Positions 1-64,000 of a stretch of 64,000 nt of DNA are shown piece by piece; position 1 is the stretch's first letter; every line of letters begins with the position of its first letter. The notes beneath the pieces were generated by a model, which was given only the letters and a program-made list of their open reading frames with translations, ran no database searches and had not been told where the DNA came from. The translations under genes were made by a program, and so were the position numbers. Origin of the DNA: Nitrospirota bacterium (GTDB taxonomy: Bacteria; Nitrospirota; Thermodesulfovibrionia; Thermodesulfovibrionales; Dissulfurispiraceae). The stretch is from assembly GCA_021791055.1 (NCBI GenBank), contig JAJYXI010000062.1:1-64000 (forward strand), in the 5' to 3' direction.

Positions 1-119
1 GGTCTCCCTGCTCGAAAGAGCACTAAAGGTCCGTGGTAGACCACCACGTCGATAGGCTGGAGGTGTAAGTACAGTAATGTATTCAGCTTACCAGTACTAA
101 TAGACCGTGTGCCTTGACC
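1..119 (+). rRNA. 23S ribosomal RNA, 3' end (partial)
   Basis: Conserved 23S 3' terminal sequence (...gataggctggaggtgtaagtacagtaatgtattcagcttaccagtactaatagaccg...), directly followed by 5S. Confidence 0.93.
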
Positions 120-192
120 TTATTCCCCTTTCTCCCATATTTTGTCAAACTTTTTTATTGCAATTTTAATTTGGTTTATGTTATTTTAATTT

Positions 193-308
<116 letters not shown>

Positions 309-318
309 TTAAAATAGA

Positions 319-350
319 AAGGCTCGGTTAAATACCGGGCCTTTTTTTGT
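319..350 (+). terminator. Rho-independent terminator of rRNA operon
   Basis: ggctcggttaaataccgggcc hairpin followed by a T run. Confidence 0.85.
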
Positions 351-381
351 TTGTTTTTAGCTTAAAATTACTCGCTGAAGT

Positions 382-1053
382 TTAAAGAATATCAGGTTTA
401 TCGCTGGCGATGCCGTCAACGCCCTTGTCTCGATATTCTTTCACTTCTTGTCTTGTATTGATTGTCCAGACAATTACCTCGAGATTGTTTTTGTGGGCAT
501 CTTCAATGTTTTTGGTATGAGTAAGCTTATAAAGGGGGACGAGATACCTGGCATTCAGTTTGAGCGCTGCAGCGATGGGATTTTTATGCTTTGCATAGAT
601 CAAACCTGTTTCGATTTTGCTGTCCAGTTTCCTTACCTCTGAAAGAACATCCTCATGAAAAGAGACGATAATTACATGGTCATGTAACTTTTCTTTTTTG
701 ACGACTTCCAAAACCTTTTTTTCGTAGCCGATTTCTTTTAGCTCAATAAGTATTTTCTCGACCTTTTTGTCTATAAATTGCAAACCCTCATCAAGAGTCG
801 GGAGTTTATCTTCTGTTATCTGTTTTAATTCCTTTAATGTCGCCTCGTTTACCGCAATATCCTTGCCGAAGACCCTTTTCAGGTTGTCGTCATGTATAAC
901 AATTAATTTTCCATCTTTTGTCTTTCGCACATCGAACTCGATTGCATTTACGCCAAGCTCAATCGCCTTTTGAAAACTGTCCAGTGTATTCTCAATCTCA
1001 TACGCCCTTGCCCCTCGATGTCCGACTTTTAAAAACATTTTTCTCCCTACCAC
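382..1053 (-). CDS. Glycerophosphodiester phosphodiesterase family protein
   Basis: GHRGARAYEIENTLDSFQKAIELGVNAIEFDVRKTKDG GDPD motif; likely starts at MFLKVGHRG. Confidence 0.9.
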   Translation of the reverse strand: MVGRKMFLKVGHRGARAYEIENTLDSFQKAIELGVNAIEFDVRKTKDGKLIVIHDDNLKRVFGKDIAVNEATLKELKQITEDKLPTLDEGLQFIDKKVEKILIELKEIGYEKKVLEVVKKEKLHDHVIIVSFHEDVLSEVRKLDSKIETGLIYAKHKNPIAAALKLNARYLVPLYKLTHTKNIEDAHKNNLEVIVWTINTRQEVKEYRDKGVDGIASDKPDIL

Positions 1054-1778
1054 GGCATTTCTTCGTCAAAATGGAAGAATTTACCAGTAGGGCCTTTGGG
1101 GCCGAGCGTTGCCAGCCTTACTGCTGTTTTTGCGCCTTCTGTAACATCCATCGGCGCATCCGGCCCTCCCATATCTGTTTTCACCCAGCCTGGATGGGCT
1201 GAGTTTACTTTGATAGGCGTATTTTTGAGGGCAGCAGCTAAATGTATTGTGAATTGGTTCAATGCCGTTTTTGAAGCGTCATATGCAAATGGCTTGTAGT
1301 CATTGGATTCTTCGCTTTGGTATGCAAGAGAGCCAAGGATGCTTGATACATTTACGATGCGGCCTGCATTGCTCTTTTTGATAAGTGAAAGGAGAGCATG
1401 GGTGAGTTCCACTGCGCCGAAGAAGTTTACATCAAAGGTCTGGCGGAGTGCTTTCGACGAGATGATTTCAACACTATTGCTGACAAGGGGCTCCTCAGGA
1501 CTGACCATTCCTGCATTGTTCACAAGGATGTCGAGTTTGCCGAAATGTTTTTCGATGTATTTTTTGACACGTTTGATATGCTCAGAGTTTGTAACATCAA
1601 GCAATATGAATTTCACATCGAGGCCTTCATTCTGCAACCTTTTGGCTGCGGTCTTTCCTTTTGATTCATTGCGCGCACTCATAAGCACCTTTATGCCCTT
1701 TTGTGCCAGTTGGCGGCTGGTCTCGAAGCCCAGTCCTTTGTTAGCACCTGTAACTAAGGCTATTTGCTTGGATGACAT
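1047..1778 (-). CDS. Short-chain dehydrogenase/reductase (carbonyl reductase-like)
   Basis: TGANKGLG, NNAG, YDASKTALN SDR motifs. Confidence 0.92.
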   Translation of the reverse strand: MSSKQIALVTGANKGLGFETSRQLAQKGIKVLMSARNESKGKTAAKRLQNEGLDVKFILLDVTNSEHIKRVKKYIEKHFGKLDILVNNAGMVSPEEPLVSNSVEIISSKALRQTFDVNFFGAVELTHALLSLIKKSNAGRIVNVSSILGSLAYQSEESNDYKPFAYDASKTALNQFTIHLAAALKNTPIKVNSAHPGWVKTDMGGPDAPMDVTEGAKTAVRLATLGPKGPTGKFFHFDEEMPW

Positions 1779-1883
1779 GGTTGCCTCCTCAATGGTTTAA
1801 AAATATAAAAATGGCTTTATGATTTATCTGTAATGCATGTATAATTTCTTTTATGTCTTACTATACTAAAAAGGAGATTCATA

Positions 1884-2006
1884 ATGGAAATCTCAAATAG
1901 AATAAGATTTTATTATTATATTTCAGGGGTGCTTGCAAACCAGCAGTCGGGTGTCTGTTTTGTGAAATCATCCAAGGCAATTCTTGAGAAGATTACGGGC
2001 GCATAA
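1884..2006 (+). CDS. Putative 40-aa small protein (MEISNRIRFYYYISGVLANQQSGVCFVKSSKAILEKITGA)
   Basis: ATG preceded by aaaaaggagattcata; short open frame just upstream of the EamA transporter. Confidence 0.35.
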   Translation: MEISNRIRFYYYISGVLANQQSGVCFVKSSKAILEKITGA

Positions 2007-2012
2007 AAGGGC

Positions 2013-2909
2013 ATGCACTTACAGCACACCAGTTCCTCGATACCCGGCTACATCTATATTGTTCTCGCTGCAATGCTATGGGCTGCATCCGGCTCGGTGT
2101 CCAAGTTTCTTTTTAACAGCAGGGTAACTCCGTTTCAACTTGTACAACTTAGAACTACAATTTCCGCAGCAGTTTTATTTTTGTGGCTACTTGTCCGTAA
2201 TCGTGAGTTTCTGAGTATTGAGCGGAAAGACCTTGTATATTTTTCTCTGTTGGGCATTGCCCTTGCAGCCACGCAGTTTACTTATCTTTATGCTATCAGC
2301 AAGATTCATGTGGCAGCGGCTATTTTATTGCAATATCAGGCGCCGGTCTTAATTGCTGCATACGCAGTTTTGTTTGCCCGAAAGAAGCTCACGCTATTTA
2401 CAATAATTGCCATTATCGGCGCAATCTCCGGCTGTTATCTCATGGTGGGAGCGTATAGTCTTAACATTCTAAGCATGAATAAGGCAGGCATCATCTCCGG
2501 ATTAGCCTCTGCTGTTGCTTTTGCAATATACACGGTAGAAAGCGAATACGGAATGCGTAGCTATACGCCGTGGGCAGTATTGTTTTATGCCCTGCTTTTC
2601 GCTGCAATTGTTTGGAATATCTTTTATCCTCCGCTCGGGGCCTTTTTGCAAAACTATGATGACGGAGCATGGTGGCTGATTTTGTTTGTAGGAACCTTCG
2701 GCACAATCCTTTCATTCGGGCTTTATAATGAAGGGATTAAACGCATCAGCTCGACCCACGCAAGCATTACAGCTACCCTTGAGCCTGTCATGGCAGGCGT
2801 AATCGCATATTTTTTTCTCGGCGAGATTATGGAACCATGGCAAATAATGGGTGCCGGACTGGTTATCACATCCGTTGTAGTGCTTCAGATAAAGCAAAAG
2901 CCTGCATAA
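2013..2909 (+). CDS. EamA/DMT family transporter
   Basis: Multiple TM segments, duplicated EamA architecture. Confidence 0.9.
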   Translation: MHLQHTSSSIPGYIYIVLAAMLWAASGSVSKFLFNSRVTPFQLVQLRTTISAAVLFLWLLVRNREFLSIERKDLVYFSLLGIALAATQFTYLYAISKIHVAAAILLQYQAPVLIAAYAVLFARKKLTLFTIIAIIGAISGCYLMVGAYSLNILSMNKAGIISGLASAVAFAIYTVESEYGMRSYTPWAVLFYALLFAAIVWNIFYPPLGAFLQNYDDGAWWLILFVGTFGTILSFGLYNEGIKRISSTHASITATLEPVMAGVIAYFFLGEIMEPWQIMGAGLVITSVVVLQIKQKPA

Positions 2910-2957
2910 TTAACCCCAAGCTCCAATACGGAGGCTTGGGGTTTGTTGTTTAATGGT

Positions 2958-4604
2958 TTATGCAGCTAACTTTAACTGCCCGCAGCTTCCTTCGCCTGTC
3001 TTGAGTATTGCCTCAATGTCCTCGCAAGGAGTTGTGATCGGCTTGATGCCGAAGTTCTTTACGAGGATATCAAGCACATTCGGCGTAACGAATGCCGGCA
3101 AGGAAGGCCCAAGCCTTATGTCCTTTATTCCGAGATAAAGTAATGTTAACAGGATAGCCACCGCCTTCTGCTCATACCAAGAAAGGACGAGGGAGAGCGG
3201 CAGATCGTTAACGCTCACATTGAATGCCTTTGACAAAGCTACTGCAATCTGGATTGCCGAATAGGCATCATTGCACTGCCCCACATCTAAAAGCCTTGGT
3301 ATGCCTCCGATATCTCCGAGGTCTTTGTCAAAAAAGCGGAACTTGCCGCAGGCGAGTGTGAGCACTACACAATCTTTCGGAACCCTTTCAACAAATTCGG
3401 TGTAGTAGTTTCTTCCGGGCTTAGCGCCGTCGCAGCCTGCAACGAGGAAGAAATGCCTTATGTTTCTGCTCTTTACCGCCTCAATGACCTTGTCGGCAAC
3501 TCCCATTACGGCATTTCTCGCAAAGCCTGTCATAACAGTCTTGCCCTCGACATCCTCGGCGAATCCCGGAAGGGCAAGTGCCCTCTCGATTACTGGAGTG
3601 AAGTCGCTATTGGATATATGCCGGATGCCGGGCCAGCCAACAAGTCCGCATGTAAATATATTGTCCTTATAAGATTCAAGTGGCTTCTGCAGGCAGTTTG
3701 TTGTCATGACAACGGCGCCGGGGAATTGTGCGAATTCCTTGTGCTGGTTCTGCCACGCAGTGCCGTAATGTCCGTAAAAATGGGGATACTTCTTCAGCTC
3801 CGGATACCCGTGGCATGGCAGCATCTCGCCATGCGTGTACACATAGATGCCCTTTCCTTCTGTTTGTTCGAGGATATTCTCCAAGTCCTTGAGGTCATGG
3901 CCAGAAACGAGTATTGCCTTGCCCTTCTTCGCGCCGAGGGGAACCTTTGTGGGCACAGGATGGCCATATGCGCCGGTGTTCGCAGAATCAAGAAGTTCCA
4001 TAGTCCTGAGGTTTACCTCTCCGCATTTTAAGACCCTCTCAAGCCAATCATTAAGGGTGAGATCCCTTGTCATTGCGTCAAGGCTTTCGTGGATGAATGC
4101 ATATACAGCATCGTCTTCTTTTCCAAGAATATATGCGTGGTCTGCATATGCTGCAATGCCTTTTAGACCGAAGAGGAGGATGTCCTGTAATGACTGTATA
4201 TCGGCATCAGCAATATTTTTTCTCAGGTTTGCTATGTCGGCGCCCTGCGCTATAAGTCCTTTCAAGGTGTTCTCAGGCTTGAATACCGCCGGTCTTTTTG
4301 CATCGATTTTTACCTTTCCTTCGAGCCTGTCCCTGAGCTCCACGCACTTGTGTATCATGGACTTAAAATATTCAGGGTCAAAGTTCACATTGGTGAGCGT
4401 GGAAAAAAGCGCCTTGACTGTAAAGATATTGACCTCGCGGTCGTTTATCCCATTTTTTCTGCCCTCCACAGCGTAATGTGAAAGCCCTTTGAGCGCATAG
4501 ATTAATAAATCCTGAAGCCCTGCCACATCAGCAGACTTTCCGCATGTGCCACCGATGGTACATGCTCCACCTTTTGCAACCTGTTCGCATTGATAACAAA
4601 ACAT
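2958..4604 (-). CDS. hcp: Hydroxylamine reductase (hybrid cluster protein)
   Basis: MFCYQCEQ...GTCGKSADVAGLQDLL, hybrid-cluster motifs. Confidence 0.96.
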   Translation of the reverse strand: MFCYQCEQVAKGGACTIGGTCGKSADVAGLQDLLIYALKGLSHYAVEGRKNGINDREVNIFTVKALFSTLTNVNFDPEYFKSMIHKCVELRDRLEGKVKIDAKRPAVFKPENTLKGLIAQGADIANLRKNIADADIQSLQDILLFGLKGIAAYADHAYILGKEDDAVYAFIHESLDAMTRDLTLNDWLERVLKCGEVNLRTMELLDSANTGAYGHPVPTKVPLGAKKGKAILVSGHDLKDLENILEQTEGKGIYVYTHGEMLPCHGYPELKKYPHFYGHYGTAWQNQHKEFAQFPGAVVMTTNCLQKPLESYKDNIFTCGLVGWPGIRHISNSDFTPVIERALALPGFAEDVEGKTVMTGFARNAVMGVADKVIEAVKSRNIRHFFLVAGCDGAKPGRNYYTEFVERVPKDCVVLTLACGKFRFFDKDLGDIGGIPRLLDVGQCNDAYSAIQIAVALSKAFNVSVNDLPLSLVLSWYEQKAVAILLTLLYLGIKDIRLGPSLPAFVTPNVLDILVKNFGIKPITTPCEDIEAILKTGEGSCGQLKLAA

Positions 4605-4691
4605 AGTTTCTTTCTCCTTATGGTTTTAAAAGTTTACCGGCTAAAAGCCTATTCTTTAATTTCATTGTAGCGGGATTTTATGAAACCTTCC

Positions 4692-4705
4692 TTGACTTAA
4701 ATCAA
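4692..4705. promoter_or_regulatory. FNR/HcpR-type palindrome TTGACttaaATCAA
   Basis: TTGA-N6-TCAA in the divergent hcp / Crp-Fnr regulator intergenic region. Confidence 0.65.
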
Positions 4706-4758
4706 AAAATAATATTTTAATTAAATTCCAAGGTTTTAGATAAAAGCATGGAGGAATA

Positions 4759-5445
4759 TTGAAGGTAATTGAGGTCATTGCAAAGATACCCCTTTTCAGT
4801 GGACTTCCCAAGGAACAGCTTGCAAAGGTTGCAGGCATTGTTACAGAGCAGGCATTGGATAAGGGAGAGGCTATATTTTCACAAGGAGATGAGGCATCAG
4901 GTTTTTATGTAGTGACTTCAGGCATGGTGAAGATATTTAAACTCTCTTCGGAAGGGAAGGAGCAAATACTTCATTTTGTAGGGCCGGGTCAGACATTTGG
5001 AGAGGTGCCGATGTTCTCTGGAGAACGCTTTCCTGCAAATGCAGAGGCTATAGAAAAAAGCCGAGTATTATTCCTCCCCCGGACTCTCTTTTTGGAATTG
5101 ATTAAACAAGACCCTTTCTTTGCCATGAGGATGCTCTCGGAACTCTCAAAGCGCCTCAGGCATTTTAATCGCCTTGTGGAAGAATTGTCCCTAAAGGAAG
5201 TGCCCGGAAGGCTTGCGGCATATATCCTTTACCTCAGCGGCAGCAAGGGAGGAGCGGAAGAAATAACACTATCAATTACAAAAGGCCATCTCGCAAGCCT
5301 CCTCGGGACAATACCGGAGACGATCTCCCGGATACTCGGAAAGATGAGCAGTCAGGACATCATAAGGGTGCAGGGCAGAAAGATTAAGATTCTTAACCGC
5401 CGGACTCTCGAAGAGATATCCGAAAGCGGGAAATACTTCTTGTAA
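4759..5445 (+). CDS. Crp/Fnr family transcriptional regulator (HcpR-like by context)
   Basis: cNMP-binding fold plus HTH (TKGHLASLLGTIPETISRILGKM); TTG start with ggagg RBS; divergent from hcp. Confidence 0.88.
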   Translation: MKVIEVIAKIPLFSGLPKEQLAKVAGIVTEQALDKGEAIFSQGDEASGFYVVTSGMVKIFKLSSEGKEQILHFVGPGQTFGEVPMFSGERFPANAEAIEKSRVLFLPRTLFLELIKQDPFFAMRMLSELSKRLRHFNRLVEELSLKEVPGRLAAYILYLSGSKGGAEEITLSITKGHLASLLGTIPETISRILGKMSSQDIIRVQGRKIKILNRRTLEEISESGKYFL

Positions 5446-5448
5446 TCT

Positions 5449-6063
5449 ATGGACGAGCTTTCCAAAGAATATGTAATCTCCTTTTTCGACAAAAACCTGA
5501 TGCTGTATGGTGACAGGCCTGAGGCAGTGAGGTGGTCGCCAACAGGACAAATCCTGCATTATCATGCAATGCTCGATATTGGAGACATTTACGGCAAGAG
5601 GATTCTTGATTTCGGCTGCGGCAAGGGGGATTTCTATCAGTTCCTAAAAGGCAAAGGAATTCATGTGGAGTATCATGGGTGCGATATAAACGAAAAGCTC
5701 ATCGCACTGGCAAAACAGAAATTCCCGGATATTGATTTCAGGGTCGTTGACATGGATAAAGACGCTCTTGGCGAGGATTTCGATTATATCTTTCTCTGCG
5801 GGGTGTTTAATCTCAATATACAGGGACTTGATGAAATTATTAAGAGCACATTAATAAAACTCTTCAAACACTGCCGCATTGGGCTTGCTTTTAATGCACT
5901 TTCATCGCATAATCCGAAAAAGGATTTCGAGCTGCATTATACTTCGTCTGAAGATATGTTCAGCTTTGCAGTAAAAAACTTATCGCCTTATGTTTCCCTC
6001 AGGCACGACAGGATGAATTACGATTTCACGATGTTTGTATATAAAGAGATAAACAAGTTTTAA
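5449..6063 (+). CDS. Class I SAM-dependent methyltransferase
   Basis: ILDFGCGKGDFYQFL motif I. Confidence 0.85.
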   Translation: MDELSKEYVISFFDKNLMLYGDRPEAVRWSPTGQILHYHAMLDIGDIYGKRILDFGCGKGDFYQFLKGKGIHVEYHGCDINEKLIALAKQKFPDIDFRVVDMDKDALGEDFDYIFLCGVFNLNIQGLDEIIKSTLIKLFKHCRIGLAFNALSSHNPKKDFELHYTSSEDMFSFAVKNLSPYVSLRHDRMNYDFTMFVYKEINKF

Positions 6064-7154
6064 TCCCCGAAGGAAATTCCGATTTCCCTTGCTGTCTTTA
6101 CAGTATCACCGTCAATGGGAACCTTTTTCATATTATCAACGACCTTTTCCAGAGGAACGGCCTTTACATCAGGCGGGTCGAGGGCTATCATTACACCTAA
6201 GTTTTTTTTCTCGATCATGCGAACTGCTGCTGCGCCGAAACGGAGGGCTAATAACCTATCGAAGGTGGTTGGCGAGCCTCCTCTTTGCAAATGACCTAAA
6301 ACCAGTGACCGGGTATCCTTGCCTGTCTTTTTGGCTATCTCTTTGGCTACGAACTCTCCTATCCCGCCCAAAACAACATCCTGTCTGCCGACCTCCCCTT
6401 TGCCTTTGTCGAGCTGCCTGCCTCCGACAGGAGCAGCTCCTTCAGCCGCGACTACAATGGCGTAATGCTGTCCGTGCAAATCAAGTCCCATGATGTGATC
6501 GCATACCTTATCAATGTCAAATGGGATCTCGGGAATTAAAATGACATCTGCAGCGCCCGAGATGCCGCTGTTGAGGGCAATCCAGCCTGCATGCCTTCCC
6601 ATGACTTCTACGACCATTACCCTATCATGGGACTTTGCAGTTGAATGGAGGCGGTCTATTGCTTCTGTGGCAATGCTTACGGCAGTGTCAAAGCCGAAGG
6701 TGATTACTGTTGCTCCGAGGTCATTGTCTATGGTCTTCGGAACCCCTATAACAGGTATGCCTTTTTTGTAAAAATCATATGCGATTTTAAGGCTTCCGTC
6801 TCCTCCAATCGCTATCAGGCAATCGAGACGGAGACGTTTGAAATTTTCCACAACCTTGTCGGAGACATCCCGTATCTCGGCCTCGCCAGCCATATTAGTT
6901 ATAGGCATCTGGAATGGGTTGCCTTTGTTTGTTGTGCCGAGGATTGTCCCGCCGATGCTCGAAATGTGGCGTACATGTTCAGGGGTCAGGCGGATAATCT
7001 CATCTGTGTTGAGCAAGCCTGCATAGCCATTTTTGATACCGTATACTTCCCAGTTCCTGTTGTATGCAGACAGGACAACAGCCTCGATAACCGCATTAAG
7101 CCCCGGCGCATCACCGCCTCCTGTATTTATTGCTATTCGCAATGCTTTTTCCAT
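6060..7154 (-). CDS. 6-phosphofructokinase family protein
   Basis: GGDAPGLNAVI, GGDGS, PKTIDND, MGRHAGWIA motifs. Confidence 0.93.
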   Translation of the reverse strand: MEKALRIAINTGGGDAPGLNAVIEAVVLSAYNRNWEVYGIKNGYAGLLNTDEIIRLTPEHVRHISSIGGTILGTTNKGNPFQMPITNMAGEAEIRDVSDKVVENFKRLRLDCLIAIGGDGSLKIAYDFYKKGIPVIGVPKTIDNDLGATVITFGFDTAVSIATEAIDRLHSTAKSHDRVMVVEVMGRHAGWIALNSGISGAADVILIPEIPFDIDKVCDHIMGLDLHGQHYAIVVAAEGAAPVGGRQLDKGKGEVGRQDVVLGGIGEFVAKEIAKKTGKDTRSLVLGHLQRGGSPTTFDRLLALRFGAAAVRMIEKKNLGVMIALDPPDVKAVPLEKVVDNMKKVPIDGDTVKTAREIGISFGD

Positions 7155-7246
7155 AAAGACCCCCTTAAAATGGTTTGCAAGAAATATATGTTATATTGTA
7201 ACTCATTATTAGCGTATATGTTAGATGAAATAAAAAGGAGGTTTCT

Positions 7247-8491
7247 CTGAAAACATATCTTATTCTCATCTTCTGTCTTTATATCCTCAAAGAGGCCTTT
7301 GAATATCTTGTTCAGTATCTCAATCTCAGGCATATGCGAAAGGCTGGAGCTACCATTCCTCCCGAGTTTGAAGGGAAGATAGACGAGGCCTTGCTGAAAA
7401 AGACCCAAGAATATGAGGCTGATAAAACGAAATTCGGCTTTGTTTCATCCATATTCGGCAACATAATTACTATCGCATTCATCTTCGGTGGCCTGCTGAA
7501 TATCTATAATTCTTGGACAGCATCGTTGAATCTCTCCTTTATCATTTCAGGATGGCTTTTCTTTCTGCTTCTGACCTATGCCGGCGAATTTTTATCCATT
7601 CCCTTCAGCCTTTACAGCATCTTTAAGATAGAGAACAAATACGGCTTCAATACCATGACCTTCAGACTCTGGATCTCGGATTTCATAAAATCGCTTATCA
7701 TCTCTACCATCATGATGTCCATTGTAATATTTGCAGGATTCTGGCTCATTCAATGGAGTCCTGATTACTGGTGGTTCTGGGTTTGGGGCTTCTTCTTTGT
7801 TTTCAGTGTTTTTATCATGTACATATCGCCTTATGTCATCGAACCTCTTTTCAATAAATTCACGCCTATCGAGGATGAATCTCTCAAGGGCAAAATCATC
7901 AGGTTGACGGAAAAGGCTGGCATTCATGCGAGCAGAATTTTAAGGATAGATGCATCAAAAAGGAGCAAGCATACAAATGCATATTTCACAGGCATAGGAA
8001 AAACAAAAAGGATTGTGCTTTACGATACATTGCTTGAAGGCATGAGCCACGATGAAATCATTGCTGTACTGGCGCATGAAATAGGACACTGGAAGAAAAA
8101 ACATTTATTGAAAACCCTTGCAGCATTCGAGGTGTTCTCTCTTATATCCCTTTATGTTTCGTACAGGCTGATTCAGAGCGATTTCCTTTTGTGGCTTTTT
8201 AATATCAGCACAAACACTATTTTTGCGAAGTTCATAATTCTTGCCTTCCTCGTAGGTATCCTTTCGCTGTTATTGCAGCCGGTTATGAATTTCTTCAGCA
8301 GGAGGCATGAAAGACAGGCTGACAGGGCTTCGTATTATCTGACAGGGGATTCGGAAAGTATGGTGAGTGCGCTTGTAAAGCTCTCAAAAGAAAATCTCTC
8401 GAACCTCTATCCGCACCCGCTTTATGTTGCTTTATACTATTCCCATCCGCCTATTCTAGAGAGGATAAGGTATATAAAGAATTTTCCTTGA
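7247..8491 (+). CDS. M48 family metallopeptidase (Ste24/CAAX prenyl protease 1-like)
   Basis: HEIGHWKKKH zinc motif; M48 N-terminal membrane domain is only complete if translation starts at CTG 7247 (aaggagg RBS). Confidence 0.85.
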   Translation: MKTYLILIFCLYILKEAFEYLVQYLNLRHMRKAGATIPPEFEGKIDEALLKKTQEYEADKTKFGFVSSIFGNIITIAFIFGGLLNIYNSWTASLNLSFIISGWLFFLLLTYAGEFLSIPFSLYSIFKIENKYGFNTMTFRLWISDFIKSLIISTIMMSIVIFAGFWLIQWSPDYWWFWVWGFFFVFSVFIMYISPYVIEPLFNKFTPIEDESLKGKIIRLTEKAGIHASRILRIDASKRSKHTNAYFTGIGKTKRIVLYDTLLEGMSHDEIIAVLAHEIGHWKKKHLLKTLAAFEVFSLISLYVSYRLIQSDFLLWLFNISTNTIFAKFIILAFLVGILSLLLQPVMNFFSRRHERQADRASYYLTGDSESMVSALVKLSKENLSNLYPHPLYVALYYSHPPILERIRYIKNFP

Positions 8492-9008
8492 GTATCCTGA
8501 AAAATTCGTCCAGCATTTCTTTTCTGAGGTCGACAATTTCATCGAGTTGTTTTATGAACATGCGATAAGGCTTTGCAGGGCCTTGTTCTATGTGCTCAAG
8601 CAGTGCATCGCAGAAATACCAGTTGCACCTGAAGGGTCTTACTGCTCTTTCTATGGTGCATCCGAATTCTGATAAGAACTGGCAGGGGTCGGTATCGCTT
8701 ATGCCTTCTTTGTAAATTGGCGGCTTCAGCCCCAGGGCATGGATGTATATGAGGTCTTCGTAATCGTAATATCCATGCTTGTTTATGCAGCAGACCTTTT
8801 CACAGTTCGGGCAGACGACTGCGGTGTTTTGCTGGATAAAGGCATCTATTCCATCGATTCTGAATCTTACGATTCGTGCAAGATCCTTGACATGACTGGG
8901 TTCGTCGGTGTGTTCGGATGAGAATGTTTTCAGAAGTTCTATTGCCTCATCCCAATCAGATCTCTTATGCCATGACAGTTCATGGTTGAGCAAATTCAAC
9001 AGTGTCAT
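8451..9008 (-). CDS. YkgJ-like cysteine-cluster protein
   Basis: CPNCEKVCC...CQFLSEFGCTIERAVRPFRCNWYFC; start chosen at MTLLNLLNHELSW rather than the longest ORF. Confidence 0.7.
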   Translation of the reverse strand: MTLLNLLNHELSWHKRSDWDEAIELLKTFSSEHTDEPSHVKDLARIVRFRIDGIDAFIQQNTAVVCPNCEKVCCINKHGYYDYEDLIYIHALGLKPPIYKEGISDTDPCQFLSEFGCTIERAVRPFRCNWYFCDALLEHIEQGPAKPYRMFIKQLDEIVDLRKEMLDEFFRILKENSLYTLSSLE

Positions 9009-9033
9009 AGTTGTATGGTATATTAAAAATACA

Positions 9034-9201
9034 ATGAAGTGCAAAAATTGTAACGGCGAACTAAGACTTATAATCGGCTGAAAGACCGTGTATCTCCGCT
9101 GCATGGAGTGCGGCAGGGAGTTCAAGGTCTCGGAATATATAGATGAAATCGACAGCGATACATGGGACAGGATAGCCCTGAGACCATGCAATCGTGCATA
9201 A
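9034..9201 (+). CDS. Dual-CXXC small zinc-ribbon-like protein with in-frame TGA at 9079-9081 (candidate selenoprotein or interrupted gene)
   Basis: MKCKNCNGELRLIIG[TGA]KTVYLRCMECGREFKVSEYIDEIDSDTWDRIALRPCNRA*; two CXXC motifs either side of a single in-frame TGA. Confidence 0.6.
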
Positions 9202-9211
9202 AAGGAGAGAT

Positions 9212-9778
9212 ATGGATAAACATTTGGCAAGGCTTGCTGAGATATATAAGGCAATAGACAATCTTTACGATGCAGCCATGAGGCATTACAATTTTAGCTG
9301 CGAGGGATGCACGGATAATTGCTGTGTCACTAAGTTTTATCATCACACCAATATAGAGGAGCTTTATCTTGCAGAGGGATTGGAAAGACTCGATGAAAAT
9401 AAAAAGAAAGAGGTTTTGTCCCGTGCAGAGGATGTTGTGAAGATTCATAATTCATCCCCTGAAGATGTAAGGGTTATGTGTCCTCTTAATGAAAATGGGA
9501 TATGCATTATATATGAGCATCGCCCCATGATATGCAGGATTCACGGCGTGCCATATCAGATGTTTAAGAAAAATATGTCCATAGAATTCGGCACTGGATG
9601 CTATAGGTTCATTAATGAAAAGCTGAACGAAAATATGCAGTATTTCATGTTCAACCGCACTGTTTTTTATGTTGAGATGGTAAAGGTGGAAAAGGAGTTG
9701 AGGGAGACTCTGGATATTACAGGGGATTATAAAAAGACCACGGCAGAGATGGTTGTGAGCATATTAAACCCAAATTGA
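9212..9778 (+). CDS. YkgJ family cysteine cluster protein
   Basis: CEGCTDNCCV...CPLNENGICIIYEHRPMICRIHG; RBS aaaggaga. Confidence 0.85.
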   Translation: MDKHLARLAEIYKAIDNLYDAAMRHYNFSCEGCTDNCCVTKFYHHTNIEELYLAEGLERLDENKKKEVLSRAEDVVKIHNSSPEDVRVMCPLNENGICIIYEHRPMICRIHGVPYQMFKKNMSIEFGTGCYRFINEKLNENMQYFMFNRTVFYVEMVKVEKELRETLDITGDYKKTTAEMVVSILNPN

Positions 9779-9786
9779 GCGATTTT

Positions 9787-9951
9787 ATGGATAGCAGGCA
9801 TGCCTCAAAGCCTTTAGTAAGTGTTGTTGCCAGTTTATCAAAAGATTACATATGATTTGCTTAATAAGTGACCACAGTAGTAGATGACGGGAAAGAGAAT
9901 GTGGTTTTAAAGTGCGTGGACTAAAGGCTTTTCGGCATACCTGCTGTCCAT
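9787..9951. repeat. Intergenic inverted-repeat element, family 1 copy A
   Basis: 31-nt arms (27/31 paired) 9787-9817 and 9921-9951; shares internal blocks with 30957-31126. Confidence 0.85.
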
Positions 9952-9994
9952 GTGATACAAAAAATAGCTCGATTTGGGCTAAAGGAGGCTTAGC

Positions 9995-10516
9995 ATTTCC
10001 CATATCATTATAGACGGATACAATGTCATCGGCATTTTTCACAGAGATATGGAAAAGGCGAGGGATGGGTTTGTCGATCTTTTGATGGATTACAAAAAAA
10101 TAAAGACACATGACATAACGGTGGTTTTTGACGGCTATAAAAATGGCGCAGGCACCGAGCATGTAGCAGTCCGCGGCGGCGTGAAGATTATCTATTCACG
10201 GCTTGGAGAGAGGGCTGATGATGTCATCAAGAGGATTATATCAAAGGACAGAAAGGAATGGATTGTGGTGAGCAACGACAGGGACATCGTCAATCACGCA
10301 TGGTCTGTAAATTCCATACCCATATCGTCCGAGAGGTTTTTTGAGATTGTTTCAATGAATGCAGGACAGGGTGTTGAGCAAACAAAGGAAGAAACTGCGG
10401 ATGAACTTTCCTATAAAGATTTTGAGGAGGGCGAATATTCACATGCTTCCAAAGGAAATCCCTACCAGCTTTCGAAAAAAGAAAAGGCAATAAGAAGGGC
10501 GTTGAGTAAGCTGTAA
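9995..10516 (+). CDS. NYN domain (YacP-like) RNA-binding/nuclease protein
   Basis: SHIIIDGYNVIGIFHRDM...VVFDGYKNGAGTEHVAVRGGVKIIYS...WIVVSNDRDIV; RBS aaaggagg 6 nt before ATT 9995. Confidence 0.82.
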   Translation: MSHIIIDGYNVIGIFHRDMEKARDGFVDLLMDYKKIKTHDITVVFDGYKNGAGTEHVAVRGGVKIIYSRLGERADDVIKRIISKDRKEWIVVSNDRDIVNHAWSVNSIPISSERFFEIVSMNAGQGVEQTKEETADELSYKDFEEGEYSHASKGNPYQLSKKEKAIRRALSKL

Positions 10517-10517
10517 T

Positions 10518-11402
10518 ATGGCAAAGTGGTTTTCGAAACTCAGACCTGCCGATACAATCACCGCTTTATTCAGTTTTTTCCTTCTGGTTCTGACCGCATT
10601 TTTTTATAGCAAAATCCCTTCTGCCCCTTATCTCATTCTCATATATTCATCGTTAATATTTTTTCAGTTGATACTTGTTTATCTGAGCAGGCTCAACTCC
10701 TTTCTCACATTGACACGGGACATAATATTCCCCGTCATCAGCGTGCTTATAATCTTCGACAGCCTCGGGCCTGTCGTCCACAATATCAATCCGCATGATA
10801 TTGACTATCTCCTCATAAGGCTTGATTATGTCATCTTCGGCTGTTATCCCACGATTCTTATGGAAAGGATTATGAATTCCGTGTTGACAGATGTATTGCA
10901 GGTCGCCTATTCCACATACTATTTTCTGCCCATAATACTTGGTGTTGTGCTGAAAATAAAAAAGAAAAATGAGGAGTTTGAAAAAACATTATTTTTAATA
11001 CTCCTCTGTTTCTATCTTTCCTATGTGGGCTATATACTCTTTCCAGCTCTCGGTCCACGATATGCCATGGATCATCTCCATGAAAAGACGCTTGGTGGTT
11101 TTCTTGTCTCAAAGCCAATTCAGGAAATATTGGATCTCCTCGAAGGAGTCAAAAGGGATGCATTCCCCAGCGGGCATACAGGCATCGCACTGACTGTATT
11201 GTTCTTGGCATACCGCTATGTAAGGGGACTTTCCTGGATAATGCTGCCGGCTGTAACACTTTTGATCTTTGCGACGGTATATCTCAGGTATCATTATGCA
11301 GTGGATGTGATTGGAGGTGTTCTACTGGCGGTTGTAACAATAGCTTTAGGTGAAGTATACTATGGGTTCTACAAAAGAAGAGATGGATTTACCGCACACT
11401 AA
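10518..11402 (+). CDS. PAP2-superfamily membrane phosphatase/transferase
   Basis: FPSGHTGIALTV and RYHYAVDVIGG motifs, TM segments. Confidence 0.85.
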   Translation: MAKWFSKLRPADTITALFSFFLLVLTAFFYSKIPSAPYLILIYSSLIFFQLILVYLSRLNSFLTLTRDIIFPVISVLIIFDSLGPVVHNINPHDIDYLLIRLDYVIFGCYPTILMERIMNSVLTDVLQVAYSTYYFLPIILGVVLKIKKKNEEFEKTLFLILLCFYLSYVGYILFPALGPRYAMDHLHEKTLGGFLVSKPIQEILDLLEGVKRDAFPSGHTGIALTVLFLAYRYVRGLSWIMLPAVTLLIFATVYLRYHYAVDVIGGVLLAVVTIALGEVYYGFYKRRDGFTAH

Positions 11403-11646
11403 GGTCAAAGACGGCATAATTATACAGGTGAAGGTTATCCCGCGCTCATCAAAGAAAGAGATAGCTGGAGTTGAGGACAATACGATAAAGATTAAGCTCA
11501 CTGCCCCTCCTGTGGAAGGCGCTGCAAATGAGCAGCTTATAGATCTGTTATCAGAGGAATTTAACATAAAAAAGAGCAGCATAATAATATTAAAGGGAGA
11601 ATCATCCCGTCACAAAACAGTAAAAATAGTGGGGGTAAATCTGTGA
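11350..11646 (+). CDS. DUF167/YggU family protein
   Basis: IQVKVIPRSSKKEIAGVEDNTIKIKLTAPPVEGAANEQLIDLL. Confidence 0.9.
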   Translation: MKYTMGSTKEEMDLPHTKVKDGIIIQVKVIPRSSKKEIAGVEDNTIKIKLTAPPVEGAANEQLIDLLSEEFNIKKSSIIILKGESSRHKTVKIVGVNL

Positions 11647-12491
11647 TTCAGAGTATGACAGGCTTCGGGACTTCGGAAAGAGAAGGGTTTAAGGTGGAGG
11701 TGCGCTCTTTAAACCACAGGTATATGGATATTTCTGTCAGAATGCCTTCTGTTCTGATGGAGCATGAGATGCCGATCAGAAACATTATCAAGGAGAGGTT
11801 TGCAAGGGGCAAGTTTGATGTTAATATATCATTTGCAGATAAGCGGCAGATGAAAATGGGCGTTAATAAGGAATTGGCAAAAGGCATTTATGATGCATTT
11901 TCGGACTTGCAGAAAGAATTATCCTTGCCCGGAGCTCTGAATATAGACTTCTTTTCAGGCTATAGAGAGATATTAGTGGCTGAAGAGCCCGAATACAATA
12001 CGGGTGCTTTATACAGTGCCCTCAATGATGCCATATCAAGAGTTGAGGAGATGCGGAAAAATGAGGGAGAAATATTGAAAAAAGAGTTAGAATACCGCCT
12101 TAAAAAACTTGAAGGCATACGCAATGAGATAGAAGTATTGTCAAAGGAGCTGGCAGCTCACTATAAAGAAACGCTTTCGAAAAAAATAGCAGAGCTTGTT
12201 TCAAATCTGGCCATAGACGAGACGAGGCTTGCACAGGAAGTCGCATTTATGGCACAGAAGAGCGATATTGCAGAAGAGCTGGCGAGGTTCAGCAGCCATA
12301 TACAGCAGTTTGGGGCCTCTCTGGCAAAGGGAGATGTCATTGGAAGAAAGCTTGATTTCCTTTTGCAGGAGATGAACAGGGAGGCAAATACAATAGCATC
12401 AAAGATGGATGATGTGAGGATTATAAACCTTTCCATCGAGATAAAGACGGATATTGAAAAGCTCAGGGAGCAGGTGCAGAATATCCAATAA
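11643..12491 (+). CDS. YicC family protein
   Basis: IQSMTGFG start and [19 protein letters not shown] end. Confidence 0.95.
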
Positions 12492-12498
12492 ATCAGGC

Positions 12499-12798
12499 AT
12501 GAAAAATATCCTTATAAATGTAGGTTTTGGCAATGTGGTGTCTGCAGGCAGGGTAGTGGCCATAGTAAACCCCGGCTCATTGCCTATTAAGAAGTTAAGG
12601 GAAGATGCGAGGGCAAGGGGCAAGCTTATTGATGCCACTGAGGGCAAGAAGACGCGTTCAATAATAGTTACCGACAGCGACCATATTATACTTTCTGCCA
12701 TTCAGGTCGAGACTGTAGCACAGAGGGTTTCCGGACAGAAAGGCTCTGAATTAAGAGGAGAGTCTGAAGAGATAGGATATGAGACAAAAAAAAGGTAA
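12499..12798 (+). CDS. DUF370/RemA-like regulatory protein
   Basis: [28 protein letters not shown]; start moved to [12 protein letters not shown]. Confidence 0.9.
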
Positions 12799-13411
12799 TT
12801 TGTTTGTAATTTCTGCGCCCTCCGGCGCTGGAAAGACCACTCTCTGCCAGAAGCTGAGGGAGGTTATCCCCGACTTAAAATTTTCTGTGTCGTATACTAC
12901 CCGGAAGCCCCGCACAGGCGAGATAGATGGGGTGCATTACATTTTTATGGATGAGGATGAATTCCGTGCAATGATAGCAGACGGAGAATTTGTTGAGTGG
13001 GCTCAGGTGCACGGCAATTTTTATGGAACCTCTAAAAAGAGGATTGAAGATATGATAAATGGAGGTTTTGATGTAATATTGGATATAGATGTCCAGGGTG
13101 GACGGCAGATAAGGGAGCATTTTTCTGCCAATAATATAAATAATATTTTAATCTTTGTCCTGCCGCCTTCCATGGATACGCTAAAAAAGAGGCTTAAGGG
13201 CAGGATGAGCGATTCTGACGAGGTTATTAAAAAAAGGCTCAAGAATGCAACAGAAGAGATTAGGGAGTATAAAAATTACGATTATGTTATTATAAACGAT
13301 GTCTTTGAAGATGCTCTGAAGGAGATGGTTGCTATAATCATCGCTGAAAGGGCAAGGACATTAAAGATAGAAGAAGGCTGGGTAGAAGAAACTTTTTTAA
13401 AGCCGGAATAA
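12779..13411 (+). CDS. gmk: Guanylate kinase
   Basis: [28 protein letters not shown]. Confidence 0.97.
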
Positions 13412-13428
13412 AATTAAGGAGGAATAGC

Positions 13429-13830
13429 ATGGATATTATATCTCTCCCTGTTGAATATAATAAAAAGGAGATAGAGAGCAGATACAGGCTTGTTGTAATC
13501 GCAGCACAGAGGGCAAGGGAGCTTTCGCTCGGAGCAGCACAGAAGGTTCAGACAAAGGCAAAAAAGGTGACCACAACCGCCCTTCTTGAAGCCATTTCAG
13601 GTGGTATAGAGTTCATTACAGGCGAAGAGGCAGTTGTTGCAAGGGAAAAGGCAGACAAGATAGATTACAAGAAGCTGATAGAAGAAAAGAGAAAACCCAT
13701 AGAGGATCTGTCCGAGCTCGAGAAAGACCTCAAGGTTTATCTTCATGAAAAGGGTGCAACAGAAAAGGCATTAGAAGAGCTTTTCGCCGAGACCGAAGAG
13801 GGTGAGGAAGCAGAAGCAGGCGAAGAGTAA
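13429..13830 (+). CDS. rpoZ: DNA-directed RNA polymerase omega subunit
   Basis: SRYRLVVIAAQRARELS omega motif, located after gmk. Confidence 0.9.
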   Translation: MDIISLPVEYNKKEIESRYRLVVIAAQRARELSLGAAQKVQTKAKKVTTTALLEAISGGIEFITGEEAVVAREKADKIDYKKLIEEKRKPIEDLSELEKDLKVYLHEKGATEKALEELFAETEEGEEAEAGEE

Positions 13831-13842
13831 AAAGGCGCTGCC

Positions 13843-15048
13843 GTGTTAAAGGACAGGTCTATACTTTTAGGTATTACGGGGAGTGTAGCCGCTTATAAGT
13901 CCATCGAGCTGATTAAGGGATTGAGACATGAAGGGGCCTCTGTTAAGGTTGTAATGACAGAGGCCTCAAAGCGTTTTATCACACCCCTTTCCATAGAATT
14001 GGCCACAGAATCGCCCATAGAGCCGGCATCAGGCAATAGCGTCTATTGCGATATGTTTGATTCTCCGCTCTCTCATGTGAGCCTTCCGGCAGATGCAGAT
14101 TTGTTCGTTGTCGCGCCCGCAACAGCCAATATAATAGGCAAATACGCAAATGGTATCGCAGATGACCTCTTAAGCACCGCATTACTGGCCTTTAATGGCA
14201 AGGTAATTATTGCACCTGCCATGAACTGGAGGATGTACGAAAATCCTGTCTTCCAGAAAAATCTCCAATACCTTGTTTCTATCGGAGTAAAGACTGTTGG
14301 GCCTGAAAGGGGAAGTCTCGCCTGCGGAGAGGAAGGCATTGGCAGGATGGCTGATATTGAAAAAATCATGGAGGCAATAAGAACTGCCCTTTCAAAGCAG
14401 GATATTGCCGGAGAAAAGGTCCTTGTTACAGCAGGGCCGACAAGGGAGGACATCGACCCGGTAAGATATATATCCAACAGGTCGTCAGGCAAGATGGGAT
14501 ATGCTATCGCAAAGATAGCCAAAAGAAGGGGCGCTGATGTTACGCTTATAAGCGGCCCTGTAGCGATAAAGCCTCCTGACGGGGTTGATGTCATTAATGT
14601 CGAGACAGCCAATGAGATGCATGCTGCTGTGATGGATAATATTTCACGGTCTTCCATATTCGTAATGTCTGCTGCAGTTGCAGACTTTATGCCTGCTGAA
14701 TCAAAGGGCAGAAAGATCGAGAAGAAGGAAGGGCTTTCATTGGATCTCATAAAAACCGGAGATATACTTGAAGATGCAGGCAGACTCAGAAACAAGCCGT
14801 TTATCGTGGGATTTGCTGCAGAAACAGGGCAGAGGCTTGACAGGGCAAGGAAAAAACTTGTGGATAAGAATATCGATGTGATTGTATTTAACGATGTATC
14901 CAAAAAAGGCTCTGGTTTTGATGTTGATACAAATGAGGTCGTGATTATAGACAAAAAAGCAGAGAAAAGGCTTCCCTTGATGAGCAAGGATGATGTGGCC
15001 ATAGCCCTGTTTGACAGGATAATCGAATTAAAGTATAACAATGGATAA
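13843..15048 (+). CDS. coaBC: Phosphopantothenoylcysteine decarboxylase / phosphopantothenate-cysteine ligase
   Basis: GITGSVAAYKSIEL; VTAGPTREDIDPVRYISNRSSGKMGYA. Confidence 0.97.
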   Translation: MLKDRSILLGITGSVAAYKSIELIKGLRHEGASVKVVMTEASKRFITPLSIELATESPIEPASGNSVYCDMFDSPLSHVSLPADADLFVVAPATANIIGKYANGIADDLLSTALLAFNGKVIIAPAMNWRMYENPVFQKNLQYLVSIGVKTVGPERGSLACGEEGIGRMADIEKIMEAIRTALSKQDIAGEKVLVTAGPTREDIDPVRYISNRSSGKMGYAIAKIAKRRGADVTLISGPVAIKPPDGVDVINVETANEMHAAVMDNISRSSIFVMSAAVADFMPAESKGRKIEKKEGLSLDLIKTGDILEDAGRLRNKPFIVGFAAETGQRLDRARKKLVDKNIDVIVFNDVSKKGSGFDVDTNEVVIIDKKAEKRLPLMSKDDVAIALFDRIIELKYNNG

Positions 15049-15565
15049 GAATATGGACGACAGTTTGTATATCAAGAGACTTAAGGAGAGGCTAAGGCAG
15101 AAGCCGGCTTCAAAGGTCTTCTTATCCCTTGCCGAAGAACTGAGAAAAAAGGACAGAATGGATGAGGCAATAGCGGTCATTGTTAATGGAATAAAGAAAA
15201 ACCCTGACTTCATTGCTGCACGGCTTACCCTCGGGAGATGGTATTTCCTGAGCAATATGATTGCTGAGGCGCAAAAGGAGTTTTCCGAGGTCATCAAAAG
15301 GTCTCCTGATAATATTTTTGCCGGCAAGTGGCTCGCTGAGGCGAAAAAAAGGGCTGATGTTTTTGATAATACTGCGTCTGATTTTCAGGCCAAAGACAGA
15401 GATGTCATAGCAAACAGGTTAAATAAATTCATGGAAGGAATAAAAAGCCACTTTGATCAGACAGCATCGCTGCATAGAAACAGAGATGCTGTTGTAAATC
15501 GTCTTGAGAAATTTTTGGAAACGATAAAAATTCGTTTTGCCGCATCGTCTGAGAATCCCCTCTAA
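15041..15565 (+). CDS. Tetratricopeptide repeat protein
   Basis: TPR-like repeats (FLSLAEELRKKDRMDEAIAVIVNGIKKNPDF). Confidence 0.75.
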   Translation: MDKNMDDSLYIKRLKERLRQKPASKVFLSLAEELRKKDRMDEAIAVIVNGIKKNPDFIAARLTLGRWYFLSNMIAEAQKEFSEVIKRSPDNIFAGKWLAEAKKRADVFDNTASDFQAKDRDVIANRLNKFMEGIKSHFDQTASLHRNRDAVVNRLEKFLETIKIRFAASSENPL

Positions 15566-15583
15566 TTTTAAAAGGTATCCTGA

Positions 15584-16651
15584 GTGACAAATTCAAGGAA
15601 AATAGATATTCAGAGAATTATCGGATTAAAAAGGCTTGATGGTTTTTTGATCAGCAACATCAAGAATATCCGCTATCTTACAGGGTTTACAGGCTCTTCA
15701 GGCTTTATCATCATTACAAAAAATAATCGGTTGTTTTTTACGGATTTTCGCTACAAGGAGCAGGCAGGTGCAGAGATTCATGGCTGGGAGATAAGCATAG
15801 AAAAAGGCAAGAGGATTAATATTATTCGAAGCCTTATTAAAAAGCTGGGGATTAAAAATCTCGGCTTTGAGAAATCCATGTCATATGAATTTTATGAGCT
15901 TTTAAAGGAATTGCCTGTGACATTAATTCCCCAGAAAAATCTTGTCGAAAACTTGAGAAAGGTTAAAAACGAGGAAGAGGTCAATAATATAAAAGAGGCT
16001 GTTAAGAGGGCTGAGAACGCATTTCTTAAGGTGAAGCCGAGAATAAAGGCAGGAGCAAAGGAAAGAGAGATTGCACTGAGGCTTGAGGAGTGGCTTAAAA
16101 AAACAGGATGCAGAAGAATCCCGTTTGATATAATAATAGCTTCTGGAAAGAACTCCTCAATGCCCCATGCAAGACCGACAGAAAAGAAGATAGAAAAGGG
16201 AGATTTTGTTATAATTGACTGGGGCGGAGAGGCAAATGGATATTATTCTGATATGACAAGGACACTCCTTATGAACGGCAAGGACCTTTCTGAAAAGATA
16301 AGGGTTTATAATGCAGTTAACGATGCCAGACAAAAGGCAATTAAATCCGTAAGGGAAGGTCTGAAGACTCAGGATATCGACAGAGTTGCCAGAAATGCAA
16401 TAAAAAGGGCAGGATACGGCGAGTTCTTCGGCCACGGGACAGGACACGGAGTGGGTCTTGATGTCCATGAGCATCCGCATGTATCATGGACTAAGGGCGA
16501 GAGGATTCTCAATGGAATGGTTTTCACTATAGAGCCGGGAATATATATACCTGAACTTGGCGGCGTAAGAATAGAGGATATGGTTTTGGTGAAGGATGGA
16601 AGGGGAGCTGCATTAACGGGACTTAGCAGAGGACTTGAGATAATTAAGTAG
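15584..16651 (+). CDS. Xaa-Pro aminopeptidase (M24 family)
   Basis: FGHGTGHGVGLDVHE, VFTIEPGIYIP. Confidence 0.95.
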   Translation: MTNSRKIDIQRIIGLKRLDGFLISNIKNIRYLTGFTGSSGFIIITKNNRLFFTDFRYKEQAGAEIHGWEISIEKGKRINIIRSLIKKLGIKNLGFEKSMSYEFYELLKELPVTLIPQKNLVENLRKVKNEEEVNNIKEAVKRAENAFLKVKPRIKAGAKEREIALRLEEWLKKTGCRRIPFDIIIASGKNSSMPHARPTEKKIEKGDFVIIDWGGEANGYYSDMTRTLLMNGKDLSEKIRVYNAVNDARQKAIKSVREGLKTQDIDRVARNAIKRAGYGEFFGHGTGHGVGLDVHEHPHVSWTKGERILNGMVFTIEPGIYIPELGGVRIEDMVLVKDGRGAALTGLSRGLEIIK

Positions 16652-16662
16652 GAGGTGCAATA

Positions 16663-17223
16663 TTGATTGCAACAAGTGATTTCAGGAAAGGTAAAAAGAT
16701 AGAATACAAAGGAGAGCCTTGTGAGATTGTCGACTTTCAGCATGTAAAGATGGGACGGGGCGGGGCTGTGGTGCGGACAAAGCTAAAAAGTCTCAGGACA
16801 GGCAATGTCCTCGAAGATACTTTTAGGTCGGGCGAGAAATTCGAGGCGCCGAGCCTCGAAGAAAAAGACATGCAGTATCTTTACGAGCAAGATGACCTGC
16901 ACTATTTCATGGACATGGAATCATATGAGCAGATTCCCCTTACTTCCGCCCAGTTCGGCGATGCAAAGAAGTTCATAAAAGAAAATATGACAGTCAAAAT
17001 CCTTTATTACAAAGGCGAGCCCATGAGTGTGGAGCCTCCAATGTTTGTCGAACTCGCGGTAGCGGATACAGAGCCTGCATTTAAAGGAGATACCGCATCG
17101 GGAGGAAGCAAGCCTGCAAAGCTTGAAACAGGGGCGGTTGTTAAAGTTCCCTTCCATATACAGATAGGGGATGTGTTAAAGATTGATACAAGGACAGCAG
17201 AGTATATAGAGAAAGTGAAGTAG
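16663..17223 (+). CDS. efp: Elongation factor P
   Basis: TSDFRKGKKIEYKGEPCEIVDFQHVKMGRGGAVVRTKLKSLRTG; TTG start. Confidence 0.97.
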   Translation: MIATSDFRKGKKIEYKGEPCEIVDFQHVKMGRGGAVVRTKLKSLRTGNVLEDTFRSGEKFEAPSLEEKDMQYLYEQDDLHYFMDMESYEQIPLTSAQFGDAKKFIKENMTVKILYYKGEPMSVEPPMFVELAVADTEPAFKGDTASGGSKPAKLETGAVVKVPFHIQIGDVLKIDTRTAEYIEKVK

Positions 17224-17235
17224 GGGGAGGCCATA

Positions 17236-17679
17236 ATGGAATTGGAAGATTTAAAGGAGTTGATGGGTCTTTTAAAGGATACGGATGTAACAGAATTGCA
17301 GATAGAAAAGGATGGGGTTAAGGTTAAGATTAAACGGGAGAAGTTTTTTGGCCATTTGGAGCTTCAGCCGGCCATTTCAGAGAGGAGAGAGGTCAAGAAA
17401 GAAGAAGTAGTGGTAGAAACTGAGACAGAGGGAAGGCTTTTGACTGTTACATCTCCGATAGTAGGGACATTTTACAGGGCGCCGTCTCCAGAAGCAGAGC
17501 CTTTTGTTGATTTCGGCGCAAAGGTAAAGAAGGGACAGGTCATCTGCGTTATTGAGGCGATGAAGCTGATGAATGAGATAGAGAGCGAAGTTGACGGTGT
17601 TGTTGTGAGGATTCTTGTTGAAAACGGACATCCTGTGGAATATGGAGAACCGCTCTTTCTGGTAGAGCCGATAGGTTAG
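17236..17679 (+). CDS. accB: Biotin carboxyl carrier protein of acetyl-CoA carboxylase
   Basis: [19 protein letters not shown] biotin motif. Confidence 0.96.
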
Positions 17680-17687
17680 GTGAATTT

Positions 17688-19088
17688 ATGAAACTCTTTA
17701 AAAAGATACTTATTGCAAATAGAGGAGAGATTGCTGTAAGGATTATCCGTGCATGCAGGGAGCTCGGCATCAGGACTGTTGCCATATTTTCTGACATAGA
17801 GAGGGATGCCCTCCATGTAAGGCTTGCAGATGAATCCATATGCATAGGCCCTGCAAGCTCTAAGCACAGCTATCTCAATATCCCTGCAATACTCAGCGCT
17901 GCAGAAGTAACGGACTCTGAAGCGATTCATCCCGGTTACGGGTTTTTATCAGAGAACCCACAGTTTGCAGAGGCATGTGCAACATCTGGAATTACATTCA
18001 TAGGCCCGACTCCTGAAAATATAAAAATCGGCGGAGATAAGGCAAAGGCGCGTCAGGTTTTGAAAAGACGCGGCATCCCTGTTGTGCCCGGCAGTGACGG
18101 CCCTGTTCCTTCGGAAGAGGCAGCGGTAAAGATAGCACAGAAGATAGGATTCCCTGTGATAATAAAGGCCTCTGCCGGAGGTGGTGGCCGCGGCATGAGG
18201 ATAGTCAGGGAAGAGCAGGAGCTTTCACAGGCATTTCACATGGCTCAGAGGGAGTCGCTCGCTGCCTTCGGAAGCAGCGAAATATATGTAGAGAAATATC
18301 TTCCTTCAATAAGACATGTGGAAGCCCAGATAATCTCAGACGGCAAAAATGTCGTGCATCTTGGAGAGCGTGACTGCTCCATACAGAGGAGGCATCAGAA
18401 GCTCATAGAAGAGGCCCCTTCTCCTATTTCGACAGCAAAGTTCCGCAAGACTATAGGAGAGCTTGCTGTAAGGGCTGCAAAGGCAATGAAATACCATAAT
18501 GTAGGAACCATCGAGTTCATTGTAGATCAGGACCAGAATATATACTTCATGGAGGTAAACACAAGGGTTCAGGTGGAGCACCCTGTGACAGAGGAAATCA
18601 CAGGAGTGGATATAATCAAAGAGCAGATAAGGATTGCTGCGGGATTCCCTCTTTCTTACAAGCAGAACCAGATAAAGCCTTCAGGCCATTCAATAGAATG
18701 CAGGATAAATGCAGAAGACCCTGAGAGGTTCATCCCGTGTCCGGGCAAGCTGACGCTCTTTTCTCCTCCAGGCGGCCCCGGCGTGAGGGTCGATACTGCC
18801 GCATATACAGGATGGGTGGTTCCTTCTCAGTATGACTCGATGATTGCAAAGCTGATTGTCTACGGCAAAAACAGGGAAGAGGCCATTGCAAAGATGAAGA
18901 GGGCATTGGACGAATTTATAATTGAGGGGATAAAGACCACAATTCCGTTCCATAAAAAGGTGCTCAATCATCCTGATTTCATAAAGGGCAACTTCAGCAC
19001 GGACTTTATAGACAGGATGAACAATCCGGAAACCAACGGTAATGGCAATAAATTAGCGGGTCTTGTCGAAAGCAGTGAAGAGGCTTAG
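17688..19088 (+). CDS. accC: Biotin carboxylase
   Basis: [32 protein letters not shown]. Confidence 0.97.
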
Positions 19089-19683
19089 CCGCATCTGTTT
19101 TATAACCGGTTCTGAAAATATAGAGAGTGCGGTTCCGCTAATATTAGAAGCAGGCATAAGGTGGGTTCAATATCGCGAAAAAAACAAGACAAGAAGAGAG
19201 ATGTTTTTTGATGCTCTGAAGCTCAGGGAGATTACAAGGAACTTTGGTGTGTGCTTCATAGTGAATGATTATGCAGACATTGCCCTTGCTGTGGATGCTG
19301 ACGGCGTGCATCTGGGTCAGGACGACCTTCCGATAAAAGAGGCGAGAAGGATCATGGGCAGCAGGATTATTGGAATATCTACTCGCAATGTGCAGGAGGC
19401 GGTTGAGGCAGAGAGGGATGGCGCTGATTATATCGGATTCGGCTCTATTTTTCTTACAACAACAAAAGAGGACACAGTGCTTCAGGGATTAGATGCGTTA
19501 AGAAGGATAAGGCAATCGGTAAAAATCCCGGTTGTGGCAATAGGCGGAATAAATACGGATAATGTGAAGGCCGTATTTGATGCAGGATGCGATGGGGTTG
19601 CCGTATCATCATGGCTTTTGAGAGGGGATATTAAGGAGAATGCAAGGAGATTTCTATCCATCATAGAGGAGGTTCAGCGATGA
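19063..19683 (+). CDS. thiE: Thiamine-phosphate synthase
   Basis: [38 protein letters not shown]. Confidence 0.94.
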
Positions 19684-20795
19684 AGAGGTTTTTAATTTTT
19701 TTGGCGGCAGTTTTTTCTCTGGCAATACTATTTGCAGGCTGTAAAAAGAAAGAGGATGTTATAAAGATAGGCATTGCAGGACCAATGACAGGCGCTCAGG
19801 CAAAGATGGGAACAGACTTCAGAAACGGCGTCACCATTGCCGTGGAAGAATGGAACAGCAAGGGCGGTATCCTGGGCAAAAAAATTGAGATGGTAATCGG
19901 CGATGACCAGGCTGACCCAAAACAGGCTGTTGCAGTGGCAAACAAGCTGATTAATGACGGCGCTGTCGGCATAATAGGCCATTTTAATTCGAGTTGTTCG
20001 ATTCCTGCATCAGATGTCTATAATCGTTCAGGCATACCAATGATATCGCCCGGCTCCACAAACCCCCAGATTACCGAGAGGGGATACAGGGGCGTATTCA
20101 GGGTTTGCGGAAGGGATGACCAGCAGGGCAAGGTGGCTGCTGATTTTGTGAAGACCAAGCTCAAGATTAAAAAGGTGGCAATAATCCATGACAAGACCAC
20201 ATACGGACAGGGGCTTGCCGATGAGTTTAAGAAGAATCTCGGCGGCGATGTGGAGGTCGTTTATTATGGCGGCATAACGCAGGGCGACAAGGACTTCAAG
20301 ACAGTCCTTACATCGATAAAAGATAAGAAGCCCGAGATGATATATTTTGGAGGCATCTATCCGGAGACAGGACTTCTTGTAAAACAGGCACGGGAGATAA
20401 ATGTCGCAGTTCCTTTTATGAGCGGCGACGGCAGTATAGACCCGAAGTTTGTTGAGATTACAGGAGATAAGGCTGCTGAGGGGACATATCTTACCTTCAG
20501 TCCAGACCCAAAGAATATCCCTGCTGCAAAGGGCTTTATAGAGAAGTATAATGCTAAGTTCGGCGAATTAGGGCCGTATTCTGTATATGCCTATGATGCG
20601 ATAAATATACTGCTCACTGCCATAAAGGAGGCAGGGATAACGGATGGAAAGGCTGTTATTGAGAAACTGCATTCGATGGAGTTTTCAGGAGCCCTTGGAA
20701 AGATAAAGTTTACCGATAAAGGAGATGTGACAGGCTCTCCGTATGTTATCTGGATTACAAAAAACGGCAAATTCGAGGAGTACTGGAAGCCGTAA
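19680..20795 (+). CDS. Branched-chain amino acid-type ABC transporter substrate-binding lipoprotein
   Basis: LFAGCKKKEDVIKIGIAGPMTGAQAKMGTDFRNG lipobox plus Peripla_BP_6. Confidence 0.93.
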   Translation: MKRFLIFLAAVFSLAILFAGCKKKEDVIKIGIAGPMTGAQAKMGTDFRNGVTIAVEEWNSKGGILGKKIEMVIGDDQADPKQAVAVANKLINDGAVGIIGHFNSSCSIPASDVYNRSGIPMISPGSTNPQITERGYRGVFRVCGRDDQQGKVAADFVKTKLKIKKVAIIHDKTTYGQGLADEFKKNLGGDVEVVYYGGITQGDKDFKTVLTSIKDKKPEMIYFGGIYPETGLLVKQAREINVAVPFMSGDGSIDPKFVEITGDKAAEGTYLTFSPDPKNIPAAKGFIEKYNAKFGELGPYSVYAYDAINILLTAIKEAGITDGKAVIEKLHSMEFSGALGKIKFTDKGDVTGSPYVIWITKNGKFEEYWKP

Positions 20796-20861
20796 ATTTG
20801 ACTTTGTATTCACCGAAAAATTATAATTTCTATTCGATAATTTTTCATGGAGGTTTTAAAA

Positions 20862-21002
20862 ATGGGCACATATACGACATATAATCCGCATAAAGGCAGA
20901 AGGAAGAAGACCCACGGCTTCCTTACCCGCATGAGCACAAACGGCGGCAGGAAGATCTTGAAAAACAGAAGGGCAAAGGGAAGAAAGCGTATGGCTGGAT
21001 AA
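20862..21002 (+). CDS. rpmH: 50S ribosomal protein L34
   Basis: [46 protein letters not shown]; missing from the supplied ORF list because it is short. Confidence 0.95.
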
Positions 21003-21040
21003 GTAAAAAGTAGAAAGTGAGAAGTAGGGAAGTAAAAATT
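21002..21040 (+). repeat. Degenerate short tandem repeat (AGTAAAAAGTAGAAAGTGAGAAGTAGGGAAGTA)
   Basis: Repeating AAGTARA-type units between rpmH and yidD. Confidence 0.65.
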
Positions 21041-21256
21041 AAGGAATTGAAAACTCTAATAATTGCCTTTATAAGACTGTATAGATACATTATTTCTCCT
21101 GTTCTCCCTAACAGTTGCAGGTTTGCACCAACTTGTTCTGAATATTCAATGGAGGCAGTAGATAAGTACGGGGCATTAAAGGGAAGCTATCTTTCATTGA
21201 GAAGGATATTGAAGTGCCATCCGTTCCATCCCGGCGGATATGACCCTGTAGAGTGA
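21017..21256 (+). CDS. yidD: Membrane protein insertion efficiency factor YidD
   Basis: [58 protein letters not shown]; true start may be internal TTG. Confidence 0.94.
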
Positions 21257-21304
21257 AAAATGCAAAAACCAAAAATCAGAATTCAAAATTAAGGAACATC
21301 TATC

Positions 21305-22828
21305 ATGGATAAAAAAATGCTGTTGGCCATAATCCTCTCTATCGCGATACTGATAACCTATCAGTATTTTTTTGTGAAGCCTGTGCCGCAGGAAAAGGCT
21401 ATTCAAGAGACTGTCAGAGAAGAAAGCAAAGGCACACAACCAATTCCAAAGGCAGCTTTAACTCCGATGCCTAAGACAGAAATATCAGTAGCCGAAAAAG
21501 AGGTAAGGGTAGAGAGCGACCTTTATACTGCTGTTTTTACATCAAAGGGCGGAACAATAAAGAGCATAGAGCTCAAGAAATATAAGGATAAAAACAACAG
21601 ACCAATTATATTAAAGGGCGATGATGTGCTTCCTCCTTTATCCATAGGTGCTGATGATGGATTTCAGTTTTCGAAGGTTAATTTTTCTGTTCAGGACAAA
21701 GATGTAAAACTTGGCCCTTCTTTGAATACAGCAGCGCTGACTTTTGAATATTCTTCCAAAGAGCATTCCATCCGCAGGACCTACACATTCAAAAATAATG
21801 ACTATGGAATTGACTTGAAAGATGAAGTGAGCGGATTGAGTTCCTACTGGTTAGCGCTCGGAAAGGATTTCGGAATTTATGATAAAGACAGTTCTGTCCA
21901 TTTCGGCCCTGTTATCCTGAAGGATGCTGAGAGGATGGAATTCGTGGCTAAAAAACTTACAGAGCCAAAGAGCTTTAAAGAGGGAATAAAGTGGGTTGCA
22001 CAGGAGGACAAATATTTCTTCTCGTCCATTGTCCCTAAAGGGCAGATAGAAGAGGCAAAGGCATGGAACAAAAATGGCGATGCATTAACAGCCATCAAGC
22101 TTTCAGGCGGTGTCAATAATTATTTTCTATATGCAGGGCCAAAGGAATATGATGCCCTTAAGAAATACGGCTCCGGCCTTGAGCACATAGTTGATTTCGG
22201 CTTCTTCTCTATACTGGCAAGGCCTTTGTTCTGGATACTTAAGGTATTTTATAACATATCCCACAACTACGGTATTGCAATTATAATACTCACCATACTC
22301 GTCAGGATTCCATTTATACCTCTAATCAATAAGGGACAGAAGTCCATGAAGAAACTTCAGGATATTCAGCCAAAGATGGCCGAGGTAAAGGAAAAATATA
22401 AGAATGACCCTCAGAGGATGCAGAGGGAGACAATGGAGCTGTACAAGAAACACAAGGTAAACCCTGTTGGCGGTTGTCTTCCGATGCTCCTTCAGATACC
22501 TGTCTTTTTTGCGCTTTACAAAGTCCTTTTGATAGCCATAGAGCTGAGAGGTGCGCCTTTTATGTTGTGGATACATGACCTGTCAGCAAAAGACCCGTAT
22601 TATATATTGCCCATAATTATGGGAGCGACAATGGTAATACAGCAGAAGATGACGCCTTCGACAATGGAGCCAACACAGCAGAAGATTATGATGATAATGC
22701 CTGTGGTCTTTACCTTTATGTTCCTGACCTTCCCGTCAGGTCTTGTCCTCTACTGGCTTGTGAACAATGTCCTGAGCATCGGCCAGCAGTTTTACATGAA
22801 TAAGAAGTTAGCAAAACAGCCTGCGTAA
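21305..22828 (+). CDS. yidC: Membrane protein insertase YidC
   Basis: YidC periplasmic domain and C-terminal insertase domain (NPVGGCLPMLLQIPVFFALYKVL). Confidence 0.97.
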   Translation: MDKKMLLAIILSIAILITYQYFFVKPVPQEKAIQETVREESKGTQPIPKAALTPMPKTEISVAEKEVRVESDLYTAVFTSKGGTIKSIELKKYKDKNNRPIILKGDDVLPPLSIGADDGFQFSKVNFSVQDKDVKLGPSLNTAALTFEYSSKEHSIRRTYTFKNNDYGIDLKDEVSGLSSYWLALGKDFGIYDKDSSVHFGPVILKDAERMEFVAKKLTEPKSFKEGIKWVAQEDKYFFSSIVPKGQIEEAKAWNKNGDALTAIKLSGGVNNYFLYAGPKEYDALKKYGSGLEHIVDFGFFSILARPLFWILKVFYNISHNYGIAIIILTILVRIPFIPLINKGQKSMKKLQDIQPKMAEVKEKYKNDPQRMQRETMELYKKHKVNPVGGCLPMLLQIPVFFALYKVLLIAIELRGAPFMLWIHDLSAKDPYYILPIIMGATMVIQQKMTPSTMEPTQQKIMMIMPVVFTFMFLTFPSGLVLYWLVNNVLSIGQQFYMNKKLAKQPA

Positions 22829-23004
22829 CGTTCTTGTTATCTGGCGCTGCTGGAACACCTATCCAATTCAAGAAGCAAGACCTGACCCTTTTGTCTTAAA
22901 ATTGAAAAGGGGTTTTTAGACAAGCTCCACATCCCTATGATTACGGATCATGGTCCATTGTCAAATTTTTCTGAAAATTCAACCATTTGTTATAATAAAT
23001 AATT

Positions 23005-24393
23005 ATGAACTCTCTTGATGACACGATAGTTGCCATATCAACCCCTATCGGTGAAGGGGGCATAGGGATTGTGCGCCTGAGCGGCAGGGATGCAATTACA
23101 ATTGCCGATAAAATATTTTTCTCTCCAAAAGGCAAGAAACTTAAAGATGCAAGATCCCACACTGTTGTTTACGGCTTTATCATTGACTCTTCCAAAAAAG
23201 AAAGAATTGATGAAGTCCTTGTCACTGTTATGCAAGCTCCCGGGACATATACAAGAGAGGATGTGGTTGAGATTAACTGCCACGGCGGGATGTTTCCCTT
23301 GCGTGCAACTCTTCAACTGCTTTTAAAAGAAGGCGCAAGGCTTGCAGAGCCTGGCGAGTTCACAAAAAGGGCATTTCTGAACGGCAGGATAGACCTGTCT
23401 CAGGCAGAGGCTGTTATCGATGTGATAAGGGCAAAGACAGAGCAGGCAGAAAGGCTTGCTTTAAATCAGCTTGAGGGAAGGCTTTCTGCAAGGATAACGG
23501 ATATAAGGGATAGAGTCACAGAGCTCTGCACATATATAGAGGCGTATATAGATTTTCCTGAGGATGAGATTGAAGTGATTGAAAAAGGCGGGATGATTAA
23601 TTCCATGCAATCCGTTGAGCAGGAACTCCTGAATCTCTCAAAGGGATACGATGAGGGGAGGTTTTTTAGGGAAGGCGTTTCTACTGCAATCGTTGGCAAG
23701 CCAAATGTCGGGAAGTCATCACTTTTAAATGCCCTGCTCCAAAAGGACAGGGCAATAGTCACTGAGATCCCCGGAACAACGAGAGACATAATAGAGGATT
23801 ACCTGAACATCAATGGACTGCCCTTGAGAATTATGGATACTGCAGGCATAAGGGAAACGCACGACCTTGCAGAGATTGAGGGTGTAAAGAGAAGCCTCAG
23901 GGCAATCGAGGGATCTGACATTGTCATAGCTGTTTTCGATGCAGGCAGATCTTTTGATGAAGCTGATACAGAGGTGATCGAAAAGGTAAAAGATAAAAGG
24001 GCAGTGATTGTAATTAATAAATCCGATGTAGAGAGTCCAGCCTTTAGCCTTCAACCTTCAGCCTTTGGCCTTCAGCCTGTTGTGAAGGTATCTGCACTAA
24101 AGAACGAGGGCATTGATGATTTAAAGGATGCAATCTATTCCATTTGCATATCATATGGTGGCGCTTCAGGCGTAGAAGATGTTCTTATAACAAACATCAG
24201 GCACAAGCAATCCATAGACATGGCATTGAAATCCCTTAAAGAGGCAGAGGATGCCTTGCAAAGAAACGAGCCACTTGAGGTTATTGCACTTTTTCTTCGT
24301 GAGTCCCTCGACAGCCTCGGAGAGATCATCGGCGCAGTTACCACCGATGACATCCTGAATCGGATATTCAGCGAGTTCTGTATAGGGAAATAA
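23005..24393 (+). CDS. mnmE: tRNA modification GTPase MnmE
   Basis: DTIVAISTPIGEGGIGIVRLSG; GKPNVGKSSLLNALL; C-terminal FCIGK. Confidence 0.98.
   Translation: MNSLDDTIVAISTPIGEGGIGIVRLSGRDAITIADKIFFSPKGKKLKDARSHTVVYGFIIDSSKKERIDEVLVTVMQAPGTYTREDVVEINCHGGMFPLRATLQLLLKEGARLAEPGEFTKRAFLNGRIDLSQAEAVIDVIRAKTEQAERLALNQLEGRLSARITDIRDRVTELCTYIEAYIDFPEDEIEVIEKGGMINSMQSVEQELLNLSKGYDEGRFFREGVSTAIVGKPNVGKSSLLNALLQKDRAIVTEIPGTTRDIIEDYLNINGLPLRIMDTAGIRETHDLAEIEGVKRSLRAIEGSDIVIAVFDAGRSFDEADTEVIEKVKDKRAVIVINKSDVESPAFSLQPSAFGLQPVVKVSALKNEGIDDLKDAIYSICISYGGASGVEDVLITNIRHKQSIDMALKSLKEAEDALQRNEPLEVIALFLRESLDSLGEIIGAVTTDDILNRIFSEFCIGK
24040..24078 (+). repeat. Intragenic heptamer repeat in mnmE (GCCTTYR)n
   Basis: GCCTTTA GCCTTCA ACCTTCA GCCTTTG GCCTTCA GCCT. 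Confidence 0.85.
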
Positions 24394-24409
24394 GCTAATA
24401 CTTAACATT

Positions 24410-24480
24410 GCGGCGCGGCTGGATTGAAACAAAATTTCCGGGTTCTCAGTAGGGGGGCAGGTAACGCCCTGCCCCCCTCA
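24410..24480. repeat. Partial copy of intergenic inverted-repeat element, family 2
   Basis: Shares GGCTGGATT...GGGTTCTCAGT(A)GGGGGCAGGTAACGCCCTGCCCCC with the reverse complement of 34379-34545. Confidence 0.8.
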
Positions 24481-24500
24481 TTTGCATTTAAATCGACTCC

Positions 24501-25361
24501 TTACTTCTGCACTGGTGCAGGTGCCAAGTTTATCTTTGCGAGCGCATCCTTATTTATCTCTATCTTGTGCTTTTTCTTAAGACTTTCTATGAACTTGTCA
24601 AAGCCTTCTCTCTGTTTTTCAGCAGTCAGCCTCTGACCGATAAGCCCTTTTACTTTATCAAAGTCTAAAATGGCGCCCTTTGCATCCGTAACTTTGATTA
24701 TATGTATGCCGTCTTTGAGTCTTATCGGCATGCTTATTTCGCCTTTTTTCAGTCTGAAGGCAACATCTTCCAGTTCAGGCTTCATCTCACCTCTTTTGAA
24801 ATTGCCGAGGTCTCCGCCTGACTTTGCAGATGTCTTATCGAGGGATACCTCAGAAGCAATCTTTGCAAAGTCCTCACCCTTTTTGAGTCTTTCATATACC
24901 TTTCTTGCATCATCTTCTGTCTTTACAACTATATGGCTCAATCTAACCTGGTTGTTCACCACGAAGTCATCTTTGTGCTTGTCATAATAATCTTTTACAT
25001 CTTTATCTGTAACCTTTGCTGCCTTTTCTATCTCTTTTTCTAAAATCTGATTGATCAATGTAATCTTCTTGAATTCTTCAACTTTTTTCTGAAACTCCTT
25101 GTTTTTATCAAGGCCCTTGTTTTTTGCCTCAAGATAAAGCAGTTCCTTCTTTACCAGTTCATCCACAAACCTTGCTGTTCCTTCCGGTCCCTGAAAAAAG
25201 TCTTTTGCCATACCAGGGAGCGTATTCATTTCTGCCTGCACATCCTCCTGAGTGAGTACAGTGCCGTCTATTTTTGCCACATAGCCGCCCTTTTGTCCGC
25301 CCTCCTTTGCGCACGAGGTTATGAAAACAAGGGCAATAAGCACCAATAAAAATCTTCTCAT
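24501..25361 (-). CDS. Peptidylprolyl isomerase (parvulin, SurA/PrsA-like lipoprotein)
   Basis: Lipobox FITSCAKEG; VRLSHIVVKTEDDARKVYERLKKGEDFAKIASEVS. Confidence 0.92.
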   Translation of the reverse strand: MRRFLLVLIALVFITSCAKEGGQKGGYVAKIDGTVLTQEDVQAEMNTLPGMAKDFFQGPEGTARFVDELVKKELLYLEAKNKGLDKNKEFQKKVEEFKKITLINQILEKEIEKAAKVTDKDVKDYYDKHKDDFVVNNQVRLSHIVVKTEDDARKVYERLKKGEDFAKIASEVSLDKTSAKSGGDLGNFKRGEMKPELEDVAFRLKKGEISMPIRLKDGIHIIKVTDAKGAILDFDKVKGLIGQRLTAEKQREGFDKFIESLKKKHKIEINKDALAKINLAPAPVQK

Positions 25362-25443
25362 TCCGACTCTCCTTTTTTAATTTTTAAGTTTTATGAATGT
25401 AACATATTTGAAAAACAAAAGTAAAAAACTATATCCTAAGATT

Positions 25444-26580
25444 ATGAAAAAGGTAATAGTAGGCATGAGCGGAGGCGTGGATTCATCTGTTACGGCTCAT
25501 CTCTTGAAAGAGCAGGGCTATGAAGTCGAGGGTGTGAGCTTTATCCTTTATGAGGCAAGACTGAAAAATACATTTACAGGATGCTGCTCCATCGAGGCCA
25601 TAAATGATGCAAGAAGGACTGCTGAGCATATGGGTGTGAGGCATACTGCGGTGGATTTGAGAGATGAGTTCATGGAGAGGGTTATAGAGCCCTTTATTGA
25701 AGCGTATTCAAGAGGAATCACTCCGAATCCATGCATCCTCTGTAACAAATACATAAAATTCCCATATCTTTTAAAAATTGCCGATGAAAAGGGCGCTGAT
25801 TTTATTGCAACCGGACATTATGCGAGGGTAGAGACAAGTCAGGAGTCAGAAGTCAGGAGTCAGAAGTTTTTTTTGAAAAAAGGCATTGACCCTAAAAAGG
25901 ACCAGTCATATGTGCTTTATGTTTTAAGGCAGGAGGAATTAAATCGCCTTAAACTGCCACTTGGAGATAAAACAAAAGATGAGGTAAGGGAGATTGCGAG
26001 AGGGCTGAATCTCCCTGCTGCAAAGAGGCCTGAGAGTCAGGAGATATGCTTTATAGAGGACAGGAATTATTTCAAGTTTTTAGAGAATATCACAGAATCT
26101 AAAGAAGGCCCAATCATTGATATAGAGACAGGCAAGGTTCTTGGCAGCCACAAAGGAATACACTTATATACCATCGGACAGAGAAAGAGGCTTGGCATCG
26201 CAACAGGGAGGCCTTTGTTTGTAGCGAAAATGGACCCTGCAAAGAATGTCATTTATGTTGGACCGAGGGAAGCGGCAATGATGAGGGAATTCGAGGTGGA
26301 GGATATTAATTGGCTTAGCCCGCAAGAGGGACTATGTCCCCCTTGCGAAATCTCCCTAACAGAAAAGGGGGCTCGTGGGGGAAACAAAGTTTTCCCCACG
26401 CATTTCAGGGCTACTGTCAAAGTAAGGTCGATCATGAAGGATGAGCCGGCAACTATTATTGTTCATAGCGGAAATAAAGTCAGAGTTGTTTATGACGAAT
26501 CCCAGTGGGCGCCGGCACCCGGCCAGAGTGCGGTTTTTTATGACGGAGAGATGGTTGTGGGCGGAGGGGTTATATGCTGA
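25444..26580 (+). CDS. mnmA: tRNA-specific 2-thiouridylase MnmA
   Basis: KVIVGMSGGVDSSVTAHLLKEQGYEVEGV; NPCILCNKYIKF; GQRKRLGIA. Confidence 0.97.
   Translation: MKKVIVGMSGGVDSSVTAHLLKEQGYEVEGVSFILYEARLKNTFTGCCSIEAINDARRTAEHMGVRHTAVDLRDEFMERVIEPFIEAYSRGITPNPCILCNKYIKFPYLLKIADEKGADFIATGHYARVETSQESEVRSQKFFLKKGIDPKKDQSYVLYVLRQEELNRLKLPLGDKTKDEVREIARGLNLPAAKRPESQEICFIEDRNYFKFLENITESKEGPIIDIETGKVLGSHKGIHLYTIGQRKRLGIATGRPLFVAKMDPAKNVIYVGPREAAMMREFEVEDINWLSPQEGLCPPCEISLTEKGARGGNKVFPTHFRATVKVRSIMKDEPATIIVHSGNKVRVVYDESQWAPAPGQSAVFYDGEMVVGGGVIC
25836..25867 (+). repeat. Intragenic heptamer repeat in mnmA (RAGTCAG)n
   Basis: AAGTCAG GAGTCAG AAGTCAG GAGTCAG AAGT, translated [10 protein letters not shown]. 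Confidence 0.9.
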
Positions 26581-26633
26581 TATTTACTGACTATTTGTGT
26601 TATTTTAAAAGATAAAACTCTGGAGAAGGTGTA

Positions 26634-27110
26634 ATGGCTGGCCAAACAATAGGAAAAGTCGTCTCTATAAATATCAGCGAAAAAAAAGGTGTAAGGAAGA
26701 AGCCTGTTGATGAGGCGGTCATAAATGAAAATTCCGGTATTGAAGGAGATGCTCACGCCTCGTCTCAATGGCACAGGCAGGTTAGCCTGCTTGCACTCGA
26801 AAGCATTAAGAAGATGCAATCGATGGGGCTCGATGTAAAGCCAGGAGATTTTGCAGAGAATATAACCACTGAGGGCGTTGACCTCATTTCCCTTCCCATC
26901 GGCACAAGGATGAAGATCGGAAGCGATGTCGTAGGAGAGGTCAGCCAGATAGGCAAGGAATGCCATAACAGGTGCGCAATATATTATCAGGCCGGGGATT
27001 GCGTCATGCCTAAAGAGGGTATATTCATAAAGATACTCAAAGGCGGCAGAATCAGGAATGGAGATGGGATATCCATTATGATGAGGAAGTCGGCGGAAGA
27101 CTATTGTTGA
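26634..27110 (+). CDS. MOSC domain-containing protein
   Basis: GIEGDAHA..WHRQVSLLALESI; IGKECHNRCAIYY. Confidence 0.88.
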   Translation: MAGQTIGKVVSINISEKKGVRKKPVDEAVINENSGIEGDAHASSQWHRQVSLLALESIKKMQSMGLDVKPGDFAENITTEGVDLISLPIGTRMKIGSDVVGEVSQIGKECHNRCAIYYQAGDCVMPKEGIFIKILKGGRIRNGDGISIMMRKSAEDYC

Positions 27111-27117
27111 CCAGCAG

Positions 27118-27597
27118 ATGATAACCGTTGCAGTCCTTACATTGAGTGATAAAGGGTCAAAAGGAGAAAGAGAAGATAAGAGCGGGCCAACTATTGCTGG
27201 AGCTATTAAAGGATTTGGCGAGGTCAAATATTACGATATACTGCCTGACGAAAGGGATTTGATAAGGCAGAGACTCTTGGAATATGTTAATAAGGTTGAC
27301 CTTATCCTTACCACAGGCGGCACTGGGCTTTCTCCGAGGGATGTCACTCCAGAGGCGACGATGGATGTTATAGAGAGAGAGATCCCCGGCATAGCAGAGG
27401 CGATGAGGATGGAAGGTCTGAAAAAGACAAACAGGGCAATGCTTTCGAGGGCTGTTGCAGGAGTGAGGGGACAGACCCTAATAATAAACCTTCCGGGCAG
27501 TCCGACTGCTGTTAAAGAGAATTTAGAGGTAATCCTTGATGTAATACCTCATGCAATAGAAAAAATAAAAGGCAGTACGGAGGAGTGCGCAAGATGA
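27118..27597 (+). CDS. MogA/MoaB family molybdenum cofactor biosynthesis protein
   Basis: LTTGGTGLSPRDVTPEAT; NLPGSPTAVKEN. Confidence 0.95.
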   Translation: MITVAVLTLSDKGSKGEREDKSGPTIAGAIKGFGEVKYYDILPDERDLIRQRLLEYVNKVDLILTTGGTGLSPRDVTPEATMDVIEREIPGIAEAMRMEGLKKTNRAMLSRAVAGVRGQTLIINLPGSPTAVKENLEVILDVIPHAIEKIKGSTEECAR

Positions 27598-28316
27598 ATG
27601 ATGTATCTTTTACATTGGCATTTTTTGCAGGAGTATTGTCATTTCTTTCACCATGTGTTTTACCCCTTGTTCCTGCATACGTCTCATTTATAACAGGGCT
27701 CTCCATTGATGAACTTAAATCCTCTCCGCGTATAACAAAGACAATAGCCATGACTATGCCAAATACAATAGCCTTTATTATAGGGTTCTCAACCATATTT
27801 ATATCATTGGGTGCATCTTCGTCATTGTTCGGAAGCCTTCTTCTGAAATATCAGGATTATCTGAGGATTGCAGGCGGAATTCTAACCATAATATTCGGTC
27901 TGTTCATAGCAGGATTCATAAAGCTCGATTTTCTTATGAGGGAAAAGAGGTTTCATATAAGCAAAGGGCCTGCAGGCTATCTCGGAGCCTTCTTTATAGG
28001 CATGAGCTTCGCAGCAGGATGGACTCCCTGCATCGGCCCAATTCTCGGCACTATCTTAATTTATGCAAGCTCACAAGCATCTGCATTGTATGGTTTGAAA
28101 CTCCTTGCTGTATATTCCCTTGGGCTTGCCATACCATTCATACTGGCAACCCTTGCCATAAATGTATTTTTCACTTACACAAGAAAGATTCACAAATTCA
28201 TGAAGGTAATAATGGTGGTGAGCGGCCTGATTTTAATTATCTTTGGGATTATGCTTTTGACGAACAAGATGGGACAGTTGTCGGCGCTATTCCCTGACAT
28301 TGGAATTAAATTTTGA
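27585..28316 (+). CDS. ccdA: Cytochrome c biogenesis protein CcdA
   Basis: FFAGVLSFLSPCVLPLVPAYVSFITG; GWTPCIGPILGTIL. Confidence 0.95.
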   Translation: MRKMNDVSFTLAFFAGVLSFLSPCVLPLVPAYVSFITGLSIDELKSSPRITKTIAMTMPNTIAFIIGFSTIFISLGASSSLFGSLLLKYQDYLRIAGGILTIIFGLFIAGFIKLDFLMREKRFHISKGPAGYLGAFFIGMSFAAGWTPCIGPILGTILIYASSQASALYGLKLLAVYSLGLAIPFILATLAINVFFTYTRKIHKFMKVIMVVSGLILIIFGIMLLTNKMGQLSALFPDIGIKF

Positions 28317-28322
28317 GGGATT

Positions 28323-30914
28323 ATGCAAGACAAATATAATCCCGAAGAAATAGAGATGAAGTGGCAGAAATATTGGGCTGAAAGAAGACTCCACAAGACC
28401 CCCCCTACACCCCCCCTTAATAAGGGGGGGCAAGGGGGGGTAGAGAAATTCTACTGCCTTGAGATGTTCCCGTATCCTTCAGGCAAAATTCACATGGGTC
28501 ATGTCAGGAATTATGCCATTGGCGATGTTATTGCGAGGTACAAGCGGATGTGCGGCTTTAATGTCCTGCATCCGATGGGATGGGATGCCTTTGGCCTTCC
28601 TGCAGAGAATGCGGCAATAAAGCACGGCGTCCATCCGGCAAAATGGACATACGAAAACATAGAGTACATGAAGAAGCAGCTTGACCGCATGGGGTTGAGC
28701 TATGACTGGGATAGGGAAGTAACAACATGCAGCCCCGAGTATTATAAGTGGAATCAGTGGTTCTTTCTGAAGCTTTATGAGAAGGGGCTTGCTTATAAAA
28801 AGGCGTCTTTTGTGAATTGGTGCCCTTCATGCGTTACTGTCCTTGCCAATGAGCAGGTGATTGACGGCAAGTGCTGGAGGTGCGACAGCACTGTTGTCCA
28901 GAAGGAGCTTGAGCAGTGGTTCTTTAAAATCACCCATTATGCAGAGGAATTGCTTCAGGGATGCGATGAACTCACAGGCTGGCCAGAGCGTGTTGTTGCC
29001 ATGCAGAAGAACTGGATAGGTAAGAGCGAGGGTGTTGAGGTGGATTTTCCCATAAACGGAACTGATGAAAAATTAAGGATATACACAACAAGGCCTGACA
29101 CACTCTTTGGCGTTACCTATATGTGTATTGCGCCGGGGCATCATTTGGCAGAAAAATTGGTTGGGGATAAGAGTAAGCTTGAAGTCGTAAAAGCCAAATA
29201 CGGCAAGATGGAGGATAAGGAAGGCCTCTTTACAGGGCATTATGCCACTAACCCATTGACAGATGAAAAGATACCTATATATGTGGCTAATTTTGTATTA
29301 ATGGAATACGGCACCGGAGCCATCATGTCCGTCCCTGCCCATGACCAGAGGGATTTTGAGTTTGCTGAAAAATACGGACTTCCGATAAAGGTTGTAATAG
29401 TGTCGGAAGATCGGTCAGCGGTTAGCAGTCAGCAGCCAGCGGAACAACTAAAAGAAGCTTATGAAGAGGAAGGAGTACTGATTAATTCAGGACAGTTCAG
29501 CGGATTGAAGAGCGCTGATGCAAAGAGAGAGATTGGAAAATATATAGAAGAAAAAGGATTTGGCAAGAGGACTCTAAATTACAAGCTCCGTGATTGGGGA
29601 ATATCAAGACAGAGATACTGGGGAACGCCAATCCCGATAATTTATTGCGATAAGTGCGGCGTTGTGCCTGTGCCAGAAAAAGACCTTCCTGTAATTCTGC
29701 CGGAAGATGTGAAATTCACAGGAAAAGGAGGCTCACCCCTTTTAGAATCAGAGCCATTCCTCAGAGTCAAATGCCCGAAGTGCGGAGGAGCCGCTCGTAG
29801 AGAGACAGACACCATGGATACATTTGTGGATTCTTCATGGTATTTTGTGGCTTATTGCCTTGGTAAAAATAAAATTGCTTTTAACTCCCATCTCAAAACT
29901 CCCAGCTCCGAACTCAATTACTGGATGCCTGTTGACCAGTACATCGGCGGAATCGAACACGCAGTGCTTCATCTTTTGTATTCGAGATTTTTTACAAAGG
30001 GCATGAGAGACCTCGGCATTGTTAATGTTGGCGAGCCTTTCAAAAACCTGCTCACACAGGGAATGGTATGCAAAGAGACATGGAGATGTCCTGAGCACGA
30101 CTGGCTCTTCCCTGAAGAGGTTAAGGATGGAAGGTGTATGCGCTGCGGAAAAGAGGCCGAAAAAGGAAGGGTCGAAAAGATGTCCAAATCAAAGAAGAAT
30201 GTCATAGACCCCGATGCACTTATTAAAAAATACGGTGCTGATACAATGAGGCTTTTCTCCCTCTTCGCTGCGCCGCCTGAGAGGGATCTTGAATGGTCTG
30301 ATAAGGGAGTGGAAGGTGCATACAGGTTTCTGAGTAAGGTGTGGGGAATAGTATATAAATACAAGGGGCAAGAAACAAGTATTCCTATTGCCTATAACCT
30401 ATCGCCTATAGCCTCGTCTTTGTTGAGAAAGACCCATCAGACTATCAGAAAGGTGACGGATGATATAGAAAAGGATTATCATTTTAATACAGCAATTGCT
30501 GCATTTATGGAGCTTGTTAATGAAATGTCTTCTTTCAATGCAGAAACGGAGGAGGACCGGGCTGCTCTCGGCTTTGCTGTAAAAAGTACATTGCTGATGC
30601 TTGCCCCTTTTGTACCCCATTTTTCTGAGGAACTATGGGAGGTAATGGGGGAGGCAACAGGTGAAAAAAGCAGCATATTCGAACATCAGTGGCCTGCATG
30701 GGACGAAGAACTTGCAAAGGAAGAAGAGATAGAGCTTGTGGTTCAGGTAAATGGGAAGCTTAGGGCAAAGATACTTGTGCCTGCAGGATTGTCAGATGAT
30801 GACGCAAAACAAAGGGCATTACAAGAGCAGAGGGTAAAGGAAATGCTTGACGGCAAACAGATAAAAAAGGTTGTTGTCGTAAAGGGCAAACTGGTGAATA
30901 TAGTAATAGGCTAA
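28323..30914 (+). CDS. leuS: Leucyl-tRNA synthetase
   Basis: [34 protein letters not shown]. Confidence 0.98.
28398..28443. repeat. GC-rich palindromic insert in leuS
   Basis: CCCCCCCTACACCCCCCCTTAATAAGGGGGGGCAAGGGGGGG; near-identical layout in tgt (37831-37877). Confidence 0.88.
29413..29440 (+). repeat. Intragenic heptamer repeat in leuS
   Basis: GGTCAGC GGTTAGC AGTCAGC AGCCAGC. Confidence 0.85.
30385..30412 (+). repeat. Second intragenic heptamer repeat in leuS
   Basis: CTATTGC CTATAAC CTATCGC CTATAGC. Confidence 0.85.
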
Positions 30915-30956
30915 AGGCAACAGGCGAATGAAGAATTCAAAATTTAAAATAATTCT

Positions 30957-31126
30957 ATATGTCAGGCACGGCTCAAAGACTTTAAAAAGTGTTGGTTTAA
31001 ATGTATATGAGAGATAATAGATGCATTATCCAACAAATATCCAATGTAGTAGATGACAGATACAGGATAAATGTTTTTACAAGTGCGTGGTTTAAAGTCT
31101 TTTCGCCGCACCTGACATATATTTCT
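30957..31126. repeat. Intergenic inverted-repeat element, family 1 copy B
   Basis: ATATGTCAGG..GGC..AAAGACTTTAAA / TTTAAAGTCTTTTCGCCGCACCTGACATAT arms; shared internal blocks with copy A. Confidence 0.85.
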
Positions 31127-31144
31127 GAATTAAAATCTCTCAAA

Positions 31145-32038
31145 TTGAGTAAAATTTTATTACTGTTCACTGTTCACTGTTTACTGTTTACTTTATCAGG
31201 CTGCGGTTATACAATCCAGACAAAGGCTAACCTCCCATTTGATACCATATCTGTCGGGAATATAGAAAACAAGACCCTTGAGCCTAAACTGCAGGACAGA
31301 TTCAACAGGCAGCTTGCAGAGACATTTGCAGAATACGGCTTCAGTGTGAGATCTTCTGCAAGATACAGGCTTGAAGGGGAGATAACAAGGTTTGAGTTAA
31401 CGCCACTGGTTGAGCAGAATCTCGTGGCAACGCAATACGAGGTTGTCATAAAGGCAAACTTCAGGCTTATGGATACAGCAATCGGCAGGTCGGTTCCCCT
31501 TGTGGCAGGAAGCCCGTTTATCACTTATTTCAGCTCCGCGGACAAACTCGAAAATGTTCTTGCACAAAAGGAGCTTTCGACGAACAGCGCATTGAAAAAC
31601 CTGTCGCAGGAGGTTGTTAGGATTATAACTTATAATACCCCAAAAAACTTTGCATATTTATTATTTGCAGTTTCTGATATAAAGGACTTAAACGGTCTGG
31701 TACTCAGGCTTAGAGATGTCGAGAACCCTGTAGCGGTATATTTACGAGGCCAATTCTCTCAGAATACGCGCCAGATGTTAATTGATTATGATGGGTCAAA
31801 GGCTGCATCCGACAAGCTTAAAACTGCCCTTGTCGATGAACTAAATGCTGTGATGCAGGGCGCTTCTATTTTTGATGAAAAGCGTTTTGCTGCTGTTGTT
31901 CTGAGAGATGAGACGCTGAAGCTGGTCAAGCAGAACCCCGGCGGCATAGAGCGTATCCGTTTAAACAGGTTGCTGCTCGAAGATGCCTGTCCTGACGAGA
32001 TATCAAGGCTCCAGAAAATTCCTGAAAGGCAGAAATAA
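31145..32038 (+). CDS. LptE-like outer membrane lipoprotein (LPS assembly)
   Basis: Lipobox LSGCGYTIQTK, LptE-like; TTG 31145 start preferred because the longer ORF start lies inside a repeat element. Confidence 0.75.
   Translation: MSKILLLFTVHCLLFTLSGCGYTIQTKANLPFDTISVGNIENKTLEPKLQDRFNRQLAETFAEYGFSVRSSARYRLEGEITRFELTPLVEQNLVATQYEVVIKANFRLMDTAIGRSVPLVAGSPFITYFSSADKLENVLAQKELSTNSALKNLSQEVVRIITYNTPKNFAYLLFAVSDIKDLNGLVLRLRDVENPVAVYLRGQFSQNTRQMLIDYDGSKAASDKLKTALVDELNAVMQGASIFDEKRFAAVVLRDETLKLVKQNPGGIERIRLNRLLLEDACPDEISRLQKIPERQK
31162..31189 (+). repeat. Heptamer repeat (ACTGTTY)4 encoding a signal-peptide core
   Basis: ACTGTTC ACTGTTC ACTGTTT ACTGTTT inside SKILLLFTVHCLLFTLSGC. Confidence 0.9.
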
Positions 32039-32920
32039 ATGAGCATCAAGCAATTCCAGCAGGAGCTTTCGAAGGGTTTCCCATCGCATGCATATCTGTT
32101 TAATTCCTCAGAGGCCTTTCTGCTCTATGAAGTATTGTCAATAATAAAAGAAAAGCACCATGCCGATGCATTTAACTTCGATGTGTTTGATATTAAATCG
32201 CCTGATGACAGCAAGCCGATAGAGCAGATTGTAGACATCCTGAATACCTTACCATTCTTATCTGAAAGAAGGATAATTGTTATCGAGAACATCAATAAGC
32301 TTTCTAAAAAGGATTCAAAGAAACTTGAAGGGTATCTGTCTAATCCATCGGGCACCTCTCTCTTGGTAATGCTGTTTGAAGGCACATCTCCAAAGCTCTT
32401 TGATGCGTCTGTTATTAAAAATGTGAAGGTTATCGGCCTTAATGTGCAGGAAAAGGATATTCCGTTATGGATAAAGGATAGGGCTAAGAGAAAAGGCATA
32501 GAGTTTACGGACAGGGCAGTGAATTATCTAATCAGTTGTGCCGGCACGGACCTCGGGATGCTTTATGCAGAGATAGAGAAATTTTCACCATGGAACACTG
32601 CCAAGGTCGATATTGATGATGTTAGGGGTATGGTTTATGCGGGGGCCGAATACAGCGCCTTTGACCTTGTGGATGCCCTTAAAAAGAGAAAAGCAGGAGA
32701 GGTTTTCAGGATATTCGAAAATGTAAACAAGAATATGGAGATGCAGATGCTGCTCGGTGCGCTAAATTATCAGTATGCGAGTTTTCGGTCTAAGTCCCAT
32801 CATAAGGATGAAAGGTTTTTTCAGAGAGTTTTTAAGCTGCTGCACGAAGCGGACGCCTCTATCAAGACATCCCACAATTATGTCATGGAAGACCTTCTGG
32901 TCAAACTGCTGAAATTATAG
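32039..32920 (+). CDS. holA: DNA polymerase III delta subunit
   Basis: HolA-like architecture (HAYLFNSSEAFLLYE; LVMLFEGTSPK). Confidence 0.85.
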   Translation: MSIKQFQQELSKGFPSHAYLFNSSEAFLLYEVLSIIKEKHHADAFNFDVFDIKSPDDSKPIEQIVDILNTLPFLSERRIIVIENINKLSKKDSKKLEGYLSNPSGTSLLVMLFEGTSPKLFDASVIKNVKVIGLNVQEKDIPLWIKDRAKRKGIEFTDRAVNYLISCAGTDLGMLYAEIEKFSPWNTAKVDIDDVRGMVYAGAEYSAFDLVDALKKRKAGEVFRIFENVNKNMEMQMLLGALNYQYASFRSKSHHKDERFFQRVFKLLHEADASIKTSHNYVMEDLLVKLLKL

Positions 32921-33025
32921 CTGGCATGCATACGGGAAAAAGCCTTACAAATGCACGATTGGGTTTGAATAAACATGCAACTCTTTATCGCTAAAGAGTG
33001 TCTTTTTCCCGCACGCATGCCAGCT
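32919..33025. repeat. Long imperfect palindrome between convergent holA and rpsT
   Basis: AGCTGGCATGCATACGGGAAAAAGCC (32919-32944) vs GTCTTTTTCCCGCACGCATGCCAGCT (33000-33025), 23/26 paired; internal CTCTTTATCGCTAAAGAG hairpin. Confidence 0.8.
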
Positions 33026-33037
33026 TCTATAAATTTA

Positions 33038-33325
33038 TTAAGCAGAAAGTGCAGCGTTTGCCTTCGTTGTGATTCTTGAGATTTTTCTTGATGCTGTGTT
33101 TTTGTGGATGATCCCTTTAGATGCAGCGCTGTTTATTGTCTTGATGGTCTCTTTTAATATCTTGTCGATATCATCCTTGTTTTTTGACGGAAGCGCTGTC
33201 TCTAACTTGGTTATGAATGTCTTGATCTTTGTCTTTGCAGACTGGTTGCGAAGACCGTGTTTCTCAGCCTGCCTTGCCCTTTTAAGGGTTGATAAATCCT
33301 TTTTAGGTGCTGCTTTGCCTGCCAA
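33038..33325 (-). CDS. rpsT: 30S ribosomal protein S20
   Basis: S20 pattern (KRARQAEKHGLRNQSAKTKIKTFI; ASKGIIHKNTASRKISRI). Confidence 0.95.
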   Translation of the reverse strand: MAGKAAPKKDLSTLKRARQAEKHGLRNQSAKTKIKTFITKLETALPSKNKDDIDKILKETIKTINSAASKGIIHKNTASRKISRITTKANAALSA

Positions 33326-33414
33326 TTTTATCCTCCATTAGAAAACATTTAGCTGACAGCTAATAGCTGAAAGCCTTTAAAAATAGCATAAATCTTAACA
33401 GAAAATCAATATTT

Positions 33415-34371
33415 ATGCTAAAATTGCTGGATATGAAATACAGACATATAGATTTAGACGGGCTTAAGACATATTCTATCAAGGACAGGAGCAGTAAGGT
33501 CTCCGTAGATGAATCAGCTAAGCCTCACAAAAAAGGCAAGCTATTCAGAGAGTTTGTTGATAGCCTTCCTGACTTCCTTGCCGTAAAGGATTTGAAGGCT
33601 GTTGTGCAGGCTGTTGCTAAGGCGCACAGAAACAAAAGGCCTGTTATTCTCGGCATGGGCGCCCACTCTATCAAGGTAGGACTGTCGCCATTGATTATTG
33701 ATCTTATGCAAAAAGGCGTGATAACAGCGATTGCTACCAATGGCGCATGCATAATCCATGACTTTGAGATTGCTTATATAGGGCAGACATCGGAGGATGT
33801 TGCCCGTGAGTTGTGCACAGGCTCTTTTGGAATGGCAAAAGAGACAGGTCAGATGCTGAATAATGCTATTAATAATGGGGTGAAGAATGGTCATGGGATA
33901 GGCCGCTCTGTCGGAGAATTTATTGAAAAGTCTGACTTTGCCTTTAAAGATAAAAGCATATTCAGGACAGTATATGCCCTTGATATTCCTGCTACAGTAC
34001 ATGTAGCAGTCGGCTCGGACATTATACACATGCACCCCGAGGCTGATGGAGGCTCTATCGGAGAAGGAAGTCTCAGGGACTTCAGGCTTTTTACTTCGGT
34101 GGTTGCCGACCTTGAAGGCGGTGTTTATATAAATCTGGGCTCTGCAGTTGTACTCCCGGAGGTCTTTTTGAAGGCGCTGACGATAGCGAGGAACCTTGGG
34201 AATAGAGTTGAAGAATTCACGACAGTGAATATGGACTTTATCCAGCATTACAGGCCCCGTGAGAATGTGCTCAGGAGGCCTACTATGATAAAGGGGCAGT
34301 GTTTTGCGCTTACAGGGCATCATGAGATAATGTTTCCATTGCTTTGCGCAATGATAATCGAGGAGCTTTGA
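33415..34371 (+). CDS. Conserved hypothetical protein (possibly deoxyhypusine synthase-like Rossmann fold)
   Basis: PVILGMGAHSIKVGLSPLIIDLMQKGVITAIATNGACIIHDFEIA; long ORF with good coding character. Confidence 0.7.
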   Translation: MLKLLDMKYRHIDLDGLKTYSIKDRSSKVSVDESAKPHKKGKLFREFVDSLPDFLAVKDLKAVVQAVAKAHRNKRPVILGMGAHSIKVGLSPLIIDLMQKGVITAIATNGACIIHDFEIAYIGQTSEDVARELCTGSFGMAKETGQMLNNAINNGVKNGHGIGRSVGEFIEKSDFAFKDKSIFRTVYALDIPATVHVAVGSDIIHMHPEADGGSIGEGSLRDFRLFTSVVADLEGGVYINLGSAVVLPEVFLKALTIARNLGNRVEEFTTVNMDFIQHYRPRENVLRRPTMIKGQCFALTGHHEIMFPLLCAMIIEEL

Positions 34372-34378
34372 TTGTTGA

Positions 34379-34545
34379 TGCACATAGTGTGGCTGGATTT
34401 CAGCAAGATTGAATTAGTCCTTTGTGCTTTCTTAAGGTAAAACAGAATACAATGCCATTATCAGTAAAAGGGATGGGGACAGGGCGTTACCTGCCCCCAC
34501 TGAGAACCCAGACAATCTTGCTGAAATCCAGCCACACTATGTGCA
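34379..34545. repeat. Intergenic inverted-repeat element, family 2 (MITE-like)
   Basis: Perfect 33-nt inverted repeat TGCACATAGTGTGGCTGGATTTCAGCAAGATTG (34379-34411 / 34513-34545). Confidence 0.92.
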
Positions 34546-34569
34546 TTGTTTATCAATAAGGGGCGATAG

Positions 34570-34761
34570 ATGAATGTCATAGTTGATGAAGACAAATGTA
34601 TAGGCTGCGGAAGGTGCGAGGAGATATGTCCTGCTGTTTTTCACATGAATGAGGCAATAGGCAAGTCTGAGGTTATAGACCCGGAGGCTTGCGAATTTGT
34701 TGGCTGCTGCGAGGCTGCCGAGGAGAACTGTCCTGTTGAGGCTATAATACTGGAAGAATGA
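34570..34761 (+). CDS. Ferredoxin
   Basis: VDEDKCIGCGRCEEICPAVF...CCEAAEENCPVEAI. Confidence 0.95.
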   Translation: MNVIVDEDKCIGCGRCEEICPAVFHMNEAIGKSEVIDPEACEFVGCCEAAEENCPVEAIILEE

Positions 34762-35414
34762 CTGTAAAGGAATTTGTTAAGGCATGGCCTATTCTGAAAA
34801 GGCAGGTGAAGAGCCTTCATGTCCCGTGGCTCGAAAACCTTGCATCTTTTGACAGAGATCCCTTCAAGATATTGATTTCGTGCATTTTGAGCTTGAGGAC
34901 TCAGGACAGGACAACAGGAAAGGCATCGGAAAGGCTTTTTGAGCTTGCATCCAACCCTGAATCTATGTCAAGGCTTTCTGTTAAAACAATAGAAAAGGCT
35001 ATTTACCCGGTGGGGTTTTACAGGGTCAAGGCAGGCAGGATTAAAGGCATCAGCAAAGGAATCGTTGAAAAATACAAATCAAAGGTTCCTGATACCATTG
35101 AAGAATTACTGAAACTGGAAGGGGTTGGAAGAAAGACAGCCAATCTTGCACTAACCCTCGGATATAATAAAGACGGCATTTGTGTGGATACACATGTGCA
35201 TAGGATAGTTAATAGGTGGGGGCTTATCAAAACAAAAAATCCTACCGAGACGGAATTCAGTCTTAGAAAGACATTGCCCAGAAAATACTGGAAGGATCTG
35301 AACGGTATGCTTGTTGCCTTTGGACAGGGAGTTTGCAAACCAATATCCCCGATTTGTTCTAAGTGTAATATGAACATTTTTTGTGATAAAATCGGGGTCA
35401 ATGTGAGCAGATAA
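34758..35414 (+). CDS. nth: Endonuclease III (HhH-GPD, Fe-S)
   Basis: LLKLEGVGRKTANLAL...VDTHVHRI; CxxxxxxCxxCxxxxxC tail. Confidence 0.95.
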   Translation: MTVKEFVKAWPILKRQVKSLHVPWLENLASFDRDPFKILISCILSLRTQDRTTGKASERLFELASNPESMSRLSVKTIEKAIYPVGFYRVKAGRIKGISKGIVEKYKSKVPDTIEELLKLEGVGRKTANLALTLGYNKDGICVDTHVHRIVNRWGLIKTKNPTETEFSLRKTLPRKYWKDLNGMLVAFGQGVCKPISPICSKCNMNIFCDKIGVNVSR

Positions 35415-35416
35415 AA

Positions 35417-35448
35417 AAAGCCCTCCCTGGGGGGAAGGGAGGGCTTAT
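35417..35448 (+). terminator. Rho-independent terminator downstream of nth
   Basis: agccctccctggggggaagggagggct hairpin with A/T flanks. Confidence 0.75.
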
Positions 35449-35494
35449 ATATGTTCCAGGGCAAAGGGGGAGTTTACCCTGGAGGGGGTATGTC

Positions 35495-35529
35495 TGTGCG
35501 GGAAGGGAGGGTAAATCATCCCGCACAGG
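35495..35529. repeat. Hairpin ctgtgcggga...tcccgcacag
   Basis: 10-bp perfect inverted repeat between convergent nth and tetR. Confidence 0.7.
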
Positions 35530-35541
35530 CTGATTAACCTT

Positions 35542-36090
35542 TTAAGTCTTAATGCCGTAAAGCAGCATATCAAATATTGTCTTTGACAGCCTCTTCGTCT
35601 CGATATTGCCGCTGATTGCGGATTTAATCATTCCGAGAATTACTTCTGAAATAGTCTGTATATCCAAATCTTTTCTGAAATGCCCTTCTGAGACCCCTTT
35701 GTTTAATATGGAGTGAAGGAGGTCCTTTACGGAGCATGTTTTCTCATAGCAGTTCTTCAGTTTGTTTGAGAGAAGCTTTCCTTCCTCCCTCCTGAGCACC
35801 TCAAAAAAATCTTTCTTTTCGCTAAAAAAGGCAGCAAGGCTGTTAATGAATAATTTTAGGTTTTCGATGGCGTTCTCGCTGGATTCTGCCTTGAGTCTCA
35901 TAAGCAGGTTGTCAAGTCCATCCTGAAGGAGCGCTACATAGAGATCTTCTTTTGACCTGAAGTGGTTATAGAGGGTCCCTTTCGCAACCCGTGCCCTTTT
36001 GGCAATATCATCCATCACGACCATATGGTATGGCCTTTTGGAAAAGAGCTCTGTGGCAGCTCCCAGTATGGAATCTCTTTTGACGAACAT
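35542..36090 (-). CDS. TetR/AcrR family transcriptional regulator
   Basis: N-terminal HTH MDDIAKRARVAKGTLYNHFRSKEDLY. Confidence 0.93.
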   Translation of the reverse strand: MFVKRDSILGAATELFSKRPYHMVVMDDIAKRARVAKGTLYNHFRSKEDLYVALLQDGLDNLLMRLKAESSENAIENLKLFINSLAAFFSEKKDFFEVLRREEGKLLSNKLKNCYEKTCSVKDLLHSILNKGVSEGHFRKDLDIQTISEVILGMIKSAISGNIETKRLSKTIFDMLLYGIKT

Positions 36091-36096
36091 AAAATA

Positions 36097-36125
36097 ATTA
36101 TACTGACCGGTCAGTCAGATGTCAA
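36097..36125 (-). promoter_or_regulatory. Consensus sigma70 promoter for tetR gene with palindromic operator in spacer
   Basis: Minus strand TTGACA-TCTGACTGACCGGTCAG(17)-TATAAT; CTGACCGGTCAG palindrome (36103-36114). Confidence 0.8.
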
Positions 36126-36223
36126 GTAGTTTCGAAAGAATGATACTATGAGATTGCAAAATCATTTTTAGGCTATAAAAATTAACGATTAAAGGGATTA
36201 ATCAAGGGCAAATATTGTATTAA

Positions 36224-36307
<84 letters not shown>

Positions 36308-36329
36308 GATGCAAAATAGTATAACATAA

Positions 36330-37187
36330 TTACGATGACGGCTCTATGTGAACCACCACATCCACAACCTCTGAGATTCTGCTCTTTATCTCCTTTTCCA
36401 CGGCCTCTGCAATTCTGTGGGCATTTTCTACTGAAAGGGATGGGTCAACGAGGATATGCAGGTCAATGAATACATGGCTCCTTGTACCCCTTGTCCTGAT
36501 TTCGTGGCATTCCATAACGCCATTGACACTGCAAGCAATCTCTTTAATAATCGATGTGTCCATCTGGGTCCTGTCCACGAGTGTTTCTGTGGATTCCCTG
36601 ATTATGTCTATGCCTGCCTTTGCAATGAAGATTCCTACTACTGCCCCTGCGATCGGGTCTGCAATGGGAAAACCCAATTTTATAAAGACAAGGCTGACTA
36701 TAACGCCTAAGGATACATAGATGTCGCTTTTTGTATGCCGCGAGTCCGCAATCAGGAATTCGCTGCTCAGCTTTTCTCCCTTTTGTTTCTCATAGACAGA
36801 GACGAATATGTTTATAATAAGTGTAATCACCATTACAAAAAAGCTTGCTGTGGTGATTGTTGTCTCGTGCCTGCCTGTTAATGATTCATAGACTTTTTTG
36901 AATACCTCAAAGCATGTGAACAGCATCAGAAGTCCAACAAAGATGGTAAAAACTGTTTCGTATTTTCTGTGCCCGTAGGGATGCTTTTCATCAGGCGGAT
37001 GCGAAGCGATGTAGATGCCGATCAGTCCCACGATGTTTGATACGCCGTCAAATAGGGAGTGAAAGCCGTCAGAAAATATGGAAATCGAGCCCGTGATATA
37101 GCCGTAAAAGACCTTTGCCACAGACACGAGTATGTTCAATGCAAAGGTGATTAATAATACCTTTCTTATCTCGGATGTCCGGTCCAT
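36330..37187 (-). CDS. Cation diffusion facilitator family transporter
   Basis: SIFSDGFHSLFDGVSNIVGL; HPYGHRKYE CDF motifs. Confidence 0.94.
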   Translation of the reverse strand: MDRTSEIRKVLLITFALNILVSVAKVFYGYITGSISIFSDGFHSLFDGVSNIVGLIGIYIASHPPDEKHPYGHRKYETVFTIFVGLLMLFTCFEVFKKVYESLTGRHETTITTASFFVMVITLIINIFVSVYEKQKGEKLSSEFLIADSRHTKSDIYVSLGVIVSLVFIKLGFPIADPIAGAVVGIFIAKAGIDIIRESTETLVDRTQMDTSIIKEIACSVNGVMECHEIRTRGTRSHVFIDLHILVDPSLSVENAHRIAEAVEKEIKSRISEVVDVVVHIEPSS

Positions 37188-37202
37188 AACATTTTAAAAT
37201 GG

Positions 37203-38415
<1,213 letters not shown>

Positions 38416-39906
38416 TTATTCTATCGGCAGATAGATTGTAAATGTGGAGCCCTTATCCGGAAGGCTCTCTGCTGTTACATATCCATGGTGGGCCTTTATT
38501 ATCGAATACACAGTCGCAAGCCCCAATCCGGTTCCTTTGTCAACAGGCTTTGTTGTGAAGAATGGCTCAAAGATATGGGTTAATGTATTTTCATCCATGC
38601 CTATTCCCGTGTCTGATATCAGGATCGTTACATATTTGCCGGGCTTGAGATAATGGTATTGGACATTTCCTTTAGTAATATTTGTCATAAATGTTCTAAT
38701 GTCGAGTCTCCCACCATCCGGCATGGCATCCTTGCTGTTGAGGCAGATGTTTAAAAGCGCCTGCTCAAGCTGCAATACATCCCCTTGGATTGGCGGCAGA
38801 CCCTCATGCATATCGGTAGTAATTTCTATGCTCTTCGGGAACATGCCTGAAAGAAGTCTCTGAAGCTCTGCTATTAATTTATTGATGTCGATAGGTATGA
38901 CTGACTCTTTTTCCAGCATCCTTTTTCTTGACAGGCCTGCCAAATCCCTCGCAAGCCCGCTTGCCTTCTGGGCAGAAGACTCGATAGTTCTTGTGTATTT
39001 CGACAGTTCGTCTATGTCTTCTTCTTGTAAGGTCTTATTCCCGCTCATGGCATCTTCAAGCTTCATGCTGATGAGGGATGCATATCCAAGCACCCCGACA
39101 AGCATATTGTTAAAATTATGGGCAACACCTGTGGCAAGGACCCTTATGCCCTTCAGTTTCTGTTCTTCTACTATTTGTTTCATCAGCCTTTGCCTTTCTA
39201 TCATCATCTCCCTGATGCTGTCACTCAGAAATTCAAACTCGTATATTCCTTTGTATTGAGGCTGATTGCCTGTTTTAAGGGAGGATATGATTTTGCTTGC
39301 AGGGTATTTGACGGCCCTGTTTAAATAACAGAGAACCAGCAAGCCTGCTATTACAAGCATGCCTCCTGTGGCTGTGTATGCGAGTCTCACATTTTTTACA
39401 AGGGCCGAGTACTCGGCAGCGTCTTTTGCCAAAACTATACGCCAGTCCCACGGCTCAAAATGCATCTGATAAATGTAATATTTAGTGCCATCATGTTCTA
39501 CAGCAGAGACCATATTATCCCTTGCATTTTTTTTGATAGCCTTTGAAAGCTCAGGCGAAAGGCAGCATGCAAGCAACTCATTATCTTTCTCGCTGATAAT
39601 GCCTTTGGAATTATTCTGTTGCAGATAGTCCTCTATAATGCCGATGGTGAGGCCCTTTTTAATTCTCACACCTCTTTCATCACCTGCAAGCCCTGCTTTT
39701 AAAAGTTCATTCAGATTTCTGTCACAGGTATTGTATATCTCCCTGGAAATTCCCATAAGGGAGTCCTTAATATGTTGGTCTGTAAAATCCGAAACATAAC
39801 GGAGGACGAACATATAAAGCACGAAACCTGTCACTAATATTAACGAAATTGCAGGCGCAATAATTCTGAATGTAAGGCTGTGCGTTATGTGTCTAAGGTC
39901 TTTCAT
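38416..39906 (-). CDS. Membrane sensor histidine kinase
   Basis: VAHNFNNMLVGVLGYASLI H-box; DTGIGM, GTGLGLATVYSIIKAHHG. Confidence 0.92.
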   Translation of the reverse strand: MKDLRHITHSLTFRIIAPAISLILVTGFVLYMFVLRYVSDFTDQHIKDSLMGISREIYNTCDRNLNELLKAGLAGDERGVRIKKGLTIGIIEDYLQQNNSKGIISEKDNELLACCLSPELSKAIKKNARDNMVSAVEHDGTKYYIYQMHFEPWDWRIVLAKDAAEYSALVKNVRLAYTATGGMLVIAGLLVLCYLNRAVKYPASKIISSLKTGNQPQYKGIYEFEFLSDSIREMMIERQRLMKQIVEEQKLKGIRVLATGVAHNFNNMLVGVLGYASLISMKLEDAMSGNKTLQEEDIDELSKYTRTIESSAQKASGLARDLAGLSRKRMLEKESVIPIDINKLIAELQRLLSGMFPKSIEITTDMHEGLPPIQGDVLQLEQALLNICLNSKDAMPDGGRLDIRTFMTNITKGNVQYHYLKPGKYVTILISDTGIGMDENTLTHIFEPFFTTKPVDKGTGLGLATVYSIIKAHHGYVTAESLPDKGSTFTIYLPIE

Positions 39907-41063
39907 TTGAATACGGGTTTTGCTGTCCTGAGTTCTTCAGGCCAGACAATTTCCTTTTTGCCATTCTGCCACTGGATGATTAAATTAAAGTGTTTTATCT
40001 GCATCCCTGTCCTGTCAACGCCGTACCTGCCTATAATGGTCATTGTATCCATTGCAGACAGTATATCCCGTATCTTATCCCTGTCGAGGCTTTCTGCCTT
40101 TTTTACGGCAGTTCCAAGGATCTGGCCTGCTGCATAGGCTGTTGCAGCATGGTATGAGGGCTCCTCTCCGTATGTCTTTATATATGAATCATAAAACTCA
40201 TGACAGCCGGGAGGAATTAATCCGCCATGATGCTCCCATTGGGATGAAGAAAATACGCCATCAGCATTTGCACCGAGCCTTTCATGAAATGCCTGCATTG
40301 TAGGCCCAACAGATGCGAAATATGCCTTTGGGTACCATCCAATATTTTTGAGTGAAAGACGCATGTTTACCGACTCGTCAAAATGTCCGCACATGATTAA
40401 AGTCTGAGCCTTTGATGTCTTTGCCTTTTGTGCTATATCGTCAAGATTTTTTGTTCCTTTTTTAAAACCCTCAAATAAAAGGACATTAAATCCAAACCTT
40501 CCTGCCCATTTTTTTGCGCCGCTTGCAACATCTTTTGAAAAGGAGTCATCGGCATGAACAATGGCGATGTCCTTAAAACCATTCATAACAAGCATCTCAA
40601 GAAATCCCACCACATACTTGCTTGCAGGCGTGTAAACACCGAGGACGTATCTGTAGCTTTTTTGCCATAATTTATCTGCAGAGGCACCTGCTGCAAGAAC
40701 AGGATAGCTGTATTGTTCCGTTACCGGCAGTACTGCCTCTGTTATCTCGCTCGAATAAGGGCCGAAGATAAGATCCACCTTATCTCTCAGGATAAGATGC
40801 TCATAAAACGCCTTTGCAATCCGAGAATCGCTGTTGTCGTCGTATATAATTACCTGAACCTTTCTTCCGAGGATGCCGCCTTTATTATTTACATCCCTTT
40901 CCCAGAGTCTGAAGCCCTTCATCTGCATGTCCGACATTTCTGAATATTTGCCCGTAAGACCAAGTGTGAGGCCGATTTTGATGGGTTCCGATGCGTTGGC
41001 AGGCTTTAGTAAAAGGCACGGCAGAAAAATAATAAGTAGAACCAATAAATTTAACCTTTTCAT
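39903..41063 (-). CDS. Periplasmic ABC-type substrate-binding protein (Peripla_BP_6), coupled to the kinase
   Basis: EPIKIGLTLGLTGKYSEMSDMQMKGFRLWERDVNNKGGILGRKVQ; 4-nt overlap with kinase gene. Confidence 0.9.
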   Translation of the reverse strand: MKRLNLLVLLIIFLPCLLLKPANASEPIKIGLTLGLTGKYSEMSDMQMKGFRLWERDVNNKGGILGRKVQVIIYDDNSDSRIAKAFYEHLILRDKVDLIFGPYSSEITEAVLPVTEQYSYPVLAAGASADKLWQKSYRYVLGVYTPASKYVVGFLEMLVMNGFKDIAIVHADDSFSKDVASGAKKWAGRFGFNVLLFEGFKKGTKNLDDIAQKAKTSKAQTLIMCGHFDESVNMRLSLKNIGWYPKAYFASVGPTMQAFHERLGANADGVFSSSQWEHHGGLIPPGCHEFYDSYIKTYGEEPSYHAATAYAAGQILGTAVKKAESLDRDKIRDILSAMDTMTIIGRYGVDRTGMQIKHFNLIIQWQNGKKEIVWPEELRTAKPVFK

Positions 41064-41164
41064 AAAGGTATTATATCAGATTATTTTTGTGAACAAACTG
41101 TTCACACATACTTCACAGGAAAAGTTTTTATAAATCAGGGGATTGTGAAAAATGCATTTTTTGC

Positions 41165-41219
41165 TTGACAAGCACAATATATTGTGGTTAAATGTCTCTG
41201 GCAACACAAAATATGTAAA
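41165..41219 (+). promoter_or_regulatory. nrdJ promoter with two candidate NrdR boxes
   Basis: TTGACA-17-TTAAAT with CACAATATATTGTG in the spacer; weaker ACACAAAATATGT box centred 32 nt downstream. Confidence 0.7.
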
Positions 41220-41286
41220 TGCGGTGGTTTTTAAATTATTCGACTCATAACGCAAAATCATAAATCATAATAAAAGGGGGAGTCTT

Positions 41287-43545
41287 ATGAAGGAAACAGC
41301 AGTCGCTCTTAATTTGTCGCCAAATGCCGTAACAGTCCTCGAAAAGAGGTATCTCAAAAGAAACGAGGAAGGAAAGGTCATAGAGACCCCTGCAGAGCTC
41401 TTCCGCAGGGTTGCAAGGCATGTGGCGTCTGCAGATGGCCTTTATGGCAAGGCAGAGGTGGAGGTAAAGCGTGTTGAGGAAGAATTTTATGAGTTGATGG
41501 CATCCCTATTATTCCTTCCCAACAGCCCTACCCTCATGAATGCAGGCAGGAGGCTGGGTCAGCTTTCTGCATGTTTTGTCCTGCCTGTTGACGACTCCAT
41601 GGAATCCATATTCGACGCTGTGAAATATGCTGCCATTATCCATAAATCAGGCGGCGGAACAGGCTTCAGCTTTTCAAGGTTAAGGCCAAAGGGCGATGTG
41701 GTCGGCTCCACAAAGGGCATATCCTCGGGACCTGTATCATTCATGACAGTCTTTGATACAGCAACAGAGGCTGTAAAACAGGGCGGCACGAGGAGGGGCG
41801 CCAATATGGGCATGCTCAGGGTCGACCATCCCGACATACTTGATTTCATAACCTGCAAGGACAGCAACCACAGGCTCAATAATTTCAATATCTCCGTAGG
41901 ACTTACAGAGGCATTCATGAAGGCCGTCGAAGATGACAGCGAATATGAACTCGTTAATCCGAGGACAAAGAAGTTTGTCAGCAGTCTCAAGGCAAGGATG
42001 GTATTTGAGACCATAGTAAAGCAGGCATGGAAAAACGGAGAGCCGGGCATGGTATTTCTGGACAGGATAAATGCATCCAATCCGACACCTATGCTCGGAG
42101 AGATAGAATCAACGAACCCATGCGGCGAGCAGCCTCTCATGCCATATGAGTCATGCAACCTGGGCTCCATAAACCTTGCAAAGATGGTAAGAGAAGTCAA
42201 AAGTCAAGAGTCAGGAGTCAAGAGTTATGAAGTTGATTGGGCAAAACTCAAGGAGACCACATGGAAGGCAGTGCATTTCCTTGACAATGTCATAGATGTC
42301 AATAAATATCCGCTCAAGCTCATAGATGAGATGACAAAGGCAAACAGGAAGATAGGCCTCGGCGTTATGGGATGGGCAGACATGCTCATTCAATTGAGGG
42401 TTTCTTACAATTCAGAGAAGGCTATAAAACTCGCAGAAGAGGTTATGGGATACATCCAGACAGAGGGAAGGATCGCATCCAGCGCACTTGCAGAGGAAAG
42501 GGGAGTATTCCCGAATTATGAGCACAGCATATACAACGGCGAGATGGCTGTAAGGAATGCGACAGTAACAACCATAGCACCTACAGGGAGCCTATCAATC
42601 ATTGCGGGATGCTCTTCAGGGATAGAGCCTCTCTTTGCAGTATCCTTTGTGAGAAATGTAATGGAGGGCACAAAGCTCATAGAGGTCAATCCATACTTCG
42701 AGCAAGAGGCAAAGGCAACTGGTTTGTGGAGCAGGGAGCTTATGGAAAAGATTGCAGATTCCGGCTCTGTATCGCATTTTGCAGAATTCCCCGAGGAAAT
42801 GAGGGAAGTATTTGCAACAGCCCATGACATCACACCAATCGATCACATAAAGATGCAGGCTGCATTCCAGAAATTTGTGGACAATGCTGTCTCAAAGACC
42901 GTGAACTTCCCCCATGCAGCGACAACAAAGGATGTGGAGGATGTTTATATGCTCGCGTATAAACTCGGCTGCAAGGGCGTTACTGTTTACAGAGACGGGT
43001 CGAGAGAGGAGCAGGTTCTCAGCACAAAGAAGGCAGATGAAAAGGCAAAGCAGGAAACAGGCGGAAAGATTATTCCCAAAAAGAGGCCTTCTGTCATCAA
43101 GGGCGCGACAAGGCTTCTAAAGACAGGCTGCGGACATCTCTATGTCACAATCAATGAGGACGAAAGCGGCAGGCCGTTTGAGGTATTTACAAATATCGGC
43201 AAGGCAGGAGGATGTGCATCAAGCCAGTCAGAGGCAATAGGAAGGCTCATATCCCTTTCTCTAAGGTCTAATATAGAGCCTGAAGAGATAGTAAAACAGC
43301 TCAAAGGCATATCATGCCATCAACCGTCATGGACAGAAGGAGGCAAGATATTGTCGTGCTCCGACGCTATAGCAAAGGCACTCGAAAAGTATCACCACCG
43401 CGGAGAAAAAGGAGATAATGGAAACGGCAAATCAAAATATCACGAGGTCATGCAGATAGGCGCATGCCCTGAGTGCGGCGGTACTGTTGAGCATGAAGGC
43501 GGCTGCGCAGTATGCCACAACTGCGGATTTACAAAGTGCGGGTAA
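41287..43545 (+). CDS. nrdJ: Adenosylcobalamin-dependent (class II) ribonucleotide reductase
   Basis: NSPTLMNAGRRLGQLSACFVLPV; NPCGEQPLMPYESCNLGSINL; C-terminal zinc motif CPECGGTVEHEGGCAVCHNCGFTKCG. Confidence 0.97.
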   Translation: MKETAVALNLSPNAVTVLEKRYLKRNEEGKVIETPAELFRRVARHVASADGLYGKAEVEVKRVEEEFYELMASLLFLPNSPTLMNAGRRLGQLSACFVLPVDDSMESIFDAVKYAAIIHKSGGGTGFSFSRLRPKGDVVGSTKGISSGPVSFMTVFDTATEAVKQGGTRRGANMGMLRVDHPDILDFITCKDSNHRLNNFNISVGLTEAFMKAVEDDSEYELVNPRTKKFVSSLKARMVFETIVKQAWKNGEPGMVFLDRINASNPTPMLGEIESTNPCGEQPLMPYESCNLGSINLAKMVREVKSQESGVKSYEVDWAKLKETTWKAVHFLDNVIDVNKYPLKLIDEMTKANRKIGLGVMGWADMLIQLRVSYNSEKAIKLAEEVMGYIQTEGRIASSALAEERGVFPNYEHSIYNGEMAVRNATVTTIAPTGSLSIIAGCSSGIEPLFAVSFVRNVMEGTKLIEVNPYFEQEAKATGLWSRELMEKIADSGSVSHFAEFPEEMREVFATAHDITPIDHIKMQAAFQKFVDNAVSKTVNFPHAATTKDVEDVYMLAYKLGCKGVTVYRDGSREEQVLSTKKADEKAKQETGGKIIPKKRPSVIKGATRLLKTGCGHLYVTINEDESGRPFEVFTNIGKAGGCASSQSEAIGRLISLSLRSNIEPEEIVKQLKGISCHQPSWTEGGKILSCSDAIAKALEKYHHRGEKGDNGNGKSKYHEVMQIGACPECGGTVEHEGGCAVCHNCGFTKCG
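42194..42228 (+). repeat. Intragenic heptamer repeat in nrdJ
   Basis: AAGTCAA AAGTCAA GAGTCAG GAGTCAA GAGTTAT, translated VKSQESGVKSYE. Confidence 0.9.
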
Positions 43546-43567
43546 GCCGCTTATTATGACTAAAAAT

Positions 43568-43692
43568 GCAGGGTATAGTATTTTAGCTCATTCTCGAAAG
43601 GCATCCAAGCCTTTCTCCGAGGCTGAGCCAGCCCGCTTAGACATCCATGTCACGCATGGGCTGCCTAAGTCCGCTCAAATACTATACCCTGC
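43568..43692. repeat. Long structured palindrome between nrdJ and deaminase gene
   Basis: GCAGGGTATAGTATTTTAGC / GCTCAAATACTATACCCTGC outer stem (19/20) plus two internal hairpins, followed by T6. Confidence 0.85.
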
Positions 43693-43721
43693 CTTTTTTA
43701 TTTAAGGATAAAGGAGAAAAT

Positions 43722-44219
43722 ATGAGTGGGAATAATGGAAACGGGAGATTTATCCGGCCTTCTTGGGATGAATACTTTTTGGAGATAGCGAAGGTGGTAT
43801 CCTCACGCTCCACATGCCTGAGGAGGAGATACGGCGCTGTAATTGTGAAGGACAATGTCATTGTGAGCACAGGATACAACGGCGCTCCAAGAGGCTCTGT
43901 GAACTGCGTTGACAGGGGAAGCTGCAGGAGAAAGGAGCTAAATGTGCCTGCTGGCGAAAGATATGAACTATGCGAGGCTGTCCATGCAGAGCAGAACGCA
44001 GTCATCAATGGCTCTCCTGAGAGGATGAAAGAAGCAACCATCTACATAGCAGGCTTTGAAGAAGATGAATCTTTTGCAGATGGAAAGCCATGCCTTTTAT
44101 GCCGCCGCATGATACAGAACGCAATGATAAAAGAGGTCGTCTATCTCAAAAAAGACGGCAGCATAGTGAAGGTAGGGGATGTGAGGGAGTTGGAGGGAAC
44201 AATAACTTTTGGGGGGTAG
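43722..44219 (+). CDS. Deoxycytidylate (dCMP) deaminase family protein
   Basis: HAEQNAVI...PCLLCRRMI zinc-deaminase motifs; start at MSGNNGNG with aaggag RBS. Confidence 0.92.
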   Translation: MSGNNGNGRFIRPSWDEYFLEIAKVVSSRSTCLRRRYGAVIVKDNVIVSTGYNGAPRGSVNCVDRGSCRRKELNVPAGERYELCEAVHAEQNAVINGSPERMKEATIYIAGFEEDESFADGKPCLLCRRMIQNAMIKEVVYLKKDGSIVKVGDVRELEGTITFGG

Positions 44220-44302
44220 TCAATGATTTTATGGGACGAACAATAGCTAAAGAAGGATCTAAAAAGATTCTGGATGAAGATGTTTTTGGTTGAAAGGCAA
44301 AA

Positions 44303-44599
44303 ATGAGATGTCCTGAACTTGTAAAGGCAATTCATGAGCGCAGACTTATAACATTCCGATATGATGGTTTAACGCGCAAAGCAGAACCCTACACATACGG
44401 TATTAACAAAAAAGGGCATGAAGCGCTATCAGCGTTTCAAGTGGCAGGTTTCAGTAAGTCAGGAAACAGACCCATGTGGCGACTTTATTTGATTTCTGAA
44501 ATGAGAAATCTACAAATTACTGACGAAACATTCTCTGCAGTAAGATCTGGATACAAACGTAATGATTCAAGAATGGAGAGAATATTTGCTCAGATATAG
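44303..44599 (+). CDS. Small WYL-domain-like protein
   Basis: AIHERRLITFRYDGLTRKAEPYTYGINKKGHEALSAFQVAGFSKSGNRPMWRLYLISEM. Confidence 0.7.
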   Translation: MRCPELVKAIHERRLITFRYDGLTRKAEPYTYGINKKGHEALSAFQVAGFSKSGNRPMWRLYLISEMRNLQITDETFSAVRSGYKRNDSRMERIFAQI

Positions 44600-44798
44600 A
44601 AAATAGAATTTGAAAACGAGGCGAATAATATGGTGCATTTTGAGAGGATGGAGAAAGAGTTGATGAAGGAATAAAATGGGATGTGTCCCTCACGGGCTAA
44701 ATATGGTGAGTTTTGATAGGATGGAGAAATCTAAAGGGAAGAAGGATTAAAATGTAAGATGCTCTCACAATAAAATACGATGGGCATAGGAGTTCAAA

Positions 44799-45464
44799 AT
44801 GTTTAATGGTATTCGTAGCTGGTTTAAAAAAGACTCTTTAGAGAACATTCAAATTACAACAGATTTAAACGAAATTAGAAAAAGAGCAAGGATATTGTTC
44901 ATTGACGATGAAGATGTTCCACAAATAAAAGTCTTAAAGAAAGAGGGATTTGCTATAGACCAATGGAAAGATATAAAAAATCTTAAAAATATTGAAGATG
45001 GAAATTATGATATTATTTTTCTCGATATCGGAGGAGTTGGTGGAGGTTATTCAAGAGAAGGAGCAATAGGAGTTTTAAAAGATATTAAAAAGAGTAATCC
45101 TTCTATAGTATTAATTGCTTTTTCTGGTCAAAAATTTGCCATCGAACAAACAAAATTTTTTCAGCTTGCGGATGATGTTCTAAATAAAGATGCAAGGGCT
45201 GTAGAAATAAAAAACAGAATAGAGGACTTTCTAAAAGAAAAGTTTTCAGTTGTTTTTTATCGGTCGAGAATAAAGGAGCTATTAAATAACAATGGGGTTA
45301 GTGGCTCTGAAGTTGACAAGGTGGAAAAAAAACTTTATAAAAGCATCCAGAAAAAAGATCGAAAGTCTTTTGAATCGTGGGTAAAAAAGAGTTTTAAGGA
45401 CGCCGAGTTGATAGCTTCTATTATTAATTTATCCACAAAACTTATTGAAATTAGCATTAAATGA
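44799..45464 (+). CDS. Response-regulator receiver-like protein
   Basis: ILFIDDED...IIFLDIGGVGGG...LIAFSGQ...VLNKDA: acidic pocket, phospho-Asp, S and K positions of a REC domain. Confidence 0.75.
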   Translation: MFNGIRSWFKKDSLENIQITTDLNEIRKRARILFIDDEDVPQIKVLKKEGFAIDQWKDIKNLKNIEDGNYDIIFLDIGGVGGGYSREGAIGVLKDIKKSNPSIVLIAFSGQKFAIEQTKFFQLADDVLNKDARAVEIKNRIEDFLKEKFSVVFYRSRIKELLNNNGVSGSEVDKVEKKLYKSIQKKDRKSFESWVKKSFKDAELIASIINLSTKLIEISIK

Positions 45465-46567
45465 ACCAAAACTTTACATATAAAATCCTAAAGACCATAT
45501 CTCCTTTCCCATTTATTATCAAAACTGATAAGATAGCTCTCAGCAACGGTTTGTTTTTTTCATATCCTCGATTTTGTCATAAAAATCTTGATAAGAAAAA
45601 ATGTAACGATGTTTATAAGTCTTTAATATATGACCACAAAATAGAGCATGTTAAATGTCCACATGGGTTTTCTATTTTTACTGCTTTATGTAATAACGAA
45701 AAAATTGCTTTTTCAGGTTTAATCGCTTTTCCTGAAAATAACTATTGCCCTAAAGAATTCAGAAAACTATATAGTTCTAACAAAGTTGAGTCAACTAAAA
45801 TTCTTCAATGGTTTGATTATCTAAAAGATAGCGTTATGTTTTTCGAAAATATGGTTCAAGAACAAACTAAAGCAGTTATAGCAAGTTTGCATGATATTCA
45901 GAAAACAAATTCGTTAATTAAATCAAATGCAGAAAACTTAATTAATAAACAAAAAGGCTCGACCGCTGACGACAAATTTAATAACTCGCCAGAATCTTTA
46001 AAAGCAATTTTCAAGGCTTCTGAACTTCTAAGTAATCAGATGGAATTAATTTCATTATTTTCAAATCCAGATATGATTCTGGCTGGGAGAAAACGACATT
46101 TTGAGGTGTTTCGATTTTTTGATAAAATGAGATTGCTTTATTCTTCTAAGGCAGAAACTAAATGGTGTAGAATAATATTAAAAGGTCCGTTCTCGTCTGC
46201 AATTCAAGTGTGCGACTCTTTTGCCCTTATACCTCATATATTAATTGATAATGCAGTAAAATATTCCCAGAAAAATGAAAATATCCATGTATCCTTTGAA
46301 GATATAGCTAATAAAATAATAATTAAAATTAAGTCATGCGGTCCCCCAATATTACAAGAAGAAACAGAATTAATATTCGAAAAATTTGTTAAAGGTAAAC
46401 TTTCTGTGTCATGCAGTTCAGAAGGTTCTGGGATAGGCCTTTATGTAGCTAAAAATATTATTGAAAAGCACGGAGGTAAAATATCTGTTGAGTCTAAAAT
46501 TAAAGATGAAAATAAAGATATTCCTCTTGCAGACAATACATTTATAATTGAAATTCCTAAGATATGA
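45461..46567 (+). CDS. Sensor histidine kinase-like protein with Cys-rich N-terminus
   Basis: ASLHDIQ H-box candidate; HILIDNAVKYSQ N-box; EGSGIGLYVAKNIIEKHGGKISVES G2 box; ATGA overlap with REC gene. Confidence 0.8.
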   Translation: MNQNFTYKILKTISPFPFIIKTDKIALSNGLFFSYPRFCHKNLDKKKCNDVYKSLIYDHKIEHVKCPHGFSIFTALCNNEKIAFSGLIAFPENNYCPKEFRKLYSSNKVESTKILQWFDYLKDSVMFFENMVQEQTKAVIASLHDIQKTNSLIKSNAENLINKQKGSTADDKFNNSPESLKAIFKASELLSNQMELISLFSNPDMILAGRKRHFEVFRFFDKMRLLYSSKAETKWCRIILKGPFSSAIQVCDSFALIPHILIDNAVKYSQKNENIHVSFEDIANKIIIKIKSCGPPILQEETELIFEKFVKGKLSVSCSSEGSGIGLYVAKNIIEKHGGKISVESKIKDENKDIPLADNTFIIEIPKI

Positions 46568-46582
46568 CTATTTATTGGCGAT

Positions 46583-46630
46583 ATGCTTTCTAACCCCACC
46601 ATAATCCTCGGCGATAAAGGAAGACAATAA
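46583..46630 (+). pseudogene. 15-codon remnant matching the methyltransferase N-terminus
   Basis: MLSNPTIILGDKGRQ*; cccaccataatcctcggcgata (46595-46616) repeats at 47250-47271 with 1 mismatch. Confidence 0.65.
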
Positions 46631-46631
46631 G

Positions 46632-47228
46632 ATGGACAAGAAGAACCAAAAATCAACCCCTTTCTTGATCGGTTCTCACGGTGGATACCGCAAACTAAAA
46701 TCCTATCAGACCGCAGAGATGATCTATGATGCTACGATCGTATTTTGTGATCGCTTTATTGACAAGCGGTCGCGCACGCATGATCAGATGGTGCAGGCAG
46801 CGCGGAGCGGTGTTCAGAACATCGCCGAGGGAAGCATGGCCTCCGCAACCTCAAAGAAGACCGAACTCAAGCTGACCGGCATTGCACGCGCGAGCTTAGA
46901 AGAATTGTTGCTTGACTTTCAGGCTTTTCTTCGCCAGAAAGGTTTGCGCGTCTGGGCTAAGGATTCACCTGAAGCCCTTGCAGTGAGGAGAGGGTATTTG
47001 TCGGACAAGTCTGACAAGTCGGACATGTCAGACCCTTATTCTCTAAAGACAGCTTCACCTGAGGTTGCTGCGAACACGTTGATTTGCCTGATCAACCAGG
47101 CCAGCTATCTTCTGGGTCGGCAGTTGCAGAAACTGGAACAGCAGTTCCTTGAAGAAGGTGGATTTACGGAAAGGCTTTATCAAGCACGTCAACAGGCGAA
47201 AAGCATAAAAAAGGATGGTTATAAATAA
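46632..47228 (+). CDS. Four-helix-bundle suffix-type protein
   Basis: GGYRKLKSYQTAEMIYDATIVFCDRFI...RSRTHDQMVQAARSGVQNIAEGSMASATSKKTELKLTGIARASLEELLLDFQAFL. Confidence 0.8.
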   Translation: MDKKNQKSTPFLIGSHGGYRKLKSYQTAEMIYDATIVFCDRFIDKRSRTHDQMVQAARSGVQNIAEGSMASATSKKTELKLTGIARASLEELLLDFQAFLRQKGLRVWAKDSPEALAVRRGYLSDKSDKSDMSDPYSLKTASPEVAANTLICLINQASYLLGRQLQKLEQQFLEEGGFTERLYQARQQAKSIKKDGYK

Positions 47229-48500
47229 TTGAACACTACAAACCATACTCCCACCATCATCCTCGGCGATAGCCGCAACATGAGCAAGCTTAAAGATGAG
47301 AGCGTTCATCTTGTCATTACTTCGCCTCCATATTGGCAATTGAAGGACTACGGCAATGGCAGTCAGATAGGGTTTAATGACAGTTACGAGGACTATATAA
47401 ACAACCTTAATCTTGTCTGGAAGGAATGTTATAGAGTCCTGCACAATGGCTGCCGCCTGTGTATCAATATCGGAGACCAGTTTGCCCGTTCTGTCTATTA
47501 TGGTAGATATAAAATCATTCCCATAAGAGAAGAAATCATCAGATTTTGCGAGACAATAGGTTTTGATTACATGGGTGCGATTATCTGGCAGAAGGTTACG
47601 ACATGCAATACAACAGGCGGCGCAACAATTATGGGGTCTTTCCCTTATCCGAGAAACGGAATTATAAAGCTCGATTATGAGTTTATCCTGATTTTCAAAA
47701 AGCTTGGCGATCCGCCGAAAGTAAGCAGGGAGATAAAAGAAAAATCAAAGCTGACAACTGAAGAGTGGAACGAATATTTTTACGGACACTGGAATTTCCC
47801 CGGTGAAAGGCAGGATAAGCACCTTGCCATGTTCCCCGAAGAACTGCCTAAACGGTTGATAAAGATGTTCAGCTTTGTCGGCGATACGGTGCTTGACCCA
47901 TTTCTGGGCAGTGGAACAACCTGCCTTGCTGCAAAGAATTTGAATAGGAATTCTGTCGGTTACGAAATCAACAAGGATTTTTTGCCAGCAATCAAGGAAA
48001 AAATAAAAGGAGATATTGCCGTAACAGTGCAGGAAAAGAAGTGTATAGACCTCAAAAAAGAAATCAATAAACTGCCTTATGTCTTCAAAGACCCTGTTAA
48101 GTTCGATAAAAAGATCGACCCGAAAAAATTAAAATTCGGCTCAAAGATAGATAATTCAGGCGCTCATAGAGAAACCTACTATTCTGTTAAAGAAATAGTA
48201 AGCCCTGAAATGGTAGTTTTGGACAATGACCTGAAGGTCAGACTCATCGGCGTTAAAGAGAATAAGGCAATCAATGGAAAGGCGATCCAATTCTTGAAGG
48301 AAAAACTGAAAGGGCAAAAGGTGTTTCTGAAATTTGATGTCACAAAATATGACGATAAAGGCAATTTGCTGTGTTATCTTTATCTGAAGAATAAAACCTT
48401 TATCAATGCTCATCTGATTAAAAATCGATTGGCGGGAATTGACATCTCTATGGACTATAAATATAAAAACAGTTTTTTGAAATATAAGGGGAGAGTCTGA
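47229..48500 (+). CDS. DNA methyltransferase (TSPPYW; beta-class N4C/N6A) with C-terminal SNase-like domain
   Basis: TIILGDSRNMSKL, VITSPPYWQLKDYG, DTVLDPFLGSGTTCLAAKNLNRNSVGYEI; C-terminus resembles the thermonuclease fold. Confidence 0.88.
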   Translation: MNTTNHTPTIILGDSRNMSKLKDESVHLVITSPPYWQLKDYGNGSQIGFNDSYEDYINNLNLVWKECYRVLHNGCRLCINIGDQFARSVYYGRYKIIPIREEIIRFCETIGFDYMGAIIWQKVTTCNTTGGATIMGSFPYPRNGIIKLDYEFILIFKKLGDPPKVSREIKEKSKLTTEEWNEYFYGHWNFPGERQDKHLAMFPEELPKRLIKMFSFVGDTVLDPFLGSGTTCLAAKNLNRNSVGYEINKDFLPAIKEKIKGDIAVTVQEKKCIDLKKEINKLPYVFKDPVKFDKKIDPKKLKFGSKIDNSGAHRETYYSVKEIVSPEMVVLDNDLKVRLIGVKENKAINGKAIQFLKEKLKGQKVFLKFDVTKYDDKGNLLCYLYLKNKTFINAHLIKNRLAGIDISMDYKYKNSFLKYKGRV

Positions 48501-49132
48501 TGCCGAAAGAATGGATAATAAATCAGGCGAATATGAGATGGGGTCTTAACAAGAAAAACAGAGTAGGCGCTGTTTCCGAAGAGATAAGAAAATGCGCTCC
48601 TAAGAGCGTGGAAGAATGGAAAGACTATTATTTTCAGAATGTTTATCCTGAAGCTCATCTCGAAAACTTAGGAAGAACATTATATGTAAAAGTCTCAGAA
48701 GTATGCCGAGCAGAAATTGAAAGCGTAACCGAAGAAGATTGCATTGATTTTGTTAAAACTCTTGTTATCAGTAGGACTTATGACGGTTATCAATCGGAAA
48801 TTCAGACTATTTATGGACAATTACAGCAAGCATTGGGCGTTCCGATTGAACCCGCTCCCGACGAGTGGGATAGAGGCTATAACGTGGACTTTTTCATAAA
48901 GGTTAAGGATAAGTATATTGGACTCCAGATTAAGCCTGCCGGATATGCATATATCCCTCAGATCATCAATGAGTTTCAATTTCAAAAGAAGACTCATGAG
49001 AAGTTTACTGAAAAATATGGCGGCAAGGTTTTTTATATTATCTCAATAGCACAGGATAAGAAAAAGGTTATTTATAATTCCGAAGTTATTGAAGAAATAA
49101 GAAAAGAGATAGAAAGATTGAAAAATGCATAA
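48500..49132 (+). CDS. MjaI-family type II restriction endonuclease
   Basis: EWIINQANMRWGLNKKNRVGAVSEEIRKCAPKSVEEWKDYY; adjacent to DNA MTase. Confidence 0.75.
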   Translation: MPKEWIINQANMRWGLNKKNRVGAVSEEIRKCAPKSVEEWKDYYFQNVYPEAHLENLGRTLYVKVSEVCRAEIESVTEEDCIDFVKTLVISRTYDGYQSEIQTIYGQLQQALGVPIEPAPDEWDRGYNVDFFIKVKDKYIGLQIKPAGYAYIPQIINEFQFQKKTHEKFTEKYGGKVFYIISIAQDKKKVIYNSEVIEEIRKEIERLKNA

Positions 49133-49147
49133 GACAAAAATATCGGA

Positions 49148-49546
49148 ATGTTAACCCTCAGAGGCCATCATCTCATCTGTCTTCATTTCTTTTCAGGCGA
49201 GGGCTATGACGCCCGGTTTATTGAAAATCTCAGGGATGTCCTGAAAAGGGCGGAAGGTGAAGAGATAGATATTATCTCAACTGCTGATAATATCTGCACA
49301 AGATGTCCTTATCTTGAGGATTACAAATGCACATATGATGAAAAGGCTGATGAAGAGATAAGAGAGATGGACGAAACAGCCCTCAAGCTTCTCAATCTTA
49401 CAGCAGGGCAAAAGATAACATGGCAGGCTGTAAAAGGATATATTCCGGACATATTTCATGAGTGGCATGACAGATACTGCAATGAGTGCGACTGGAAGCA
49501 GGCCTGCGAGAAGAGCGATTTTTATCAGGAAATGGAAAGAAGATAA
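49148..49546 (+). CDS. DUF1284-like Cys-containing protein
   Basis: LRGHHLICLHFFSGEGY...CTRCPYLEDYKC...CNECDW. Confidence 0.75.
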   Translation: MLTLRGHHLICLHFFSGEGYDARFIENLRDVLKRAEGEEIDIISTADNICTRCPYLEDYKCTYDEKADEEIREMDETALKLLNLTAGQKITWQAVKGYIPDIFHEWHDRYCNECDWKQACEKSDFYQEMERR

Positions 49547-49576
49547 AATGCTCGAAAATATTTTAAAATATCCTTT

Positions 49577-49648
49577 ATGAAAGCTAAGAAGAATCTTATT
49601 GTTGTGGGTGACAGGGTTCTTGTAGAGATGGTGGAGGAGATTTCATGA
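49577..49648 (+). pseudogene. 23-aa GroES-like N-terminal remnant
   Basis: MKAKKNLIVVGDRVLVEMVEEIS*, resembling the start of a GroES-family protein; stop overlaps rmuC start. Confidence 0.45.
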
Positions 49649-51066
49649 CCGAAATAATATTTCTTATTATAGGATTAACATTAGGTGGAGTGGCTGTTTG
49701 GTTTGTTGCCAAATCACGCTTTCAAAAGACTTATTCAAGTCAGATAGTTGAGCTTGAGAGAAAGGCGAGCGGTGCGGATGCAAAAGTGGAGGAATTGAGA
49801 CAGCAGGTTCAGCAGAGGGAATCTGACATTAATCAGATCAGAAATGATCTTGATAATGAGAGGCAGCAAAGGATAGAGACCACAACCAGACTTGATGAGG
49901 CGCAGAAGAGGCTTGAGGATTCATACAAAAATCTCAATGAGCAGAAGGCGCTTATCGAAGTGATGAAGACCGAGCTGACAGATACATTCAAGGCACATGC
50001 ATCAGCAGCATTAAAGAGCAGTAATGAGGATTTCCTTAAGCTTGCATCGGAGCACCTTGGAAAGATACTTGCAGAGACAAAGGGCAAGTTGGGAGAGCAT
50101 AGAGAGGCGCTGGACGGAACCATAAAGCCGCTTCAGGATATGTTAAAGAGGTATGAGCAGCAGATAAAGGAGATAGAGGAGAGCAGGCATAAGAGTTTCG
50201 GCAGCCTCTCAGAGCAGTTGAGGTCATTATCGGTAATGCAGGAGCAATTGCAGAAGGAGACGAGCAATCTCGTTACTGTACTGAGAAGGCCGAAGGTGAG
50301 CGGCTCATGGGGTGAGATAGGTTTGAGGAGGGTTGCAGAGCTTGCAGGAATGACAGCCTATTGCGATTTCTATGAGCAGGAGTCTGTTTCCACAGATACA
50401 GGAAGATTGAGGCCTGATATGGTTGTGCGTCTCCCAAACGGCAGGGAGATAGTTGTCGATGCAAAGGCGCCTGTTGATGCTTATCTCAATGCAGTTTCTG
50501 CATCCTCTGAAGAGGAGAGGAAGAAGGCTATGAGCAATTACATAACTCAGGTCAGGAATCACATGAACACCCTGGGTTCAAAGGCATACTGGGATCAGTT
50601 TAAGCAGTCCCCTGAGATTGTTGTCATGTATCTCCCTGGAGAATCCTTTTTCAGCGCTGCATTGGAGCATGACCATAAATTGATAGAAGACGGAAGTGCT
50701 AAGAAGGTGATACTCTCAACGCCCACAACATTTATAGCCCTTTTAAAGGCGATAGCATATGGATGGCAGCAGGAGCAGGTTGCAAAGAGTGCGCAGGAGA
50801 TAAGTAATCTTGGCAAGGAATTATACGAGAGATTTTCCATTGTGCTGGAGCATTTCTCAAAGACAGGGCTTGCAATCAGGAAGGCTGTTGAATCTTATAA
50901 TGAAGGGGTGCGCTCTATGGAGTCGAGGCTTATCCCGTCTGTCAGGAAGTTCAAGGAGCTTGGTGTTTCGAGTCCAAAGGAGATAACATCTCCTGTTGAA
51001 ATCAGCCAGACAGCAAAGGGCATGGAGCATCTTGCACTGGAATTTGGCGATGATGAAAGCAGATAA
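49645..51066 (+). CDS. rmuC: DNA recombination protein RmuC
   Basis: N-terminal TM, coiled coil, GSWGEIGLRRVAELAGM, VDAKAPVDAYL. Confidence 0.95.
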   Translation: MTEIIFLIIGLTLGGVAVWFVAKSRFQKTYSSQIVELERKASGADAKVEELRQQVQQRESDINQIRNDLDNERQQRIETTTRLDEAQKRLEDSYKNLNEQKALIEVMKTELTDTFKAHASAALKSSNEDFLKLASEHLGKILAETKGKLGEHREALDGTIKPLQDMLKRYEQQIKEIEESRHKSFGSLSEQLRSLSVMQEQLQKETSNLVTVLRRPKVSGSWGEIGLRRVAELAGMTAYCDFYEQESVSTDTGRLRPDMVVRLPNGREIVVDAKAPVDAYLNAVSASSEEERKKAMSNYITQVRNHMNTLGSKAYWDQFKQSPEIVVMYLPGESFFSAALEHDHKLIEDGSAKKVILSTPTTFIALLKAIAYGWQQEQVAKSAQEISNLGKELYERFSIVLEHFSKTGLAIRKAVESYNEGVRSMESRLIPSVRKFKELGVSSPKEITSPVEISQTAKGMEHLALEFGDDESR

Positions 51067-51111
51067 ATGACATGGCAAATATGCCTCAAAGCCTTTCCAA
51101 TGCCATGCCAT
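51067..51111. repeat. Short palindrome related to the family 1 element arm
   Basis: ATGACATGGCA...TGCCATGCCAT arms; contains TATGCCTCAAAGCCTTT (16/17 match to copy A arm). Confidence 0.6.
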
Positions 51112-51133
51112 AAATTCATAGTAGGAGGTTTCT

Positions 51134-51811
51134 GTGATTGAGGATCTAAGGAAGTCAGAGACATGGAGGGTGTTCAGGATACAGTCAGAGCTAGTGGAGG
51201 GCTTTGAGAACCTTTTCGAGCTTGGCCCTGCAGTTACCATATTTGGCAGCTCCAGGCTTGGCGAGGATTCATTCTATTATTATCAGGCTGTTAAAGTTGC
51301 TAAGATGCTCTCGGAGGCGGGTTTTTCTGTTATTACAGGCGGTGGCCCTGGGGTAATGGAGGCTGCGAATAAAGGGGCAAAGATGGGCAAGAGCAGATCT
51401 GTTGGTCTTAATATTCATCTTCCCCACGAACAGGTCCCTAATGAGTATCAGGACCTGACCATCTCCTTCAGATATTTCTTTGTGAGAAAACTGATGTTTA
51501 TAAAATACGCCATGGCATTTGTTATATTCCCCGGAGGGTTCGGCACTATGGACGAACTGTTCGAGGCGCTCACCCTTGTGCAGACAGGCAAGATAGAATC
51601 TTTTCCCATAATCCTTTTCGGAAGGGAATACTGGCAGGGGCTTATTGATTGGATGAAGAGCACACTTGTTTCAAACGGCACCATAGGCCGTGAGGATTTT
51701 GCCCTTTTTCATATCGTGGATGAGCCGCATGAGGTCTGTGAACTGTTAAAGGAGCATTACAGGGTCTTCGGCGGGCCTGTACCTATCGGCGAGTGCCAGA
51801 ATAGCAAATAA
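51134..51811 (+). CDS. LOG/TIGR00730-type family protein
   Basis: ITGGGPGVMEAANKGA; FPGGFGTMDELFEALTLVQTGK. Confidence 0.92.
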   Translation: MIEDLRKSETWRVFRIQSELVEGFENLFELGPAVTIFGSSRLGEDSFYYYQAVKVAKMLSEAGFSVITGGGPGVMEAANKGAKMGKSRSVGLNIHLPHEQVPNEYQDLTISFRYFFVRKLMFIKYAMAFVIFPGGFGTMDELFEALTLVQTGKIESFPIILFGREYWQGLIDWMKSTLVSNGTIGREDFALFHIVDEPHEVCELLKEHYRVFGGPVPIGECQNSK

Positions 51812-51853
51812 AATAAAGCAAATAAAATGGAGTAATGGAGTGTTGGAGTAATG

Positions 51854-52864
51854 TTATAATGAACTTGCAACTTTCTTGATTTCTTCCAGTTTATTGATGG
51901 CCTTTTTTGAATCAATAGTCTCTTCTGCCATCTCTTTTGCTGTCTTGAAGTCTGTTGCAAACCCTGCCACTACAATGGCTGCTGCTGAGTTCATTACCAC
52001 AACATCCCGCTTTGGCCCGGCTTCTCCATTGAGAATAGAGATTGTTATTTCTGCATTCATGTTTTTGTTCCCTCCTGCCAAATCCTTGCAGTCAGCCCTT
52101 TTAAATCCAAAATCCTCCGGTGTTATATAGGATGTTTCCACTTTGCCGTTTCTGTATCTCGAAACCCTTGTGCCGTCGCATATTGTTATCTCATCAAGTC
52201 CGTCCTCGCCATGAACAACCATTGCATCAACAGCACCAAGATTTCCGAGCACCGATGCGAGGGGCTCGGTCAACCTGTCCGCAAATACCCCTAATATCTG
52301 GCGCTTTGCATTTGCAGGATTCGTAAGTGGGCCGAGGATATTGAATATCGTCCTTATGCCTATTTCCCTGCGCGGGCCGATGGCGAACTTCATTGCCGGA
52401 TGGAATAATGGTGCAAAGAGAAAACCGAAGTTTGTCTCAAAAAGGCATTTTTCAACCTTTTCAGGGGGCAGTTCTATATTTACACCGAGGGCCTCAAGCA
52501 CATCGGCGCTCCCTGACTGGCTCGATACAGAGCGGTTCCCGTGCTTTGCAACAGGAACGCCTGATGCAGCAACAACAATGGCAGTGGTTGTCGAGATATT
52601 AAATGTTCCAGACATGTCTCCGCCTGTGCCGCATGTGTCGATAACACCTTCAGGGGCATTGATCTTAGTTGCCTTCTCCCTCATTATCCTTGCAGCGGCT
52701 GTTATCTCTTCTATTGTTTCGCCCTTTATTCTTAAGGCTGTTAGGAATGCGCCTATCTGTGCGTCTGTTGCCCTTCCTTCCATTATCTCTGTCATGCACT
52801 CTGCCATCTCTGATTCAGAAAGGCTTATGTTCTGGATTATGATGCTTATGGCTTCCTTTATCAT
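51854..52864 (-). CDS. trpD: Anthranilate phosphoribosyltransferase
   Basis: DTCGTGGDMSGTFNISTTTAIVVAASGVPVAKHGNRSVSSQSGSADVLEALG. Confidence 0.97.
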   Translation of the reverse strand: MIKEAISIIIQNISLSESEMAECMTEIMEGRATDAQIGAFLTALRIKGETIEEITAAARIMREKATKINAPEGVIDTCGTGGDMSGTFNISTTTAIVVAASGVPVAKHGNRSVSSQSGSADVLEALGVNIELPPEKVEKCLFETNFGFLFAPLFHPAMKFAIGPRREIGIRTIFNILGPLTNPANAKRQILGVFADRLTEPLASVLGNLGAVDAMVVHGEDGLDEITICDGTRVSRYRNGKVETSYITPEDFGFKRADCKDLAGGNKNMNAEITISILNGEAGPKRDVVVMNSAAAIVVAGFATDFKTAKEMAEETIDSKKAINKLEEIKKVASSL

Positions 52865-53464
52865 CTATCTTTCCCCTCTACGAGCCATCGGCAGTTTTAT
52901 GAAATTCCTCAAAAGGTCTTTGCCCACAGTGGTGAGTATGGATTCGGGATGGAACTGTACGCCCTCTATTATGAACTCCTTGTGCCTTACCCCCATTATT
53001 ATCCCATTGTCTCTGTTTCCATCGCTCCATGCAGTTATTTCAAGGCAGTCCGGGATGGTCTCCCGCTTGATTACGAGCGAATGGTATCTTGTCGCTTCGA
53101 ACGGATTGGGAAGTCCTTCAAATATTGTCTTGCCATCATGATATACGAGTGATGTCTTTCCGTGCATCAGATTTGGCGCCCTGACAATCTCTCCGCCAAA
53201 GGCAGCGCCGATGGACTGATGCCCGAGGCATACGCCCAAAATTGGGATTTTGCCTGCGAAGTGTTTTATAACATCAATGGATATTCCTGCCTCTTTTGGC
53301 GTGCATGGTCCTGGAGATATGACAATCCTTTCTGGCTTCATTTTTTCTATGTCTTCAATGGTTATCTTATCGTTTCTGTATACCAGGACATCCTCACCCA
53401 GCTCTCCAAGATACTGGACGAGGTTGTATGTGAAAGAGTCGTAGTTGTCTATCATCAAAAGCAT
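52865..53464 (-). CDS. trpG: Anthranilate synthase component II (glutamine amidotransferase)
   Basis: [30 protein letters not shown]; start at MLLMIDNYD after gggagg RBS. Confidence 0.95.
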
Positions 53465-53474
53465 ATTGCCTCCC

Positions 53475-54995
53475 TTAATTCTTTTCAGGGGGTTTTCGCA
53501 AGGAGAATGGAATCCCACTTGCGTGCTCCACTGCCTTCATCATTGCCATTGCCTTGTTTAGTGTCTCCATGTATTCGTTCTCAGGCACAGAATCGGCAAC
53601 TATGCCGGCTCCTGCCTGAACATATACCTTGCCGTCTTTTATAATAAGCGTCCTTATTGTGATGCATGTATCCATATTGCCTGAATATCCGAAATATCCC
53701 ACTGCCCCTGCATATGCCCCTCTCTTTGTGGGTTCCAGTTCTTCTATGATCTCCATTGCCCTGACCTTCGGCGCTCCTGACACAGTGCCGGCAGGGAAAC
53801 ATGCCCTGAATACATCAAAGGCATCGAGACCCTTCTTGAGCCTGCCTTCCACATTCGAAACTATGTGCATCACGTGGCTGTAACGCTCTACCGTCATCAG
53901 CTCTGTAACCTTTACAGAGCCTATCTCTGCGACCCTTCCCACATCATTCCTGCCGAGGTCAACGAGCATTATATGCTCTGCTATTTCCTTCGGGTCTTTC
54001 TTCAAATCCTCCTCAAGGGCTTTATCCTCTTCTTCGGTCTCTCCTCTTTTTCTTGTACCTGCAATTGGCCTCAGTGTTAGCTTATCGCCTTCAAGCCTCA
54101 CAAGGATTTCTGGAGAAGAGCCGACGATCTGTGACTCTCCTATATCGAGGTAATACATATACGGCGATGGATTTATTATCCTTAGGGTGCGGTAAATGTC
54201 AAATGGTGAAGTGCTTGTTTTCCTCTCAAATCTTTGAGATAAGACCACCTGCACTATATCACCTGACATTACATACTCTTTTGCCTTTTCAACGGCATTC
54301 AGAAAATTATCCTTTGAGAAGTTAGACGAAAATCCCGTAGAAGATGTGGGCGTTTCAAATTTGGAGGTTGGAAGAAAGACTTCTGACTTCTGACTCCTGA
54401 CTTCTGACTTCAGTTCATCTATGATTTTATCTATCCGCTCCTCTGCACTGTCATATGCCTCTTTAATATCCATTCCTTCTGTGTGTGTGTTGCATACAAC
54501 CTTTATTGTTTGTTTGAGATTGTCGAATATAAGGACTGTGTCAGCAAGCATAAGAAATATGTCAGGCATATCAATGGATGGCTTTTGGATGTCCGGCACT
54601 CTCTCGAAGAACTTCACAACATCGTATCCTATATAACCTACAAGCCCGCCTGAAAACCTTGGTAATCCTTTCACATTCACAGGTTTGAACTTCGACAGAA
54701 CATCCTTTATAACAATTAAAGGGTCATCGGTCTTTATATGAGAGACAGTGCTGCCGTTTCTTATCTCGGTTTTCTTGCCCATGCATGTTATTGTCATCGA
54801 CGGTTCTATGCCGATAAATGAGTATCTCGCCCATTTTTCGCCGCCGACAACGCTTTCTAAGAGAAATGACGGCCTTTTGTTCAGCTTGAGAAAGGCGCTT
54901 ACAGGAGTCTCGACATCTCCGAGTATCTCTTTATAAACAGGAATCAGATTGCCCTGTTTGGATAACTCTTTAAATTCATTAAGGTCCAAATTCAT
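53475..54995 (-). CDS. trpE: Anthranilate synthase component I
   Basis: [52 protein letters not shown]. Confidence 0.97.
54378..54412 (+). repeat. Intragenic heptamer repeat in trpE
   Basis: GACTTCT GACTTCT GACTCCT GACTTCT GACTTCA (gene on minus strand; [11 protein letters not shown]). Confidence 0.9.
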
Positions 54996-55079
54996 TTTTT
55001 TATTTTAATGGATTCGTCTGTTTTTAGCAATTGACATAGTTTACACGATTATGATAAGTTTTCCTGTTATCAATTAATT

Positions 55080-55155
55080 GCGGGTGTAGCTCAGTTGGTA
55101 GAGCACAACCTTGCCAAGGTTGGGGTCGCGGGTTCGAATCCCGTCGCCCGCTCCA
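55080..55155 (+). tRNA. tRNA-Gly (anticodon GCC)
   Basis: gcgggtgtagctcagttggtagagcacaaccttgccaaggttggggtcgcgggttcgaatcccgtcgcccgctcca. Confidence 0.97.
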
Positions 55156-55165
55156 TTCTCCCCCT

Positions 55166-55241
55166 GGCGGCGTACCCAAGTGGCTAAGGGAGAGGTCTGC
55201 AAAACCTCGATGCAGCGGTTCGAATCCGCTCGCCGCCTCCA
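55166..55241 (+). tRNA. tRNA-Cys (anticodon GCA)
   Basis: ggcggcgtacccaagtggctaagggagaggtctgcaaaacctcgatgcagcggttcgaatccgctcgccgcctcca. Confidence 0.96.
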
Positions 55242-55315
55242 AAATTACAGGTTGACTTTTTACAGGCGAATGTGTCATTCTAACCCTTGAAGTTTTAGAA
55301 GTTTTTGTAATTGAT

Positions 55316-55354
55316 GAGGCCACAAAGACTTTTAGCTTTGTGGCCTCTTTTTTT
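55316..55354 (+). terminator. Rho-independent terminator after tRNA pair
   Basis: gaggccacaaag-acttttag-ctttgtggcctc followed by T7. Confidence 0.9.
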
Positions 55355-55402
55355 GTTTAGGCTTTTTTCTGAAACTTTAGTTCATAAGAAGGAGGCAGTA
55401 AG

Positions 55403-55603
55403 ATGGCTAATGGAACAGTGAAGTGGTTCAACGAATCCAAGGGCTTTGGCTTTATCACAGCCGAAGATGGCAGTGATGTGTTTGTCCACTATTCTTCCAT
55501 CCAGAGCAATGGATTCAAATCCCTTGCTGAGGGTGAGTCAGTCAGCTTTGATATTGAGAAGGGTCCGAAAGGTCCTAAGGCAATCAATGTAGTAAAGCTA
55601 TAA
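55403..55603 (+). CDS. Cold-shock protein (CspA family)
   Basis: [31 protein letters not shown]. Confidence 0.97.
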
Positions 55604-55614
55604 TTGACCGAGAG

Positions 55615-55651
55615 AACAGGCCATCTGCTGTAGCAGATGGCCTGTTTTTTT
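55615..55651 (+). terminator. Rho-independent terminator of csp gene
   Basis: acaggccatctgctgtagcagatggcctgttttttt. Confidence 0.92.
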
Positions 55652-56367
55652 TAATACCTCATTATTTCGAGATAATCCCTGAAATCACTCTCTTCATCTC
55701 CCTTTGAAGTAAGGAGCTTTTGTTTAATATCCTCTATGAATTTTTTCTTATCCCCTTTATATGCGGTGTCTATTTCTATCGCCCTCGCAATTATTGCTGC
55801 GGCATCCCCATACCTGCTTTCCCTGTTGTATGCAAGCGCCAACCCATAATACGGCAATGGAAATAGAGGCACCCTTTTAATAGCATCCTTAAAAGCGTTT
55901 ATTGCCGGTTCGTACTGCCCAACTCTGTAATAGGCCATCCCGAGATTATAAAAGGCCATTTCAGGAGTCTGGTACAGAGGATTTAACAATGCCTTTTTAA
56001 AGGCTTCTATGGACTCGGTCCATTGCCCTCTTCTCGAATATGTTACTCCAAGGTGGTTGTAAGCTTCAGAAAATTCAGAATCGATGGACACCGCCCTTAA
56101 AAAGAGGTCTTTTGCCTTTTCGAATTCTTCCAGATGGAGATAAACAAGACCAAGGCTGTTAAGGATCTCTTTGTTGTCAGGGGAAATCTGATATGCCTTT
56201 TGAAGTTCAACAAATGCTGCCTGAATATTTCCTTCATTCAGGTGTGAAATGCCCATTGTATAATGAAAATCAGCTTCCTTCTGATGTTCGACAGGAGCTG
56301 TAACGCAACCACTCAGAAAGACAAGTAAGAAGTAAGAAGTAAGAAGTAAGAAGTTTTTATTCATCAT
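55651..56367 (-). CDS. TPR lipoprotein (PilF/PilW-like)
   Basis: Signal peptide with LSGC lipobox, multiple TPRs. Confidence 0.82.
   Translation of the reverse strand: MMNKNFLLLTSYFLLVFLSGCVTAPVEHQKEADFHYTMGISHLNEGNIQAAFVELQKAYQISPDNKEILNSLGLVYLHLEEFEKAKDLFLRAVSIDSEFSEAYNHLGVTYSRRGQWTESIEAFKKALLNPLYQTPEMAFYNLGMAYYRVGQYEPAINAFKDAIKRVPLFPLPYYGLALAYNRESRYGDAAAIIARAIEIDTAYKGDKKKFIEDIKQKLLTSKGDEESDFRDYLEIMRY
56323..56354 (+). repeat. Heptamer repeat (AAGTAAG)4 encoding a signal-peptide core
   Basis: AAGTAAG x4 + AAGT; on the coding (minus) strand gives NFLLLTSYFLLVFLSGC. Confidence 0.93.
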
Positions 56368-56382
56368 GGTTTTCAGTTTAAA

Positions 56383-59300
56383 TCATTTTGACAATCTTGT
56401 CCATAGTAACTGCAGTGTATCTTCAACCTTTATTATTGCATCACTTGATGAAATTCCACGCGTATCCATTTCAAATCCATCCGGTAAAAATCGAATTCCA
56501 CTTTCCCTCTTCTGTATGTTAAATAGGGCTTTTAAAAGGTTATCAAAGAAGTTTTCAGGAATTTTGTATTTATCCTCAGAGTCAGAAATAAAAGAAAACC
56601 TGTATCTGCCGTCTATATCTGAAACCGTTGAGATGTTTAAAAGCCTCGCTAATATTTTTATCTCTATGACATGCATGAGATTATTCACCTCCTCGGGCAT
56701 GCTGCCGAATCTGTCGATGAGTTCATCCCGTAGTTCTGATAGCAAGTCGAGATTTTTTACAGATGATATCCTCCTGTAAATACTAAGTCTAAGCGTAATG
56801 TCAGGGATGTAATCCTCAGGAATGAATGCAGAAAGCCTGAGCCTTATCTGAGGCTCTATATCTTCCTTAATCGTTTCTCCCTTAAGCTCTGAAACAGACT
56901 TTTCGAGCATCTCCATGTACATGTCAAAACCAACTTTGTAGATATGACCCGACTGCTCTGCGCCGAGGAGGTTGCCTGCTCCCCTTATCTCGAGGTCTTT
57001 TAATGCAAGCCTGAATCCTGCGCCTAAGTAGCTCATCTCCTGTATTGCCTGAAGCCTCTTTTTAGCCTCATCAGTGATTATGTCTTCGCCCGGGATGAGA
57101 AAATATGCGTATCCCTGTGTGCTTCCCCTTCCGACTCTTCCCCTGAGCTGATATAAGTCTGAGAGTCCGAATGTATCTGCCCTGTTTACGATTATTGTGT
57201 TGGCTGCCGTAATATCAAGCCCTGCACCGATTATTGCTGTGCATACGAGGACATTTATTTCTTTGTTCAGGAACTTCAGCATAACATTTTCTATATCAGA
57301 CTCCCTCATCTGTCCGTGTGCTATTGATATTTTTGCATAATGGGCGAGCTTTTTGATGTAATCTGATATTTTTTCTATATCCTTTATCCTGTTATGGACA
57401 AAGAAAACCTGCCCATGCCGCAGCAGTTCTCTCTCTATCGCCTCTTTTATTGTCCTGTCATTGAATGTTGTAACAGTGCTTCTTACTGCAAGTCGTTCCT
57501 CAGGAGGTGTCTCTATGGTGCACATCTCCTTTATCCCTGAAATAGACATGTGGAGGGTCCTCGGAATAGGCGTTGCAGTAAGGGTAAGGACATCAACTCC
57601 TTTTTTGAGCTCTTTCAGCCTCTCCTTTTGTGCGACTCCAAACCTGTGCTCTTCATCTATGACCAGAAGTCCCAAGTCATGGAACTGGATTTTTTTATTC
57701 AAAAGCATGTGTGTGCCTATAACTACATCGACCTCTCCGTTTGCGATTGCCTTTATGGAATTTTTCATATCGTTTTTGTTTTTAAATCTGCTGAGATAGT
57801 CTATTGTCACAGGAAATCCTGAAAACCTTGCCCTGAATGTCCTGAAGTGCTGCTCGGCTAATAAAGTGGTAGGCACGAGTACAGCCGCCTGTTTTCCGTC
57901 ATAGACCGCCCTGAATGCAGCTCTGACAGCCACCTCTGTTTTTCCATATCCGACATCTCCGCAGAGGAGCATATCCATAGGCAATGCAGAATGCATATGT
58001 TTTTTTATTTCATCGATGGCCCTTGTTTGGTCGGGGGTTTCTTCGTATGGGAAGAAGTCGTCAAACTCCCTGTGCATCGGCGTGTCTTCGCTGAATTTAA
58101 AACCCCTCGCAATTCTCCTCTCTGCATACAGCTTGAGGAGCTTCTCTGCCATCTCCTTGATTCCCTTTTTTACCTTTTGTTTTGTCCTGAGCCATGTTTT
58201 GCTGCCGAGCCTCTCGATGGACGGGATATGCCCTTCTGCAGCGCTGTATTTCTGCAGCCTGTCTATGCTGTGGAACGGGACATATAACCTGCCGTTTGCA
58301 TACTCGATTGCTATGAGGTCTTGCTCATAGTCCTCTGTTTTTTGTCTTTGAAGCCCGGTAAATTTTCCTATGCCGTGGTCTTTGTGCACGACAAAATCTC
58401 CGGGCTTTAGGTCATCAATGCTGAGGAGAAGCCTTGAGATCTTTGATTTCTTTATGGGTCTGTATGAAGGCCTCTCGCCAAATATTTCTCTGTCTGTGAG
58501 TATTAAAAGTTCAGGGAGATTTATCCCTGAGGATAGCCTGCCTGTGGTTATGCAAAACCTTCCTTCATAGGACTTTAAGTCTTGTTTATCTACTACTGGC
58601 GCTACAATACCGCCGTCTGACATAATCTCCTTGAGCCGCTCTGCCTGCGCCCCTGATGAAAGTACAGCTATAATCTGTTTTTCTGTTTTTAACAGCGCAT
58701 CCGGGATTTCGTCTATACCCTTTCTTTCCTCAGGAAGGATTCCCATTCCCTTGATTGTCATTTCACCCGAATCAATCCCTTCGCCAATAAAGGGAAGATG
58801 CGAAAAGGTGATGAGTTTAGAGTTATGAGTTAAGAGTTTAGAATTTAGATCTGATAATGCAATATCCTTCAATGCCTCTGAATTCAGAAAAATATCTATA
58901 TCCCTGATTTTTAGTAATTCATTTAGTAAATCAGTTTTTATCTCTACATCCCGAACTCCTAACTCTGAACTCTTAACTCCTGGTTCTTCGGCAGGAAAAA
59001 TCTCTATGCTGTTTATCTCTTTTATTGACCTCTGTGTCTCGATGTCAAAAGTCCTTATGAGGTCTATCTCATCTCCGAAAAACTCCACCCTCACAGGAGA
59101 GTCCTCTGTTACAGGATATACATCAAAGAGCCATCCCCTCTGGCTGTATTCACCCTTTTCCATCACAACGCTCACATTTCTGTAGCCGTGTGATGCAAGC
59201 CATCCCTCCAGTTTCTCCCTTCCGATCTCCATTCCCCTTTTGAGTTTTAAGATGCTGTTTTCTATTTCAGAGATGTTGAAGCCGGTGTGGTATGCATCTT

Positions 59301-59679
59301 TTGAGGTTATTATTGACTGCTGACTGCTGACCCCGTTAGAAAGGGACTTTCTAACGGGGCTGATTGCTGACCGCTGTACTTTATATAGCGCCCTTGCCCT
59401 TTCTCCGATTAATTCCGGACTGGATGGGGAAGGAAAGTAAATGATGGAGTGATGGAGCGATGGAGTGAGGTGAGAATTTTTTAAAAAAAGGAAATCGTTA
59501 TAAAGAATTGATGCGGTCTCAGCAGAGTCTTCAACCACAATAAACGGCTTTTCATTAAATAAGAGCAGTAATGCGAGGCGGGGGATGGAGATGTTGTAAA
59601 TCCTTTTTGTCTCGCTGGTTTTCAAGCGCTTGTATATTTGTTTTGTGTGATTTTCTAAGAGATGGAATATATCCGGCAT
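56383..59679 (-). CDS. mfd: Transcription-repair coupling factor
   Basis: GDFVVHKDHGIGKFTGL; LCGDVGYGKTEVAVRAAFRAV; DEEHRFGV. Confidence 0.98.
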   Translation of the reverse strand: MPDIFHLLENHTKQIYKRLKTSETKRIYNISIPRLALLLLFNEKPFIVVEDSAETASILYNDFLFLKNSHLTPSLHHSIIYFPSPSSPELIGERARALYKVQRSAISPVRKSLSNGVSSQQSIITSKDAYHTGFNISEIENSILKLKRGMEIGREKLEGWLASHGYRNVSVVMEKGEYSQRGWLFDVYPVTEDSPVRVEFFGDEIDLIRTFDIETQRSIKEINSIEIFPAEEPGVKSSELGVRDVEIKTDLLNELLKIRDIDIFLNSEALKDIALSDLNSKLLTHNSKLITFSHLPFIGEGIDSGEMTIKGMGILPEERKGIDEIPDALLKTEKQIIAVLSSGAQAERLKEIMSDGGIVAPVVDKQDLKSYEGRFCITTGRLSSGINLPELLILTDREIFGERPSYRPIKKSKISRLLLSIDDLKPGDFVVHKDHGIGKFTGLQRQKTEDYEQDLIAIEYANGRLYVPFHSIDRLQKYSAAEGHIPSIERLGSKTWLRTKQKVKKGIKEMAEKLLKLYAERRIARGFKFSEDTPMHREFDDFFPYEETPDQTRAIDEIKKHMHSALPMDMLLCGDVGYGKTEVAVRAAFRAVYDGKQAAVLVPTTLLAEQHFRTFRARFSGFPVTIDYLSRFKNKNDMKNSIKAIANGEVDVVIGTHMLLNKKIQFHDLGLLVIDEEHRFGVAQKERLKELKKGVDVLTLTATPIPRTLHMSISGIKEMCTIETPPEERLAVRSTVTTFNDRTIKEAIERELLRHGQVFFVHNRIKDIEKISDYIKKLAHYAKISIAHGQMRESDIENVMLKFLNKEINVLVCTAIIGAGLDITAANTIIVNRADTFGLSDLYQLRGRVGRGSTQGYAYFLIPGEDIITDEAKKRLQAIQEMSYLGAGFRLALKDLEIRGAGNLLGAEQSGHIYKVGFDMYMEMLEKSVSELKGETIKEDIEPQIRLRLSAFIPEDYIPDITLRLSIYRRISSVKNLDLLSELRDELIDRFGSMPEEVNNLMHVIEIKILARLLNISTVSDIDGRYRFSFISDSEDKYKIPENFFDNLLKALFNIQKRESGIRFLPDGFEMDTRGISSSDAIIKVEDTLQLLWTRLSK
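58813..58847 (+). repeat. Heptamer repeat in mfd (1)
   Basis: GAGTTTA GAGTTAT GAGTTAA GAGTTTA GAATTTA. Confidence 0.88.
58953..58980 (+). repeat. Heptamer repeat in mfd (2)
   Basis: GAACTCC TAACTCT GAACTCT TAACTCC. Confidence 0.88.
59313..59377. repeat. Composite repeat in mfd: heptamers flanking a palindrome
   Basis: TGACTGC TGACTGC TGAC / CCCCGTTAGAAAGGGACTTTCTAACGGGG / CTGATTGCTGACCGCTG. Confidence 0.88.
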
Positions 59680-59993
59680 AGTTTTATTTTAACCCAAATA
59701 AGCGGGGTAAGCATAATTGACTTGAGCGGATCGCTATTTTTCGGTAACAGTTCTCAGCGGCATGGAGAGTCAGTGAGAGGCTGAAAATCCTCGATTCATC
59801 TTCATCTATGGTGATAAAGTCTGTGGTGTCCGACAACAGGTTTAACGAATCAATAGAACCAGATGAGATTAGAAGGTATTTTGAGTATTTGGTTTAAACC
59901 TTAAATTTTTGGGACGCATGATCTAACACATGACAGGCAGTGTCGTATAAAGTCATTCACCTGCCTGTCATATGTCTTATAGCCGATTTTTAG

Positions 59994-60308
59994 CTATTCA
60001 ACAGGTGTGACTACTGCCATCACAACAAGCCTTTCGCCCTTATCAGCCCTGAAGCCGTGAGGAACCATGGGATCGCAGAGTATGGCTGTCTTTTCGTCCG
60101 CAACAATCTCCTCATCGCCCACGATAAATGTCCCTTTCCCTTCAACGCAGTACATCATGAGTCTCAACGGTGCTTTGTGAGGTTGTAATGCCTGTCCTGC
60201 CTCAAGGCACATCAGTGCAACACGCATTTCCGGCTTGTCGGAAAGCATCTCTCTTGCAATTTTGTCTGGATAAAATTTTATCAATTTCTTCATATCCAGT
60301 ATTTCCAT
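59994..60308 (-). CDS. Cupin domain protein
   Basis: LMCLEAGQALQPHKAPLRLMMYCVEGKGTFIVGDEE. Confidence 0.85.
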   Translation of the reverse strand: MEILDMKKLIKFYPDKIAREMLSDKPEMRVALMCLEAGQALQPHKAPLRLMMYCVEGKGTFIVGDEEIVADEKTAILCDPMVPHGFRADKGERLVVMAVVTPVE

Positions 60309-60365
60309 AGAGTCCTCCTTTATGATTGTTTAATTAAAATTTATCACCACATACAAAATAAAACA

Positions 60366-60458
60366 ATGACATATGTCATAGGCCTGCCATGTTCTTAGCA
60401 CTGTAATTTAGTTGCGGATTATGGTCATAGGATATTCTATTTTATGATGTAAATCATA
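60366..60458. promoter_or_regulatory. Two Crp/Fnr-geometry palindromes in divergent intergenic region
   Basis: ATGAC-ATAT-GTCAT (60366-60379) and ATGAT-GTAA-ATCAT (60444-60457); tataat at 60463-60468. Confidence 0.55.
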
Positions 60459-60502
60459 GTGCTATAATCTGGTTAGAGCTATATTAAAAACGGGAAGGGC
60501 TT

Positions 60503-61087
60503 ATGGATAACACACCAAAAGATTTTGAGATTTCTGATGAAGACCTCAGGGCTGCCCTCAGGGAGATAAAGACCTATGTGGATATCACCGAGGAAGACTT
60601 AAAGACGATTTATTCGATCGCCTTAAGACATGCCAGAGAAAGGCTTGCAAAGAAAATATCTGTCAGCGATATAATGACCGTGAATGTTATTACTGTTAAA
60701 AAGGATGCGGATATTCATGAAGTGTCAAAGCTCCTCTCCGAAAATAAAATCAGTGGTCTGCCGGTTGTGGATGATGAAAGTAGGGTTATAGGCATTATTA
60801 CAGAGGCCGATGTCCTTTCCATGGCCGGAATGAAGCATGGGCATACATTTAAAGACATTATAAGGCATATCCTCGGAGAGCCTCTGTCGGAGCGAAAGGC
60901 TGGAAACAGGGTGAAGGATGTAATGACATCTCCGGCAATAACAATAAAGCCAGATGCAGACATAAGGGAAGTGGCAATGATTCTTGATGAAAGAAGGATT
61001 AAGAGACTTCCAGTTGTGGATGATGAAAATCAGCTTATAGGAATAATTTCGAGGGCTGATATAGTCCGTGTAACCGGCAAAAAATGA
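60503..61087 (+). CDS. CBS-domain pair protein
   Basis: VSDIMTVNVITVKKDADIHEVSKLLSENKISGLPVVDDESRVIGIITEADVL (two CBS repeats). Confidence 0.93.
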   Translation: MDNTPKDFEISDEDLRAALREIKTYVDITEEDLKTIYSIALRHARERLAKKISVSDIMTVNVITVKKDADIHEVSKLLSENKISGLPVVDDESRVIGIITEADVLSMAGMKHGHTFKDIIRHILGEPLSERKAGNRVKDVMTSPAITIKPDADIREVAMILDERRIKRLPVVDDENQLIGIISRADIVRVTGKK

Positions 61088-61629
61088 ATACACGCGAATA
61101 TTTTTCAAAGATGAAAGGCGGTGCAAAGAGCCCTCCCGGAGTAGGTTTGACAGAAATACTCTGGTCATGGCTCGGCGCTGTCATAGGTATCGGCATCTGC
61201 GGTTATCTGTCGGCTCAATATTTTGAGCCGAGGGATTTGACATTAATAATAGGCTCATTTGGTGCATCAGCAGTGCTTGTCTATGGCGCAATAAAGAGTC
61301 CTCTTGCACAGCCGAGAAACCTGATTGGAGGCCATATAATATCAGGGCTTGTTGGAGTGGCCTGCTATCAACTGTTCGGTCAGACTATCTGGATGGCTGC
61401 TGCCCTTGGCGTATCCCTTGCCATTGCGGCTATGCTCGCAACAAAGACGGTTCATCCGCCTGGAGGTGCAACTGCATTGATTGCCGTTATAGGAGGTAAA
61501 AAGATACATGACCTCGGTTTTCTTTATGCCTTTGTGCCTGCAGGAGCAGGTGCTGTTATACTTTTAGTCATAGCCCTTTTAGTGAATAATCTCTCAAAGA
61601 ATAGGAGATATCCGGAATACTGGCTTTAA
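61084..61629 (+). CDS. HPP family membrane protein
   Basis: GSFGASAVLVYGAIKSPLAQPRNLIGGHIISGLVGV; KTVHPPGGATALIAV. Confidence 0.92.
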   Translation: MNTREYFSKMKGGAKSPPGVGLTEILWSWLGAVIGIGICGYLSAQYFEPRDLTLIIGSFGASAVLVYGAIKSPLAQPRNLIGGHIISGLVGVACYQLFGQTIWMAAALGVSLAIAAMLATKTVHPPGGATALIAVIGGKKIHDLGFLYAFVPAGAGAVILLVIALLVNNLSKNRRYPEYWL

Positions 61630-63992
61630 GTTATTTTGTTCCAGGAATCTATTATCCACGCTCTTTTTTCATTCAGAAGGCTTAAAATTTCCCCTCCGTC
61701 CATATTCATAAAGTTAGCAAGACTCTGCAATGTGCTGCTGTCTTCCTTCAGGAAAGACTCGTTTCTCAATCTGAGGATGGTTTCGATGGTCCTGTAAAAT
61801 ATATAAGTCTCCTTGAGCATCATTGCATCGTTATTTTTCATGATACCGTTTTTGTTAAGACGACTAATCCCATCGAGAGTTCCCTGCACAAGGAGTTGCG
61901 GGTGCTTTTTACAATTCCTGAGCTGTAAATACTGAACAATAAACTCCAACTCCTCAAGCCCGCCGCTCCCAAGCTTTATGTCATAAGTTCCAGAGGTTTC
62001 TTTCGAAAGCTCCCTTTGAATCCTCTCCCGCATCTTTTTTATATCATCAATGGTTATTTCGTTGCCCCGTTCCATTAAAACTTCTTTTCTCATATCCATG
62101 AAATATATATGGGTCCGTGAACCGTTAATTGGCCTTGCCTTTAGAAGCGCCTGCAGTTCCCATGCCTGCGCATGTCTTAAATAGTAATCTCGAATGCCTT
62201 TTATGGAACTCACGAGAGGTCCCTTGCTGCCTTCGGGTCTCAGGCGGGTGTCAACCCTGTATGCTATCCCATCCTTTGTGTATGATGTGCAAACTCTCAG
62301 CAATTTCTCTGCTGCCTTTATATCCCTTTCTGTCGGCTCATTCAGTGTTATAAATATGAGGTCGAGGTCGGAATTGAAAATAATCTCCCTGCCTCCCAGT
62401 TTCCCGAAGGCAATGATATTTAATGGGTCACCATGTCGTTCAAGCAGTGTTGATAAGATCGCATCTGCCGTCTTGCTCAGCCCTTTCATTATTTCTATTA
62501 CCCCTATTTTTCTATCCAGAAACAGGATTCCCAGTTTTATCTCCTCAAATCTTCTTAATAATCTAATTGCTGTCACTTCTCCATGCGTGTCAATAAGCAT
62601 TTTCAGCTCATTCTTTAATGCGCTTAATGATTTCTTTCTTATTTCACCCTCAACAATGGACTCTATGTATTCAGGACTGCCCATGAGAATCTTTGAAAGG
62701 TATTCGCTCTGGGAGAAGATGAAGTTAAGGACAGAGATTATCTCGGGTCTTTGTGCTATGGCTTCAAGATAAGACTCCTTTGCTGCCAGGATATTTGAGA
62801 AGTCAACGAGCTGGAGCAAGGCAAGGTCGGGGTTTATTCCTTTTAATGCCTCATCAATAAATCTGGGAAGGATATCCTCAAGGAGTCTCCTGCCTTTTAT
62901 TGTCTGGAATGAGAAAATGGTGTTTCTTATTTTCATCAGATAATGCATGGCCTTCCGGACATCCCTGATCTTTGTCTTTGAAAGCTCTTTTGTTAGGAGG
63001 TTTTCAATGGGGGTTTCCATATCCCAGAAAATGCTGCTTAATATATTAGTTAATCGGCCCTGCGGAGGCTCCTTTCTGGACTCTAAAAGCGAATCGTATA
63101 TTGCCCTCACCTTATGCCTTCTCTTGTTAAGCTCTGATAAGAATGCAGACCTGTCAAGGAATCCTATCTTTTTGCCGAGAATATCCAGTTCTGCATCGCT
63201 TGAAGGAAGGGTATGCGTCTGTATGTCATTTAACTGCTGAAGCCTGTGCTCAAGGGTTCTTAAAAAAATATAGTTGTCAGAAAGCCGGCCAAAGTCTTCA
63301 TAGCCTATTAAACCCTTTTGCAGAAGTTTGTGCAGTGCCATGAATGTGCTGCGCTCCCTTAAACCCGGCTCTTTCCCGCTGTAGATAAGCTGGAATATCT
63401 GTATGAAAAATTCTATCTCGCGAATACCACCATAACCCCGTTTTATATCCCTGCTCAGGGTCGCTGCCTTTATCTGTTCGACCTGGGACTTCATCCTCCT
63501 GATCTCGTCAATGGCCTCGAAGTCGAGGTATTTCCTGTAGACAAAGGGCTTTATTGTCTTCAGGAACTCCTGACCAAGCTGCATGTCTCCTGCTGCCGGT
63601 CTTGCCCTGAGAAGTGCAGCCCTTTCCCACAGTTGTCCCCATGATTCATAATACTCCTCATAACCCTTTAGTGGTAATGCTAAATTCCCTCGCTGTCCCT
63701 GAGGTCTTAGTCTTAAATCCACCCTGTATGCAAAACCGTCCTCTGTATTTGCGGAAAGAAACCGTGTGTATTCCTCAACAAGCTTTGTGTAATACTCGAA
63801 GGCAGAGATTTTATTCATGGTTACACCATGAATGGTTGATATTCCGGTGGTCTCGCCTTCTTCCCTGTAGACAAAGATTATGTCAATATCAGAGCTGTAA
63901 TTGAGTTCCAGAGCGCCAAGTTTGCCGAGCGCTATTACAGCAATTGAGTTGTTTTCAGCTCCTCCATAACGCTGTCTGAGAAAAGATTCCAC
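61626..63992 (-). CDS. glnE: Bifunctional glutamine synthetase adenylyltransferase/deadenylase (5' truncated by window edge)
   Basis: Two nucleotidyltransferase domains (ALGKLGALELNYSSDIDIIFVY; AFGKLGGREIIFNSDLDLIFI). Confidence 0.94.
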   Translation of the reverse strand: MESFLRQRYGGAENNSIAVIALGKLGALELNYSSDIDIIFVYREEGETTGISTIHGVTMNKISAFEYYTKLVEEYTRFLSANTEDGFAYRVDLRLRPQGQRGNLALPLKGYEEYYESWGQLWERAALLRARPAAGDMQLGQEFLKTIKPFVYRKYLDFEAIDEIRRMKSQVEQIKAATLSRDIKRGYGGIREIEFFIQIFQLIYSGKEPGLRERSTFMALHKLLQKGLIGYEDFGRLSDNYIFLRTLEHRLQQLNDIQTHTLPSSDAELDILGKKIGFLDRSAFLSELNKRRHKVRAIYDSLLESRKEPPQGRLTNILSSIFWDMETPIENLLTKELSKTKIRDVRKAMHYLMKIRNTIFSFQTIKGRRLLEDILPRFIDEALKGINPDLALLQLVDFSNILAAKESYLEAIAQRPEIISVLNFIFSQSEYLSKILMGSPEYIESIVEGEIRKKSLSALKNELKMLIDTHGEVTAIRLLRRFEEIKLGILFLDRKIGVIEIMKGLSKTADAILSTLLERHGDPLNIIAFGKLGGREIIFNSDLDLIFITLNEPTERDIKAAEKLLRVCTSYTKDGIAYRVDTRLRPEGSKGPLVSSIKGIRDYYLRHAQAWELQALLKARPINGSRTHIYFMDMRKEVLMERGNEITIDDIKKMRERIQRELSKETSGTYDIKLGSGGLEELEFIVQYLQLRNCKKHPQLLVQGTLDGISRLNKNGIMKNNDAMMLKETYIFYRTIETILRLRNESFLKEDSSTLQSLANFMNMDGGEILSLLNEKRAWIIDSWNKIT

Positions 63993-64000
63993 AAAATCTA

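Follow-up and report, generated by a model that had tools for sequence, protein, structure and literature searches.

Known members of the family

Small proteins with two CxxC motifs and a selenocysteine (Sec) between them belong to NCBIfam family NF041197 (CxxC_Se_CxxC, dual CXXC motif small (seleno)protein). OS_HP3 from the Olavius algarvensis Delta 1 symbiont and "hypothetical protein DW" from Desulfosarcina are given under this accession in a 2026 review, where they are listed as selenoproteins without known function (PMC13188914), and one missed OS_HP3 member has been reported for deep-Sep (PMC12013277). A search of the open-licence literature found no description of the family in Nitrospirota.

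The window (the whole 64,000-nucleotide stretch of DNA that was analyzed, from a Nitrospirota draft genome) carries a gene of this kind at 9034–9201. The original prediction had called it a candidate selenoprotein and had referred to small dual-CXXC proteins of anaerobes with Sec-containing members; that family exists and is NF041197, and the candidate is now supported by the family profile, the U/C alternation at the TGA column, the sel genes and a conserved hairpin. The protein matches NF041197 at 62.7 bits (curated cut-off 40; E 2.5e-17) over profile positions 1–52, and shares with the family a nearly full-length profile match and a Sec between the two CxxC motifs; no feature was found that separates it from the family, of which it is a Nitrospirota member. 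It has the same accession as OS_HP3 and DW, but these are from Desulfobacterota and have the review motifs RxU and GxU, whereas here the residues I-G precede the Sec. The gene thus adds a well-supported member to an already named, uncharacterized selenoprotein family, and the comparison of homologues below directly supports its Sec codon as well as its SECIS.

The gene and its reading frame

The features of the locus are as follows.

9034–9201, + strand: putative selenoprotein gene, family NF041197, MKCKNCNGELRLIIG-U-KTVYLRCMECGREFKVSEYIDEIDSDTWDRIALRPCNRA followed by the stop (ATG 9034 to TAA 9201)
9040–9051, + strand: first CxxC (Cys3-x-x-Cys6); Cys3 in 127/129 and Cys6 in 129/129 homologues
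9079–9081, + strand: in-frame TGA, residue 16, predicted to be read as Sec; across 129 homologues U in 122, C in 7 and no other residue
9100–9111, + strand: second CxxC (Cys23-x-x-Cys26), invariant in 129 homologues; its codons double as part of the putative SECIS stem
9212–9778, + strand: downstream gene for a CxxCxxCC (YkgJ-type, PF03692) protein; 27.2 bits, cut-off 23
8451–9008, − strand: divergent gene for a protein that is Cys-rich by eye, with no family match over cut-off

The product is 55 residues long, and the in-frame TGA is codon 16, between the two CxxC motifs. The stop at 9199–9201 is followed after a 10-nt gap by the next ATG at 9212. On re-reading, the frame, the TGA, the two CxxC motifs and this gap all proved to be exactly as first described. 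No Shine-Dalgarno sequence is evident upstream of the ATG at 9034. A standard gene finder would miss such a gene, cut it off at 15 residues or call it a pseudogene. From sequence and comparative evidence, and leaving its function aside, we are highly confident that 9034–9201 is an intact NF041197 selenoprotein gene whose UGA would be decoded as selenocysteine.

Conservation of the in-frame TGA

A scan of GTDB genomes gave 11 loci, all with TGA at the same codon and all from Nitrospirota wherever the group is recorded. A search with the NF041197 profile recovered the gene from 128 of 150 related genomes, 116 of them with scores above the curated cut-off, and from none of 14 controls; almost every copy contains a single TGA. 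In a phylum-wide sample it occurs in 99 of 246 genomes, mostly of the same class. To judge from the sequences, the gene pattern is far beyond chance, and so wide an occurrence (128/150, mostly Sec) points to a selenium-dependent role that is real and has been retained by the clade. Two genomes have second, divergent family copies that also bear a TGA (loci L164 in G022 and L165 in G087).

Among the 129 alignable homologues from related genomes the codon in the TGA column is TGA 122 times and specifies Cys in the other seven. The rival explanation first raised for the TGA was a nonsense mutation, taken here as a recent CGA-, TGG- or TGC-to-TGA change or a sequencing error in what would be a pseudogene; it could draw on the interruption of the frame itself and on the lack of a detectable tRNA-Sec(UCA) in the draft. 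Against it, the TGA is common to 122 of the 129 homologues from many genera, and at this column, which was to be checked for U or C versus R, the remainder are Cys and never Arg or Trp. Conservation over dozens of genera excludes a sequencing error at 9079, and retention of the TGA throughout the order rules out a pseudogene. Purifying selection moreover continues past the TGA: dN/dS is ∼0.05–0.13 against the closest homologues, with synonymous change dominant both before and after it, which bears out the coding character originally noted on its two sides. With the SECIS-like hairpin conserved as well (below), we consider a nonsense mutation hardly credible.

A functional peptide of 15 residues terminated by the TGA, with the downstream part separate or regulatory, is equally improbable. 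Translation as far as the TGA is mechanically feasible, but both parts lie in one continuous family model (profile 1–52), the Cys forms are single uninterrupted proteins, and no start codon is conserved just past the TGA.

The selenoprotein reading is also supported by the distribution of selB, which is absent from four of the seven genomes with a Cys form and from eight of the 120 with a TGA form (Fisher p = 0.0014, a guide only, the genomes being related by descent and not independent). Those eight TGA-bearing genomes lack selB at a strict threshold; several are incomplete and one is 99% complete, and we count them against the selenoprotein reading. Outside the two motifs, Cys52 varies, several members having Ser, Ala or Gly in its place.

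A SECIS-like hairpin downstream of the TGA

Published limits for the bacterial SECIS (bSECIS) are an apical loop of 3–9 nt with a G in its first two positions, a spacing of 16–37 nt and an MFE of at most −7.5 kcal/mol (PMC13188914). The following element lies within these limits for loop size, GG start, spacing and energy.

9093–9119, + strand: SECIS-like hairpin UCUC-C-GCUGCAU-GGA-GUGCGGC-A-GGGA, −12.9 kcal/mol

Its apical loop (9105–9107) starts with GG 23 nt past the UGA, and pair probabilities in the upper stem are 0.81–0.98. It differs from the bSECIS model in that the codons for both Cys of the second CxxC take up most of its conserved upper stem, which makes protein and RNA constraints coincide. 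It also differs from the hairpin first proposed here, CTCC (9094–9097) with GGAG (9105–9108), whose loop is the 5′ arm of the present element. That earlier pairing did not hold up: it is worth −3.3 kcal/mol, has a pair probability of 0.00, and is no commoner across homologues than expected from independent columns.

Taken without its homologues, the sequence from the window has a modest folding z-score (−1.1 to −2.9, depending on length), so the case for a SECIS rests on comparison. Most stem bases are fixed by Cys codons, and for this reason compensatory covariation is weak and RNAalifold on the ungapped alignment returns a four-pair core only (columns 21–24 with 30–33, 0-based); wobble positions and synonymous-codon controls were therefore used instead. 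Hairpin energy in the 122 TGA-bearing homologues averages −12.2 kcal/mol versus −8.8 in synonymous-codon controls (p = 6e-14), and in a second test TGA forms have a mean fold energy of −11.3 kcal/mol, as compared with −6.7 in synonymous controls and −5.5 in Cys forms. Codon usage came from within the hairpin region in the first of these tests and from outside it in the second; their results agree. The wobble bases inside the hairpin (+20, +23, +26, +32 and +35) are strongly biased, whereas those outside are much nearer expectation: +20 is C in 117 of 122 (34.5 expected), and the pair 20–34 is kept in 118 of 122 (55 expected).

The hairpin is lost in six of the seven Cys forms. The remaining one (L075 in G080) still has a strong hairpin (−13.7 kcal/mol) in a genome with no detected selB, as if Sec had been lost recently. 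With 122 Sec forms, seven Cys forms and decay of the hairpin in most of the latter, the family is well suited to studies of how Sec and Cys replace each other and how a SECIS is constrained. From its anatomy and the comparative evidence, the 9093–9119 hairpin would recruit SelB for decoding of the UGA at 9079–9081 as Sec.

Selenocysteine machinery in the genome

The original prediction made much depend on Sec machinery in the same genome. Three of the genes named there are present, selA (633 bits), selB (381 bits) and selD (329 bits), all over their cut-offs; selC alone was not found in the draft. The selD gene (C28:24299–25213, L030, in the draft genome G000) itself contains Sec, with an in-frame TGA at the usual Sec position (VRAAGUAAKMG), and the genome therefore has at least two UGA-Sec genes.

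No tRNA-Sec with a UCA anticodon was found in the 87 contigs of G000, nor was selC found beside tRNA-Ser (L195), in or beside selB (L021), with two patterns, or by similarity to the gene of G001. ARAGORN finds a clear tRNA-Sec(UCA) in both G001 and G002, of the same genus, and an assembly gap is likely the cause of the missing selC in the draft. The region next to tRNA-Ser(TGA), which is the selC site in same-genus relatives, differs in G000. One Rfam tRNA-Sec match over cut-off (C5:9343, L013) proved to be this tRNA-Ser(TGA) and not selC.

A tRNA-Sec-like gene in G000 raises the question of whether the UGA specifies some other residue, either through a code in which it means Trp or Gly or as Cys through a selC*-type tRNA-Cys. 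The selC* tRNA-Cys type is known from Nitrospirae, and some selC* tRNAs are reported with a UCA anticodon (PMC7609411). The gene at C71:61270–61392 of G000 (L014:1501–1623) looks like such a tRNA: it is 123 nt long, has an unusually long variable-arm insert and U73 followed by CCA, and lies just upstream of a gene that is YeeE/YedE-like by eye. Hits of 123 nt in G001 and G002 suggest that it is conserved in the genus. Its anticodon, however, is GCA, which should not read UGA. Furthermore, TGA is an ordinary stop elsewhere here (the downstream gene ends with it at 9778) and also terminates some homologues of the 9034–9201 gene, the TGA column alternates only with Cys, and SelA, SelB and SelD are present. 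Insertion of a residue other than Sec thus seems very improbable, and Sec remains the preferred reading of this UGA.

Predicted fold and possible functions

An AlphaFold2 model built with 12 sequences (pLDDT 80.8, pTM 0.54) is a zinc ribbon-like β-hairpin whose strands (residues 9–14 and 19–23) flank a turn that holds the Sec, with a CxxC at each end. The product is small and probably has a Cys4 zinc-ribbon-like core with the lone Sec in the turn of the β-hairpin. Searches of PDB folds with the model gave nothing significant (best E 0.17), and sequence matches were weak (best E 0.0056 over 30 residues) and mostly to zinc-ribbon or zinc-finger proteins; neither search found a characterized or solved relative. 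Small zinc-ribbon proteins such as ribosomal S27e and ZifS have two CxxC knuckles around a β-hairpin, as here, but their matches are weak, with no significant similarity of sequence or fold, and they are not known to carry Sec.

The function that we tentatively favor, at somewhat less than even confidence, is redox chemistry of the selenol/thiol type, in a small protein whose one reactive selenol would be exposed. In another reading, which likewise accepts the protein as a selenoprotein, the Sec would be a metal ligand together with the Cys4 set, perhaps in soft-metal binding or trafficking. Such a role would suit the lack of a CxxU or UxxC redox pair beside the Sec, the near-invariance of the four Cys, the preponderance of zinc-ribbon and zinc-finger proteins among the weak matches, and the putative metal-chelating domain of the downstream neighbor. 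Against it, the model puts the Sec in the turn and the CxxC motifs at the far ends of the strands, which would place it away from the metal site of known zinc ribbons; we regard this role as the main alternative and a close one, somewhat less likely than the redox role. Slightly more doubtful still is that this zinc-ribbon-like protein, with its lone Sec away from any CxxC partner, has a function (metal or electrophile sensing, for example) unlike that of thioredoxin-like selenoproteins. If it were so, selenium would occur here in a class of proteins for which no use of it is known.

Neighboring genes

Both neighbors had been taken for YkgJ-type proteins. This holds for the downstream gene by its PF03692 match; the upstream divergent gene has no match that would place it there. 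The gene neighborhood is partly conserved: a homologue of the 9212–9778 YkgJ-type protein sits downstream in 29 of the sampled genomes, and a gene for an NYN/YacP-like protein (named by eye) is found in 38. Only 25 nt (9009–9033) lie between the start of the selenoprotein gene and that of the divergent Cys-rich gene on the minus strand.
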